Assembly (NCBI GenBank): GCA_021414115.1 | Contig: JAIOPD010000081.1 | Coordinates: forward strand, 1-38,522 | From: Planctomycetia bacterium | GTDB lineage: Bacteria > Planctomycetota > Planctomycetia > Pirellulales > UBA1268 | Length of the DNA stretch: 38,522 nucleotides | Reading direction: 5' to 3' | Shown: positions 1-38,522 of the stretch, piece after piece | Layout: every line of letters begins with the position of its first letter | Numbering within the stretch: the stretch's first letter is position 1 | Program-made: the position numbers and the translations under genes | Notes under the pieces: model-generated | Databases searched by the model: none | What the model saw: only the letters and a program-made list of their open reading frames with translations | Told to the model about the DNA's origin: nothing

Positions 1-1
1 C

Positions 2-208
2 TTCTGCCTGGTCAGGCCTGCAGACCGCTGGAAGATCTTTCAGCGTTTCTACCGCGTCCTGCCGGAAGAGCGAATCGCCCGGTTTTACGCCCATCGCTTC
101 ACGTTCACCGATGCCGCCCGGATCGTGATCGGCTGGCCGCCAGCCGGCCTGGCACCGATTCGGTTTGCCCGATCATTCGTCACACTGCCTGGCCCGGTGC
201 CGACATGA
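2..208 (+). CDS. crtY: Lycopene beta-cyclase, C-terminal end (partial)
   Basis: This is the last 68 residues of a gene that begins before the window. The frame is open from base 2 to a TGA at 206-208. The residues FQRFYRVLPEERIARFYAHR followed by a GWPPAG segment match the end of bacterial CrtY lycopene cyclases, where an FQRFYxLP...IERFYAGR...GKPPVP pattern is typical. The family cyclises the ends of lycopene to give beta-carotene. The stop overlaps the start of the next gene (ATGA at 205-208), so the two are probably translationally coupled in one carotenoid operon. The assignment rests on this short tail plus the neighbouring crtE, crtI and crtB. Confidence 0.85.
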   Translation, partial: FCLVRPADRWKIFQRFYRVLPEERIARFYAHRFTFTDAARIVIGWPPAGLAPIRFARSFVTLPGPVPT

Positions 209-1203
209 CCGCACATCCTCTCGGCTTCGCCGGTCCGACGCACCAGACCGCCCGCACCCGGCATGGCTGGTCGAAGGCTCTCCAGCTTGCCCCCGATCTT
301 TACCCCGGTGTGGGTGGCAAGCGGCTGCGGGCCACCCTGCTCCAGCGGGCCTACGCGTTCGCCGGCGGCCGCTTGGCAGCTCCCGCGCTGATCGTCGATG
401 CGGTCGAAATGCTACACGCCGGTTCACTCGTGATCGACGACTTCGAGGACGAGTCGCTCACCCGCCGCGGGCAGCCGGCACTCCACCGGTTGATCGGGCC
501 GGCCCGGGCCGTCAATGCGGGCAACTGGATGTATTTCCGGGCTCTCGAGTTGGCAGCAGCCGCCTTCAAGGATCCGGCCAGGTCGACGGCGCTCGTGGGC
601 AGGTTCATCACGGTGGCCCGGCAGTGTCATGAGGGTCAGGCGATCGATCTCGCCACCCGGATCGACGATGTCACGCCGCGACAGGCCCAGGTCACCGCGC
701 TGGAGATCTCGCGGTGGAAGACCGGACGCCTGGCATCGCTGGCTGCCTGGTGCGGGGCGCATGCAGCCGGGGGAGACCAGCAGATCCTGCAAGCCGTTGC
801 CGCCTTCGGCTGCCGCCTGGGCATCTGCCTGCAAATGAAGAACGACCTCGACGAGCTCTGCGAGCTGCTCGACGGATCGGATCGGTGCGACGACCTCCGC
901 AACCGCCGGGTCACCTGGCCCTGGGCCTGGGCCGCCGGCGAACTGTCAGCCCGTCAGTTCGCGGCCTGGCAGCGTCGTCTCCGACAGTCGGACGAGCAGC
1001 CGGCAGCGTTCCGCCCGCTCGCCAAAGATCTGCTCGAGGCGACCCACCGCCGGGCGGCGGCGGCAATCAACGCGCGGCTCGACCGAGCGATCGGCAGGCT
1101 CGCCGCCGCGACGGACGGTGCCCCCGAGGTCGGCCCGCTCGCCGCGGTCTGTGACGTCCTGCGGATCGCCAATCAGCCGACCAAGACGGAGGCTCTGCCG
1201 TGA
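205..1203 (+). CDS. crtE: Polyprenyl diphosphate synthase (GGPP synthase-like)
   Basis: A 332-residue trans-isoprenyl diphosphate synthase. In a carotenoid cluster it should supply geranylgeranyl diphosphate for phytoene synthesis. Visible motifs are GGKRLR (about 37-42), which binds diphosphate, and the first aspartate-rich motif DDFED (78-82). The second aspartate-rich motif, normally DDxxD, reads NDLDE here (213-217) within MKNDLDEL. That is a departure from the canonical form, although asparagine at the first position occurs in some branches of the family. The ATG overlaps the crtY stop by four bases, and the TGA overlaps the GTG start of crtI (GTGA at 1200-1203). Chain length cannot be read reliably from sequence; C20 is inferred from the crtB/crtI/crtY context. 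Confidence 0.85.
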   Translation: MTAHPLGFAGPTHQTARTRHGWSKALQLAPDLYPGVGGKRLRATLLQRAYAFAGGRLAAPALIVDAVEMLHAGSLVIDDFEDESLTRRGQPALHRLIGPARAVNAGNWMYFRALELAAAAFKDPARSTALVGRFITVARQCHEGQAIDLATRIDDVTPRQAQVTALEISRWKTGRLASLAAWCGAHAAGGDQQILQAVAAFGCRLGICLQMKNDLDELCELLDGSDRCDDLRNRRVTWPWAWAAGELSARQFAAWQRRLRQSDEQPAAFRPLAKDLLEATHRRAAAAINARLDRAIGRLAAATDGAPEVGPLAAVCDVLRIANQPTKTEALP

Positions 1204-2774
1204 GCCTTGCCGCCGTCGCAGGGCCTCGTGCGCCCCGGTCGGGCACAGGCTCGCACCGTCGGGCGGCCGTGATCGGCAGCGGCTTTGGCGGCCTCGCGGC
1301 GGCCATCCGCCTGCAGTCACTGGGCTTCGAGACGGTCTGCTACGAGGCCCAGGATCAGCCCGGTGGCCGGGCCGCCGTCTACGAGGACGGTGGCTACGTC
1401 TTCGATGCAGGGCCGACCGTGATCACTGCCCCGCACTGCCTGGAGGAGCTGTTCGCGCTCTCGGGACGACGAATGGCCGACTATGTCCGCCTGTTGCCGG
1501 TGACGCCGCTCTATCGCCTGCAGTGGAGCGACGGCGTGGCCTTCGACTACGTCGCCGACGAGGCGGGGCTGATCGAGCAGGTGCGGCGGGTGAACCCAGC
1601 CGACGTGGATGGCTACCGTCGATTCGCCGACTACTCGCGGCAGGTGTTCGCCAAGGGCTACGAAGAGCTCGGCGCCGTTCCCTTTCTCAACTTCACCGAC
1701 ATGATCCGTGCGGCCCCGCACCTGGCCCGCCTGCGGGCCGACCGCAGCGTCTACGCGACCGTCTCGCGATTCGTCAAAGACGAGCACCTGCGGCAAGCGT
1801 TCAGCTTCCATCCGCTTCTGGTCGGCGGCAATCCCATGGAGACGAGCTCCATCTACACGTTGATTCACTGGATCGAGCGGAAGTGGGGCGTGTTCTTTCC
1901 CGAGGGAGGCACCGGAGCGCTCGTCCGCGGCCTGGTGCGGCTTTTCCAGGACCTCGGGGGCACGCTGCGCCTCGAGTCGCCGGTCGATCGGGTCACGCTC
2001 GAGACCAACGGCGGCGCGACCAGGCATATCGTCCACGCCGCCGGCGGGCCGCCGCAGGCGTTCGATGTCGTCGTCTCCAACGCCGACGTCCACCATACCT
2101 ATGCCCGGCTCTACCGCGGGGTTGCCGCCGCCGGCCGCCGGCAGCGGCGGCTCGAGCGAATGGCCTGGTCGATGTCGCTGTTCGTGCTCTATTTCGGCAC
2201 CAACCGGCGGTATCCGAATCTGGCCCACCACACGATCCTGTTCGGGCCGCGTTTCCAGGGGCTCCTGCGGGACATCTTCCACGGCCACCGCCTCCCCGCT
2301 GACTTCAGCCTCTACCTTCACGCCCCCACGATCACCGACCCGGGCATGGCCCCGCCCGGAGGCGAGTCGTTCTACGTGCTCAGCCCCGTGCCCCATCTGG
2401 GAAACGCGGCGATCGACTGGGAGGCGGTGGCCAAGGGCTACGGCGACGCGATTCTCGAGTCGCTCGAGCCGCACCTCCCCGGGGTCCGTGACGCGATCGT
2501 GACCCGGCGACACTGCACGCCCGCCGACTTCGCCAGCCGGTTCAACGCCCATCACGGCTCCGCCTTCTCGGTCGCTCCGACGCTGACGCAGAGCGCCTAC
2601 TTCCGCCCCCACAATCGCGACCCGGACATCCCAGGTCTGTATCTCGTCGGGGCCGGCACCCACCCGGGCGCCGGAGTGCCCGGCGTCGTCAACTCCGCCA
2701 AGGCCACCTGCGACACGATCGCGGCCGACTTCCATGTCGTCGGTTTGGGACACGCCTTGGGAAAACCGGGGTAG
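1200..2774 (+). CDS. crtI: Phytoene desaturase (CrtI type)
   Basis: A 524-residue FAD-dependent carotene desaturase, which introduces double bases of unsaturation into phytoene to give lycopene. The N-terminal dinucleotide-binding fold is clear: VIGSGFGGLAAAIRL near residues 24-38, then a PGGRA segment and DAGPTVIT. The C-terminal CrtI signature GAGTHPGAGVPGVVNSAKA lies near residues 484-502. Length is normal for bacterial CrtI. The GTG start is chosen because it overlaps the crtE stop. The TAG stop lies inside the left arm of a 16-base inverted repeat (2768-2783), so the last few residues may be encoded by inserted sequence. Which desaturation product it makes cannot be read from sequence. 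Confidence 0.93.
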   Translation: MSLAAVAGPRAPRSGTGSHRRAAVIGSGFGGLAAAIRLQSLGFETVCYEAQDQPGGRAAVYEDGGYVFDAGPTVITAPHCLEELFALSGRRMADYVRLLPVTPLYRLQWSDGVAFDYVADEAGLIEQVRRVNPADVDGYRRFADYSRQVFAKGYEELGAVPFLNFTDMIRAAPHLARLRADRSVYATVSRFVKDEHLRQAFSFHPLLVGGNPMETSSIYTLIHWIERKWGVFFPEGGTGALVRGLVRLFQDLGGTLRLESPVDRVTLETNGGATRHIVHAAGGPPQAFDVVVSNADVHHTYARLYRGVAAAGRRQRRLERMAWSMSLFVLYFGTNRRYPNLAHHTILFGPRFQGLLRDIFHGHRLPADFSLYLHAPTITDPGMAPPGGESFYVLSPVPHLGNAAIDWEAVAKGYGDAILESLEPHLPGVRDAIVTRRHCTPADFASRFNAHHGSAFSVAPTLTQSAYFRPHNRDPDIPGLYLVGAGTHPGAGVPGVVNSAKATCDTIAADFHVVGLGHALGKPG

Positions 2775-2957
2775 CCCATGCCATCTCGCCGGACGTTCCC
2801 TGCGGGCATCCTGCCCTCCGGTCACTCGGAGGAAACCTCGCTCCGCAATCCTGCTGCGCTCGGTTTCCTACGCCGCTCGATTGGCATGGGCTACCCCTCC
2901 AACCAACGCTCATTCTCGATGGACCAAAAAATCCTCGATGAAGTTCCATGTCGTCGG
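2730..2957. repeat. 14-base direct repeat flanking the crtI/crtB spacer
   Basis: TTCCATGTCGTCGG occurs at 2730-2743, inside the 3' end of crtI, and again at 2944-2957, across the crtB start codon. The two copies are 214 bases apart and bracket the palindromic element at 2768-2897. This could be an insertion scar or a local duplication. The copies do not directly abut the inverted-repeat tips (gaps of 24 and 46 bases), so a simple target-site duplication is not a clean fit. Confidence 0.7.
2768..2897. repeat. Palindromic, multi-hairpin element between crtI and crtB
   Basis: A perfect 16-base inverted repeat, GGGGTAGCCCATGCCA at 2768-2783 and its complement at 2882-2897, encloses 98 bases. Inside are further hairpins: CCTCCG/CGGAGG (2815-2820 with 2827-2832) and AGGAAACC/GGTTTCCT (2830-2837 with 2862-2869). 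The two internal stems share three bases, so they would be alternative folds. The crtI stop codon lies in the left arm. No open reading frame of note is inside. It could be a small non-autonomous mobile element, or a structured RNA that modulates crtB expression; the sequence does not decide. Confidence 0.7.
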
Positions 2958-3871
2958 CAGTAAGCGGCCCGGCCGCGGGAGACTCGATCCGGCGGCACAG
3001 CCGCTCGTTCTCCTTTGCCAGTCGGCTCCTGCCCGCCGCCAAGCGGGCCGATGTGGAGCGTCTCTACGCCTGGTGTCGGTGGTGCGACGACGGCGTCGAT
3101 GCGGCCGCCACGCCGCAGGAGGCGGTCGAGTTCGTTGATCGTGCCACGGAGGACATCCGCCGGATCGCCGCTGGGGAGAGCCCCGTCGCCGTCGAGAGCC
3201 GCTGGCTGGCGGAACTCGTCGCCCGGCACGACCTGCCGCTCGCGGCGGCGACGGCCCTGCTCGAGGGGATGCGGTCGGACCTCACGCCTGCGGCCGGCTT
3301 CCACGAGGCCGACCTCTGGCTGTACTGCTTCCGGGTCGCCGGGGCGGTCGGCGTGTTGATGTGCCCGATCCTCGGCCTCGATGATCGAAGCCTTCTCCCT
3401 CATGCCGCGGCGCTCGGCATGGGAATGCAGCTCACCAACATCGCCCGTGACGTCGCGGAAGACTGGCGGCGAGGTCGCTGCTACCTGCCGGTTGAATGGA
3501 CCGACGGCCTGCGACCCGGCGGCGGGCCGCCCGATCGGGAGCGAGTACGGCAGGGCGTGCGGACGATCCTCGAAATGGCCGATGGCTACTACGCCGCCGG
3601 GGAGGCGGGGATCGCCGGGCTCGATGCCGATTCCCGGCTGGCCGTCCGGGCGGCGGCGAGGATCTATGATGCCATCGGCACCAGGATCAGAAGGCGAGGC
3701 TTCGAGGTGCTCGATGAGCGGGCCCGCGTCTCGACGCTCGGCAAGCTTGGGCTCTTCATCGGCGCGATGCTCGTGCCCGCCGGCGGCCGGCGGAGACGGC
3801 TCGATGACTCGGCCCGGCGAGCCCTCGCCACAGCGGAACGATTACTCGAACAACACGGAGTCTCGTCATGA
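2948..3871 (+). CDS. crtB: Phytoene synthase
   Basis: A 307-residue squalene/phytoene synthase. It condenses two geranylgeranyl diphosphates head-to-head to phytoene, the first committed carotenoid step. Both catalytic aspartate motifs are present: DDGVD (47-51) after the YAWCRWC segment, and NIARDVAEDW (about 162-171), followed by RGRCYLP, a typical phytoene synthase signature. Length is normal. The ATG has only a weak upstream GATGAAG as a ribosome site, and it lies in a 14-base direct repeat of crtI sequence. Unlike the other cluster genes it is separated from its upstream neighbour, by 173 bases. A dehydrosqualene synthase is a less likely alternative. Confidence 0.93.
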   Translation: MSSAVSGPAAGDSIRRHSRSFSFASRLLPAAKRADVERLYAWCRWCDDGVDAAATPQEAVEFVDRATEDIRRIAAGESPVAVESRWLAELVARHDLPLAAATALLEGMRSDLTPAAGFHEADLWLYCFRVAGAVGVLMCPILGLDDRSLLPHAAALGMGMQLTNIARDVAEDWRRGRCYLPVEWTDGLRPGGGPPDRERVRQGVRTILEMADGYYAAGEAGIAGLDADSRLAVRAAARIYDAIGTRIRRRGFEVLDERARVSTLGKLGLFIGAMLVPAGGRRRRLDDSARRALATAERLLEQHGVSS

Positions 3872-4080
3872 AGTGGGAAGCTTGGAGCGTCGTTTTCACC
3901 GGTCTGTCGCTGACATGCGTGACGGCCGTCGTGCTGTTTCTGCTCGTCGCCATCAATCCAAAAGACGCCTCGTATGGATCGACGCCGCTGGTGTACGCCG
4001 CCGGCTCGGTGATCGCGGCGGTGGCCTTCAATCGGGCCTCGGCATGGGCGGCCCGCCGGGCCCCGCGTCCTGGACATTGA
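3868..4080 (+). CDS. Small membrane protein of the carotenoid operon
   Basis: A 70-residue protein not recognised as a known family. Its ATG overlaps the crtB stop (ATGA, 3868-3871) and a GGAG lies eight bases upstream, so translation coupled to crtB is likely. Two hydrophobic stretches are visible, about residues 8-28 and 40-54, followed by a basic tail (RAAPRR-like), suggesting two membrane spans with the C-terminus inside. Its 3' end overlaps the 3' end of the convergent gene on the other strand by 53 bases (4028-4080). A role in carotenoid synthesis or membrane placement is inference from position only. Confidence 0.6.
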   Translation: MKWEAWSVVFTGLSLTCVTAVVLFLLVAINPKDASYGSTPLVYAAGSVIAAVAFNRASAWAARRAPRPGH

Positions 4081-4978
4081 ATCGCCGCTGTTCGATCGCG
4101 GCGAAGCAGGCGAACACCCCGAGCACGGCCAGCCCGTAGAGCATCGCGATCAGGGCCAGCGCCACGTCGTAGGGCTTGGGCGTCGAGAGGGAGACCCGCA
4201 GGAGCACCGTGGAGATCACGAAGCCGGCGTTGCGAAACACGTATTCGTAGCGGTCGTAGTAGGCCAGCGACACAATCAGGATGAAGACGTCGGTGAAGAT
4301 CATGAACTCGAAGAATCGGGGGAAGAAGAAGAGATCGACGTCGATCGGCTGCGGCCCGAGCACCGCCGGCAGCTGCTCGACCAGCCCGGCCCAGCTGGCC
4401 AGATTGACGGCCGCCAGGGTGACCAGCACGACCAGCAGCAATACGGCCACGGCCTTCTTGAGCTGGATGAAGGCCTCCAGGTCGCGAGGCGTGCGCATCT
4501 TCGGCGTCACGTGCCGCAGCAGGGTGAAGCCGGTGACGATCAGGAACATCAAGACGGCCCCGGCCATGTCGAACAGCACAGCCCGGACCGCGGCGGGCTC
4601 GGCCAGCCAGTTCTCCAGGTCGTGGAACCCACCGATGTCCTTGAACACCCCGCGGACGACGATCAGCGAGATGATCTGGTATTGCTTGGCGATCTCTCCG
4701 GTGTGCGAAGCGGCCAAGGCGAAGACCAGGAGCACCACCTCGTAGAATAGGATCACGCTGAACGGCGTGTAGACGGCGTGGAGCGGGCTTTCGTCGATCC
4801 CCTTGAAGAGCGTCTGGGGCAGGTCGGGAAACAGCCGGGCAATCCCGATGACGGCCAGGTGCACGATAAAGCCGACGGCCGCCGCCTTGACCACCAGCCG
4901 CTCGAGCCAGGCCCGCACGGGAGGGCTGTCGAGGGCGTCGAAGACGCCGGCCAGCCGGCGGCGGATCGAACCCAGCAC
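4028..4978 (-). CDS. Multi-pass membrane protein of unknown function
   Basis: A 316-residue protein that I do not recognise. It has about six to eight hydrophobic spans, among them AVGFIVHLAVIGIARLF, VILFYEVVLLVFALAAS, AVAVLLLVVLVTLAAVNL and ALALIAMLYGLAVLGVF. Loops carry charged stretches such as TPKMRTPRDLEAFIQLKK. It has no signal peptide cleavage site and no nucleotide-binding motif. The start is a GTG at 4976-4978. Its C-terminal 53 bases overlap the small carotenoid-operon protein on the other strand. Codon structure over the whole length and the consistent membrane topology support a real gene, but nothing in the sequence assigns a function. Confidence 0.75.
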   Translation of the reverse strand: MLGSIRRRLAGVFDALDSPPVRAWLERLVVKAAAVGFIVHLAVIGIARLFPDLPQTLFKGIDESPLHAVYTPFSVILFYEVVLLVFALAASHTGEIAKQYQIISLIVVRGVFKDIGGFHDLENWLAEPAAVRAVLFDMAGAVLMFLIVTGFTLLRHVTPKMRTPRDLEAFIQLKKAVAVLLLVVLVTLAAVNLASWAGLVEQLPAVLGPQPIDVDLFFFPRFFEFMIFTDVFILIVSLAYYDRYEYVFRNAGFVISTVLLRVSLSTPKPYDVALALIAMLYGLAVLGVFACFAAIEQRRFNVQDAGPGGPPMPRPD

Positions 4979-5277
4979 GGCAAACGCTCCGAGATGATCG
5001 ATCCCCTGGGGCTCAAGCGGCCCTCAATATCTCCACTATAGGCAGCGGCCACCGCCGAGGGCTACGCAGGCCAAGGCAAAGCCGCGCAACGAGCAGCTTT
5101 CGTCCCGTCGGGTTCATCGAGGACAACGGGTACGACACGAGCGTGGTGGTTCTGTTCCAGCACGCACTCCCCCCGTGATCTGGCGATTCTCTCGATCGGT
5201 GCCTATCTTGTGGTGACGCCCGCGCATGAACTTCTCGGCGACATTCTGGGCCAACCTCTCCCGATACCAGCGGCATC
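4979..5277. other. Divergent intergenic gap with no recognised element
   Basis: A 299-base stretch between two divergently transcribed membrane-protein genes. It must hold promoters for both, but I see no convincing -35/-10 pair. The minus strand carries a TATAGT near 5033-5038 without a good partner. None of the A, B or C repeats found in other gaps is present. Confidence 0.5.
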
Positions 5278-5931
5278 ATGCCCACGCCGATCCGCCTCCT
5301 GGTCAGCCTGACCGCCGCGGCGATCGCCGTGCCGCTCGTCCCCTGGCTGCTCTGGGGCACGCGGCTCGACCACGCCATCGCCGCCTGGCTCGATCCACCG
5401 CCGCCGGCAGCGATCCTCGCCGCGGCCGAGGTGGGCGTGCTCGCGGCCGACATCCTTCTCCCGGTGCCGTCGAGCCTCGTGGCCACGCTCGGCGGCGCGA
5501 GCCTCGGTGTGCTGGCAGGCACGCTCTGCGCCTGGGCCGGCATGACGCTCGGCTCGCTGGCGGGATGGTGGCTCGGCCGGACCGCCGGCGGCCGCAGCCT
5601 TGAATCGCTCGACCCCGTCATGCGGGCCTCCTTCGACCGCCGACAGCGGCGGATCGGTCCGCTGCTCGTCGTGCTCACGCGGCCCCTGCCGATCCTCGCC
5701 GAGGCCGCCGCCCTCATGGCGGGCGCGGCCGGCATGAGTTGCCGGACGTTTCTGGCGGCCGCCGGCATGGCCAATCTCGCCATCGCCTTCGCGTGGAGTC
5801 TGGCCGGCTCGGTCGGGAAGGCGGCTGATTCGCTGCAGTGGTTCGCCATCGCGTCATTGGCAGTTCCCGCGGTGATCGCGGCGGTCGTCGGGGCGCGCCG
5901 GCCCCGCGAGGACGGGCTCCCGACCTCCTGA
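5278..5931 (+). CDS. VTT/DedA-like membrane protein
   Basis: A 217-residue membrane protein with features of the VTT (DedA/TVP38/TMEM64) family. A re-entrant-type segment LLPVPSSLVATLGGASLG is followed by a glycine-rich helix GMTLGSLAGWWLGR, then RPLPILAEAAALMAGAAGMS, which corresponds to the R-x-x-P...G-x-x-x-M/F region of the family. Members are linked to lipid scrambling, membrane potential and envelope integrity. It is more divergent than the next gene, which is a clear DedA; the two lie in tandem 66 bases apart and may be co-transcribed. Substrate is unknown. Confidence 0.75.
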   Translation: MPTPIRLLVSLTAAAIAVPLVPWLLWGTRLDHAIAAWLDPPPPAAILAAAEVGVLAADILLPVPSSLVATLGGASLGVLAGTLCAWAGMTLGSLAGWWLGRTAGGRSLESLDPVMRASFDRRQRRIGPLLVVLTRPLPILAEAAALMAGAAGMSCRTFLAAAGMANLAIAFAWSLAGSVGKAADSLQWFAIASLAVPAVIAAVVGARRPREDGLPTS

Positions 5932-5997
5932 GCGGATACACTACCGCCACGCTTCGACACTCCCGCTTCGACGAACCAGCGCATCAGGCCCTCGATC

Positions 5998-6642
5998 ATG
6001 GACTCCCCCGGCTCGATCCTTGACATCTTCCTCAAGCTCGACGAAGTCCTCCACGGGGTCTTGCAGACGTGGGGCCCGTGGACCTACGCCCTGTTGTTCG
6101 TGATCATCCTCTGCGAGACCGGCCTCGTGGTTACGCCCTTTCTCCCGGGCGACTCGCTCCTCTTCGCGGCCGGCGCCATGGCCGCCCTCTACCCCGACGA
6201 TCTCAACGTCGTCGCCCTGCTCGTGCTACTCTCGATCGCTGCGGTGCTGGGCGACACGATCAACTACGCCATCGGCCGCTGGCTTGGCCCCCGGGCCTTC
6301 ACGATCGACAAGTGGTTTCTGAAGCACGAACACCTCGAACGCACGCAGCAGTTTTACGAGCGTCATGGCGGCAAGACGATCGTGCTCGCCCGCTTCGTGC
6401 CGATCGTCCGCACGTTCGCACCGTTCGTGGCGGGGGTCGGCAGGATGCACTACCCGCAGTTCCTCTTCTTCAATGTCGTGGGAGGCATCGCCTGGGTGCT
6501 GATCTGCACGCTGGCGGGCTATTTCTTCGGCAACTTCCCGGTCGTCAAGGAAAACTTCGAACTCGTGGTGGTGGGCATCGTCGTCGTCTCGGTGTTGCCG
6601 ATCGCCTGGGAGATGTGGGCAGCCCGACGCCGCGGCCGATGA
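5998..6642 (+). CDS. DedA family membrane protein
   Basis: A 214-residue inner-membrane protein of the DedA family. Diagnostic parts are ETGLVVTPFLPGDSLLF (about 40-56), GDTINYAIGRWLG, the linker FLKHEHLERTQQFYERHGGK, and ARFVPIVRTFAPFVAGVGRM, with the conserved F-x-P-x-x-R-T arginine. The family supports proton-dependent transport and polyprenyl-phosphate or phospholipid recycling; which applies here is not known. Length matches E. coli DedA/YqjA. It follows a second, more divergent VTT protein, so this locus may encode a functional pair. The ATG has only a weak ribosome site. Confidence 0.92.
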   Translation: MDSPGSILDIFLKLDEVLHGVLQTWGPWTYALLFVIILCETGLVVTPFLPGDSLLFAAGAMAALYPDDLNVVALLVLLSIAAVLGDTINYAIGRWLGPRAFTIDKWFLKHEHLERTQQFYERHGGKTIVLARFVPIVRTFAPFVAGVGRMHYPQFLFFNVVGGIAWVLICTLAGYFFGNFPVVKENFELVVVGIVVVSVLPIAWEMWAARRRGR

Positions 6643-6713
6643 CGCGAGCGGCGTCGGCCACCCCGCGATTCCCGCGTGGCTGATAGCATGAGGCTTCCTC
6701 TGGAGTCTCCGCC

Positions 6714-7448
6714 TTGCTCATCGCTCCGCATACCTTGTCTGCTGCCACGGCGCTTTGCCGCGCGGCCTGCGGCCTCCTCGCCGTCGCTGTGCTGGGAATG
6801 AATTCCCCGGCCTTCGCCCTCCAGCCTGCGGCACCGGCACTCGCGCCGGCCCCCGGCAACGTCGATCTCGCCACCAGCCGGGTCTATGTGTTCGTCGGCA
6901 AGACGGGCCTCGGGCACAATCATGCCGTGATCGGCAACCTGCAGGCGGGAACGATTCAGCTCGACGCGGCCGATCGCGCGGGGTTTCTCGTCTTCGACAT
7001 GCGCACGTTCACCGCCGACACGACCGACGCCCGCAAGGTGCTGGGGCTCGAGGGCGAGACCGATCCGGGCACCCAGAAGCAGGTGAATGCCAACATGCTC
7101 GGTCCCGAGGTGCTCGACGTGGCGCGGCATCCGACCGCCACGCTCGAGATCCGGTCCGCCCTGCGGTCGCCCCGGGCCGGAGCTGCCGGCAAGACGCCGT
7201 ATGACCTCACCGGCACGTTCACGCTGCACGGCGTGGCTCGGCCGGTCACGATCCCGATCGAGGCCGAGGTGGTGGGCGGAATCATTCGGCTTCAGGGTGG
7301 ATTCGCGGTCAAGCAGACCGACTACGGGATGAAGCCCTACGCCAAGTTTGGCGGCGTCGTGGGTGTGGCCGACGAGCTGAAGATCTACGGCGACATCAGG
7401 CTCGTCGCCGGGCCGAGCGGCGCGGCGGTGCCGGCGCAGCGGCCCTGA
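6714..7448 (+). CDS. Secreted YceI-like lipid-binding protein
   Basis: A 244-residue protein with a hydrophobic N-terminal signal sequence (core CGLLAVAVLGMNSPAFA) followed by a YceI-like domain. The domain is seen in the GHNHAVIGN start, the MRTF...KVLG...Q..VNANMLG region, HPTATLEI, LTGTFTLHGVARPVTIP and the C-terminal TDYGMKP segment. YceI proteins are periplasmic beta-barrels that bind isoprenoid-type lipids. The TTG at 6714 is chosen because it includes the whole signal peptide and has a TGGAG upstream; the first in-frame ATG lies inside the signal sequence. The gene ends at a convergent gap full of repeats. The carotenoid genes nearby make an isoprenoid ligand tempting, but that is inference. 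Confidence 0.88.
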   Translation: MLIAPHTLSAATALCRAACGLLAVAVLGMNSPAFALQPAAPALAPAPGNVDLATSRVYVFVGKTGLGHNHAVIGNLQAGTIQLDAADRAGFLVFDMRTFTADTTDARKVLGLEGETDPGTQKQVNANMLGPEVLDVARHPTATLEIRSALRSPRAGAAGKTPYDLTGTFTLHGVARPVTIPIEAEVVGGIIRLQGGFAVKQTDYGMKPYAKFGGVVGVADELKIYGDIRLVAGPSGAAVPAQRP

Positions 7449-7479
7449 TCATTCCTCGAGCGCATTCCGGTTTCAACTC

Positions 7480-7769
7480 CCGTAGGTCCTCAACCTCAAC
7501 CGGCTCCCCGCCGCTGGCAAGGGGTGCCACCCGTATACCCGTCGCTTGCGCTCCGGGCTTCCCTGGCAGCGGACACAATCGAGAACCCGCGAGGGGCTGC
7601 CCGTGCCCCGTGAGCCGGGCTCGGCGGCCAGCGAAGCCAGGATGGCGAAGCGCAGCCGGCGTGCAGAGAGCGAAGGGCAGGGATGCCCGTAGCGAACGTC
7701 CGGCTCCCGGGGAACGGGCAGCCCCGAGCCCGCAGCGAACGTCCGGCTCCCGGGGCACGGGCAGCCCCG
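7480..7769 (-). repeat. Composite repeat: C-C-C units and one A unit
   Basis: This fills the convergent gap between the YceI gene and glnE. Read on the minus strand it has the layout of the elements at 34120 and 36264: C units at 7752-7768, 7709-7725 (both one way) and 7593-7609 (opposite), then the A unit at 7529-7563, then a tail at 7480-7525 that matches 34480-34545. The C unit is GGGGCTGCCCGTGCCCC or its complement, itself a hairpin with a GGGGC/GCCCC stem. The A unit loop is GCAA. No B unit is seen here. Confidence 0.85.
7691..7769. repeat. Tandem duplication of a C-repeat unit
   Basis: A segment beginning AGCGAACGTCCGGCTCCC starts at 7691 and again at 7734, 43 bases later. The two copies differ at one position (A or C in the loop of the C unit) over about 36 bases. 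This is a local duplication at the outer edge of the composite element, next to the glnE stop. Confidence 0.8.
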
Positions 7770-7782
7770 ACGTACGAACGGC

Positions 7783-10700
7783 TCACGCCTTCGCGAGCCT
7801 GGCTTCCGTCTCGTTGAAGATCCGCTCGAACTCGGCCCGGGTGCGGGCGGTGACGTTCTGAACGTCGTGAACCAGGGCGTCGGGACGTTCATAGCCGAGG
7901 AGGTGGGCGAGCGTTCTCTGTTCATCGGGTGATGAGGGGAAGTCGTGACGCGCCACCGCGTCGAGCAGCCGCAGCCGACCCTCGATCGACCGTAGCGTGC
8001 GATACGCCCGTTCCAGGAAGTCGAATCGCTCGTCGCCGAGCAGGCCCGTCTCATGCAGGGCGACGAGGGCCGCGAGCGTGCCGGTGGTCCGCACTCGTGG
8101 CTCGTGGCCGCCGTGCACCAGTTGCAGCATCTGGGCGACGAACTCGATGTCGACGACTCCGCCCGGTCCCCGCTTGAGATTCGAGGCCTTGGCCCCCTCC
8201 TCCATGCGATACCGCATCCGCCGCATCGCCTCGACCTCGTCCGCCTGCCATGCGTGGCCGTAGGTCGCGGTCTCGATGATCCGCCGCACGTCGTCGGCCG
8301 CCGCCGGGGCCGCGACGATCGGTCGCGCCTTGATCAGCGCCTGCCGCTCCCAGACGGCGGCCGGGCCATCGGCGGCGAGATACCGCGCAAACTCGGCGAG
8401 CGAGATTGCGGCCGCGCCGCTGCGGCCGCTAGGCCGCAACCGTGAATCGATTTCGTAGAGCCGGCCCTGTGGTCCGAAGGCGTTGCAGACCCGCATCACC
8501 CGCTGGGCCAGTTCGCCGAAGAAGTGAGTGTTGGTCGTGCCGTCGCTCGCCTTGCGGCCGCGACGCGGCGGCGATGTGGTGCCGTCGTGGTCGTAGAGAA
8601 AGATCACGTCGACGTCGCTCGCGTAGTTCATCTCGCGGCCGCCAAACTTCCCCATCGCGAGCACGACCATGTCGGCCGGGCCGCCCGTCGCGGACCGCGG
8701 CTCGCCCAGCCGCTCCACGAGCTTCGCCCGCTCGATCGCAACCACCTGCTTCACCAGCGCCTCGGCGATGGCCGTGAGCGCCGCCGTCGTCGTTTCGGCA
8801 TCCTGTCTGCCGAGCATGTCACGCACGCCGACCCGCAGTTGCTGCGAAGCCTTGAAGGACTGGAGGATCGGTTCGGCGTCCACTGCCCGTCGGCAGAGTT
8901 CCGCCAGGCTCTGCTCGAGGGCTGCGGGCGTCGGCAGCCGCTCGATCAGCAGGCTGTCGAGCAGTTCGTCGATCATGCCCGGATTCGTGACCAGCAGGTT
9001 GGCGAGAAAGGGACTCGACGAACAGAGCCGCACCGTCAGATCGAGTGACGGCGGGTTGAAGCTGAAGAGTTCCCAGAGCACGCCCTTGCCGCCCAGCGAA
9101 TCACTGACGGCCACGAGGTTGACGAGCGTGGTGTCGGGATCGGGCGTGTGGCCGATCGCGGCGAGGAGTCGGGGCGCGATCGCCGCCAGAAAGTGCCGGC
9201 AGCGGCGCGAGGAGAGAAACCGCACCTTTTCCTCGCCGAGCGAGAGGATCGCCCGGTGGGCCGCCGGCACGTCACGAAAGCCATGCCGGGCGAGCACCTC
9301 GCGGACGAAGTCGGGCGACGGTGCGGGATCGAGCACCAGATCGACTTCGGGCTCCGGCACGGCGTCGTCCGGAAAGGCGTCGTGCAGCAGGTGGTCGAGG
9401 ATCTTCCGGTTCAAGTCGGTCGCCTCGGCGAGATCGCGCCGGAGCAGGTCGCGGGCTCCGGCGTCGGCACCATATCCCATGCGCACCGCCAGCCGTCCCA
9501 TCTCCTCGTCGGTCCGGGGCAGCGCGTGCGTCTGCCGGTCATAGAGGATCTGGAGGCGGTGCTCCACCGTGCGCAAAAGCGAATAGGTTCGCTCGAGGAT
9601 CTCCCGCTCCTGATCGGTGAGGCCACCGGTCTCGGCGAGCCGTCGGATCGCCTCGAGCGTGTTGCCGGTGCGGACCCGCGGGGTGTCGCCGCCGTTCAAG
9701 AGTTGCAGAAACTGGATCGTGAACTCGATGTCGCGGATGCCGCCGTGGCCGGTCTTCACGTCGGCGGCCGCATCCCCGGAACGAATCGCCCGCTGCTCGA
9801 TGCGGCGCTTGAGCGCCTTGATGCCGCTGATGTCGGCCCGCGTCAGCCAGCGGCGATGAATCCAGGGCTCCATCTCCGCCAGCAGCCGCAGGCCGAGGGT
9901 CTCGTCCCCGCCGACGCACCGCGCCTTGACCCACGCCTGCCGCTCCCAGGTGCGGCCCGACTGGTCGAAATACTGCAGCATCGCTTCGAGCGACATCGAC
10001 GCCGGTCCTGTGCTGCCGTGTGGGCGGAGCCGCAGATCGACTCGGTAGGCCGCGCCCAGATCAGTCGGACCGCCGATCAGCCGCACGGCTTCCTGCACCA
10101 CGCGGTCGAAGAACTCCTGATTGGTGCAGGGCTTCGGACCCTCGACCCGGCCGTCGGCCGAGTGCACGAAGACCAGGTCGATGTCGCTGGAGTAGTTGAG
10201 TTCACCGCCGCCGAGTTTTCCCAGGGCGATCGCGGCGAGCGTCGCCCTGCCGCCGTCGGGCCCACGGGGCACGCCCCGCTGGCGTTCCACCCGGGCCAGC
10301 GCCGATCGCACCGCGGCATCGACGATGCAGTCGGCCACGTGCGAGATTTGCGCGACCACCGTTTCCAGTCGCTGCTTCTCGACGATGTCGCCGTAGGCGA
10401 TGCGGAGCGTCTGCCGGCGGCGAAATCGCCGCAGGGCCCGCATCACGTTCTCCGGATCGTCGAGCGTGCCGAGCTCCGCCGCCAGCGCCGCGGCGAGTGC
10501 TTCCCGTTTCTCGGGGCGGCCGCGGCCCACCCGCACGTCCTCCCAGGCCTCGGGATCGGCGATCACCATCTCGGCCAGGTAGGGGCTCGCCGAGAAGATG
10601 CCCAGCAGAATCTCGAGCGCCCGCGGATCGCGTTCGAAGAGCGCGGCGGCGGCGAGCGGATTGCGAACCGCGGCGATGAACCGCTCGACCGCCACGAGCA

Positions 10701-10953
10701 CGCGATCGGGGTCGGCGACCGTGGGCAAAAGCACGGCGAGACGGCCCACGAGCGCGGCCACGAGGTCGCGGGGCACACCCGCTGCAGCAAGGGCCGACAC
10801 GGCCCGGTAGGCGATCGACGGATCCGCGAGGCCGGCGGACCGGCCCCACTCGGCCGCAGCCGCGGGGTCGTCGAGCAGGCGATCGACATCAACCACGGCG
10901 GCCGACGCACGGGCCGGCTCGGACCGCGGCGCGTTGCGTGGGGAGGATGGCAC
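7783..10953 (-). CDS. glnE: Bifunctional glutamine synthetase adenylyltransferase/deadenylylase
   Basis: A 1056-residue protein with the GlnE double-domain layout. It attaches AMP to, and removes it from, glutamine synthetase in response to nitrogen status. Two nucleotidyltransferase domains are visible, each with the G-K-x-G-G...S-D-x-D pattern: GKLGGGELNYSSDIDLVF (about 246-263) for AMP removal and GKFGGREMNYASDVDVIF (about 766-783) for adenylylation. Each is followed by a GlnD/PII-uridylyltransferase-type helical region with an RGPGGVVDIEF-like or GHGGIRDIEF segment. It is somewhat longer than the E. coli enzyme (946). The GTG start lies one base after the miaB stop, so the two are an operon. 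The end abuts a repeat-filled convergent gap. Confidence 0.96.
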   Translation of the reverse strand: MPSSPRNAPRSEPARASAAVVDVDRLLDDPAAAAEWGRSAGLADPSIAYRAVSALAAAGVPRDLVAALVGRLAVLLPTVADPDRVLVAVERFIAAVRNPLAAAALFERDPRALEILLGIFSASPYLAEMVIADPEAWEDVRVGRGRPEKREALAAALAAELGTLDDPENVMRALRRFRRRQTLRIAYGDIVEKQRLETVVAQISHVADCIVDAAVRSALARVERQRGVPRGPDGGRATLAAIALGKLGGGELNYSSDIDLVFVHSADGRVEGPKPCTNQEFFDRVVQEAVRLIGGPTDLGAAYRVDLRLRPHGSTGPASMSLEAMLQYFDQSGRTWERQAWVKARCVGGDETLGLRLLAEMEPWIHRRWLTRADISGIKALKRRIEQRAIRSGDAAADVKTGHGGIRDIEFTIQFLQLLNGGDTPRVRTGNTLEAIRRLAETGGLTDQEREILERTYSLLRTVEHRLQILYDRQTHALPRTDEEMGRLAVRMGYGADAGARDLLRRDLAEATDLNRKILDHLLHDAFPDDAVPEPEVDLVLDPAPSPDFVREVLARHGFRDVPAAHRAILSLGEEKVRFLSSRRCRHFLAAIAPRLLAAIGHTPDPDTTLVNLVAVSDSLGGKGVLWELFSFNPPSLDLTVRLCSSSPFLANLLVTNPGMIDELLDSLLIERLPTPAALEQSLAELCRRAVDAEPILQSFKASQQLRVGVRDMLGRQDAETTTAALTAIAEALVKQVVAIERAKLVERLGEPRSATGGPADMVVLAMGKFGGREMNYASDVDVIFLYDHDGTTSPPRRGRKASDGTTNTHFFGELAQRVMRVCNAFGPQGRLYEIDSRLRPSGRSGAAAISLAEFARYLAADGPAAVWERQALIKARPIVAAPAAADDVRRIIETATYGHAWQADEVEAMRRMRYRMEEGAKASNLKRGPGGVVDIEFVAQMLQLVHGGHEPRVRTTGTLAALVALHETGLLGDERFDFLERAYRTLRSIEGRLRLLDAVARHDFPSSPDEQRTLAHLLGYERPDALVHDVQNVTARTRAEFERIFNETEARLAKA

Positions 10954-10954
10954 C

Positions 10955-12463
10955 TTACACCCGGGGGGCTTCCGCGAACGATATCGGCAGGGAGATGTCG
11001 TGGAGTTCGACCGGTTCGGCGGACTCGCCTGAGAGCCGCAGCGAGTCGAGCGGCTCGGCGTCGGCGAGTCCGTCCGCCACGACTCCCGCGAGCGACCACG
11101 CGGCCGCCGCGAGGATGTCGATATCGACGAGCCGGCCGACGAGCCGCGTCGGCGCGTCGAACACGACGATCCGGTCGCACATCGTGCGGCCCGTGAGCTG
11201 GGCGATGCCGTCGGGCCCGGGATCGACCGCCCGCCGCTCGTCCCGCGTCGAGAGGCCTTCCACGAGCACCTGGTGCCGGGTGCCGATAAACCGGCGGTTG
11301 CCCGCGAGGCTCACCTCCTCCTGGGCGTCGAGGAGCAGGCGGTTGCGTTCTTTCTTGACATCCTCGGGGACGTCGTCCGGAAGCCGATCATACGCCTTGG
11401 TCCCGGGCCGCGGGCTGTATTTGAAGATGAAGCTGTTCTTGAAATCGGCCGACTTCACGAGGTCGAGCGACGTCTGAAACTCCGCGTCGGTCTCACCGCA
11501 GAAGCCGACGATGAAGTCGCTCGTCACGGCGGCCTCGGGGAGCGCCGTGCGGATCCGGCCGAGCATCTCCATGTATTCGCCGATCGTGTAGCCACGCTTC
11601 ATGCGTGAAAGCACGACATCGGAGCCATGCTGGGCCGGCACATGGAGATACTGGCAGACCTTGGGGAGATCGCGAACCGCCGCGATCAGATCGTCGGTCA
11701 TGTCCCGCGGATAGTTGGTGACGAACTTGATCCGATCGAGGCCTTCGACCGCGTCGAGCAGCGCGAGCAGGTCGGCGAGCCTGGTGGTGCGGCCGCCGTC
11801 GGACCACTTGTAGCTGTTGACCGTCTGCCCGATGAGCGTGATCTCGCGGCAGCCCTCGGCCACGAGCTTCCGCGCTTCGGCCACGATCGTCTCGGGAGCC
11901 CGCGCCTGCTCGGGGCCGCGGACGTGCGGCACGACGCAGAACGCGCAGAACTTGTCGCAGCCGGTCTGCGTGCGAATGAATGCCTGAAACGGCGTGGGCC
12001 GCATGGCGGGGTCGCGGTCGGGATCGTAGCTCTCGAAACTCCGCGCGATCGCGTCGCGGCTGGCCCCTTTGCGGTCGAGGCTCACCTCCAGCCGCGGGCC
12101 ACCGCCGGCGAGCACGCCCTCGACAAGCGTTGGAACCTGGTGCAGCTGCCCCGGCCCCACGACGAGATCCACCCACGGGGCCCGCTTGCGGATCAGTTCC
12201 TGATCCTTCTGGGCCATGCAGCCGAGCACGCCCACGACGAGGTCGGGCCGCTTCTCCTTCTCGAACCGGATGCGGCCGAGCGCCGAGTAGATCTTGTCTT
12301 CCGCATGCTGGCGGACGCTGCACGTGTTGTAGAAGACGGCGTCGGCCTCGCCGCTCCCCGTCGCCAACTCCCAGCCCTGCCGGCGTAGGGCAGCCACCAC
12401 GAGCTCGCTGTCGAGCACGTTCATCTGGCAGCCGACGGTCTCGATCCAAAGCCGCTTCGTCAT
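10955..12463 (-). CDS. miaB: tRNA-2-methylthio-N6-dimethylallyladenosine synthase
   Basis: A 502-residue radical-SAM methylthiotransferase that adds a methylthio group to N6-isopentenyl-A37 of tRNAs. The N-terminal cluster cysteines are C12 (VGCQMN), C48 (NTCSVR) and C82 (LGCMAQ). The radical-SAM motif CDKFCAFC gives C169, C173 and C176. A TRAM-like RNA-binding domain follows at the C-terminus (QVLVEG...GRTMCDRIVVF...). The long tail after the TRAM region is rich in alanine and acidic residues. An in-frame TTG two codons upstream exists, but the ATG at 12463 is preferred. It overlaps no other gene and precedes glnE by one base. Upstream is a repeat-rich gap. Confidence 0.95.
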   Translation of the reverse strand: MTKRLWIETVGCQMNVLDSELVVAALRRQGWELATGSGEADAVFYNTCSVRQHAEDKIYSALGRIRFEKEKRPDLVVGVLGCMAQKDQELIRKRAPWVDLVVGPGQLHQVPTLVEGVLAGGGPRLEVSLDRKGASRDAIARSFESYDPDRDPAMRPTPFQAFIRTQTGCDKFCAFCVVPHVRGPEQARAPETIVAEARKLVAEGCREITLIGQTVNSYKWSDGGRTTRLADLLALLDAVEGLDRIKFVTNYPRDMTDDLIAAVRDLPKVCQYLHVPAQHGSDVVLSRMKRGYTIGEYMEMLGRIRTALPEAAVTSDFIVGFCGETDAEFQTSLDLVKSADFKNSFIFKYSPRPGTKAYDRLPDDVPEDVKKERNRLLLDAQEEVSLAGNRRFIGTRHQVLVEGLSTRDERRAVDPGPDGIAQLTGRTMCDRIVVFDAPTRLVGRLVDIDILAAAAWSLAGVVADGLADAEPLDSLRLSGESAEPVELHDISLPISFAEAPRV

Positions 12464-12506
12464 GAGCAAGAGTTTAGGTGAGGCGAGTCCCCCCGGGAAT
12501 ACAGAT

Positions 12507-12727
12507 CGCCTCTTCGTCGGGAAGCCCCAAGCGCGAGCGCGGGGAATACGTCCCCCATCCCGACCCGCTCCGCATCAGGTCCGCGGGTCGCGACCCGTCT
12601 ACCCGTCTACCCGTCTACCCGTCGCTCGCGCTCCGGGCTTCCTTGGCACGGGATGCCCGCTCAACCCGCTCGGCCACGCCTCTTCGTCGGGAAGCCCCAA
12701 GCGCGAGCGCGGGGAATACGTCCCCCA
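12507..12727. repeat. B-A-B alternating repeat array with octamer expansion
   Basis: This lies in the co-directional gap between fmt and miaB. It holds B units (plus orientation) at 12519-12550 and 12689-12720 and an A unit (minus orientation) ending at 12643. The two B units sit in an identical 51-base segment (12507-12557 and 12677-12727). The outer end of the A unit has three tandem ACCCGTCT octamers (12593-12616) before its own core, where other copies have one at most. Without the two extra octamers the B-to-A module would be about 109 bases, matching the 108-base modules elsewhere. Confidence 0.88.
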
Positions 12728-12737
12728 CACCAACTCG

Positions 12738-13736
12738 TCATCCCAGCCGGGATCCAGCCATCAGGGGGCTGCCGCGGAGGAACTCAGCGGCCGACATGCT
12801 CCGCCGCCCCTCCGGCACGAGCCGCATGATGGCGATTGCGGTGCCCTCACCGCACGCCACCACGATCCGCCCGTCTTTTGTGTCGAGCACCGTACCCGGC
12901 GCGGCGGCGTCAGCCAGGAGCGCCCCTGCCGCGGGTGGCACGACCACGACATCCTCCAGCACCAGTCGCTGCGTCTGCCCGTCGCCTCGAGTGAACACGG
13001 CAGTCAGTCGTGGCCACGGATCGAGCGCCCGCCGGAGCCGCTCGATGCTCACCGCCGGCAGCGACCAGTCGACGACGCCGTCGGCCTTCGTGAGCCGCGG
13101 GGCCCGGGTCGCCCGCGGCGTTTCTTGCGGCATGCCGACACCGGCGACCGAACCTGTCGCCGCCCACGCGGCCTGCAGCCGTTCGATCGCCTCGATGACG
13201 GCGTCAACGCCCAGCGCCGCGAGCCTCGGCTCCAGTTCGGCCGCCGTCTCCCGCGGACCGATCGGCGTGCTCCGGGCCACGATCACGTTGCCGGCGTCGA
13301 GGGCCGGGGTCATGTGGATCACGCTCACGCCGCTGACGGCGTCGCCCTCCCTGATGGCCCACTGCACCGGCGCCGCGCCGCGATGCCGCGGCAGGAGCGA
13401 GCCATGCAGATTGATCCCGCCCAACGGCGGTACCGCGAGCAGGTCGCGGGAGAGAATCTGACCGTAATCACAGACGACGAACAAATCGGGACGCAGGGCC
13501 GCGAGCGACGCGATCACCGTGGGTTCGTTGATGCGCTCGGGGTCGAGGATGCCGATTCCCGCGGCAGTGGCGGCGTCGCGCATCGGATTTCGGGGCGGCC
13601 GTCGCCCCGGCGGTGCATGATCGGGCCGCGTGACGACCGCCACGATTCCATGCGGCGAATCGCGGAGGGCCTCGAACATCGGCACCGCGAACGGCCCCGT
13701 GCCCATCACGACGATGCGAAGCGGTTTCACCGTCAT
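12738..13736 (-). CDS. fmt: Methionyl-tRNA formyltransferase
   Basis: A 332-residue enzyme that formylates Met-tRNA(fMet) using 10-formyltetrahydrofolate. The N-terminal Rossmann part starts VVMGTGPFAVPMFEAL. The formyl-transfer motif HGSLLPRHRGAAPVQWA is complete, and the catalytic triad appears as N109, H111 and D147 (GGINLHGS and TPALDAGN). The C-terminal OB-like domain is present. The ATG at 13736 is chosen because it is 29 bases after the def stop and starts the conserved fold; the frame stays open far upstream, but that part overlaps def. The gene pairs with def, the usual formylation/deformylation neighbour. Its stop is 10 bases beyond a B repeat. Confidence 0.95.
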   Translation of the reverse strand: MTVKPLRIVVMGTGPFAVPMFEALRDSPHGIVAVVTRPDHAPPGRRPPRNPMRDAATAAGIGILDPERINEPTVIASLAALRPDLFVVCDYGQILSRDLLAVPPLGGINLHGSLLPRHRGAAPVQWAIREGDAVSGVSVIHMTPALDAGNVIVARSTPIGPRETAAELEPRLAALGVDAVIEAIERLQAAWAATGSVAGVGMPQETPRATRAPRLTKADGVVDWSLPAVSIERLRRALDPWPRLTAVFTRGDGQTQRLVLEDVVVVPPAAGALLADAAAPGTVLDTKDGRIVVACGEGTAIAIMRLVPEGRRSMSAAEFLRGSPLMAGSRLG

Positions 13737-13765
13737 GCCGTCCCCACGGGCCCCTCTCGGCTCGC

Positions 13766-14392
13766 CTAGCAACGGGCGGCCTCGAGCCGATCGAGCGACG
13801 CATGCAGCGCGTCGTTGTCGGGAATCTCGCCGCGCGACTGCTGGCCGGCAAACACCTCGCGGAAGCTCTCGAGCGCCCGCCGCACCTCGAGCTCGGCGGC
13901 CTCGGGCAGCCGGTCGGTGAACAGCCGGCCTTCGAGGTGGTCGAACTCGTGCTGCACTACGCGCGAGAGCAGCCCGTCGAGGTCGAGATGGACCGGCTCG
14001 CCGGCGAGCGACCAGGCATCGACCACGATCTTCTGCGGGCGACGCACGTCCATCCGCACACCGGGCAGGCTCAGGCAGCCCTCCTCCTGCACGGCCGTGC
14101 CCCGCGGCCGGCTGAGCACGGGGTTGATGAAGACGTGTTCTTCCCCTTCGCCGCGGCGGCCGGCACAGTTCACCACGAACAGCCGGTAGGGCAGCGCCAC
14201 CTGGTTGGCCGCCAGCCCGATGCCCTGCGACTCGTACATGATCTCGAACATTTGCTCGACGGCCTCGCGGAGCCCCGCGTCGAGCCTCACTACCGGCCGG
14301 GCCCGCCGCAGAAGCGCCGGATGGGGAAACTCGACGAGCGTGAGCGGGCCGATCGCGGCGGAATCGGCGGTGGTATTCGAGGCGGGATCCAT
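13766..14392 (-). CDS. def: Peptide deformylase
   Basis: A 208-residue metalloenzyme that removes the formyl group from nascent proteins. All three family motifs are present: GIGLAANQV (57-65), EGCLSLP with metal-binding C106, and QHEFDHLEG with H148, E149 (catalytic) and H152. The start at 14392 (MDPASN) has an AGGTG upstream; an in-frame ATG at 14440 would add 16 poorly conserved residues. The region before the EFPHP core is longer than in E. coli Def, and the C-terminus has an extra helix-forming stretch. It is the first gene of the def-fmt pair and diverges from pgpA. Confidence 0.95.
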   Translation of the reverse strand: MDPASNTTADSAAIGPLTLVEFPHPALLRRARPVVRLDAGLREAVEQMFEIMYESQGIGLAANQVALPYRLFVVNCAGRRGEGEEHVFINPVLSRPRGTAVQEEGCLSLPGVRMDVRRPQKIVVDAWSLAGEPVHLDLDGLLSRVVQHEFDHLEGRLFTDRLPEAAELEVRRALESFREVFAGQQSRGEIPDNDALHASLDRLEAARC

Positions 14393-14470
14393 GAATCGGC
14401 AGCACCTGTGCGATGACACGGAGGATGACTCCAGCATCATACCGCCGGCCGGGCACGGTACGATGTCGGA

Positions 14471-15046
14471 ATGAACGCCCCGGCCGCATCCGGCGATCCG
14501 TCAGCGACCGCCGCCCGAGATACACCCTCGTCGCATCCAGGTCTGTTGCAGACGCCCTGGTTTGCGCCGGCGGTCTTCCTCGCCACGGCCGGCGGTCTGG
14601 GACGAGTCCCCTTCGCCCCGGGCACGTTCGGCGCCCTGCTCGGCCTGCCGCTCGCCGTGGTCACCGGAGCGATCGCGGAGCGGTGTGGCGGCGGGCTCGC
14701 CGGCCGCGGGGTCGAGGCGGCGATCATCGCCGCGATCTGCGGCGTCGGGATCCCGATCTGCTCACGGGCCGCGCGGCTCATGGGCCGAAAAGATCCGGGG
14801 GCGATCGTGCTCGACGAGGTGGCGAGCATGCCGCTGGCGCTGCTCGTCGTGCCGCCGGAGGCCCGCTCGCCGATGGTGCTCGCGGTCGCTTTCGTCCTCC
14901 TGCGAATCTTCGACATCGGCAAACCGTTCCCCTGTCGGCAGCTCGAAAAACTTCCGGCCGGCCTCGGCATCATGGCAGACGACTGGGCCGCCGCGGCGTG
15001 GACGATCGCCTGTCTGGCCATCGCCCGGTGGCAACTCTGGCTCTGA
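14471..15046 (+). CDS. pgpA: Phosphatidylglycerophosphatase A
   Basis: A 191-residue membrane phosphatase that converts phosphatidylglycerol phosphate to phosphatidylglycerol. The first conserved block is GRVPFAPGTFGALLGLPLA (about 43-61). The second is KDPGAIVLDEV (107-117), which contains the metal-site aspartate and glutamate. The third is RIFDIGKPFP...LPAGLGIMADDWAA. Three to four hydrophobic helices fit the family. The N-terminal 25 residues are low-complexity. It starts at ATG 14471, 78 bases from the divergent def start. A glycosyltransferase-like gene follows 31 bases downstream and may be in the same transcript. Confidence 0.94.
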   Translation: MNAPAASGDPSATAARDTPSSHPGLLQTPWFAPAVFLATAGGLGRVPFAPGTFGALLGLPLAVVTGAIAERCGGGLAGRGVEAAIIAAICGVGIPICSRAARLMGRKDPGAIVLDEVASMPLALLVVPPEARSPMVLAVAFVLLRIFDIGKPFPCRQLEKLPAGLGIMADDWAAAAWTIACLAIARWQLWL

Positions 15047-15077
15047 ACGACCGGCCCGCCGAGTGGAAGCCCGCGGC

Positions 15078-15731
15078 ATGCGCATCCTTCTCATCGACCA
15101 CGGCTGCTGCGATCACCCGCACACGCGGGTGCATCGGCTTCGTGAAGGCCTCGAGGAGGCGGGCTGCACGGTCGCCGTCTGCGGCCCCTCGACGGTATAC
15201 GGCTTCGACGAGCAGCCCCCCGGCATGCACGGCATCCATCTTCACGACGTGGCGGCAGCGTCCCGGGATTTTCTGGCCGCCGTTCGCGACGGGAGGTCCG
15301 AGGTGTTTCTCGATGCCGTGGCCCGCGTACCGTCGCGGCTCCTGGGCCTCGCCCGCGAAACCGCCCGACAACGCATCGCCGAGGCGGCCGACGACGTCTT
15401 TCCCGAGGTGATCTTCGTGCTGCATGCGGGCATCCTCACCGATCTGGCGGTGGAGACCGGCGCGCCGGTGGTCGTACACGTGTCGCCTGCGGACCTCGCC
15501 GTCGCGGCAGCCAGGCCATCGCTCAAGCGGCTCGTCTCCGCGGCGATCGGCTCGAGCGACCGCGTGATCGGTGCCGACGGGCCCACCACCGCCACGCTCG
15601 TCGACTGGCTCGGCAACGACGACGACGCCCGGGCCCGATCCGACACCTGGCTGCTCGACGAGAGCTCCGCGGCCCGCATCGCCGACGCCTGCCGCCGAGC
15701 GCTCGCCCGCCGCCGCGGGGAACCGGCATAG
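15078..15731 (+). CDS. Glycosyltransferase family 4-like N-terminal domain protein
   Basis: A 217-residue protein. Its start, MRILLIDHGCCDHPHTRVHRLREGL..., resembles the N-terminal donor-free half of GT-B glycosyltransferases (family 4), with a first beta strand, a His-rich turn and an amphipathic helix. Later PEVIFVLHAGILTDLAVETGAPVVVHVSPADLAV also fits that half-domain. The usual C-terminal nucleotide-sugar binding half with E-x7-E is absent; the protein ends shortly after a short helical stretch (SSAARIADACRRAL), which could mimic the final helix of such enzymes. A GGAAG lies seven bases before the ATG. Whether it is catalytic, a partner subunit or a remnant is unclear. Confidence 0.6.
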   Translation: MRILLIDHGCCDHPHTRVHRLREGLEEAGCTVAVCGPSTVYGFDEQPPGMHGIHLHDVAAASRDFLAAVRDGRSEVFLDAVARVPSRLLGLARETARQRIAEAADDVFPEVIFVLHAGILTDLAVETGAPVVVHVSPADLAVAAARPSLKRLVSAAIGSSDRVIGADGPTTATLVDWLGNDDDARARSDTWLLDESSAARIADACRRALARRRGEPA

Positions 15732-15832
15732 GCCGCGAGCGGCGGAGAAATCGGCATGGATTCAGTTCCGCGCATGGTGCTACCCTCCGCCCCGCGATTT
15801 GGTCCGCCCGTCCCGCCGGAGAATCTTATCTC

Positions 15833-16267
15833 ATGCTCACGCTCCACGCCCCCCGCCTGCTCGCCTCGACGCTGTTGTTCTTCGGGATCGCGTGCGTGGC
15901 CACCGCGGACGACGGTGTCGCGGTCGCCTCTTCAGCGTCCGCATCCCTGCAGGCTCCCGCCGCTTCGGCAGATGCGATCGTCGGCGACTGGCGGCCGGCC
16001 GACATGAACGTGGACGTGCGGATCTTCGCGTCGAATGGGCAGTATCTCGGCGGCATCGTCAAGGCCGACAATCCCGAGATGGTCAACAAGGAAATGCTCC
16101 GCGGGATCACGTTCGACCCGAACACGAGTACGTGGAAGGGTGAGGTGTTTGCGATGAAGCGGGGTGCGTTCGTGCCGATGACGATCCGGATGACTCCGGC
16201 CGGCTTCGAGATGGTGGCCGGCTCTGGGATCATGTCGAAGACCATCAACTGGGTGCGGGTGCAGTAG
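15833..16267 (+). CDS. Secreted DUF2147-like protein
   Basis: A 144-residue protein with an N-terminal signal peptide (core LLASTLLFFGIACVATA) and a short alanine/serine linker. The rest, from IVGDWRPADMNVDVRIFASNGQYLGGIVKA to the C-terminal INWVRV, resembles the DUF2147 domain, which has a G-x-W start, an asparagine- and lysine-rich middle, a DP-turn (FDPNTSTWKGEV) and a final W-x-R. The domain has no known biochemical role; it is found in secreted or periplasmic proteins. It ends two bases before the convergent ABC permease gene, so there is no terminator space. A GGAG lies upstream of the ATG. Confidence 0.75.
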   Translation: MLTLHAPRLLASTLLFFGIACVATADDGVAVASSASASLQAPAASADAIVGDWRPADMNVDVRIFASNGQYLGGIVKADNPEMVNKEMLRGITFDPNTSTWKGEVFAMKRGAFVPMTIRMTPAGFEMVAGSGIMSKTINWVRVQ

Positions 16268-16269
16268 CG

Positions 16270-17082
16270 TCAGATCTCTTCGCTCGGCGGAAACTGCCGT
16301 CGCTCGAGGATCAGGACTGCGGCCGTGAGCAGCACCGTCACGACCACGGCCACGGCCAGCACGTGCACCCACGCTGGTTGGGGATCGATGAACAGCTGCA
16401 TCTCGGTCGGCAGTTTCTGCTTCCAACGCATCCAGTCCACGAGCAGGCTCCGCAGCCGCAGGCTCACGGTCGCCTGATTCACGACCGCCGGGATCACGCC
16501 CGCGAGCACCTCGACCACCAGCGCCACGCCCACGCTCGCCACGAGCGCCCGCTTCGGCATCACGACCGCGGGGAGAGCGAAGAGCGCGGCGCGGCCGGCA
16601 CACGAGAGCAGCACGAGCGCGACGAGGATCCGCGCCACGGCGAACGGGTCGGTCACGTTTGCGACCGAGAGAGCCAGGCCCGTGGCGAGGATCGCGACCG
16701 CCGACGTCCAGATCACGGCGGCGAGCCAGGTGCCCAGCAGGAGGGCCCGCCGACCGCCGGGCCGCACGGCCACGTGGGGCCACGTGCCCCGCTCGAGTTC
16801 GTCGGCCACCGCGGGGCACATCGTGACCAACAGTCCGAGCATGCAGACCGCTTCGGGGATGAGCGCATAGAGCATCGCGACCGAGAGATCGGGATCGAGC
16901 CGGCCGCGGGCCGCGCGGCCCGCCGCGAGCATGACGGCGGCGGGAAACACGGCGCCTATCGCGGCCAGCCCGAGCCGTGGCCGGGTGAGCAGCCGACGCA
17001 ACTGGAACGCGGCGACGGTCCACGCCGACGCCAGGAGGGCGAAGCGGGACGGCTCGCGGATGCCGGCGGTGGAGTCGCTCAT
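16270..17082 (-). CDS. ABC transporter permease
   Basis: A 270-residue integral membrane protein with about six hydrophobic spans, such as GLAAIGAVFPAAVMLAAG, AMLYALIPEAVCMLGLLVTM, TSAVAILATGLAL and a C-terminal HVLAVAVVVTVLLTAAVLIL. A cytoplasmic segment DELERGTWPHVAVRPGGRRALLLGTWLAA looks like the coupling loop of ABC-2 type exporters. The ATG overlaps the stop of the upstream ATPase gene (ATGA), so it is the partner of that ATPase. It is the last of four co-directional ABC genes. Substrate is not predictable from the sequence. Confidence 0.85.
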   Translation of the reverse strand: MSDSTAGIREPSRFALLASAWTVAAFQLRRLLTRPRLGLAAIGAVFPAAVMLAAGRAARGRLDPDLSVAMLYALIPEAVCMLGLLVTMCPAVADELERGTWPHVAVRPGGRRALLLGTWLAAVIWTSAVAILATGLALSVANVTDPFAVARILVALVLLSCAGRAALFALPAVVMPKRALVASVGVALVVEVLAGVIPAVVNQATVSLRLRSLLVDWMRWKQKLPTEMQLFIDPQPAWVHVLAVAVVVTVLLTAAVLILERRQFPPSEEI

Positions 17083-18005
17083 GCCTTGACTCCGCGATGC
17101 AGGCGGACGAGTCGCCCGAAGATGCCCTCGAGCGACCGGTCGGCGGCCACGACCTCTTGCACGCTCAGTCCGGCGTCGAGGGCCCGGATCACGGCCTGCT
17201 CCATCAGGAGCGTCGGCTGACGGGTGGCCACGACCACGCCGCCCAGGTCGAAGCGCACGCTCTCGACGCCCTCGACCCCACAGGCCAGTGCGGCAAACCG
17301 CCGCGGCTCGTCGCACCGCACCCGCACCTCCGCCGGCATCGAGTCGACGAGATCGCGAATCTCGGCGGCCGTGCCGCTGGCGACGAGCCGACCGCCGAGG
17401 ATCACGGCGAGGCCCGCGTCGAGCGCCTCGACTTCGTGGAGCAAGTGACTGGCGACGATCAGGCTCCGGGTCTTTGCCCAGGAGCGCACGAGCTCGACGA
17501 GATCGTGCCGGGCCACCGGATCGAGTCCGTCGAACGGCTCGTCGAGCACGAGCAGGTCGGGATCGTGGGCGATCGCGCCGGCAAGCTTCGCCCGTTGCCG
17601 CATCCCCTTTGAGAGCGTGGCGAGCGGCCGGCAGGACGCGGCGGCAAGGCCCACCTGCTCGAGCGTGCGGTCGGCGCGGGCCCTCGCCTCGGCGGCGCCG
17701 AAGCCCGAGAGCCGCACGAGATACCCCACCCACTCCCGGGGCGTCGTCGCGCCGAGCCCGAGATCCGCGGCGGGGCAAAAGCCGATCCGCCGCAGCACCC
17801 GTGGGTTGCCAAAGGGTGGCTCGCCAAACACGAGCACGCGGCCCATCGTCGGCCGCAGTTGACCCGTCACGAGACCCAAAAACGTGGTCTTTCCCGCGCC
17901 GTTCGGCCCGAGCAAGCCGTGCGCGCCCGCCCCGAGATCGACGCTGATGTCGTTGACGCCGATCACCGAACCGTAGAGCTTCGTCAGGTTGTGGATCGCG
18001 ATCAT
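17079..18005 (-). CDS. ABC transporter ATP-binding protein
   Basis: A 308-residue ATPase. Walker A is GPNGAGKTT (about 37-45), the signature is LSKGMRQR, Walker B is LLVLDEPFDGLD and the switch histidine is in VASHLLHEVE. The C-terminal extension (about residues 220-308) is typical of ATPases that drive ABC-2 exporters. The start at 18005 is the first ATG before the fold, four bases after the upstream permease stop; the longer open frame is rejected. It overlaps the next permease by four bases. It and that permease form the second of two ATPase/permease pairs in this operon. Export rather than import is inferred from the lack of a binding protein. Confidence 0.93.
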   Translation of the reverse strand: MIAIHNLTKLYGSVIGVNDISVDLGAGAHGLLGPNGAGKTTFLGLVTGQLRPTMGRVLVFGEPPFGNPRVLRRIGFCPAADLGLGATTPREWVGYLVRLSGFGAAEARARADRTLEQVGLAAASCRPLATLSKGMRQRAKLAGAIAHDPDLLVLDEPFDGLDPVARHDLVELVRSWAKTRSLIVASHLLHEVEALDAGLAVILGGRLVASGTAAEIRDLVDSMPAEVRVRCDEPRRFAALACGVEGVESVRFDLGGVVVATRQPTLLMEQAVIRALDAGLSVQEVVAADRSLEGIFGRLVRLHRGVKA

Positions 18006-18009
18006 GGTG

Positions 18010-19098
18010 TCAGGCCCTCGTCGGCACCGCGACCCGCCGCGCGAGCACGACGGCCGAGAGGATGGAAATCGCCGCCAAGGAGATCGCGGGGGGCAGAACG
18101 GCACGGGGCCGCGTCTCCACGCCGAAAATCCAGGCCTGCACCACGCCGACGGCGTGATAGGGCGAGAGCCAGGCCCAGCGGTCGAGCGTGTCGTCGAGGC
18201 CGGCGGCTCGGGCTACCCAGTTCCCGCGCCGCGGCGGCGGCCGATACTCGTCGTCGGTCGTCTCCCAGGCGATGGCAGGGGCCTCTGCGGCCGCGACGAG
18301 ATCGGCGGTCGTGAGCGAGGCGTGCGCGATCCAACAGGCCGCCCAGGTGGCGAACCAGGCAAAACTCGCGATCCGGCTCTCGGTCGTCAGCGAGGAGTAG
18401 GCGAGGGCGAGCAGCACCGTGGGGATCGCCAGCGCCGCGCTCGCGGCCACGATCTTGAGCGGCAGGTCGCAGGTCTGCGCGGCCACGCTGATGCTCGGGC
18501 TGACGAGCACGCCGGCCAGCCAGAGGGCCAAGGCCGGCGCCACGGTGATCGCCGCGACGATCGTGGTCAGGATCGTGATCTTGCCGAGGATGTATTCGAA
18601 TCGCCCGACGGGCCGCGTGAAGTAGACGAGCCACGCTCTGGCCCGGAGATCGCGGGAGATCAGGGACGGCGCGACAAGACCCACGACCACCGCGAGGAGC
18701 ACGGCCTGCGGCGCCCGCATGAAGGCCAGGAGGAGTCGCGACCAGACCAGCCTCCGGGTGAGAGCGATGTCCTGAGCCTCGCTGACATGCCGCTCGTTCG
18801 CCGTGCGGCCGAGCGTGTCGGCGAGCACCGTGCCCAGCACCCCGACGCCGTCGAGGTTGCGGCCCAAGCGGGCACGTTCCTTGAGCGAGGTGAATCGGCC
18901 CTCCTCGATCGACTGCTCGAAGGCGAAGAAACTGCCTGCGAAGAGGAGTGCGGGGCTCCAGGCGAAGAGCACGGCCCGTCGCAGCCAGCGGCTCGTCCAG
19001 GCCAGACGGATCCCCGTGGCGGCGATCACGCCACTGGCGGCGCCCGGGCCGGCTCGTTGCCCCGACCAGGGGCGATAGCCGAGGTCATGAAGTGGCAT
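18010..19098 (-). CDS. ABC-2 type transporter permease
   Basis: A 362-residue membrane protein. It begins MPLHDLGYRPWSGQRAG, an N-terminal pattern seen in many planctomycete and proteobacterial ABC-2 permeases. About six to seven spans follow, with a large loop between the first two (residues about 75-130), then FMRAPQAVLLAVVVGLVAPSLISRDLRARAWLVYFTRPVGRFEYILGK, a coupling-type region. The ATG at 19098 overlaps the preceding ATPase by 14 bases, and the stop is four bases before the next ATPase start. It is the partner of the first ATPase in the operon. Confidence 0.87.
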   Translation of the reverse strand: MPLHDLGYRPWSGQRAGPGAASGVIAATGIRLAWTSRWLRRAVLFAWSPALLFAGSFFAFEQSIEEGRFTSLKERARLGRNLDGVGVLGTVLADTLGRTANERHVSEAQDIALTRRLVWSRLLLAFMRAPQAVLLAVVVGLVAPSLISRDLRARAWLVYFTRPVGRFEYILGKITILTTIVAAITVAPALALWLAGVLVSPSISVAAQTCDLPLKIVAASAALAIPTVLLALAYSSLTTESRIASFAWFATWAACWIAHASLTTADLVAAAEAPAIAWETTDDEYRPPPRRGNWVARAAGLDDTLDRWAWLSPYHAVGVVQAWIFGVETRPRAVLPPAISLAAISILSAVVLARRVAVPTRA

Positions 19099-20185
19099 GC
19101 TCGCCCTCCTCGGACCGCGCGATCGCCTGCAGGAACACATCCTCGAATCGCCGCCGGGCCGGCTCCAGCGCGCGGAGCGTCACGCCCGATGCCCGCACCG
19201 CCGTCCAGACTTCGTCGAGCCCGCGACCTTGCTCGGCCGACACGAGCAGCGTCGTGGCATCGGCCCGCGTGGCCGCGATGCCGCGATCGCGCAGGAGTTG
19301 CGCGCACGCGTCGAGCGGACCGGTCGCCTCGAGCCGCAACTGTGGCACGACCGGCCGCGTCAGTTCGTCGAGCGATCCCTCGAGCCGCACCCGTCCGGCG
19401 GCGAGCACGATCACGCGGTCACAGATCGTCTGCACGTCGGGCAGCACGTGGGTCGAGACGAGGATCGTCTTGCCGTGCTCGCGGGCGAGCGTCGTGAGCC
19501 GACCGAGCATGGCCCGCCGCTCGATCGGGTCGAGGCCGTTGGTGGGCTCGTCGAGGATCACCATCCTCGGATCGTGGACGATGGCGGCGGCAAACGCGAC
19601 CTTCTGCCGCATGCCGACCGAGAGCGTCTCGACCGGGCGATACCGCTCCTGTCCCGCGTCGCACCAATCGAGCACCTCGTGGGCGCGGCGGAGCGCCTCG
19701 GTGCCGGGGAGGCCTGAGAGCCGCGCGGCGTAGCGCACCATCTCCACCGCGGCCAGTCCGGGCACGGTGCACTCGTCCTCGGGCACCACACCCACCGCCT
19801 GCCGCACGAGCCGCGGTCGCACCGCCGGATCGATGCCGAACACCTCGACCTTCCCCGCGGCCAGCCGCACGAGGCCGAGGATCGCGCGGACGAGCGTGCT
19901 CTTGCCGGCACCGTTGGGCCCGACGAGCCCCGTGATCCCCGGATGCACGTCGCAGGTGACCTGATCCAGCACCGTCCGTCGCCCGTAGCGTTTGACGACG
20001 CTGTCGAGGCGGATCGGTAGGGCGGCGTCCGCGGTGAGCGACGTGGAACGTTCGCCGTGCCGCCCGTAGACTTCCGCGGCCGCGCGGCCGTTGTCGTGTG
20101 CGGCACCACCGCGTCTCCGCAGAAAGGTCCACATGCCTCGCGTCACGTCCGCTCGGTTGTCGAAAGCCCGGTCCTCGAAAGTCAC
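19085..20185 (-). CDS. ABC transporter ATP-binding protein
   Basis: A 366-residue ATPase, first gene of the four-gene ABC operon. Walker A is GPNGAGKST, the signature is LSVGMRQK, Walker B is MVILDEPTNGLD, and the switch is VSTHVLPDVQ. The preferred start is GTG at 20185, because GGGAGG sits five bases upstream (20191-20196 on the plus strand). The first ATG, at 20134, has only a weak site, and no usual start codon occurs between it and the fold. With either start, about 40-57 residues precede the ATPase core. The 5' end overlaps the 5' end of the divergent peptidase gene. C-terminal residues follow the usual exporter-ATPase extension. Confidence 0.88.
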   Translation of the reverse strand: MTFEDRAFDNRADVTRGMWTFLRRRGGAAHDNGRAAAEVYGRHGERSTSLTADAALPIRLDSVVKRYGRRTVLDQVTCDVHPGITGLVGPNGAGKSTLVRAILGLVRLAAGKVEVFGIDPAVRPRLVRQAVGVVPEDECTVPGLAAVEMVRYAARLSGLPGTEALRRAHEVLDWCDAGQERYRPVETLSVGMRQKVAFAAAIVHDPRMVILDEPTNGLDPIERRAMLGRLTTLAREHGKTILVSTHVLPDVQTICDRVIVLAAGRVRLEGSLDELTRPVVPQLRLEATGPLDACAQLLRDRGIAATRADATTLLVSAEQGRGLDEVWTAVRASGVTLRALEPARRRFEDVFLQAIARSEEGEHATS

Positions 20186-21428
20186 GGCGTCCTCCCAGGC
20201 CAAGGCAGCCTCCGGCACGGCAGGCAGTGTACGCCGCGCGACCGTCGCGCCGCAGCAAGCCGCCGCCGACCTCGCCACCGCCCGGAAGATCCTCCTCGAT
20301 CTGCTCGCGATCCCCGGGATCTCCGGGGACGAGAAGGCGGTGGCCGACCGTGTGGTGAAGTGGCTTCGCGAGGCGGGCTGCCCGTCGTCGGCGATCGCGT
20401 TCGACGCCGCCCATGCAAAGACGCCCGTGAAGGGCAACGTGGGCAACCTGATCGTGCACCTGCCCGGCACGCTTCCCGGCCCACGTCGCCTGCTCATGGC
20501 CCACATGGACACCGTGCCCGTCTGCCTCGGGGCGAAGCCGGTGGTCGCGGGGAAGTTCGTGAAGAGTGCCGACCCGAAGACCGGTCTTGGCGGCGACGAT
20601 CGCGCCGGCGTGGCGGTGGTGCTCGCGACGGCGGTGCAACTCCTGAAGTCGAAGCTACCCCATCCGCCGCTCACGCTCTTGTTCGCGATCCAGGAGGAGG
20701 TCGGCCTCTATGGAGCACGGTTCGTGAAGGCGGCCGACCTCGGACGGCCGCGGCTCGCCTTCAACTTCGACGGCGGCGCCGTCGAGAAGATCACCGTCGG
20801 AGCGACGGGCGGCTACCGGATGGACATCGCCATCGAAGGCATCCCCAGTCACGCGGGCGTCGCTCCCGAGAAGGGTGTGTCGGCGATTGCGATCGCGGCG
20901 CTGGCGGTCGCATCGCTGGTGGAGAACGGCTGGCACGGCCTGATCGAGAAGGATGGCAAGCGGGGCACGAGCAACGTGGGCGTGATTCATGCGGGCGCTG
21001 CGACCAACGTGGTGGCCGAATCGGCCACGATCCGCGCCGAGGCCCGCGGCCATGACGCCGCCTTTCGCGGCAAGATCGTCAAGGCGATCGAGAAGGCGTT
21101 CGCCGACGCCGTGAAGAAGGTGAAGAGCGTCGATGGCAAGACGGGCCGGGTCACCGTCGAGGGCCGTCTCGACTACGAGGCCTTCCGGCTCGCAGACGAT
21201 GAGCCTTGCGTGGTCGCGGCGGGCGCGGCCGTTCGTGGCATCGGCCTCGAGCCGCGGCTCGACATCTCCAACGGCGGCCTCGACGCCAACTGGATGGCCG
21301 CCAATGGTGTGCCCACCGTCACGCTCGGCTGCGGCCAGATGGAGATCCACACGACGAACGAGAAGCTCGACCTCGCGACCTTCGAAAACGCCTGTCGCGT
21401 TGCGTTGCGGCTCGCGACGGGGGCGTGA
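20133..21428 (+). CDS. M20 family peptidase (peptidase T-like)
   Basis: A 431-residue zinc aminopeptidase-type enzyme. Metal and catalytic motifs are HMDTVP, GLGGDDRAGVAVV (the bridging aspartate), IQEEVGLYGAR (catalytic and metal glutamates), NFDGG, and a C-terminal GCGQMEIHTTNEKL with the last metal histidine. The middle lid domain has IPSHAGVAPEKGVSAI. The pattern is closest to peptidase T and YqjE-like enzymes that act on small peptides. The first 45 residues are basic and low in complexity, unlike the rest. The ATG has AAAGG five to six bases upstream; a TTG at 20157 is an alternative. The gene ends in a repeat-filled convergent gap with scpB. Confidence 0.87.
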   Translation: MPRVTSARLSKARSSKVTASSQAKAASGTAGSVRRATVAPQQAAADLATARKILLDLLAIPGISGDEKAVADRVVKWLREAGCPSSAIAFDAAHAKTPVKGNVGNLIVHLPGTLPGPRRLLMAHMDTVPVCLGAKPVVAGKFVKSADPKTGLGGDDRAGVAVVLATAVQLLKSKLPHPPLTLLFAIQEEVGLYGARFVKAADLGRPRLAFNFDGGAVEKITVGATGGYRMDIAIEGIPSHAGVAPEKGVSAIAIAALAVASLVENGWHGLIEKDGKRGTSNVGVIHAGAATNVVAESATIRAEARGHDAAFRGKIVKAIEKAFADAVKKVKSVDGKTGRVTVEGRLDYEAFRLADDEPCVVAAGAAVRGIGLEPRLDISNGGLDANWMAANGVPTVTLGCGQMEIHTTNEKLDLATFENACRVALRLATGA

Positions 21429-21469
21429 GGCTGTCACCCTGAAGAAATCGCGACGGCCACACGGTTACC

Positions 21470-21580
21470 ACCCGTTTACCCGTCGCTCGCGCTCCGGGCT
21501 TCCCCGGCACCTGATGCCACCGCTCTCGGCACGCCGCGTCGCTCCGTCAGGAAGCCCCAAGCGCGAGCGCGGGGTATACG
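21470..21580. repeat. A-B repeat pair, tail to tail
   Basis: An A unit in minus orientation (21473-21504) is followed by a B unit in plus orientation (21549-21580), a start-to-start offset of 76 bases. Both loops are GCGA. The pair fills the convergent gap between the M20 peptidase and scpB. This is the reverse order to the A-then-B modules elsewhere, and matches the internal B-to-A step of the longer array at 34281-34469. Confidence 0.87.
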
Positions 21581-21620
21581 TCGTCCACCTCGCCTCGCTC
21601 CGCATCACCTGATGGCTCTG

Positions 21621-22346
21621 CTACTGCGGCGGATCGTTCGGTGCCGGCAGATCGGCGAGACTCTCGAGCTTGAAGACCTCGAGAAACTTCTTCGTGGTCT
21701 GGTAGCAGGGTTCGCCGCCGTCGTCGTGCCGGAGTTCGAGGAGCCCACGGCGGACGAGTTGCCGGAGCACGGCCGGCCCGGCGTCGCACCCCAACTCGAC
21801 CAGGCGGTCGCGGTGCACGGGCTGATTCCACGCGACCGCGGCCAACACGTCGAGCGCCTGGGCGTCGAGCCGAACGAGCTTGGCCTTGGCCTCGAGCACG
21901 TGCCCGAATCCCGCAAACTCGCTGCGCAGCCGCAGCACCCAGCCGGCATCCTTCGAGACCACCTCGTAGGGGCAGTTGTCCGCGAGATACCGCCGGCTCA
22001 ACTGGCCGGCAAGGTCGTCGATCTCCTGCGGACGTACGCCACGCATCAGGCTGGCGACCACCTTGCTCGATAGCGGCCGGCCCCCGGGCAGCCCCACGAA
22101 GAGCAACGCCTCGAGGATCGTCAGGGGGCTGACGCGGCAGTCGGCGTCGGAGGAGCCGGGGTCGTCCAGATCGGGCGACGCATCGACATGCACCACGTCG
22201 GCGGCATCGTCCGTCGGGGCCGCATGCGGATCGGCGGCGCCCATCATCGCTGCGAAGGCCTGCGCGAGCCGATCGATCGACAGGCCGCCGTCGGCAGGCG
22301 GCGCGGCGAAGCCGGCGGCGGGATCGGCTTGCTTCTTGCGGGCCAT
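21621..22346 (-). CDS. scpB: Segregation and condensation protein B
   Basis: A 241-residue ScpB homologue, the winged-helix subunit of the SMC-ScpAB condensin complex that organises and segregates the chromosome. The first winged-helix starts near SPLTILEALLFVGLPGGRPLSSKVVASLMRG; the second contains LDVLAAVAWNQPVHRDRLVELG...VLRQLVRRGLLEL. About 70 residues before it are acidic, disordered-looking and not part of the usual fold; a short tail follows. The ATG is 42 bases after the methyltransferase gene. It is the last gene of a cca-methyltransferase-scpB run; scpA is not in the window. Confidence 0.88.
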   Translation of the reverse strand: MARKKQADPAAGFAAPPADGGLSIDRLAQAFAAMMGAADPHAAPTDDAADVVHVDASPDLDDPGSSDADCRVSPLTILEALLFVGLPGGRPLSSKVVASLMRGVRPQEIDDLAGQLSRRYLADNCPYEVVSKDAGWVLRLRSEFAGFGHVLEAKAKLVRLDAQALDVLAAVAWNQPVHRDRLVELGCDAGPAVLRQLVRRGLLELRHDDGGEPCYQTTKKFLEVFKLESLADLPAPNDPPQ

Positions 22347-22388
22347 GGTCGATGCTCCGACGCGGCGTGGCGCCCCCTCGCAAGGCGG

Positions 22389-23387
22389 TCAGCGTTGCTT
22401 GCGGCGCTTCTCGAAGAGCATCGCCTGGCTCGGCTCGGCGGCCGGCTTCCGCTTTTTGACGATTCGCGGCCGCGACTTCTCCAGCCGTCGGCCGTCCTTC
22501 GTCGCCGGTACGCTCTTGAGCGGCTCGGCTGCGCCGTCGAGCGGGTCGCCTGGCTCGATCGCTGCCAGCCGCGCGTCGATCCGTTCGGCGTACGCTGCCG
22601 AGAGTTCGAGGCCGACGAATCGCCGGCCGAGTTTTTTGGCGACGGCGAGGGTGGTGCCACTGCCGCCAAACGGATCGAGCACCGTCTCGCCTTCGTGGCT
22701 CGAGGATCGGATGATCCGGCCGAGCAGCTGCTCGGGCATCTGGCAGCCGTGCCAGCCGGACCGCTCCTTGAAGGTGCCGCAGACGCGCGGAAAGTACCAG
22801 GTGTCGGCGTCGGCCCCGAAGCCCTCGGGCAGGTCCTGCGGGCGAAGGATCCAGGTGTCGTCGGGAAGTCGGCCGGTCGGGCAGGCCCGCTTGTCTCCGT
22901 AGACGAGCTCGCGGGCGCTCGGCACGCGGATCGCGTCGGTGTTGAACGTGAAGTGTGCCGGATCCTTCACGAAGTGAAAGATGTGGGCGTGCGATCGGCT
23001 GAACTTCTGCCGGCAGTTGACGCCGAAGGTGTAGTACCAGACCACCCAACTCCGGCAGGTAAACCCGAGTTCGCGGGTCGCGACGACCTTGAGTTCGGCC
23101 GCGTATTCGTCGCCGATCGCCAACCAGAATGTGCCGTTGGCCGTGAGCACACGGCTCACCTCGGCCATCCACCGCTTCGACCAATTCACATAGACGTCGG
23201 CCGCGAGCCGATCGTCGTAGGTGTCGTAGTCGTAGCCGATGTTGAAGGGCGGATCGGCGAAGGCCAGTTGCACGGAGCCGTCGGGCATCCGCGCAAGCAG
23301 ATCGAGGCAGTCGCCCTGATGCACCCGGTCGAGGGCAAGGGGGGGCGTTTCGGCGGGCTTCGCTTTTGACACTCCGTTGTCAGACAT
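22389..23387 (-). CDS. Orphan DNA methyltransferase (beta-type N6/N4)
   Basis: A 332-residue SAM-dependent amino-methyltransferase. The catalytic motif DPPF (45-48) within [17 protein letters not shown] comes before the SAM-binding motif DPFGGSGTT (about 234-242), the order seen in beta-class adenine/cytosine-N4 enzymes. The C-terminal 60 residues are basic ([22 protein letters not shown]) and may bind DNA. No restriction endonuclease or specificity subunit is nearby, so it is an orphan. It sits between cca and scpB on the same strand, 10 and 42 bases from them. The target sequence cannot be deduced. Confidence 0.88.
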
Positions 23388-23397
23388 ACGAAAGAGT

Positions 23398-24657
23398 CTA
23401 CGGGGTGGCCGCGCGACGTGCCACCGCGAGCGCTTCGTCCTGCGTGGCGATCACGCCGTCGAGTTGGAGCGACCGGATGCGGGCGAGCGCTGCACCGACC
23501 GGAGGGCCCGGCGGCACGCCTGCCGCGAGCAACTCGCTCCCCGTCACGAGTGGAGGGGGATCGATCTCCGCACGGGGCCGCGAGACCTGACCGGTGAACC
23601 ACGCGGCGGCGGTCGCGTCGCCATGACCACACGCGGCCCGGGCCCGCAGCACGTCGGCCAGCGCAGCGGCATGGTCGCCGACGACCCACGGCTGCATGAG
23701 TGACCAAGGCCGGGCAGCGGGGTCGATGCCTGTCCCCAGGTCGGCCACGCCGGCGCGGATCCACTCGGCCGCTTTGGCCTCGCGGTTCGAGAGCCGCAGC
23801 CGCGACGCGATCCGTGGAAGCGTCTCGTGGCCGGCATGCTCGCCGAGCGTCGCGAGTGCCATCGGCAGATCGGGCTCGTCGAAAGCAGCCACGATCCGAG
23901 CCGTGTCGTGCCAGCGGGCGGCATCGACTGCCGGCGGCGCCACCTCCACGAGTACCTCGGCGGCCAGCCCCGTCTCGGCGAGCATTTCGAGGGCTTGCCG
24001 GCGGCCCGGTCGCGAAAGCATCCCCCGCAGTTCGGCGGCGACCCGCTCCGGGCTGACGCTGGCGACGAGGTGCGTCATCCGCTCGATTGCCTTTCGCGTC
24101 TCGTGCTCGAGCACGAACCCGAAGAAGGCGGTGAACCGAACGGCCCGGAGCATGCGGAGGTGGTCCTCGCCGAACCGCATCGCCGGCACGCCGATTGCCC
24201 TGACGATTCCGTCAGCCAGGTCACGTTTGCCATCGACGAAGTCGTGGACCTCGCCCGAGATCGGGTCGAGGAACAGGCCGTTGATCGTGAAATCCCGCCG
24301 CTGGGCGTCCTCGCGGGCCGAGCAGAATGTCACTCCGGCGGGATGCCGGCCGTCCGTATAGGGGGCATCGGCACGAAACGTTGCGACCTCCACCTGGCCG
24401 GCCCCTCGCGGCCCCAGCACGGTGATCACGCCAAACGCAGCCCCCACGGCGAGGGTGCGGCCGCGGCCAAACAGCGTTCGCACCTCATCGGGCCGGGCAG
24501 CCGTGGCCACGTCGTAATCGGCTGGAGTCCGGCCCAAAAGCTCGTCCCGGACGCAGCCCCCGGCCCAAAACGTCTCATACCCGGCCTCGCGGAGGCGGCG
24601 GACCACCGCCGTGGCAAACTCGCGAGACTGTGACGGGTCGGAAAGTGGCTTTGTCAT
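23398..24657 (-). CDS. cca: CCA tRNA nucleotidyltransferase / polyA polymerase family protein
   Basis: A 419-residue class II nucleotidyltransferase. The head domain shows [23 protein letters not shown], with the G-G-x-V-R-D and D-x-D metal motifs, then [10 protein letters not shown] and the neck motif [18 protein letters not shown]. The C-terminal helical body is compatible with tRNA binding. The family adds CCA ends to tRNAs or polyA tails; CCA addition is the likelier role because the frame resembles bacterial Cca and tRNA processing is expected in a genome of this kind, but the sequence does not exclude PcnB. It is first of a run with the methyltransferase and scpB. It diverges from the DUF1559 gene. 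Confidence 0.85.
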
Positions 24658-24668
24658 CGGCCGATCAG

Positions 24669-24698
24669 TTGACGGACGCGTGTCTCTGCCGATATAAA
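24669..24698 (+). promoter_or_regulatory. Sigma-70-like promoter of the DUF1559 gene
   Basis: TTGACG at 24669-24674 and TATAAA at 24693-24698 are separated by 18 bases. This sits in one of the few AT-rich stretches of the window, between the divergent cca and DUF1559 starts. A start point near 24705 would leave a 5' leader of about 120 bases. Confidence 0.6.
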
Positions 24699-24803
24699 TA
24701 ATGTCGTCGGGGGCAAGCCGACCGGGGTTTCCTTTATATCTTCATGATCCCGGTGTGGGCAGTTCCCGCGTCCTCTTGGTTTCATCGTTTTATTTCATCC
24801 CAT

Positions 24804-24821
24804 GCCCGTTACGGGCGGAGG
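24804..24821 (+). promoter_or_regulatory. Hairpin adjoining a strong ribosome-binding site
   Basis: A small hairpin GCCCG-TTA-CGGGC (24804-24816) ends directly against GGAGG (24817-24821), which lies six bases before the ATG of the DUF1559 gene. The hairpin leaves the ribosome site exposed and may protect the leader or tune translation. This is the best ribosome site in the window and fixes the start at 24828 over the in-frame ATG at 24744. Confidence 0.55.
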
Positions 24822-24827
24822 TTTTCC

Positions 24828-25937
24828 ATGTCCTGCATCATGCACAACTCGAAGCGACGAGCCTTTACGCTCGTCGAACTCCTGGTGGTGATCGCGATCA
24901 TCGCCACGCTGATTGGCCTGCTCCTGCCTGCTGTCCAGTCTGCCCGTGAGGCAGCCAATCGCGCCGCTTGCTCAAACAAGCTCAAGCAGATCGGTCTCGG
25001 TCTGCACCAGTTTGCCAGCGCCCGCCGCGACCGCTTCCCGGCGGCGAGTGACCGGCTTAGTGCTACGACAGGCAATGCACAAACGAAGTTGTCAGGTCTT
25101 GGGGGCTACAGTTGGATCGTTCATGTCCTGCCCTATTTTGAAGAGACTGCTCTCTACGATCGCATCAAGTCGGCAAGCACTCCGTCGTTCTCAGTGCCGA
25201 ACCCCACCAGTATTACTTCAAGCGGCACCATTTTTGGCAACGTGCAACTCGGTGGCTTGATCTGCCCGAGTTGGGGTGGTGATCCCATTTTGAGCGGTAG
25301 TAGCTACGGAGCTACCTGCTATAAGGCGATGGCCGGCCGGGGTAGTGTTAGTGGCACAACGACTGTGCCACTTTCAGGAGCGTCGGCCGGGACTGGCCCG
25401 TATTCGTCCGACGACGGATACATGCCCCTGATTCCTACCGGTCCGACCCCGACGAGCGTTACCGGCACTGCGATTCAAGCGTACCCGATTTTTGGCCGCA
25501 CGATCACCGCGGGCGATGGCACTTCCAAAACGATCATGGTCGCTGAATCCAAGGAAGGGAACCCTCGCCCGTTCAACGGTACTCCGACCTACAACTCCGC
25601 TTGGTTTATCGGCACACAAGCATGGCTCGTGGCCGCGCACCCAGCGGATGGTGCACCGGCCTTGACCAACTCGACGTACGGCGTGACCCGAACCGGCTTG
25701 AACTTTGGGCCTTCCAGTTCGTCCCCGAGTACGCAGTACACAACTGCTATGCTGGTGTCGACGACTGGAGGTTCGACGGCGATGACATGGGGTCCGAGTA
25801 GTGATCACTCGGGCAACCTCGTCATGCACGCGTATGCCGATGGCAGCGTTCGTTCGATTGGCGCCGACGTCGATGGAAACGTGTATCTCGGCTTGAGTAC
25901 CTACGCGGGCGGCGAAAACACGCCGTCTGACTACTGA
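24828..25937 (+). CDS. DUF1559 protein with type IV prepilin-like N-terminus
   Basis: A 369-residue protein. The N-terminus, RRAFTLVELLVVIAIIATLIGLLLPAVQSAREAANRAACSNKLKQIGL, is a class III prepilin signal: basic residues, F-T-L-V-E-L, then a hydrophobic helix continuing into the N-R-x-x-C-x-N-x-L-K-Q-I-G-L motif shared by planctomycete DUF1559 proteins. The C-terminal HAYADGSVRSI is the H-x-x-x-D-G-S-V family signature. Such proteins occur in many copies per planctomycete genome and are thought to be surface or pseudopilin-like. GC content is visibly lower than its neighbours (several lines near 50%). Start chosen by the GGAGG; own promoter and terminator make it a single-gene unit. Confidence 0.92.
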   Translation: MSCIMHNSKRRAFTLVELLVVIAIIATLIGLLLPAVQSAREAANRAACSNKLKQIGLGLHQFASARRDRFPAASDRLSATTGNAQTKLSGLGGYSWIVHVLPYFEETALYDRIKSASTPSFSVPNPTSITSSGTIFGNVQLGGLICPSWGGDPILSGSSYGATCYKAMAGRGSVSGTTTVPLSGASAGTGPYSSDDGYMPLIPTGPTPTSVTGTAIQAYPIFGRTITAGDGTSKTIMVAESKEGNPRPFNGTPTYNSAWFIGTQAWLVAAHPADGAPALTNSTYGVTRTGLNFGPSSSSPSTQYTTAMLVSTTGGSTAMTWGPSSDHSGNLVMHAYADGSVRSIGADVDGNVYLGLSTYAGGENTPSDY

Positions 25938-25972
25938 TCTGGGCAGCCCAAGGCTCGCTCTGTTGTCCATCG

Positions 25973-26008
25973 GCCCGGCCGGAGCATTCGCTCCGGCCGG
26001 GCTTTTTT
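25973..26008 (+). terminator. Intrinsic terminator after the DUF1559 gene
   Basis: A perfect 13-base-pair stem (25973-25985 with 25990-26002), loop ATTC and a run of six T (26003-26008). It is the only canonical intrinsic terminator noticed in the window. It ends 17 bases before a 108-base A/B repeat module. Confidence 0.93.
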
Positions 26009-26024
26009 GTGCGTCCCCTCCGTC

Positions 26025-26132
26025 ACGAAGCCCCAAGCGGAAGCGCGGGGGCTCCGCCCGCCATACCGTTGCGCTCCGCGTTGCCAACGAAGTCGCCCCC
26101 CGCTTTCCCATCGCTTCCGCTCCGGGCTTCCC
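26025..26132 (-). repeat. 108-base A/B repeat module (diverged copy)
   Basis: A B unit in plus orientation starts at 26025 and an A unit in minus orientation ends at 26132. The overall length of 108 bases equals that of the plus-strand modules at 34281, 36425 and 37381. Both units have diverged, yet each loop changed from GCGA to GGAA, which is still GNRA, and one stem pair became G-T (a wobble in RNA). The remaining gap sequence up to the oxidoreductase start (26133-26318) shows nothing else that I recognise. Confidence 0.8.
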
Positions 26133-26318
26133 GAGCACCCGACGCCACGGCTCGCGGATCGCCGCGTCGACGCAAAGACGCCTGATGACTTTCTTCCCAA
26201 AAAAACCCCCGATGGACCGGATTTCCCAACGCTTCGGCGAACCGGTATTCTCTTGCCGTCGATCCACCGCCAGTTCGCTGTCTTTCCACGTCAGGCGGTT
26301 ACCCAGGAGCAACATTCG

Positions 26319-27665
26319 ATGTCCACCTCGCCTCACCAGGAAAGCCACGCCCTCTCCCGCCGCGATGTCATCCGTGCCACTGGCGCCGCCGTGACCGCTG
26401 CCACGTCGCTCGGCATGCGGGGCGTCCACGCCGACAACCCGTCGAGCGACGTGCTCCGCATCGGCCTCATCGGAGCGGGCGGCCGTGGCCGTGGCGCCCT
26501 CGTGCAGACGCTCTCGGTGCCCGGCTCCAACGTGAAGCTCACGGCCGTGGCCGACGCCTTCAAGGGAGGCATCGACGGCACGATGCGGGCTGTCGAGGGG
26601 ATGAAGGACAAGGTTGACTGCCCCGAGGACCGCCGCTTCGAGGGCCTCGACGGCTACAAGCGGGTGATCGACGCCTGCGATCTCGTCATCCTCGCGACGC
26701 CCCCCGGCTTCCGGCCGTTCCACTTTGACGCCGCCGTGAAGGCGGGCAAACACGTCTTCATGGAGAAGCCCGTGTGCGTCGACAGCTATGGCGCCCGCCT
26801 CGTCCTCGAGGCCGCCAAGCAGGCCGACGAGAAGAAGCTCAAGGTGGTGGTGGGTCTGCAGCGCCGCTACCAGAACAACTACCGCGAGGCGCTCGCCAAG
26901 GTTCGCGAGGGCATGATCGGCGAGATCATCGGCGGCCAGGTCTACTGGAACGGCGGCGGCATCTGGTATCGCGGCCGACAGCCCAACACCACCGAGATGC
27001 AGTTTCAGGTCAACAACTGGTACCACTTCAACTGGCTCTGCGGCGACCACATCGCCGAACAGCACGTCCACAACATCGACGTCGCCAACTGGTTCCTCGA
27101 CAAACTGCCCGTCTCGGCCTACGGCGTCGGCGGCCGGCAAAACCGCGTGCCCAACCAGCCCAGCGAGATCTACGACCATCACGCGGTCAACTTCACCTAT
27201 CCGGGCGGCGCCCGGATCGCGAGCCAGTGCAAGCAGTTTCCCGGCGGCGACAACCGGGTTGATGAGGAGTTTCAGGGCACGAAGGGTGTGCTCAGGCTCC
27301 GCCCGGGGTCGGCTCAGATCACCGACCTGGCGGGCAATGAGCTCTGGAAGTTCTCTGGCCCCAACCCCGATCCCTACCAGGTCGAGCACGACGAACTGCA
27401 CGCCGCGATCCGCACCGACACGCCGAAGAACGACGCCTATTACGGCGCCACATCGAGCTTCTCGTCGGTGCTCGGCCGTTTGGCCACCTACTCCGGCAAG
27501 AACTGGGAATATGACAAGGCTCTCGCGCTCGACTACCGCACGATGCCCGAGGACCCGACCTGGGAGACGACGCCCCCAGTCGTGCCCGACAAGGACGGCA
27601 ACTACCCGTTGCCGATGCCGCAGACCTTCAAGATCACGTCGGTGACGAAGCCCGCCGTGTCATGA
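26319..27665 (+). CDS. Gfo/Idh/MocA family oxidoreductase with Tat signal
   Basis: A 448-residue NAD(P)-dependent oxidoreductase. The N-terminus carries a twin-arginine signal (SRRDVIRATGAAVTAATSLG), followed by the Rossmann fold LRIGLIGAGGRGRGALVQTL and the family motif EKPVCVDSYGAR. The C-terminal substrate domain includes GGQVYWNGGGIWYRGR and WLCGDHIAEQHVHNIDVANWFL with conserved histidines. Exported members of this family are abundant in planctomycetes and likely act on sugars or inositols. The ATG has AGGAGC nine bases upstream. Its stop overlaps the start of alanine dehydrogenase (ATGA). Substrate is unknown. Confidence 0.93.
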   Translation: MSTSPHQESHALSRRDVIRATGAAVTAATSLGMRGVHADNPSSDVLRIGLIGAGGRGRGALVQTLSVPGSNVKLTAVADAFKGGIDGTMRAVEGMKDKVDCPEDRRFEGLDGYKRVIDACDLVILATPPGFRPFHFDAAVKAGKHVFMEKPVCVDSYGARLVLEAAKQADEKKLKVVVGLQRRYQNNYREALAKVREGMIGEIIGGQVYWNGGGIWYRGRQPNTTEMQFQVNNWYHFNWLCGDHIAEQHVHNIDVANWFLDKLPVSAYGVGGRQNRVPNQPSEIYDHHAVNFTYPGGARIASQCKQFPGGDNRVDEEFQGTKGVLRLRPGSAQITDLAGNELWKFSGPNPDPYQVEHDELHAAIRTDTPKNDAYYGATSSFSSVLGRLATYSGKNWEYDKALALDYRTMPEDPTWETTPPVVPDKDGNYPLPMPQTFKITSVTKPAVS

Positions 27666-28771
27666 TCGTCGGTGTACCCCGGGAGACGAAGCGGGACGAA
27701 TACCGCGTGGCGCTTCTGCCCGTTGGGGTGGAGGAACTCGCCCGCGCGGGCCACACGGTCGTGGTGGAGCGGTCGGCTGGCGCAGGCTCGGGCCTCACCG
27801 ACGAGGCCTACGTGCAGTGCGGAGCCGAACTGGCCGACACCGCCGCCGACGTCTTCGCTCGCGCCGAGCTGATCGTGAAGGTGAAGGAACCGCAGCCGCC
27901 GGAGCTCCGCCTGATCCGTCCGCGGCAGGCGATCTTCACCTACTTCCACTTCGCCGCCGACCGCAGGCTCACCGAGGGATTCCTGGCCACGGGTGCGACC
28001 GCGGTGGCCTACGAAACGCTCCGCGACGACCGCGGTCGGCTGCCGCTGCTCATCCCGATGAGCGAGGTGGCAGGCCGGATGAGCATCCAAGAGGGAGCCA
28101 AATACCTGGAACGACCGCAGATGGGCCGTGGCATTCTCCTGGGTGGAGTGCCCGGTGTGGCCCCCGCCAACGTGCTGGTGCTCGGCGCCGGCACCGTGGG
28201 CGCCAACGCCGCCAAGGTCGCCGCCGGCTTCGGTGCCAACATCGCGCTGCTCGACACCAGCCTCGAGAGGCTCCGCTACCTCGACGATGTCACGCCGCCC
28301 AACATCGACTGCCTCTACTCCGACCGCCACACGATCCGTGATCGGCTCGGCTGGGCTGACCTCGTGATCGGCAGCGTGCTCATCCCGGGGGCGCGGGCGC
28401 CGCACCTGGTCGAGCGGAACGACCTCGCCCTCATGAAGCCGGGCGCGGTGATCATCGACGTCGCCATCGACCAGGGGGGCTGCGTGGCGACGAGTCGTCC
28501 TACGACCCACGCCGAGCCGACCTACGTCGTGGACGATGTCGTCCATTACTGCGTCACAAACATGCCGGGCGCCGTCGGCCGTACGAGCACCTACGCGCTA
28601 TGCAACGCCACGCTCCCCTACGTGATCGAACTCGCCTCGCAGGGCGTCGAGGCCGCCGCCAGGAGGAGCCCCGCGCTCCGCTCGGCCGTCAACGTGTTCG
28701 ACGGCCGGCTCGTGCAGCCCGCCGTCGCCGCCGCGTGCGGACTTCCCTGCGAAACGTTCCTGGCATCCTGA
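27662..28771 (+). CDS. ald: Alanine dehydrogenase
   Basis: A 369-residue NAD-dependent enzyme that interconverts L-alanine and pyruvate plus ammonia. Conserved residues are visible: R15 in VPRETKRDEYRVALLP, K75 in IVKVKEPQPPE and H96 in FTYFHFAADRRL. The nucleotide-binding loop is VLVLGAGTVGANAAKVAAGFGA. The C-terminal block MPGAVGRTSTYALCNATLPY is a family signature. Length is normal. It starts by a 4-base overlap with the exported oxidoreductase gene, so the two are translationally coupled, although a functional link is not obvious. mtnA follows after 18 bases. Confidence 0.96.
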   Translation: MIVGVPRETKRDEYRVALLPVGVEELARAGHTVVVERSAGAGSGLTDEAYVQCGAELADTAADVFARAELIVKVKEPQPPELRLIRPRQAIFTYFHFAADRRLTEGFLATGATAVAYETLRDDRGRLPLLIPMSEVAGRMSIQEGAKYLERPQMGRGILLGGVPGVAPANVLVLGAGTVGANAAKVAAGFGANIALLDTSLERLRYLDDVTPPNIDCLYSDRHTIRDRLGWADLVIGSVLIPGARAPHLVERNDLALMKPGAVIIDVAIDQGGCVATSRPTTHAEPTYVVDDVVHYCVTNMPGAVGRTSTYALCNATLPYVIELASQGVEAAARRSPALRSAVNVFDGRLVQPAVAAACGLPCETFLAS

Positions 28772-28789
28772 GCCCCGCGAGCACTGCCC

Positions 28790-29869
28790 GTGTCATCAGC
28801 GCCCACCGTCCCGGTAGCCCTCCGCTGGCAGGGCGACGCCACCGGCCATCTCGAACTCGTCGATCAGACGCTGCTCCCCGTGCGTCTCGAATGGATCGCC
28901 TGCCGCGATGTGGACACCGTCGTGGAGGCGATCAAGAGCCTGCGTGTGCGTGGCGCACCCGCGATCGGCATCGCCGGCGGTTACGGCCTCGTCGTGGCCG
29001 CGGCAGAGGCCGTTCGCGACGCCATGAACGCCGACCGCGGCCGCGGCCACATCCTGGCGCAGGCCGAACGACTCGCGACGGCCCGGCCAACGGCCGTCAA
29101 CCTGCGTTGGGCCGTCGAGCGGTGTGTCGCGGTCCTCGACCGGCTGCCGGACGATGCCTCGACGATCGCCATGGCCGAGGCCCTGCTGGCCGAGGCACGC
29201 GTCATCCACGACGAAGACCGTCGGCTCTGCTCCGCCATCGGCCGCCACGGCGCCGCGATCCTGCCGCGAGGCGGCGTGCTCACCCACTGCAACACCGGTG
29301 GCCTGGCCACCGGCGGTGCCGGCACGGCGCTGGCCGTGATCACCACGGCCTGGGACGCGGGCCGCCGATTCGAGGTCTTCGCTGACGAGACGCGGCCGCT
29401 GTTTCAGGGAGCCCGGCTCACCGCCTGGGAGCTCGTGCAGCGCGGCATTCCCGTCACCGTGATCTGCGACTCGGCCGCCGGTCACCTGCTGACGACCGGC
29501 CGGGTGGCGGCCTGTGTCGTCGGGGCCGATCGGATCACCGCCAACGGCGACACTGCCAACAAGATCGGCACCTACGGCCTGGCGGTGCTTGCGGCTGCCC
29601 ACGGCGTGCCCTTCTACGTCGCCGCGCCGTCGAGCACGTTCGACCTCACGCTCGACACGGGCGTTGAGATTCCGATCGAGGAGCGTGCGGCCACCGAGGT
29701 CACGCATCCGCTCGGGGTGATCGCCGCCCCTGACGGCGCCCTGGCCTACAACCCTGCGTTTGACGTCACGCCTGCCCGGCTCATCAAGGGCATCATCACC
29801 GAGCACGGCGTGATCGAGCCCGTGACCCGCGACCGCATCCGCGCCGTGCTCGCCACGCCATCCCGTTGA
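28790..29869 (+). CDS. mtnA: S-methyl-5-thioribose-1-phosphate isomerase
   Basis: A 359-residue enzyme of the methionine salvage pathway, converting methylthioribose-1-phosphate to methylthioribulose-1-phosphate. Family blocks are SLRVRGAPAIGIAGGYG, THCNTGGLATGGAGTAL (catalytic cysteine near residue 167), DETRPLFQGARLTAWEL and VVGADRITANGDTANKIGTY (catalytic aspartate near 246), and PIEERAATEVTHPLG. The start is GTG at 28790. It is the last gene of the oxidoreductase-ald-mtnA run and is followed by an A/B repeat module. Other salvage genes are not in the window. The related eIF2B-like sugar-phosphate isomerases are excluded by the full motif set. Confidence 0.95.
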   Translation: MSSAPTVPVALRWQGDATGHLELVDQTLLPVRLEWIACRDVDTVVEAIKSLRVRGAPAIGIAGGYGLVVAAAEAVRDAMNADRGRGHILAQAERLATARPTAVNLRWAVERCVAVLDRLPDDASTIAMAEALLAEARVIHDEDRRLCSAIGRHGAAILPRGGVLTHCNTGGLATGGAGTALAVITTAWDAGRRFEVFADETRPLFQGARLTAWELVQRGIPVTVICDSAAGHLLTTGRVAACVVGADRITANGDTANKIGTYGLAVLAAAHGVPFYVAAPSSTFDLTLDTGVEIPIEERAATEVTHPLGVIAAPDGALAYNPAFDVTPARLIKGIITEHGVIEPVTRDRIRAVLATPSR

Positions 29870-29884
29870 GCGACACCTTCCGTC

Positions 29885-30002
29885 AGGAATCCCCAAGCGC
29901 CAGCGCGGGGTATCCGGGTGGCCTCGAAATCGACGTCTGCGGCACCTCACGGCGACGCCTCGACGCGACGCGGCTACCCGTCGCTCGCGCTCCGGGCTTC
30001 CC
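29885..30002 (-). repeat. A/B repeat module, 118 bases
   Basis: A B unit in plus orientation (29885-29916) and an A unit in minus orientation (29974-30002) lie in the gap after mtnA. The module is ten bases longer than the 108-base form. The B loop is GCCA rather than GNRA, and one of its stem-foot bases is changed (AATCCCC for AAGCCCC). The A unit is intact with a GCGA loop. Confidence 0.82.
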
Positions 30003-30086
30003 GAGACATTCGAATCGCCGACTCCCTCCGCCTCCCCGATGTAAACTCAAGAGGCTCGACTGTCTCCGGATCGGTAACCCGCCCTC

Positions 30087-32717
30087 ATGAACCCCCTTCT
30101 CGACACCGACACAGCCCCGTTCTCGCCTGCGGCCACGCAGGGCGGACGGCAAAATCCCTTTCCTGGCTACAAGGCCCCGGAGGGGAGTTACGACGAGCTC
30201 TGCGGTGCCGACGGCCTGCCGCGGCTGCACTGGCAACGCCTCGTCCACCAGCTCGGCTCGTGGCAGCCCGCGGAACTCGCGGAACGGTGGGAGCAGGCCC
30301 GCCGCCTGATTCGCGACAATGGCGTCACCTACACGATGCAGGACGAGAAGTCGGGCGAACAGCGGCCGTGGGTCCTCGACCCGATTCCGCTCGTGATCGC
30401 CGACGCCGACTGGACCCGACTCGAGGTGGGCATCAATCAGCGGGCCCGGGTGCTCGATGCCCTGCTCGCCGATATTTATGGTCCGCAGCAGTTGCTTCGC
30501 GAAGGCATCGTGCCGCCCGAGCTCGTGCTCGGACATCCCGCCTTTCTCCGCTGCTGCCACGGCCTGCCGGTCGTCGGCGGACGCTGGCTGCATCTCTACG
30601 CCGCCGTCGTCGCCCGCAACCGTGACGGCCAGTGGATGGCGCTCGGCGACCGCACCGACGTGCCCCGCGGCCTGGGCTACGCGCTCGAGAATCGGCTCGT
30701 CGTTTCCCGGCTGTTTCCGGCGGCGTTCCAGGAGTGCAACGTGGAGCGGCTGGCGCCCTTCTTCATGGGGCTGCGGTCGTTGCTTCGCGGGCTCGCCCCG
30801 GGCCGCGACGATCCGCGCATCGGCCTGCAGAGCCCCGGCCCGTCGAGCTCGACCTACTTCGAAGACGCCTACCTCGCCCGCTACCTCGGCTATCCGCTCG
30901 TTGAAGGGGGCGATCTCGCGGTCCGCGACGACCGCCTCGGCCTCAAGACTCTCGGCGGCCTCGTGCCGATGGATGTGCTGCTGCGGCGGGTGCCCGACCG
31001 ACAGTGCGATCCGCTGGAACTCGACGGCACGGCCCTGGAGGGCACACCGGGGCTCGTGCAGGCGGTTCGCCGCGGCCGTGCCGCCGTCGCCAATGCCCTG
31101 GGCAGCGGGATCGTCGAGTCTCCTGGATTCGCGGAGTTTCTTCCTGCCGTGTCGCGACGGCTGCTGGGCGAGGAACTCGAACTGGCCACTCCACGCTCGT
31201 GGTGGTGCGGCATCCCCGCCAATCTTGACCACGTGCTTCACTCGCTCGATGACTGCGTGGTGGAGCCGGTCGCTTCGCGTCGCGGCATGAAGCGGTTCGT
31301 GCCGGCGCTGCTCGATGCTGCGTCGCGGTCCCGGCTGGTCGACGAGATCCGGGCCCGGCCAGCCGAATGGGTCGGTCGCGAGCGGGTGGAACGCTCGGTC
31401 GCCCCCTGCTGGAACGACGCCGCGATCGCCCCCGCGTCGGTGCTGATGCGGTGTTTCGCCATCGCAGCCCCCGAGGGCTACCAGACGATGCGGGGGGCGT
31501 TGGCGAGAATGTCTGCGGGCCGGACATCCGGAGAAGAGCTGCTCCTCTCCAGCCAGGGTTCGAAGGACGTCTGGGTGCTTGCGAAAGGACCGGTTCCTCC
31601 GGTCACGCTCCTCCGCCGGCCCGGCCAGCCGATCCCGCTGCGGCGCAGCGGCTATGACCTCCCGAGCCGTGTGGCCGATCACCTCCACTGGCTCGGGCGG
31701 CACGTCGAACGTGCCGAAGGAACGGCCCGCCTGCTGCGCACCGTGACGAATCGTCTGGCATCGGAGTCGCACCAGGAATGCGCTGCCGAGGCAGCGGTCT
31801 TGCTCAACGCGCTGGCAGGCCCGGCGCAAAGCCGACCCGAATGGCTCTCGCCGTCGCAGCCCAACGCCCTGTGGGAGATGCACGCGGAGATCCAGAAACT
31901 CGTCCACGACGGATCTCGGCTGGGCAGCGTGCGGGAGAGCATCGATCGTCTGTGGCGGACGGCGTCGGTCGTCCGCGACCGAATCTCGATCGACTCCTGG
32001 AAGGTCCTCTCGCGGGTGCGCCGCGACTCGCTCTCGGGCCGACCGGCCGTCACGCTCTCGCCGGGCCGGTTCGCCGACGTGCTGCCCCACCTCGACACCG
32101 TGATCTTCGAACTTTCCGCCTTCGCCGGACTCGGCATGGAAAGCATGACCCGTGGGCCGGGCTGGCGCTTCCTCGACATGGGCCGCCGGCTGGAACGGGC
32201 TGCGGCGATGATTCAGCTGCTCGAGCCGACCCTCGCGGCGGCTCGACCGCCGGTGCTGGGCGACGGCGGCCGCTCCGACACGCAACGGCTCGACGAGATG
32301 CTCCTCGAAATCGCCGACAGCTCGATGACCTACCGCAACCGCTATCCCGGCGTGCTCGAGGCGGCCCCGCTGATCGATCTGCTGCTGATCGACGACACCA
32401 ACCCACGAAGCGTCGGTTTTCAGTTCGCGGCGCTCGCCGACCACGTGCAGGCGCTCCCCGACGACGATGCCTCGCCGGTGCTTTCGGGGGAAAGGCGGGC
32501 CGTGATGGACGCCGTCGGCCAGCTGAGGCTCGCCGACGTGGACCGGCTCGCGCAGATCGACGACCGTGGCTCCCGCAGCGAACTTGCGAACCTCCTCGGA
32601 CGACTCGACGGGCTCGTGCGGGAGTTTTCCGACGCCATCACCCACCGCTATCTCGTTCACTCCACGCCGCGGCGGCGGCTGGGCGACGTTCCGAGCCTCC
32701 CCGCCAACGGAGCGTGA
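30087..32717 (+). CDS. Circularly permuted ATP-grasp / Alpha-E fusion protein
   Basis: An 876-residue fusion. The N-terminal half (about 60-490) is a circularly permuted type 2 ATP-grasp. Recognisable parts are GVTYTM, WVLDPIPLVI, LGDRTDVPRGLGYALENR, the SPGPSSSTYFEDAYLARYLG segment (about 250-270), VEGGDLAVRDDRLGLKTLGGLVPMDVLLRR, and ANALGSGIVESP...FLP...LLGEEL...WWCG (to about 375). From about 525 a helical Alpha-E domain follows (LHWLGRHVERAEGTARLLR...). In other bacteria these two domains are often separate neighbouring genes beside a transglutaminase-like protein; comparative work suggests peptide- or amide-bond formation, but the product is unknown. No transglutaminase gene is present here. 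der follows after seven bases. Confidence 0.9.
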   Translation: MNPLLDTDTAPFSPAATQGGRQNPFPGYKAPEGSYDELCGADGLPRLHWQRLVHQLGSWQPAELAERWEQARRLIRDNGVTYTMQDEKSGEQRPWVLDPIPLVIADADWTRLEVGINQRARVLDALLADIYGPQQLLREGIVPPELVLGHPAFLRCCHGLPVVGGRWLHLYAAVVARNRDGQWMALGDRTDVPRGLGYALENRLVVSRLFPAAFQECNVERLAPFFMGLRSLLRGLAPGRDDPRIGLQSPGPSSSTYFEDAYLARYLGYPLVEGGDLAVRDDRLGLKTLGGLVPMDVLLRRVPDRQCDPLELDGTALEGTPGLVQAVRRGRAAVANALGSGIVESPGFAEFLPAVSRRLLGEELELATPRSWWCGIPANLDHVLHSLDDCVVEPVASRRGMKRFVPALLDAASRSRLVDEIRARPAEWVGRERVERSVAPCWNDAAIAPASVLMRCFAIAAPEGYQTMRGALARMSAGRTSGEELLLSSQGSKDVWVLAKGPVPPVTLLRRPGQPIPLRRSGYDLPSRVADHLHWLGRHVERAEGTARLLRTVTNRLASESHQECAAEAAVLLNALAGPAQSRPEWLSPSQPNALWEMHAEIQKLVHDGSRLGSVRESIDRLWRTASVVRDRISIDSWKVLSRVRRDSLSGRPAVTLSPGRFADVLPHLDTVIFELSAFAGLGMESMTRGPGWRFLDMGRRLERAAAMIQLLEPTLAAARPPVLGDGGRSDTQRLDEMLLEIADSSMTYRNRYPGVLEAAPLIDLLLIDDTNPRSVGFQFAALADHVQALPDDDASPVLSGERRAVMDAVGQLRLADVDRLAQIDDRGSRSELANLLGRLDGLVREFSDAITHRYLVHSTPRRRLGDVPSLPANGA

Positions 32718-32724
32718 CCCGCCC

Positions 32725-34068
32725 ATGATTCCCCATGTCGTCATCGTCGGCCGGCCCAACGTGGGCAAATCGACCCTCTTTAACTGGCTCATCGAGAAGC
32801 GGATCGCGATCGAGGACCCGACAGCGGGCGTGACCCGCGATCGGCTCGTGCAGCGGGTCGAACTCGACGGCCGTGTGATGGAGCTGGTCGACACCGGTGG
32901 CATGGGCTTCGACGATCCCGACGGGCTGACGGCGCACATCGACAAACAGATCGAATCGGGGCTCGCCTCGGCCGCCGTCGTGCTGTTCGTCGTCGATGTC
33001 CGTTCCGGGCCGCTGGCGGCCGACGTGGAGGTGGCCCGCCGCATCCGCAAGTTCGGCTGTCCCGTGATCCTCGTGGCAAACAAGGCCGACGGGCCGAAGC
33101 TCGATCCGCAGGCCCACGAGTTTGCCGCCCTCGGCTTCGGCGAGCCCCTCGTCGTCAGTGCCCGCCAGAATCGCAACCGGGTCTATCTCGTCGACGCGAT
33201 CCTCGAACGGCTGCCAGAACCGACGGGCGACGAGCCGGAATCGGCCGATCTACCCGAGATGAAGCTCGCCATGGTGGGCCGCCGCAACGTGGGCAAGAGC
33301 ACGTTCGTCAACTCCCTCGCCCACGAGGAGCGCGTGATCACGAGCCCCGTCGCCGGGACCACCCGCGACAGTGTCGACGTGCGCTTCGAGGTCGATGGCC
33401 GGTCCTTCCTCGCGATCGACACGCCGGGCCTGCGCCGATCGAAGAGCCGCACGACCGACGTCGATTTCTACTCGACGCATCGCGCCCAGCGGAGCGTCCG
33501 TCGTGCCGACGTCGTGCTCCTGTTCTTCGATGCCAGCGAACCGATCGGCAAGGTCGACAAACAGCTCGCCGACACGATCACGGAGGAGGCGAAGCCGGTC
33601 GTCTTTGTCGTCAACAAGTGGGATCTCTACGCAGCCGACGTGAAGAAGCAGGAGTGGGAGGAGTATCTCCGCGACACGTTCCGCACCATGCCGTGGGCGC
33701 CGGTGGCCTTCGTGACGGCCACCAAGGGCCGGAACGTGAAGGCGGTGATCGACACCGCCCAAAGGCTCTATCGCCAGAGCCGCGAACGGACCCCGACCGC
33801 CCGGCTCAACACCGTCCTCCGCCAGGCCGTCGAGGCCAACCGGCCGCCGGCCGACTCCCGTGGCCGGCCCGTCCGTCTCTACTACGCCACGCAGGTCGAG
33901 GTCGCTCCCCCCACGATCGTGATCTCGGCGAGTGCTCCGCGGAGTCTTTCGGATCCCTACCGCCGCTACCTGCTCAACGCCTTCCGCAAGGAGCTGCCGT
34001 TCCACGAGGTGCCGATCCGTCTCTACGTCCGCGGCAAGACCACGGCCGACAAGACGAACGACGACTAG
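32725..34068 (+). CDS. der: GTPase Der (EngA)
   Basis: A 447-residue tandem GTPase needed for 50S ribosome assembly. Two G domains are clear: GRPNVGKS (9-16) with GVTRD, DTGGMGF and NKAD, and GRRNVGKS (185-192) with GTTRDSVD, DTPGLRR and NKWD. The C-terminal KH-like domain ends RLYYATQVEVAPPTIVISAS...PYRRYLLNAFRKELPFHEVPIRLYVRGK, a typical Der ending. The open frame begins earlier, but the ATG at 32725 starts the fold and follows the ATP-grasp stop by seven bases, so the two genes probably share a transcript. Downstream is the largest repeat-filled gap of the window. Confidence 0.97.
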   Translation: MIPHVVIVGRPNVGKSTLFNWLIEKRIAIEDPTAGVTRDRLVQRVELDGRVMELVDTGGMGFDDPDGLTAHIDKQIESGLASAAVVLFVVDVRSGPLAADVEVARRIRKFGCPVILVANKADGPKLDPQAHEFAALGFGEPLVVSARQNRNRVYLVDAILERLPEPTGDEPESADLPEMKLAMVGRRNVGKSTFVNSLAHEERVITSPVAGTTRDSVDVRFEVDGRSFLAIDTPGLRRSKSRTTDVDFYSTHRAQRSVRRADVVLLFFDASEPIGKVDKQLADTITEEAKPVVFVVNKWDLYAADVKKQEWEEYLRDTFRTMPWAPVAFVTATKGRNVKAVIDTAQRLYRQSRERTPTARLNTVLRQAVEANRPPADSRGRPVRLYYATQVEVAPPTIVISASAPRSLSDPYRRYLLNAFRKELPFHEVPIRLYVRGKTTADKTNDD

Positions 34069-34119
34069 AGCGTATCCGCCTGTGGTGGATCGCCTGACGG
34101 CGGGCCCGAGTGGTGGGTC

Positions 34120-34545
34120 GGGGCTGCCCGTGCCCCGAGGGCCGGACGTTCACTCCGCCCATCCTGGGCGTCGTTCACGCGATGCTGCCTGCGCTTCGGC
34201 ATCCTGCCTGCGCTGGCCAGCAACGCCGGCTCTCGGGGCACGGGCATCCCCTCGCGGGTTCTCGATTGTGTCCGTTGCTGGGGAAGCCCGGAGCGCGAGC
34301 GACGGGTATACGGGTGACAACCGGGTGGGCTCCGCGGCGCGAGTCGGGGTGGAGGGCGTATGCCCCGCGCTCGCGCTTGGGGCTTCCTTGCGAGCAGGCG
34401 GTGCGGCCGGAAAAGCGACGGTGTCGGGGATCTCGGGAAGCCCGGAGCGCGAGCGACGGGTATACGGGGCGCGAGGCGTGCCAGCGGCGGGGAGCCGTTC
34501 GAGGTTGAGGACCTGCGGAAGTTGACAGCGGAACTTCAGCCAGCT
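34120..34545 (+). repeat. Composite repeat C-C-A-B-A plus tail
   Basis: This fills the convergent gap between der and bcp. In order: C unit (34120-34136), inverted C unit (34235-34251, start-to-start 115), A unit (34281-34315), inverted B unit (34357-34388), second A unit (34435-34469), then a tail (34480-34545) matching the one at 7480-7525 in inverted form. Between the C units is a GC-rich spacer also found at 36281-36378 and, in inverted form, at 7610-7708. A-to-B and B-to-A offsets are 76 and 78 bases. Confidence 0.88.
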
Positions 34546-34582
34546 CCTCGACCGCTCCGCATCACTGAAATGCGCTCTCGCC

Positions 34583-35053
34583 TCACGCCTCGGCAAGGGC
34601 CGCGAGCACCTGCTCGGCGTGGATGTCGGTCTTCACCGCCTTGAAGACCTTCGCGACCCGCCCCTCGGCATCGATCAGGAACGTGCTGCGGGCGATGCCC
34701 ATCGACTTCTTGCCGTACATGTTCTTTTCCCGCCAGGCACCATACTTCTCGGCTACCTTGTGGTCGGAATCGCAGAGGAGCGTGAAGGGGAGCTTGTACT
34801 TCGCCCGGAACGCCTCGTGGCTCGCCGGCCCGTCCGGGCTGACGCCGAGCACGACCGCCTTGAACTTCGCCAGCTTCGCCTTCGCGTCGCGGAAGCCGCA
34901 GGCCTCCTTCGTGCAGCCCGGGGTGTCGTCCTTGGGGTAGAAATAGAGGATGACGGGCGTGCCCTGGAGGCTCGAGAGCTTCAGCTTCGTGCCGTCGTGC
35001 GTCGCGAGTGTGAAATCGGGCGCCTTGGCGCCCGCCTCGATCCAATCGGCCAT
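34583..35053 (-). CDS. bcp: Thioredoxin-dependent peroxiredoxin (Bcp/PrxQ)
   Basis: A 156-residue peroxiredoxin that reduces peroxides with thioredoxin as donor. The active site reads YPKDDTPGCTKEACGF, with the peroxidatic cysteine C47 and a resolving cysteine C52 five residues later, the arrangement of PrxQ-type enzymes. The remaining fold (VVLGVSPDGPASHEAF, LLCDSDHKVAEKYGAW, ARSTFLIDAEGRV) is complete. Length is normal for Bcp. The ATG is 26 bases from the divergent start of the MnmE-like gene. Its 3' end faces der across the composite repeat, so the repeats may provide the transcription end for both. Confidence 0.96.
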   Translation of the reverse strand: MADWIEAGAKAPDFTLATHDGTKLKLSSLQGTPVILYFYPKDDTPGCTKEACGFRDAKAKLAKFKAVVLGVSPDGPASHEAFRAKYKLPFTLLCDSDHKVAEKYGAWREKNMYGKKSMGIARSTFLIDAEGRVAKVFKAVKTDIHAEQVLAALAEA

Positions 35054-35079
35054 GGGAGTTCTCCGCGCGGGGATGATGA

Positions 35080-36213
35080 GTGGTGACCACGTTTTCTAGC
35101 AGCCAGCCCGACGACGTCCAGACCATGCGGTGCAGTCTGCTCACGCCGCCTGGCCGCGGGGCACTAGCCGTGATCGGAGTCGCCGGAGGCGACGCGGTGG
35201 CGACCATCGACCGGCTGTTCGCAGCCCGGGGCGTGCCGGTCGCCGGGCGGCCCGACGGCGCGATCTGTTTCGGCACCTGGCGGGCGACGGGCGAGGACGT
35301 GGTCGTCGTGACACACGACCGCCAGCGGGCGGAGGTGCACTGCCACGGTGGCACGGCGGCCGCGGCGGCGATCCTCGCCGGCCTCGAGGCCGACGGGGCA
35401 CGGCGGGTGCCGTGGCACGACTGGCCGACCGACGATCGTGAAGCAACCTGTGCCGGGGCAGCCCTGAGGGCGCTGCCGTTCGCGGGCGGACCGAAAGCCG
35501 CGCGGATTCTGGCGCGGCAGGCGGCGGGAAGTCTCGACCGCGAACTGCTCCGCCTCGAGAAGGTCGCGCTGGCAGGCGATGACGCCGCCGCCCGCCGCGC
35601 TGCGGCGCGACTCCTTGCGGCCGCCCGCGTGGGCCTGCGGCTCACGACGCCGTGGCGGATCGTCCTCTCGGGCGGGGTCAACGCGGGCAAGAGCAGTCTC
35701 ATGAACGCCCTCGTCGGTCACGGCCGCAGCATCGTCTCACCGATCCCCGGCACGACCCGCGACGTGGTCACCGCCCGCGCCGTCATCGACGGCTGGGAGG
35801 TCGATCTCGTCGACGTCGCCGGTCTGCGCGGCGACGGGGCCGACGTGACGCCCGTGGAACGCGCGGGGATGGCCCGAGCCGCGACCGAACGTCACGCGGC
35901 CGATCTCGTCCTCCGCGTGGTGCCTGTGGATGCGATGCCGGAGGTCATGGAGGAGCGGCCGTCGAACGAACTGCTCGTGCTCTCGAAGGGCGACCTGGCC
36001 CCGTCTGTGACGCGGCCCCACGCGATCACCACGTCGGCGGTCACGGGCTTCGGCATCGACGCTCTGATCGCCGCGATCATCGACCGCCTTGTCCCCGAGG
36101 AGAGGCGTGATCCGGGGTTGCTCACCGGCCCGGTGCCGTTCACGCCATGGCAGGTTGACCTCGTCCGGGCCCGGTTTGGCGGAAGCGTGCCCGCCGGCGA
36201 TCGGCGTCTCTAG
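35080..36213 (+). CDS. Divergent MnmE/TrmE-like GTPase
   Basis: A 377-residue protein related to the tRNA-modifying GTPase MnmE. The N-terminal part has LLTPPGRGALAVIGVAGG, like the folate-binding domain, and VHCHGG. The inserted G domain has SGGVNAGKSS (about 197-206), GTTRDVV, DVAGLRG in place of DTAGLRG, and LSKGD in place of NKxD. The C-terminus is short and lacks the CxGK motif that is catalytic in MnmE (usual length about 450). It may be a degenerate or specialised paralogue, or a lineage-specific MnmE. The start is uncertain: GTG at 35080 or 35083, or ATG at 35125 just before the conserved part. Confidence 0.75.
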   Translation: MVTTFSSSQPDDVQTMRCSLLTPPGRGALAVIGVAGGDAVATIDRLFAARGVPVAGRPDGAICFGTWRATGEDVVVVTHDRQRAEVHCHGGTAAAAAILAGLEADGARRVPWHDWPTDDREATCAGAALRALPFAGGPKAARILARQAAGSLDRELLRLEKVALAGDDAAARRAAARLLAAARVGLRLTTPWRIVLSGGVNAGKSSLMNALVGHGRSIVSPIPGTTRDVVTARAVIDGWEVDLVDVAGLRGDGADVTPVERAGMARAATERHAADLVLRVVPVDAMPEVMEERPSNELLVLSKGDLAPSVTRPHAITTSAVTGFGIDALIAAIIDRLVPEERRDPGLLTGPVPFTPWQVDLVRARFGGSVPAGDRRL

Positions 36214-36263
36214 AGTGCATGTGATGTCGGTGTCTCGCATGACGGGGGTCCGAGTCGTGGGTC

Positions 36264-36532
36264 GGGGCTGCCCGTGCCCCGAGAACTGGACGTTCGCTGC
36301 GCCCATCCTGGGCTGCGCTCACTCGATGCTGCCTGCGCTTCGGCATCCTGCCTGCGCTGGCCAGCACCGCCCGTTCTCGGGGCACGGGCAGCCCCTCGCG
36401 GGTTCTCGCTGGTATTCGTTGTTCGGGAAGCCCGGAGCGCGAGCGACGGGTAGACGCGCCGCGACCGTGTTGGCGGCGGGGAGCCGTCCGACGTGGTGGA
36501 CGTATTCCCCGCGCTGGCGATTGGGGCTTCCT
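36264..36532 (+). repeat. Composite repeat C-C-A-B
   Basis: Between the MnmE-like gene and the next gene. C unit (36264-36280), inverted C unit (36379-36395, offset 115), A unit (36425-36456), inverted B unit (36501-36532, offset 76 from A). The B unit loop is GCCA and its inner G-C pair is lost; the outer CCCC/GGGG stem is kept. The rest of this 473-base gap (36533-36686) holds nothing that I recognise. Confidence 0.87.
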
Positions 36533-36686
36533 GACGGGGAGGCCTCGGTGGTCGTGCGACCCTCACGACCGGCAGCCCTCGACACCTGAAAATCGCCCAC
36601 ACCATCACGCCTCGTGCACGGGGCCGCGCATACTTGGGACGGCTCTTCCGACCGCCGCAGCACCTCCTCGGACAACACCTCCGCCG

Positions 36687-37346
36687 ATGTCCACCATCCT
36701 CGCCCGCTGCACGGCGCTGGGCATCATCGCCGGCGGTTTTGCGATCACCGGCGATCTGGGGCGGCTCGCCGATCGGGGGATGAAGGTGCTGAGTGCCAGC
36801 GACGTGCCCGCGGCCCCGCCCGTCGAACCGCAGCCGAGCGTGGAGCCCGCGGCCGAGGCTCATGCCGCGGTCCAGCCGGTGCCGGTCGGCACGACGGCGG
36901 CAGCGACCGCGGCCCCCCCAACGTCGTCGCCCGGGCCAGCCCACGATGCGGCTCCGGTGGTGCAGACCGCCGATCTGCGGCCCCCGGCAGGTGGTCTCGA
37001 CACGATCGACGTGTCGCAGCTCCAGCCTGGCGATCGCCTCGTCGTCTGGCTCACCGTCGCCCGCCGACCCGGCGCCCCGGCCTATCGCTGCCTCGTCTTC
37101 GACATGGTCGATCCCGCCGCTGCCGAGGCCCTCGTCTACGAGGCCGTCTCGTTCTCGAAAGACGGGCAGCCCAAGGCCGCCGCCCTGCCGCCCCGCAGGG
37201 TCCGCATCAGCACGGCAAGCCCGTCGGGCTCATCGATCGCCCGTCTGGGCACGATGCGAATCCAATCCCTCGGCATCGCCCACTCGGCGGCCGAGGGTCG
37301 CGGCGACACGATCGGGCCGATCGTCGCCCTCGACGTGGTTCGGTAG
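36687..37346 (+). CDS. Membrane-anchored protein of unknown function
   Basis: A 219-residue protein that I do not recognise. A short hydrophobic N-terminus (ILARCTALGIIAGGFAITG) could be a membrane anchor or a weak signal sequence. It is followed by a long alanine/proline-rich linker (about 35-105) and then a compact C-terminal part with DTIDVSQLQPGDRLVVWLTV, CLVFDMVDPAAAEALVYEAVSFS and GPIVALDVVR. The linker-plus-domain layout suits a protein that reaches from the membrane into the periplasm. It is flanked by repeat-filled gaps on both sides. The frame is supported by the domain-like end and the consistent codon use. Confidence 0.65.
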   Translation: MSTILARCTALGIIAGGFAITGDLGRLADRGMKVLSASDVPAAPPVEPQPSVEPAAEAHAAVQPVPVGTTAAATAAPPTSSPGPAHDAAPVVQTADLRPPAGGLDTIDVSQLQPGDRLVVWLTVARRPGAPAYRCLVFDMVDPAAAEALVYEAVSFSKDGQPKAAALPPRRVRISTASPSGSSIARLGTMRIQSLGIAHSAAEGRGDTIGPIVALDVVR

Positions 37347-37380
37347 GCCGCATCGCTTCTCAGCGGCGCATCGGATGCTC

Positions 37381-37488
37381 GGGAAGCCCGGATCGCGAGC
37401 GACGGGTAGACGGGTGACGACCGCGTGGGCTCCGCGGCGCGAGTCGGAGTGGAGGGCGTATGCCCCGCGCTCGCGCTTGGGGCTTCCT
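37381..37488 (+). repeat. 108-base A/B repeat module
   Basis: An A unit (37381-37412) and an inverted B unit (37457-37488) with the same 76-base offset and 108-base length as the modules at 34281 and 36425. The 44-base spacer is nearly identical to that at 34313-34356. The A unit has one change in the inner stem (GATCGC for GAGCGC) but keeps the GCGA loop. It fills the convergent gap before rpsA. Confidence 0.9.
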
Positions 37489-37513
37489 GGCCGAGAGACG
37501 GTGAGCGTGACGG

Positions 37514-38522
37514 TCAGACTTCGGCAGGCCCCTCGGCCGCCTCGCGGTCGCTCGACCAGCCCACCCGCTTCTTCGAGAGGCCGATCTTCCGCTCTTCGGT
37601 GTCGACGCGGAGGATCTTCACCTCGAGCGGATCGCCAACCTTCACGAGGTCTTCGGCATTCTCCACCTTGTCCTCGGAAAGTTCCGAGATGTGGAGCAGG
37701 CCCTCGAGGCCGTCTTCCAGACCCACGAACACGCCGAAGTTGGTGATCTTCGTGACGGTGCCGTTCACGACGTCGCCCGGCTTGTACCGCTTGGGGATGT
37801 CGGTCGTCCACGGATCGTCGGCCATCTGCTTGAGCCCAAGGGCGATCCGCCGCCGCTGCTGGTCGACGGAGAGCACCTTGCACTCGACCTCGGCACCCTT
37901 GTCGAGCATCTCGCTCGGATGGGTCACCTTCCGCGTCCACGACATGTCGGTCACGTGGAGCAGGCCGTCGATGCCGTCGTTGATCTCGATGAAGGCGCCG
38001 TAGTTGGTGAGGTTGCGAACCACGCCCTTGACGATCGCCCCCGGCGGATAGTCGGCGGCCACCTTCTCCCAGGGATTCTGCTGGGTCTGCTTCATGCCCA
38101 GCGAGATTTCCTGCTTTTCCTTGTTGATGGCGAGCACCACCACCTCGACCTCGTCGCCCGGCTTGACGAGCTCGCTCGGATGGCTGACCCGCTTGGTCCA
38201 GCTCATCTCGCTGATGTGCACGAGGCCCTCGACGCCGTCTTCGAGCTTCACGAACGCGCCGTAGCTCATCACGTTGACGACCGTGCCCTGGCAGACGGTG
38301 CCCACCGGATACTTGTCGGCGACCTTGGCCCATGGGCTCGCGGTCCGCTGCTTCATGCCGAGCGCGATCTTCTCCCGCTCGCGGTCGATGTGCAGCACCT
38401 GCACCTCGATCTCCTGATCGATCTGCACCATCTCGCTGGGGTGGCCGATCCGAGCCCAGCTCATGTCGGTGATGTGGAGGAGGCCGTCGATGCCGCCGAG
38501 ATCGACGAACGCGCCGAAGTCG
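37514..38522 (-). CDS. rpsA: Ribosomal protein S1, C-terminal part (partial)
   Basis: The frame is open to the window edge, so the N-terminal part is missing. Three complete S1 RNA-binding domains and part of a fourth are seen, each with the pattern GxVxxxxxYGAFVxLxDGxxGLxHxSExS and ending in an ALGMKQ- or GLSKK-type stretch. S1 binds mRNA on the 30S subunit and aids initiation. The linker between domains ([28 protein letters not shown]) is regular. The C-terminus is short after the last domain. Its 3' end faces an A/B repeat module 25 bases downstream of the stop. Confidence 0.93.

Follow-up and report, generated by a model that had tools for sequence, protein, structure and literature searches.

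The A and B repeats of this planctomycete genome very probably form a REP/BIME (REPIN-like) system in which a HUH/Y1 RAYT-type nuclease spreads A-B elements. Its basic element is a facing pair of one A and one B unit with an overall length of 108-109 bases. Confidence in this reading is slightly lowered by RAYT-negative planctomycete MAGs, unexplained short matches in the test for target-site duplications and three REPtrons in which no facing pair was called. The general kind, REP plus RAYT, is already known, and the A/B system is a new variant of it; searches of open-licence papers turned up no description of the A/B repeat family, which is weak evidence of absence.

Hairpin units and the facing A-B element

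The window (38,522 bases, the whole stretch of DNA analysed) is an entire contig of a 4.35-Mb MAG (144 contigs, 95.4% complete; G000, here the source genome). It holds 17 units of ~32 bases, nine A and eight B, across eight intergenic gaps in our own gene calls (Table 1); a first-pass annotation made from the letters alone had reported the same inventory, and each unit was recovered where it had been placed. With up to three mismatches allowed, two 16-mers, one for A and one for B, match 18 and 15 places in the window, each also picking up part of the opposite family; in the dinucleotide-shuffled window the means are 2.9 and 0.6, and none of 100 shuffles reaches either observed count. The annotation described six A-B modules of 108 bases or with small insertions, in agreement with the measured lengths of 108 (four modules), 118 and 125. 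Its start-to-start steps of 76 and 78 bases are correctly computed but lump together two arrangements: in the pairs at 26025, 34281, 36425 and 37381, the 5' ends are outermost and the units face inward, forming the 108-base element, whereas the pairs at 21473 and 34357 are back to back.

Table 1. Repeat units and elements of the window, and the RAYT-like gene on contig C100 of the same genome with its flanking units
Feature	Position	Strand	Remark
Lone A unit	7532..7563	-	
A-B facing element, 125 bases	12519..12643	-	Short GTAGACGG expansion following A hairpin
B unit	12689..12720	+	
A unit	21473..21504	-	Back to back with B at 21549
B unit	21549..21580	+	
A-B facing element, 108 bases	26025..26132	-	
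A-B facing element, 118-base form	29885..30002	-	
A-B facing element, 108 bases	34281..34388	+	A unit 34281-34312 (+), B unit 34357-34388 (-)
Further A unit	34435..34466	+	Back to back with preceding B unit
A-B facing element, 108 bases	36425..36532	+	Syntenic gap of sister genome G017 without unit
A-B facing element, 108 bases	37381..37488	+	
Units preceding C100 gene	C100: B 524, A 560, B 662	-, +, -	
RAYT-like gene	G000:C100:717-1241		174 aa protein; profile A1
Units following C100 gene	C100: B 1290, A 1326, B 1428, A 1464, B 1566	-, +, -, +, -	

Each unit consists of a foot, GAAG in 144 of the 156 source-genome units counted, and a hairpin of ~20 bases. The outer stem of the hairpin reads CCCG/CGGG in A units and CCCC/GGGG in B units; inward of it come two mismatched bases per side, then two G-C pairs and finally a four-base loop. 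The loops are mostly of GNRA type: GCGA is found in 73/95 A and 63/100 B units, followed by GCAA and GGAA, and the non-GNRA loop GCCA in 16/100 B units. In the three positions directly preceding the common GGAAG end, B units favor G (60%), T (81%) and C (87%); A units have GCTC where B has GTC.

Outer stems were scored at non-overlapping loci, with an anchor that imposes no base on them. Pair 4 is standard in 163/165 units of the source genome (G-C 83, C-G 77, G-T 3), in 39/40 units of its sister genome G017 and in 23/25 units of a third member of the genus, G014, where two of 25 units carry the stem variant CCAC/GTGG. The stems display the compensating changes expected of REP/BIME hairpins, although the pattern amounts to few compensating events, not many; of 25 distinct stem combinations, 10 are fully paired, a count within the shuffled range (mean 6.9, maximum 15). 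When folded with three additional bases per side, the element at 34281 is predicted to form a single long hairpin in which A pairs with B, at -73.2 kcal/mol (z -4.8) as RNA and with a z of -4.4 as DNA, so that the local hairpins and the long hairpin would compete. Two sub-threshold microRNA matches around 34359-34464 were taken as chance.

The family extends far beyond the window. An exact 20-mer covering A and B matches the source genome 452 times (reversed-pattern control 0), more than the ~100 copies per genome of a 20-40 base palindrome expected of REP/BIME repeats, and the exact A 16-mer gives 194 matches. Arrangement was analyzed in 792,426 bases of sampled sequence that include the window and come from contigs with known hits, which means that densities are not unbiased. 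The sample contains 195 units at up to six mismatches (10 in the reversed control), only 22 of them single. Alternating orientation and regular spacing, as in REP/BIME families, are evident: among 72 facing pairs shorter than 250 bases, 71 join A with B, and 60 measure 108 or 109 bases (107 in one pair, 108 in 32, 109 in 28, 110 in two, 118 in seven, 125 and 189 in one each). Back-to-back neighbors also pair A with B (25 of 26), with gaps varying from 3 to 68 bases, and same-direction neighbors within 250 bases are limited to six (five BB, one AA). Since the facing length is nearly fixed while the back-to-back gaps are variable, only the facing pair looks like a real module. Tandem arrays of elements occur as well, their steps measuring 127 (four), 150 (one) and 155 (two) bases.

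A second palindromic repeat, with the core GGGGCACGGGCAGCCCC, forms inverted pairs near A units (window 34120-34251, 36264-36395 and 7593-7768). The 792-kb sample contains 45 copies of the core (up to one mismatch), and 300 kb of G017 contain none. In a relaxed form, the core is located no more than 80 bases 5' of A in 9/72 elements and 5' of B in four. This repeat may be an independent family or a mosaic part.

Gene context and turnover of the elements

A simple home-made codon-based caller predicts 536 genes in the 792-kb sample (83% coding). As is typical of REP/BIME repeats, the elements are extragenic: 70/72 are intergenic, one is genic and one lies at a contig edge, and random 108-base blocks are 83% genic. 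Of the intergenic elements, 30 lie in tandem, 27 in convergent and 13 in divergent gaps; counted by gene pair, an element is held by 26/86 convergent, 27/347 tandem and 7/90 divergent pairs. Such enrichment in convergent gaps is the pattern expected for promoter-avoiding REPs.

The same bias, together with the strong predicted folds, would also be expected if the repeats were functional RNA or DNA hairpins selected at gene ends (as terminators, for mRNA 3' protection, or as gyrase or nucleoid sites) and the RAYT were now inactive. This explanation is unlikely, though it fares best among the alternatives. The tandem arrays suggest amplification, a search at Rfam gathering thresholds identified no known RNA family in the window, and the contents of gaps differ from those of the sister genome between closely similar flanks, indicating turnover instead of conserved sites.

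This turnover is seen by comparison to G017, whose DNA is 86-89% identical to window 26350-36183 wherever the two align. The gap between der and the peroxiredoxin gene spans 517 bases with A-B-A in the window vs. 38 bases with one degenerate A in G017; the 29927 gap contains a 118-base element vs. a B unit and two elements; the 37336 gap contains an element vs. a lone B unit; and the 36183 gap contains one element vs. no unit. G017 thus carries different units in three of these four gaps and lacks units in the fourth. Gap content has changed since the two genomes split, and the differences suggest that elements have moved. The breaks in the window/G017 alignment do not coincide exactly with element ends, and a clean empty site was found neither among five window stretches compared to G017 nor in 38 syntenic sample gaps, 36 of which are unit-free in both genomes and two of which hold a unit in G017 only.

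Two other differences were noted in passing. About 615 bases of the window (~27920-28534) are missing from the syntenic G017 contig, where their flanks abut. A dispersed repeat, GGTCGGCGAACGCTCGAGGAGC, has 23 copies (up to one mismatch) in 300 kb of G017, two in the source-genome sample, and was seen once in G011 (locus L191, beside der).

A unit-flanked RAYT-like gene and its relatives

A search of the source genome with the Pfam model PF01797 (Y1_Tnp) gave zero matches, which first suggested orphan repeats. The model has matches in 9/22 genomes of the genus, and four of five weak hits are proteins of ~163-172 aa that are encoded among hairpin repeats and carry FLTWT..G.WLPGD.RGW near the N-terminus. 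A profile of these four divergent relatives (A1) overturned the orphan reading: it finds one gene in the source genome, G000:C100:717-1232 (E=1.3e-65), and scores below 1e-60 in 9/22 genus genomes, including the four that supplied its members. Standard models can therefore miss this gene family, as the zero Y1_Tnp hits in the source genome illustrate.

The fifth weak hit (G010:C105) was set aside as a longer protein of a different type. Its gene (1420-2220, minus strand; 266 aa frame) encodes a Y1_Tnp-like protein, and short repeats, ACAGGCCTACGG, lie nearby in five copies in the locus.

The C100 gene is flanked by three A and five B units, from ~195 bases before it to 325 after, with a unit repeat step of 138. 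The first-pass annotation had interpreted the repeats as BIMEs and proposed looking for an IS200/IS605-like transposase gene flanked by units and for repeats beyond the window with preferred orientation and spacing; the C100 gene between A/B elements, the 452 genomic matches and the pairing rule all speak for its interpretation. The G017 homologue is likewise embedded, between B 1312+, A 1413-, B 1443+ on one side and B 2049+, A 2150- on the other, and both genes adjoin the same neighbor, which, recognized by eye, we take to be folD.

The proteins are distant from the canonical families. The source-genome RAYT scores 14.2 bits against PF01797 (cut-off 23) and 18.1 bits against NF047646 (cut-off 80), and 2/9 genus members pass the PF01797 cut-off. 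At E<=0.01, the NCBIfam IS200 model matches 9/9 genus proteins and the REP-transposase model 8/9. Profile comparison to six canonical Y1_Tnp domains from within the genus is insignificant (probability 1.3%, E=0.04), with the HUH motifs aligned; a PDB profile search with the RAYT and a PHROGs search with the source-genome protein returned no match. All nine genus proteins have an invariant HVH, an invariant Y162 and, five positions further along, an invariant Q167; HVH and Y are the putative catalytic residues.

The nine carriers among 22 genus genomes are G000, G005, G008, G010, G013, G014, G015, G016 and G017; several genomes are incomplete (51-97%), making gene absence there uncertain. Four repeat types were counted genome-wide, leaving out those that flank the G010 and G013 genes. 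The source-genome type has 452 copies in G000, 187 in G017, 21 in G014, one in G010 and none in the other 18 genomes; the G015 type has 293 in G015, seven in G010, three in G000, one in G020 and none in 18; the G016/G005 type has 19 in G005, 17 in G016, six in G014, four in G021 and none in 18; and the G008 type has 27 in G008, 17 in G010, four in G015, one each in G018 and G001 and none in 17. All four are abundant only in carriers, with strays in the apparently gene-less G018, G020, G021 and G001. The three G015-type copies in the source genome (G000:C78:119028, C126:9967 and C126:23316) possibly derive from an earlier or transferred RAYT.

Hairpin repeats lie on both sides of all nine genes. 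Each of the nine facing pairs called beside them joins two different unit types (one pair in each of G000, G014 and G015; two in each of G017, G010 and G008); beside the G016, G005 and G013 genes, the caller found no facing pair, and the units mostly run in the same direction. A protein tree was built from 24 rows, made up of the nine genes of the genus, 14 phylum loci and one acidobacterial locus. The nine form one group (93/93), within which the source-genome and G017 proteins (98/94) and those of G016 and G005 (100/99) are sisters. This topology is in line with the shared repeat types, which follow the RAYT lineage.

Beyond the genus, a profile of the nine members (A2) matches 55/392 sampled phylum genomes at E<=1e-10, the source genome included; the scan scored only nine candidates per genome, and the weaker matches could belong to other Y1 classes. 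Beside 29 wider-phylum RAYT loci, a search for AAG-anchored hairpins gave scattered hits only; a foot-free search, judged by eye, revealed hairpin-like repeats with a similar core beside many loci and none beside some, with feet that include GAAG, GTAG, CTAG and CCAG. One acidobacterial MAG has a RAYT (E=2.8e-33) beside GTAG (five) or GCAG (two) units; it is the only one of nine genomes reached via other repeat-pattern hits in which a RAYT was found. No RAYT match was obtained in three planctomycete MAGs that contain a few unit-like sequences, and in a pattern-based scan of viral contigs for a class-3-like RAYT, none of 30 pattern matches was confirmed. In the acidobacterial MAG (JAKEER010000502), locus L061 carries facing short units at 7890-7950, one nearly identical to the A hairpin of the window; the units beside its RAYT are of another type.

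The type of the unit-flanked gene, HUH/Y1-like, also bears on whether the repeats are a MITE, i.e., a non-autonomous DNA transposon of 108 bases that ends in imperfect inverted repeats of ~38 bases and is mobilized by a classical (DDE) transposase. The GGGAAGCCC...GGGTATACGGGTGGC common to A and B does make inverted repeats around a spacer, and the entire element folds as a single hairpin, yet A and B differ such that each keeps its local stem: at the outer-stem positions of 70 elements, 550/560 local pairs are standard vs. 416/560 A:B cross pairs. Direct repeats of 4, 5 and 6 bases are slightly above shuffles (5, 4 and 3 of 70 elements, values reached by 3, 1 and 2 of 100 shuffles), but this weak, unexplained excess concerns only 3-5 elements, and the best matches sit 3-11 bases off the element ends; repeats of 2 and 3 bases are equalled by 99 and 69 of 100 shuffles, and target-site duplications adjoining the ends of the 70 elements show no excess. 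A MITE is accordingly very improbable.

Under the REP/BIME reading, by contrast, the C100 RAYT, encoded by a single gene in the assembly, would most likely recognize the foot and hairpin in single-stranded DNA. By analogy with RAYT/TnpA-REP, its tyrosine would nick at the foot of a unit, and the nuclease would then copy or move the A-B element, joining it elsewhere. Elements probably persist in gaps after genes either because they do little harm there or because they act as 3'-end RNA hairpins.

Relation to known REP systems

The A/B system resembles the REP/BIME-RAYT systems (REPINs) of E. coli and Pseudomonas in its short, high-copy intergenic hairpins of two related, alternating types, its fixed-length facing doublets and tandem arrays, and the gene for a HUH tyrosine nuclease located amid the units. 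It differs from them in that its RAYT falls below the Y1_Tnp and REP-transposase cut-offs, and from enterobacterial REPs in its foot, GAAG instead of the GTAG that defines their super-family. Because the acidobacterial RAYT relative has GTAG/GCAG units, GAAG is viewed as a variant at the GTAG place, not as the mark of a third super-family.

Similarly to the CGTC-tagged REPs, as portrayed in a 2013 survey (PMC3733652), the units form facing dimers, and in several CGTC families these are heterodimers, often with conserved spacers; the stems differ, however, and a RAYT-like gene is found here while a transposase is reported lacking there. Membership in that super-family, reported without a dedicated transposase, can hardly be entertained: GTC commonly precedes B units, but it lies several bases off an outer stem that is CCC[CG]/[CG]GGG and starts with C-G, and A units carry GCTC instead, whereas the survey describes CGTC REPs as having CCA tails and stems of 8-9 bp that open with A-T pairs (PMC3733652).

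The RAYT itself resembles the little-studied class 3 of TnpA-Y1 proteins, a likeness drawn from sequence features and from passages of a 2018 survey (PMC6006769). Shared features are the Y....Q signature, a conserved N-terminus, hosts among Planctomycetes and Acidobacteria, and flanking hairpins that are not of the GT[AG]G type and reach high copy numbers in some hosts. The CnGA foot ascribed to class 3 would find a place only within the A hairpin (CGGA), the B hairpin having CCAA there, although which hairpin is meant is a guess; unlike the system described here, class 3 in these passages has no two-type A/B element, and its proteins are left there as an open question that needs experiments (PMC6006769).

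We tentatively propose, at somewhat less than even odds, that a separate class-3-like RAYT lineage of Planctomycetota and Acidobacteriota drives obligate heterodimers with defined left and right ends, resembling a tiny non-autonomous ssDNA transposon, and that the pair diverges with its RAYT but still obeys the two-type rule where both sequences have changed. Because this planctomycete genus offers nine carriers whose repeats have diverged, recognition of two different hairpins by one small nuclease becomes directly testable. If true, this proposal would explain the frequent heterodimers among REP dimers, whose preferential formation, in the words of the 2013 survey, "has no obvious explanation" (PMC3733652).
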